Below are positions 1-7,769 of a stretch of 7,769 nt of DNA, piece by piece. The stretch spans positions 150,467-158,235 of the forward strand of contig PBDP01000004.1 in assembly GCA_002718095.1 (NCBI GenBank). The letters run 5' to 3'. This DNA is from Chloroflexota bacterium (lineage in GTDB: Bacteria; Chloroflexota; Dehalococcoidia; Lucifugimonadales; UBA826). How positions within the stretch are numbered: the first letter of the stretch is position 1; each line of letters starts with the position of its first letter. Made by a program: the position numbers and the translations under genes. The notes under the pieces were generated by a model, which searched no databases, had not been told where the DNA came from, and saw only the letters and a program-made list of their open reading frames with translations.

Positions 1-2
1 TA

Positions 3-872
3 ATATGGTCATCTTTGAGAATTCTTTCTAGCAGAAAACGTATGAGTATGCCTGCTTGGGCTCCGGTTGACGTTGCCCTTTGGGATTTATCGGGGAAGAT
101 GGCTGGAATGCCTATTTATAAAATGCTAGGTGCTCAGAGACACGAAATCGAACCTTATGCAACATACTTGCCAAGATATACCAGTCCCGAAGGATATATT
201 CAAGAGGCAAATGAAATAATGAATGATGGTTTTAGGGCCTATAAAATCCACCCAGGTGCACTTAATACGAAAGATACTATAGAGATGGTGGATTTAGTTC
301 GAAATACAGTTGGAGATGATTTTCAACTAATGTTTGATCCTAATTGTGGATATGATTATTTTAAGGCTTTGAATATTGGTATGGCCTTAGATGAAAATGG
401 CTTTTACTGGTATGAAGATCCTGTTCCTTATTATGAAACAGATACTATATCTGAACTTACAAAGAGACTTAAAGTTCCGATTTGTATGAGTGATCAATCT
501 GAAAATCAATTTTCCCATGCTGCTAGATCTATAAGATCTAATTCTAATAGATCTTATAGGGGTGCTGCCGATAAATTGGGCATCACTGGATTAAAAAAAC
601 TTTGTTCTTTGGCTGAAGGATTTGGATTGAATTGCGAGATTGGAACCGCAGGAAATCCGACATTAGATATGGCTAATCTTCACGTTATATTTTCGGTTAA
701 AAATTGTACTTATTTTGAATGGTGGCAACCTCTTGAGGCTCATCAGTTTGGTCTAACAGAAAATATAAAACGTAATTCTAATGGAATGATTGAAGCTACT
801 GGCAAACCTGGATTAGGTTGTGATATTGATTGGGATTATATTAATTCTAATAAGATAGCTACTCTAGAATAA
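3..872 (+). CDS. Enolase-superfamily (mandelate racemase/muconate lactonizing type) enzyme, 5' end outside window
   Basis: This is probably a sugar-acid dehydratase or racemase of the COG4948 group. The frame is open from the left edge, so the TTG at 15 is not the real start. About 290 codons are visible, and family members run 370-400, so most of the N-terminal capping domain is missing. The capping/barrel hinge reads VDVALWDLSGK. Likely barrel residues are a K-x-H pair in AYKIHPG (Lys 243-245, His 249-251), the metal ligands Asp at 336-338 (MFDPN) and Glu at 414-416 (WYEDP), and a third ligand, probably Asp at 492-494 (MSDQ). The tail (ANLHV, then KPGLG) matches the family. Two positions look wrong: Ala at 564-566 and Gly at 642-644 sit where relatives I recall carry the Asp and His of the catalytic dyad. 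The patch before the Ala is built from repeated AGATCT. It may therefore be a divergent or impaired enzyme. The substrate cannot be told. Confidence 0.85.
   Translation: MWSSLRILSSRKRMSMPAWAPVDVALWDLSGKMAGMPIYKMLGAQRHEIEPYATYLPRYTSPEGYIQEANEIMNDGFRAYKIHPGALNTKDTIEMVDLVRNTVGDDFQLMFDPNCGYDYFKALNIGMALDENGFYWYEDPVPYYETDTISELTKRLKVPICMSDQSENQFSHAARSIRSNSNRSYRGAADKLGITGLKKLCSLAEGFGLNCEIGTAGNPTLDMANLHVIFSVKNCTYFEWWQPLEAHQFGLTENIKRNSNGMIEATGKPGLGCDIDWDYINSNKIATLE
525..559. repeat. Triplicated AGATCT with 12-bp inverted repeat inside the enolase-superfamily gene
   Basis: AGATCT occurs three times, at 525-530, 534-539 and 549-554, each in frame as Arg-Ser. The segment also forms a perfect 12-bp inverted repeat: CTATAAGATCTA at 529-540 and TAGATCTTATAG at 548-559, with a 7-nt spacer. 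The encoded peptide RSIRSNSNRSYRGA is polar and low in complexity where the family normally has a buried beta-strand carrying an Asp. Confidence 0.8.
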
Positions 873-964
873 TGGATTTTATTTCTGCTACAGCAACTAA
901 AAATTTCGCTTATGCAGATACAATTTTAGATTGGCTCTACAGTAAATATGTTGATAGAGATTGA
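872..964 (+). CDS. Short unrecognised ORF overlapping the upstream stop (TAATG)
   Basis: A 30-codon ORF starts at an ATG that shares one base with the TAA of the enolase-superfamily gene and ends in TGA. Such TAATG overlaps are typical of translational coupling. The peptide begins MDFISATATKNF and ends WLYSKYVDRD. It has no membrane segment or motif I recognise. It could be a real small coupled protein, the remnant of a decayed downstream gene, or chance. No Shine-Dalgarno sequence stands out, and the ORF lies just before a convergent gene. The remaining gap, 965-995, shows no clear terminator. Confidence 0.25.
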   Translation: MDFISATATKNFAYADTILDWLYSKYVDRD

Positions 965-995
965 ATGCTCTGAATCCGTTCGGGGTCGTCATTAG

Positions 996-1271
996 TTAAT
1001 TAGTCCTTCGTTTTCCTTTGTTTCTTTTAGAAGGTTGATTTTGTTCAAAAATTTGATTGATTCTTGCAATTGGGTTGTTTGAATAATCTTTTGGATGACC
1101 TGTGTGCCAGCATTCATGGTGTTTGCATTCGTATGCTGTTTGACTTCTACCATGGTTAGAAGAATCTGAATTAATTTGGGATAAAGCAAATAATGCAGCA
1201 TTTTTGTTGGGATATTTGATTTTGTTATTGCAATTCATATTAACAATTATAGATTTAACATAACTCTTCAT
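996..1271 (-). CDS. Small Cys/His zinc-ribbon-like protein of unknown function
   Basis: The 91-residue product resembles small proteins with an N-terminal KxxYxxxxxAxxAL segment followed by an aromatic-C-x-x-C/H...WH motif. Here the first part is KIKYPNKNAALFAL (residues 17-30) and the second is YECKHHECWHTGHPK (47-61), with candidate zinc ligands Cys49, His51/His52, Cys54, His56 and His59. The C-terminus is Lys/Arg-rich (residues 81-89). Relatives I recall are short, uncharacterised and sometimes phage-associated, so nucleic-acid binding is only a guess. The ATG at 1271 lies inside the 3' end of the rhamnonate-dehydratase-like gene (17-bp overlap), which suggests co-transcription. A second in-frame ATG at 1238 would avoid the overlap and keep the whole motif. 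Neither has a convincing ribosome binding site. The shorter frame at 992-1201 is judged a shadow. Confidence 0.55.
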   Translation of the reverse strand: MKSYVKSIIVNMNCNNKIKYPNKNAALFALSQINSDSSNHGRSQTAYECKHHECWHTGHPKDYSNNPIARINQIFEQNQPSKRNKGKRRTN

Positions 1272-2301
1272 TTAGCTCTACGCCAAACCCTGGCTTGTTA
1301 TTTGGAGATATAAATCCGTTTTCTGCATTGGGTTCTCCAATCCAGAGGTTGTCTTTTATTGCGTCTCGGGTTCCTGGTAATACTTCTGCTAAATCATCAC
1401 ATGAAGAAGAAACAATTAAATGGAGACCCCATATTTCGCCACCTCTATGCGGTACTACAGGTATATTTGCACTGTTAGCTAAATCTAGAATTTTCATCAT
1501 CGCTGTAATGCCGCCACACCATGTAATATCAGGTTGCCATAGATCAAGTGCGTTAGTATTTAAAATATCTTTAAATCCATGGTGAGTAAATTCATGTTCC
1601 CCTCCGGAGATCAATGTTGGCTTTGCTGATTCTTTAAGCATAGATTGTTCATTAAGATCATCGGGCGTTAGGACATCCTCAAACCAGTAAATCCCGAAAT
1701 CTTTTAAATGTCGAGACATACTTTTTGTTACCTCAGTATTCCATGTCATGTATGTATCGATCATTATTAAAGCTTCAGGTCCGAATATTTCACGTGCGAT
1801 TTTTGACTGTAATATTGCACTATCGTAATCTTGGTCCGAATACCATCGATGAGGGAATTTATGTGCTGTAAATCCCATTTCTGCATACCAATTTGGGTCT
1901 GTTCCAGTTGCATATGAACGAACCTTATCTTTATTACGTTTACCTATTAGTTGATATACAGGGACCTTTTCAGCTTTTCCTAATAAATCCCACAAAGCTA
2001 AATCAATTCCACTCATTGCCATGATCGCTATACCTTTTCGTCCATATGGGATAGATTCAAAATATATTTGATCCCAGATTTTACTGATATCGTCGACTGT
2101 ATCTACATTTTGATTTACTAGTATTTCAGAAAAATGATGATTTATTACTTCTACAGAAGCTTTCCCTCCGCCACCATAGCCATACCCAACAATTCCTATA
2201 TCTGTTTCAATTTTGACTACTATTTGCCATAAGTGAGTTCTCCAAGATGAGGGAATTGCCTTATATTTAGGATACACAGCTTTTATGTTAGTAATTTTCA
2301 T
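1255..2301 (-). CDS. L-rhamnonate dehydratase-like enolase-superfamily enzyme
   Basis: This is probably a Mg2+-dependent acid-sugar dehydratase that takes water from an aldonate to give a 2-keto-3-deoxy acid in the cytoplasm. The capping domain covers about residues 1-110 and the barrel 125-335. The metal ligands read Asp182 (MIDTY), Glu208 (YWFED) and Glu235 (SGGEHEF). The Asp258 (QPDITW)-His285 (VVPH) pair gives the catalytic dyad, and Lys148 lies in HKFPHRW. The run GGEHEFTHHGF...QPDITWCGGIT...PVVPH closely follows E. coli RhmD, so this is the nearest named family, but true substrate specificity is uncertain. At 348 residues it is shorter than RhmD (about 400), mainly at the N-terminus. 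The ATG at 2301 follows a weak GGTGA, and the protein begins at a natural first strand (MKITNIKAVY). It is divergent from the crotonase gene and continues into the small Cys/His ORF. Confidence 0.9.
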   Translation of the reverse strand: MKITNIKAVYPKYKAIPSSWRTHLWQIVVKIETDIGIVGYGYGGGGKASVEVINHHFSEILVNQNVDTVDDISKIWDQIYFESIPYGRKGIAIMAMSGIDLALWDLLGKAEKVPVYQLIGKRNKDKVRSYATGTDPNWYAEMGFTAHKFPHRWYSDQDYDSAILQSKIAREIFGPEALIMIDTYMTWNTEVTKSMSRHLKDFGIYWFEDVLTPDDLNEQSMLKESAKPTLISGGEHEFTHHGFKDILNTNALDLWQPDITWCGGITAMMKILDLANSANIPVVPHRGGEIWGLHLIVSSSCDDLAEVLPGTRDAIKDNLWIGEPNAENGFISPNNKPGFGVELNEELC

Positions 2302-2326
2302 TTATATCACCATTTAAAAAAGATAA

Positions 2327-2347
2327 GATATTGTGACAATTTATATC
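2327..2347. promoter_or_regulatory. Operator-like palindrome in divergent intergenic region
   Basis: The 113-bp gap between two divergent genes contains ATTGT-G-ACAAT (2330-2340), flanked by GATAT (2327-2331) and ATATC (2343-2347). The TTGT-N-ACAA core fits the loose GT...AC operator pattern of GntR/FadR-type regulators, which often control sugar-acid genes. No regulator gene is in the window, so this is inference. It sits close to the rhamnonate-dehydratase-like start, where a bound protein could block transcription. Confidence 0.35.
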
Positions 2348-2388
2348 GCATGTAAGAGTATTGATAATAATATAAAATTGATCTTGGG

Positions 2389-2394
2389 TATACT
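2389..2394 (+). promoter_or_regulatory. Possible -10 element for the crotonase gene
   Basis: TATACT lies 20 bp before the ATG at 2415, which would give a leader of about 14 nt. No good -35 exists at 16-18 bp; the nearest TTGATA (2361-2366) is 22 bp away. The ribosome binding site is AGAAGG at 2405-2410, 4 nt before the ATG, and it supports that start. Confidence 0.35.
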
Positions 2395-2414
2395 TTAGTT
2401 AAAAAGAAGGCAAC

Positions 2415-3194
2415 ATGACTATTTCTAAATTTGAAACTATTTTAGTTGATAGGAAAGATAGGGTAGGTATCATTACATTAAATAGGCCAGATCATCTAAA
2501 TGCGATGAATCGTACCATGCACAAAGAATTGCGTGACCAAATAGAAAGTTTTAATGAGGATGCATCGATAGGGGCTATAGTTATTACAGGATCTGGTCGT
2601 GCATATAGCGCAGGTGCTGATATAAGTGATTTTGAAAACCGAGATTTTAGAGGGTCTCCCGTTGATTCTTTTGTGCCAAAATGGCCCGACTTCATTAAGT
2701 ATTCGAAACCTGTTGTATGCGCGATCAACGGAGTAGCTGTTGGATTAGGTATAACTATGCCATTGAGTTGTGATATTAGAATTATGGCTGAAAGCGCCAA
2801 AGCTTCTTTTAGGTTTGCTTATATTGGCCTTGTGCCAGAATATGCAAGTAGTCATTTGCTTATTCAAGCTGTTGGTCATGGGAAAGCGATGGAATTCATG
2901 CTTACGGGCAAGATGATTGATTCGAAAGAAGCCTTGAGTTCAGGTTTAGTCAATTATGTATATCATGATGGTGTTATGTTGGATAAAGCAATAGAACTGG
3001 CTTCGCAAATAGCATTTAATCCTGAATGGCAGCTTGGTGAAATAAAAAAAATGATGCGTGAGCATCAATTCTTAGATGACACGAATCAAGTAATTGAAAA
3101 TGAAAATGTCATTTTTAATAAAGCTGCTAAAACAGATGCTCACAAGGAATTCCTTACATCGTTTAGGGAAAAAAGAAAACCTAATTATCATTAA
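2415..3194 (+). CDS. Enoyl-CoA hydratase/isomerase (crotonase superfamily)
   Basis: This crotonase-fold enzyme acts on acyl-CoA thioesters in the cytoplasm, hydrating or isomerising a double bond. At 259 residues it has full family length. Seen in order are the N-terminal strand ending ITLNRPDHLNAMN (20-32), the first oxyanion-hole loop AYSAGADI (63-70), the second, AINGVAVGLG (103-112), and SCDIRIMAESA (118-128). In rat mitochondrial hydratase the catalytic pair is Glu144 and Glu164. Glu160 (AMEFMLTG) matches the latter. The first Glu is absent from FRFAYIGLVPEYASS, but Glu142 in VPEYASS sits where delta3-delta2-enoyl-CoA isomerases carry theirs, so isomerase-type chemistry is at least as likely as hydration. 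The acyl chain specificity is unknown. It probably forms a two-gene operon with the amidotransferase-like gene 19 bp downstream. Confidence 0.9.
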   Translation: MTISKFETILVDRKDRVGIITLNRPDHLNAMNRTMHKELRDQIESFNEDASIGAIVITGSGRAYSAGADISDFENRDFRGSPVDSFVPKWPDFIKYSKPVVCAINGVAVGLGITMPLSCDIRIMAESAKASFRFAYIGLVPEYASSHLLIQAVGHGKAMEFMLTGKMIDSKEALSSGLVNYVYHDGVMLDKAIELASQIAFNPEWQLGEIKKMMREHQFLDDTNQVIENENVIFNKAAKTDAHKEFLTSFREKRKPNYH

Positions 3195-3213
3195 ATTAAT
3201 AGAGACCTGAAAA

Positions 3214-3861
3214 ATGAAACCAGATATCCCTACTATAGGAATTGCACGGGCACAAAAAAACGATATATCGGCTTATGAAGATATGTTATTAAAGCTTAGC
3301 GCCGGTGTCCAAATTATTGATTCGGAAGAAATTATTTCCGCATCATATGAAATTGAGAAAATAAATGCTCTTCTTTTGCCGGATGATTTTAACGATTCTA
3401 ATAGTGAGCAAAAAAAATGCGATTTATTAAATGTAGCATTAGAAAAAGAAATACCAATATTGGGTATCGGCAGTGGAATGCATATTTTGAACATTTCATT
3501 TGGAGGATCTATCTCTGATATTTCTATAGAAAATGACCATTACGCCGATAATGAAAACGACGCAGTTAATTATCATAGAATATTTATTTCGCCCGGTTCA
3601 AGGTTATCTATGACTTTGGGGTCTGGAGGATTTGTTAGGGTAAATAGTAATCATAAAAAATGCATTAAAGAGTCTGGCAAGGCACAAAAGTTGATGTCTA
3701 CTGCTTGGGGATTAGAAGATGGAATTATTGAGGCGCTAGAGAGTCCAGTACACGATTGGGTCTTAGGTGTTCAGTTTTTGCCTCAAAGACGCGGAGAAAT
3801 GCCTCCTCATTTTGACAAGTTGTTCAATATTTTAGTTGAAAAGGCTAAATCCACAATATAG
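3214..3861 (+). CDS. PuuD-like class I glutamine amidotransferase pseudoenzyme (peptidase C26 fold)
   Basis: The fold matches gamma-glutamyl-GABA hydrolase (PuuD)-type proteins. PILGIGSGMHILNISFGGS (81-99) aligns with the nucleophile elbow P-x-LGICRGMQ-LN-x-x-FGG. VNSNH (143-147) aligns with VNSLHHQ, LEDGIIEALESP (167-178) with DGviEaie, and WVLGVQFLPQ (182-191) with the GVQWHPE block. The frame is intact, yet the catalytic positions are changed: Cys to Gly86 (next Arg to Ser87), His to Leu189 and Glu to Gln191. The oxyanion-side LLLPGG has become LLLPDD (53-58). With all three triad residues gone, amide hydrolysis by the usual mechanism should be impossible, so a binding, scaffold or regulatory role is inferred. 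It has 215 residues against about 250 for PuuD. The ATG is preceded only by a weak GAG. It ends 173 bp before gyrA. Confidence 0.8.
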   Translation: MKPDIPTIGIARAQKNDISAYEDMLLKLSAGVQIIDSEEIISASYEIEKINALLLPDDFNDSNSEQKKCDLLNVALEKEIPILGIGSGMHILNISFGGSISDISIENDHYADNENDAVNYHRIFISPGSRLSMTLGSGGFVRVNSNHKKCIKESGKAQKLMSTAWGLEDGIIEALESPVHDWVLGVQFLPQRRGEMPPHFDKLFNILVEKAKSTI

Positions 3862-3880
3862 GCTGTTTAAATGACTCTGA

Positions 3881-3903
3881 ACCACTACTTTTTGTGGTAT
3901 AAT
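3881..3903 (+). promoter_or_regulatory. Extended -10 promoter for gyrA with overlapping hairpin
   Basis: TGGTATAAT at 3895-3903 is a perfect extended -10 (TGnTATAAT). No good -35 is found at 16-18 bp, as is common for extended -10 promoters. Transcription would start near 3910, leaving a leader of about 125 nt. The element overlaps an inverted repeat, ACCAC (3881-3885) and GTGGT (3894-3898), which could be an operator or coincidence. Confidence 0.65.
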
Positions 3904-4024
3904 CCAGTCATGAATTAGCTTGCTTTCAAAAGCTTTAAAAATGATGGTTTGGGATAGGGTACACATAAAAATTTAAATGATGTTATGAGAGATCTAATTT
4001 TTACTAAAATCCCTAGGCAAGAAT

Positions 4025-4029
4025 AGGAG
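4025..4029 (+). promoter_or_regulatory. Shine-Dalgarno of gyrA
   Basis: AGGAG lies 5 nt before the ATG at 4035 and fixes that start. It overlaps the TAG (4024-4026) of a 13-codon ORF beginning at 3985, which may or may not be translated. The rest of the 3862-4034 leader shows no riboswitch-like conserved element that I recognise. Confidence 0.8.
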
Positions 4030-4034
4030 AATTT

Positions 4035-6575
4035 ATGACAACAAATAAGACAGATTTCGGGTTTGTAGAACCAACTCAATTAGTAGAAGAAATGAGGGAC
4101 TCTTATCTGGATTATGCAATGAGTGTGATAGTGTCTAGGGCATTACCAGATGTTAGAGATGGGCTTAAGCCTGTGCAGCGTCGTATTCTATTCGCCATGA
4201 ATGATCTAGGAATGAGATCAAATTCTTCATATAAGAAAAGCGCTAGGTTGGTCGGAGAAGTTTTAGGTAAGTGGCACCCACATGGCGACGGGGCTGTTTA
4301 TGCTGCTATGGTTAGGTTGGCTCAAGATTTTACAGTTAGAATGCCTCTAGTTGACGGCCAAGGTAATTTTGGTAGTATTGATAATGACCCAGCAGCAGCT
4401 ATGAGATACACAGAGGCTCGACTTAGTAGTGTTGCCGATGAAATGTTAGCTAATTTAGATCAAGATACCGTTGACTGGACATCAAATTTTGATGACACCT
4501 TGAGAGAGCCATCTGTGCTCCCTGCGAGACTCCCCAATTTATTAGTTAATGGGGCTTCTGGTATTGCTGTTGGTATGGCAACTAATATTCCTCCGCATAA
4601 TCTTAGAGAAGTTTGCAACGCAATTAATGCATTAATTGATAATCCGGATTTAACATCGGAAGACTTAATTAAATATGTTAAAGGGCCGGATTTTCCAACT
4701 GGTGGAACAATTATGGGAAAAGAAGGTATTAGAAATGCATATACTACTGGTAAAGGGCAAATTATTGTTAGAGCAGTTGCAGAAGTTGAAGAAAGTTCTT
4801 CTTCAGGGCGTAGATTTCGAATTATTGTTACGGAATTACCTTATCAGGTCAATAAGTCGGAATTGATAGCGAAAACAGCATTGTTAGTTAAGAATAAGAG
4901 AATAGAAGGTATATCTGAAATCAGAGACGAATCTGACCGAGATGGGATGAGAATTGTTTATGAATTACGTAATGGAGTTCAGCCTCAAGTTATTTTAAAT
5001 AATCTTTACAAACAAACGGCTCTTCAGTCTTCTTTTTCGGCAAACATGTTGGCTTTAATTGATGGAAAACCGGCACTCGTCACATTAAAAACTGCTGTTC
5101 AGCAGTATATTAAGTTTAGGCAAGAGGTTATTAGAAGGCGAACAGAATTTGAACTGAAAAAAGCTGAAGATAGAGCCCATATTTTAGCTGGATTAAGAAT
5201 TGCTATTCAGAATCTTGATGAAGTTATAGCATTGATTAGAAGTTCAGATGATGTTGAGTCAGCTAGAACTGACCTAATGTCTAAATTTGATCTAGATCAA
5301 CCTCAAGCTCAAGCTATATTAGATATGCAGCTGAGACGTTTAGCTGCATTAGAAATTGAAAAATTAGAAAATGAATATCAAGATTTACAAAAGCTTATTA
5401 AAGATCTGAAAGATTTGTTGGCTGATGAAGATAAGATTAGGGCAGTTGTTAAAGATGAGACAGAAGAATTAAAAACTAAAGTTGCGGATAAGAGAAGAAC
5501 GCAAATAAGCTCTGCAGATTGGGATTTAAGTCGAGAGGAGTTAGAAGCTCACGAGCAAATAGTGATTACATACAGCCAAGGTGGATATGTAAAACGTATA
5601 CCTTCAGACACATTTAGAAGGCAGCACAGGGGAGGCAAAGGTGTGTCTGGAATGAACACAAAAGATGGTGATCCTATTAAGGACTTATTAGTTGTTGATA
5701 CCCATGACAAACTTATGTTTTTTACAAATAAAGGTAGAGTATTGTCTAAAGTTGGCTACGAATTAAGAGCTGATGTTAGTAGGAATACAAGAGGGGTACC
5801 TGTAGCAAATATCATAAATGTATGGGATACAGAATCTATTAGTGCTTTAATTGGTGTTGGTAAAAAACAATATGAAGAATTCCAATATTTAGTTTTAGGC
5901 ACTCGTAAAGGTCGGGTTAAGAGAATCAATTTAAGTGACGTAGAGAAAATACGTCCGTCTGGCCTGATTATTATGAATTTAAAAGATGATGATGAATTAG
6001 TTTCTGTTAAATTGGCTAAAGATGACGATGACATAATGTTTATATCTGAACAGGGCATGGGAATTAGGTTTTCAGTTAATGATTTACCTATAAGAAGACG
6101 AGCTGCAGGTGGAGTTAAAGGAATGTCTTTAAGAACAGGAGATAGGGTTGTGGCGATGGATGTTGGAAATGATGATAGTCGTCTAATGGTTATTAGTAAA
6201 TTAGGTAAAGGCAAAATTAATCGCTTAGGTCCTGCTTCAGGTGATGGGTATGGCTATAGAAGACAAGGTAGAGCAGGATTAGGTCTGAGAGCTATGAATC
6301 TGACAAAGAACACAGGCCCTGTTGCGGATGCTCAAATTGTTGATGACGCTCAGGAAGTATATATTGTTTCAGAAAATGCACAGATTATAAGAATAGACCT
6401 TAGGGAAGTTAAAAAGACTAAGGGGCGTATTTCTCAAGGAGTTAAGATATTTGATCCTAGGCCAGGAGATTCTGTGTCTTCGTTATATTGTGCAAAAGAG
6501 TTTGAAATTGAAGATGAACCCGCTAAAGAAGAAAAAACATCTCCAAAGAAATCTGTAGATAAAAAGAAAAAATAA
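4035..6575 (+). CDS. gyrA: DNA gyrase subunit A
   Basis: GyrA is the DNA-cutting subunit of the A2B2 gyrase, which puts negative supercoils into DNA using ATP bound by GyrB. The 846 residues are a normal length. The winged-helix/tower breakage domain covers about 10-500, with catalytic Tyr125 in [11 protein letters not shown] long coiled coil spans about 360-490. The C-terminal beta-pinwheel (about 505-820) starts with the GyrA box QHRGGKG (530-536; canonical QRRGGRG), which separates gyrase from topoisomerase IV. The tail after 823 is charged and ends in a Lys run. In the quinolone region, [11 protein letters not shown], the E. coli Ser83 position is Gly86 and the Asp87 position is Ala90, so both drug-anchoring side chains are missing. 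gyrB is not in the window. The gene has its own promoter and a good Shine-Dalgarno. Confidence 0.98.
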
Positions 6576-6598
6576 TTTACTATAATGTCTGTAAATTA
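6573..6598 (+). repeat. 8-bp hairpin at the gyrA stop codon
   Basis: TAATTTAC (6573-6580, beginning with the gyrA TAA) and GTAAATTA (6591-6598) form a perfect 8-bp stem with a 10-nt loop. It is AT-rich and probably weak. The loop contains TATAAT, which I do not take as a promoter. It lies just ahead of the much stronger stem at 6611-6650, and the two may act together at the 3' end of gyrA mRNA. Confidence 0.5.
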
Positions 6599-6610
6599 CC
6601 GTTCTTCTGA

Positions 6611-6650
6611 AGTTTCTGAGTAATAACTTTTTAGTTATTACTCAGAAACT
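6611..6650. terminator. 18-bp perfect hairpin between convergent genes, likely bidirectional terminator
   Basis: AGTTTCTGAGTAATAACT (6611-6628) is perfectly complementary to 6633-6650 around a TTTT loop. It sits between gyrA (plus) and the glycosylase gene (minus) and overlaps the TAG of the latter by two bases, the usual place for a shared terminator. Neither strand has a U-tract after the stem, so it is not a standard intrinsic terminator. It may instead block 3' exonucleases or work with Rho. Confidence 0.6.
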
Positions 6651-7566
6651 ATAGGGCATTTCGTATATCTGCAAACAGGTATATCGTCGCCCAACTTCTA
6701 TAAGGAGACCATATATTTGAGTAATCTAAAATCTGAGCATCTGACATTAGAGATTTTCTTTTCAATTTTTCTGTTATTATTTTCTGCAATGCTAAATCTC
6801 CAGATGGAAATCCGTCTTCGAATCCTAAAGAACCTATTAGTAGCCATTGAGCAGTCCAAATCCCTACACCTCTTAGTTTTATTAAATCCGTCATTGATGT
6901 TTCGTAGCTAGAATTGGATAAATTGTTTAAATTGAGTTCATTGGTACATATAGATTTTGCTATTCCCCAAATATATTCTGCTTTTCTATAACTAAATTTA
7001 TTGGCATGTAATTCGTCAATACCAACAGACATTATTTTCTCAGGAGTAGGAAATACGTAGTGAGTATCTCCATTTATGGTTAGTGATTCACCATATTTCT
7101 CTATTAGTAAACTCCGAAGCATATTGGCAACAGTAGTATTTATTTGTTGTCCGACTATTGCTGTCACTAATCCTTCAAATATAGAATTTGATTGAGGTAT
7201 GTGGAGACCCTTATATTTGTTAATTAAAGGTCCTAGAATAGGATCTGATTCATGCGCTTCATAAAATGAATTAGGGTTTTGGTGTAATCCCAATATTCTG
7301 GATAGTATATCTGTTGTTTCTTTTATATCTTGGTCAGATAAGTTGTCTCCTGTAATAGTAACTTCCAAAGAATCAGACTTGTCAGTAACTTCTGATAGTA
7401 ATAAACCGCTACTAGATTTAATAACTTTTTTGTAAGTTACTGAGTCATAAAACGTTGTAGAAACCCTTCCGTTAGGAGAAATACCTTCAGGAGAAAATAA
7501 GAAATCACATGTTTTATTGAAACTATATCCTTTTGGAGTTTCAATAAAACATGTTTTTATCTGCAT
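6649..7566 (-). CDS. AlkA-like DNA-3-methyladenine glycosylase II (HhH-GPD superfamily)
   Basis: This base-excision repair enzyme cleaves damaged, typically alkylated, purines from DNA. The 305 residues comprise an N-terminal AlkA-N-like domain (about 1-115), then the helical core with FEGLVTAIVGQQINTTVA (130-147). The helix-hairpin-helix LIKLRGVGIWTAQWLL (228-243) follows, then the catalytic Asp257 in FPSGDLALQK and the closing block WSPYRSWATIYLF (286-298), which matches AlkA WKPWRSYA. No iron-sulfur cysteines are present. The first ATG (7566) is the only sensible start: the next Met is residue 149, and AGGT lies 8 nt before it inside the upstream gene. That gene's stop is 2 bp away, so the two are co-transcribed and probably coupled. 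A 17-bp perfect inverted repeat falls in codons 5-20. The adaptive-response link seen in E. coli cannot be judged here. Confidence 0.92.
   Translation of the reverse strand: MQIKTCFIETPKGYSFNKTCDFLFSPEGISPNGRVSTTFYDSVTYKKVIKSSSGLLLSEVTDKSDSLEVTITGDNLSDQDIKETTDILSRILGLHQNPNSFYEAHESDPILGPLINKYKGLHIPQSNSIFEGLVTAIVGQQINTTVANMLRSLLIEKYGESLTINGDTHYVFPTPEKIMSVGIDELHANKFSYRKAEYIWGIAKSICTNELNLNNLSNSSYETSMTDLIKLRGVGIWTAQWLLIGSLGFEDGFPSGDLALQKIITEKLKRKSLMSDAQILDYSNIWSPYRSWATIYLFADIRNAL
7507..7554 (-). repeat. 17-bp perfect inverted repeat inside the start of the glycosylase gene
   Basis: ACATGTTTTATTGAAAC (7507-7523) is exactly complementary to 7538-7554 across a 14-nt spacer. In the mRNA the stem runs from +13 to +60 relative to the ATG, so a ribosome initiating at 7566 would meet it at once. 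Each arm carries ACATGT, and both encode Lys-Thr-Cys through AAA ACA TGT (codons 4-6 and 18-20). The 12-mer AAAACATGTTTT at 7546-7557 is itself a palindrome. The mRNA loop contains AAGGA. It may be a translational control hairpin or a protein-binding site. Confidence 0.85.
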
Positions 7567-7568
7567 TG

Positions 7569-7769
7569 TTATTTACCTGAAATAGTTACTCCTGCCATAT
7601 CTTCCATAAAATTTGATATAGCGGAGTGATCCAAATCGCCTTTATTGTCATTAATTAATGAACCAATGATTTGTTGAACTAAACTTGTTATTACTAGTGG
7701 TACCCCTACCTCTCTACCTGTAAGTATTGCGTTGTGCAAGTCTTTTTGATGTAAATTGATTCTGAATCC
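7569..7769 (-). CDS. 2-hydroxy-3-oxopropionate reductase / 3-hydroxyisobutyrate dehydrogenase-like, C-terminal part
   Basis: Only the last 66 codons are inside the window, and the start lies beyond 7769. The sequence GFRINLHQKDLHNAI, followed by GREVGVPL and a GDLDHSAI block, is characteristic of the all-helical C-terminal domain of the beta-hydroxyacid dehydrogenase family (GarR, GlxR, MmsB). These enzymes reduce tartronate semialdehyde or oxidise 3-hydroxyisobutyrate with NAD(P). The Rossmann domain and the catalytic lysine are out of view, so the exact substrate is open. A GarR-like role would fit the sugar-acid dehydratases nearby. The TAA ends 2 bp before the glycosylase ATG, and the gene supplies that gene's Shine-Dalgarno, so the pair is one operon. 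Confidence 0.85.
   Translation of the reverse strand, partial: GFRINLHQKDLHNAILTGREVGVPLVITSLVQQIIGSLINDNKGDLDHSAISNFMEDMAGVTISGK

Follow-up and report, generated by a model that had tools for sequence, protein, structure and literature searches.

We found that a DNA glycosylase gene of a marine bacterium, probably a SAR202-type Chloroflexota (1.44 Mb genome, GC 34%), contains, shortly after its start codon, a perfect inverted repeat that is lineage-specific and probably arose through a short-range template switch in DNA replication. The repeat spans positions 7507-7554 of the window, by which we mean the whole analysed stretch of 7,769 nucleotides, and its two arms (7507-7524 and 7537-7554) are complementary at 18/18 positions. 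The hairpin and the genes around it are arranged as follows:

6649..7566, minus strand: host gene of the hairpin, encoding an AlkA-like HhH-GPD DNA glycosylase of 305 aa, assigned by PF00730, a PDB match and orthologs
7569..7769, minus strand: C-terminal part of the upstream gene product, a 3-hydroxyisobutyrate-dehydrogenase-like protein (PF14833)
7537..7554, minus strand: 5' arm on the coding strand, ACATGTTTTATTGAAACT, codons 5-10 (TCFIET), the putative derived copy
7525..7536, minus strand: 12-nt loop, CCAAAAGGATAT, with CC/GG able to add 3 inner pairs
7507..7524, minus strand: 3' arm on the coding strand, AGTTTCAATAAAACATGT, codons 15-20 (SFNKTC), the putative ancestral template

On the coding (minus) strand the gene opens with ATG CAG ATA AAA, followed by the 5' arm, four loop codons, the 3' arm and GAT, with the stem starting at nt +13 of the ORF and the hairpin covering codons 5-20. 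The initial annotation had described a 17-bp stem with a 14-nt loop inside the coding sequence near the start codon of a DNA-repair gene; the setting, the position and the perfect pairing hold, but the stem measures 18 bp and the loop 12 nt. It had also stated that both arms encode Lys-Thr-Cys. This is nearly correct: the tripeptide KTC is present at codons 4-6 and again at 18-20, a consequence of the self-complementarity of ACATGT, but the arms translate as TCFIET and SFNKTC, with Lys4 just beyond the stem. When the mRNA was folded, as had been proposed, a stable stem was obtained, with a minimum free energy of -22.3 kcal/mol for the 59-nt hairpin core (z = -7.6; 0/200 shuffles equally stable) and of -31.3 kcal/mol for its 120-nt context (z = -4.2). 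Among 289 sampled genes this was the second strongest 5'-end fold, the strongest being that of locus L082, a low-complexity ORF that is probably spurious.

The host protein matches PF00730 (HhH-GPD) with 36.3 bits, above the cut-off of 26.2, and its best PDB match is the 3-methyladenine DNA-glycosylase 2jhj (E = 1.6e-21); against the NCBIfam AlkA model (PRK10308) it scores 79 bits, under the cut-off of 229. A wrongly assigned start codon, which would place the hairpin in the 5' UTR, is ruled out, as the G006 and G007 orthologs have an equally spaced ATG and the conserved domain is not preceded by any later one. The stop codon of the upstream gene lies 2 nt 5' of the glycosylase ATG, an operon-like spacing, and the glycosylase gene is probably co-transcribed from upstream. 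On the other side, judging by the translations, a DNA gyrase A gene appears to adjoin the glycosylase gene in the window as well as in G007 and G006. The gyrA and glycosylase genes converge, and the 73 nt separating them hold a second perfect 18-bp stem (6611-6650, 4-nt loop TTTT), which reaches the glycosylase stop codon; it is probably a bidirectional terminator, though too GC-poor for the consensus scan, by which no terminator-like pattern was found in 6500-7769. Elsewhere in the window, two ORFs on opposite strands with a short gap between them (3-872 and 1255-2301) presumably belong to the enolase superfamily (mandelate racemase type), going by the look of their translations.

The comparison with orthologs points to an asymmetric history of the two arms. 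The genus is represented by one genome, and the same-family orthologs, G005, G006 and G007, come from other genera and share ~41-48% amino-acid identity with the window gene; the order-level set comprises 92 ortholog loci, the window's own included (91 others aligned). Checked pair by pair, the three same-family orthologs form just 4-6 of the 18 hairpin pairs, and a comparable stem at this site was found in none of the 32 orthologs folded (these three and 29 further). A class-level search added just a few more orthologs, in which no CDS stem of at least 15 bp was evident at the glycosylase gene; relatives were found in none of the viral contigs searched and in two named genome contigs, both distant (a SAR202-cluster bacterium and a Dehalococcoidia bacterium). 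The 3' arm matches its counterpart at 14/18 nucleotides in G005, 13/18 in G007 and 7/18 in G006, and the 5' arm at 6/18, 5/18 and 5/18, respectively, which is the random level at this distance. At the protein level, the 3' arm retains Phe16 (77/89 orthologs) and Thr19 (81/89 orthologs), and Thr10 of the 5' arm replaces a Pro found in 77/89. According to the initial annotation, a functional element would be contradicted by relatives in which the pairing is absent and the arms vary independently; at the available distance this is the pattern seen, the 3' arm being conserved in two orthologs and the 5' arm in none. The distance from the ATG to the conserved Tyr14 is identical in G006 and G007, indicating that the 5' arm is a replacement rather than an insertion, and immediately 3' of the stem the homology to orthologs continues in the intact reading frame.

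A template switch is favoured because the putative source arm is conserved in two of the three same-family orthologs, the putative target arm looks new and the length did not change. In this scenario, the polymerase would have used ~18 nt of the 3' arm (codons 15-20) as a template in the reverse direction, or else repaired a previously imperfect palindrome at this place, such that codons 5-10 became the exact reverse complement of the 3' arm at unchanged gene length and frame. The sequence comparison suggests that the 5' arm arose from the 3' arm in a single templated step. The change may have been retained because the extreme N-terminus of the glycosylase tolerates replacement. The rewriting of the 5' arm appears to have been near-neutral, and any influence that a stable mRNA stem beginning at nt +13 has on expression would be incidental. 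Of the three readings that the annotation had offered (slowed or gated translation, binding of a regulator, templated strand-switch mutation), the last is the best fit, given the asymmetric arms and the pairing absent in relatives. Several observations weigh against it. With the nearest orthologs just ~41-48% identical and the N-terminus variable overall (loop identity to the nearest orthologs is 3-4/12), the 5' arm would be expected to match at random regardless of how it arose, and the 3' arm itself is poorly conserved in G006. P13, outside the stem, is likewise lost in the window gene, such that this part of the protein may just be under relaxed constraint in the family. In addition, the switch is reconstructed from orthologs of other genera.

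The hairpin could alternatively be an mRNA structure under selection, acting from nt +13 to damp or gate glycosylase translation, perhaps in coupling with the gene upstream. Its rank among 5'-end folds and its stability relative to shuffled sequences would suit such a role, as would the location of the stem near the edge of an initiating ribosome and the operon-like spacing. However, the stem is absent from every ortholog examined, a proline conserved in the family was lost within it, and the hairpin has no match to a known RNA family in Rfam at the gathering cut-off. Furthermore, the start codon and the upstream region are largely outside the strong stem, the stretch just 5' of the ATG being mostly unpaired in the 120-nt fold. 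We therefore consider selected gating unlikely. The stem may affect translation mildly, but selection for such an effect has no sign in its favour, and the proposal that the hairpin slows or gates translation gained no positive support.

Chance, aided by AT-rich composition (GC 34%) and a relaxed N-terminal sequence, is improbable as the origin of the pairing, even allowing for some selection in that the window had been read for anything unusual. We used as background 400 kb of the source genome, taken in stretches (363 kb CDS, 381 ORFs), from which genome-wide counts were extrapolated. Within the CDS of this sample the hairpin is the sole stem of at least 15 bp (loop up to 60 nt), and the other long perfect stems in the 400 kb were intergenic or at gene edges. 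Shuffling of synonymous codons in the 381 ORFs (25 replicates) produced 15-bp stems at a rate of 0.16 and 16-bp stems at 0.04 per replicate and never reached 17 bp, in agreement with the earlier judgement that the repeat is very unlikely by chance. When the same protein was recoded with the codon usage of the genome, all 18 pairs formed in just 4/20,000 recodings (mean ~12/18), indicating that the codon choice, too, follows the palindrome. It is thus very unlikely that independent point changes produced 18 perfect pairs. Inverted repeats of at least 12 bp were also in excess in the sampled CDS (12, as compared with 3 mirror repeats and ~3.4 in codon shuffles), as expected if template-switch mutations occur generally, although the other 12-14-bp coding stems may have arisen otherwise.

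Long perfect stems were also found elsewhere in glycosylase orthologs. The G006 ortholog (L100:17060-17099; the same as the L007 ortholog) has an 18-bp perfect stem with a 3-nt loop at about codons 68-80, the sole stem of at least 15 bp in the sampled G006 and G007 CDS (355 kb). This stem, whose 5' arm encodes Ser where 68 orthologs have Gly, is lineage-specific and independent of the window hairpin, at another site. An ortholog from a 71% GC genome (L159:1899-1956) carries a 16-bp perfect stem with a 25-nt loop, bringing the stems of at least 15 bp across the 92 ortholog loci to 3, against 0.03 expected from codon shuffles. With the window's stem excluded, there are 2 in ~82 kb of glycosylase orthologs and 0 in ~0.9 Mb of other CDS (p ~0.01, a rough count). 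This enrichment is suggestive, but it was spotted post hoc, the stems occupy different sites and the G006 contig had been selected for containing the glycosylase gene. The simplest reading of the extra stems is that the mutational process proposed for the window hairpin also hit tolerant regions of these orthologs; that the family repeatedly gains long perfect coding hairpins, either as a hotspot of templated mutation or through selection for hairpin-mediated damping of expression, is a long shot.

The perfect dyad symmetry near a gene start might also suggest a DNA operator or protein-binding site, but this is highly improbable, considering the 18-bp arms, the 12-bp spacer and the lack of a second copy in the genome. 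A genome search for the arm sequence, as had been advised, recovered the exact 13-base hairpin core just in the two arms, with eight further sites one base off; a single-copy hairpin speaks against a repeated operator. Moreover, a scan detected no promoter-like site near the hairpin, and its host gene is probably part of a transcript that begins upstream. A foldback artefact of assembly or amplification is conceivable, as the source has the appearance of a draft metagenome-assembled genome (94.6% complete, in 10 contigs), yet the in-frame homology just past the stem, the conserved length and the intact frame, together with the uniqueness of this CDS stem in the 400-kb sample, make it extremely unlikely. 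In-frame palindromic elements inside genes are known from Rickettsia, a precedent for the in-frame insertion of an RPE-like or MITE-like palindrome, whether mobile or dispersed; here such an insertion is largely refuted by the single genome copy and by the unchanged length relative to G006 and G007, which leave it next to no probability.

If a template switch is indeed the origin, this hairpin would be a clear natural example, in an uncultured bacterium, of one such event rewriting about six codons and creating a strong mRNA stem, and a caution that a perfect hairpin at a gene start is not always a regulator. Template switching can make perfect hairpins in one event (PMC8794818), acts at quasipalindromes in E. 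coli (PMC7202029) and in yeast genes alters as many as five adjacent amino acids (PMC8604942). The case described here resembles such quasipalindrome-correction mutations in its perfect inverted repeat, in a putative source arm conserved in two orthologs beside a divergent putative target arm, and in being local and length-preserving with several adjacent residue differences; it differs from them in that its origin is deduced from a comparison across genera rather than read, with its switch points, against a parent sequence. Translation-attenuating 5' mRNA hairpins likewise have a stable stem close to the start codon, but here there is neither conservation nor covariation, and the ribosome-binding region is not in the strong stem. 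The coding palindromes of Nematomorpha mitochondria (PMC6649704) are, akin to this hairpin, perfect inverted repeats within protein-coding sequence; those, however, are numerous, reach up to 284 bp and encode conserved residues in both arms, whereas the glycosylase gene has one 18-bp stem of which one arm resembles the relatives.
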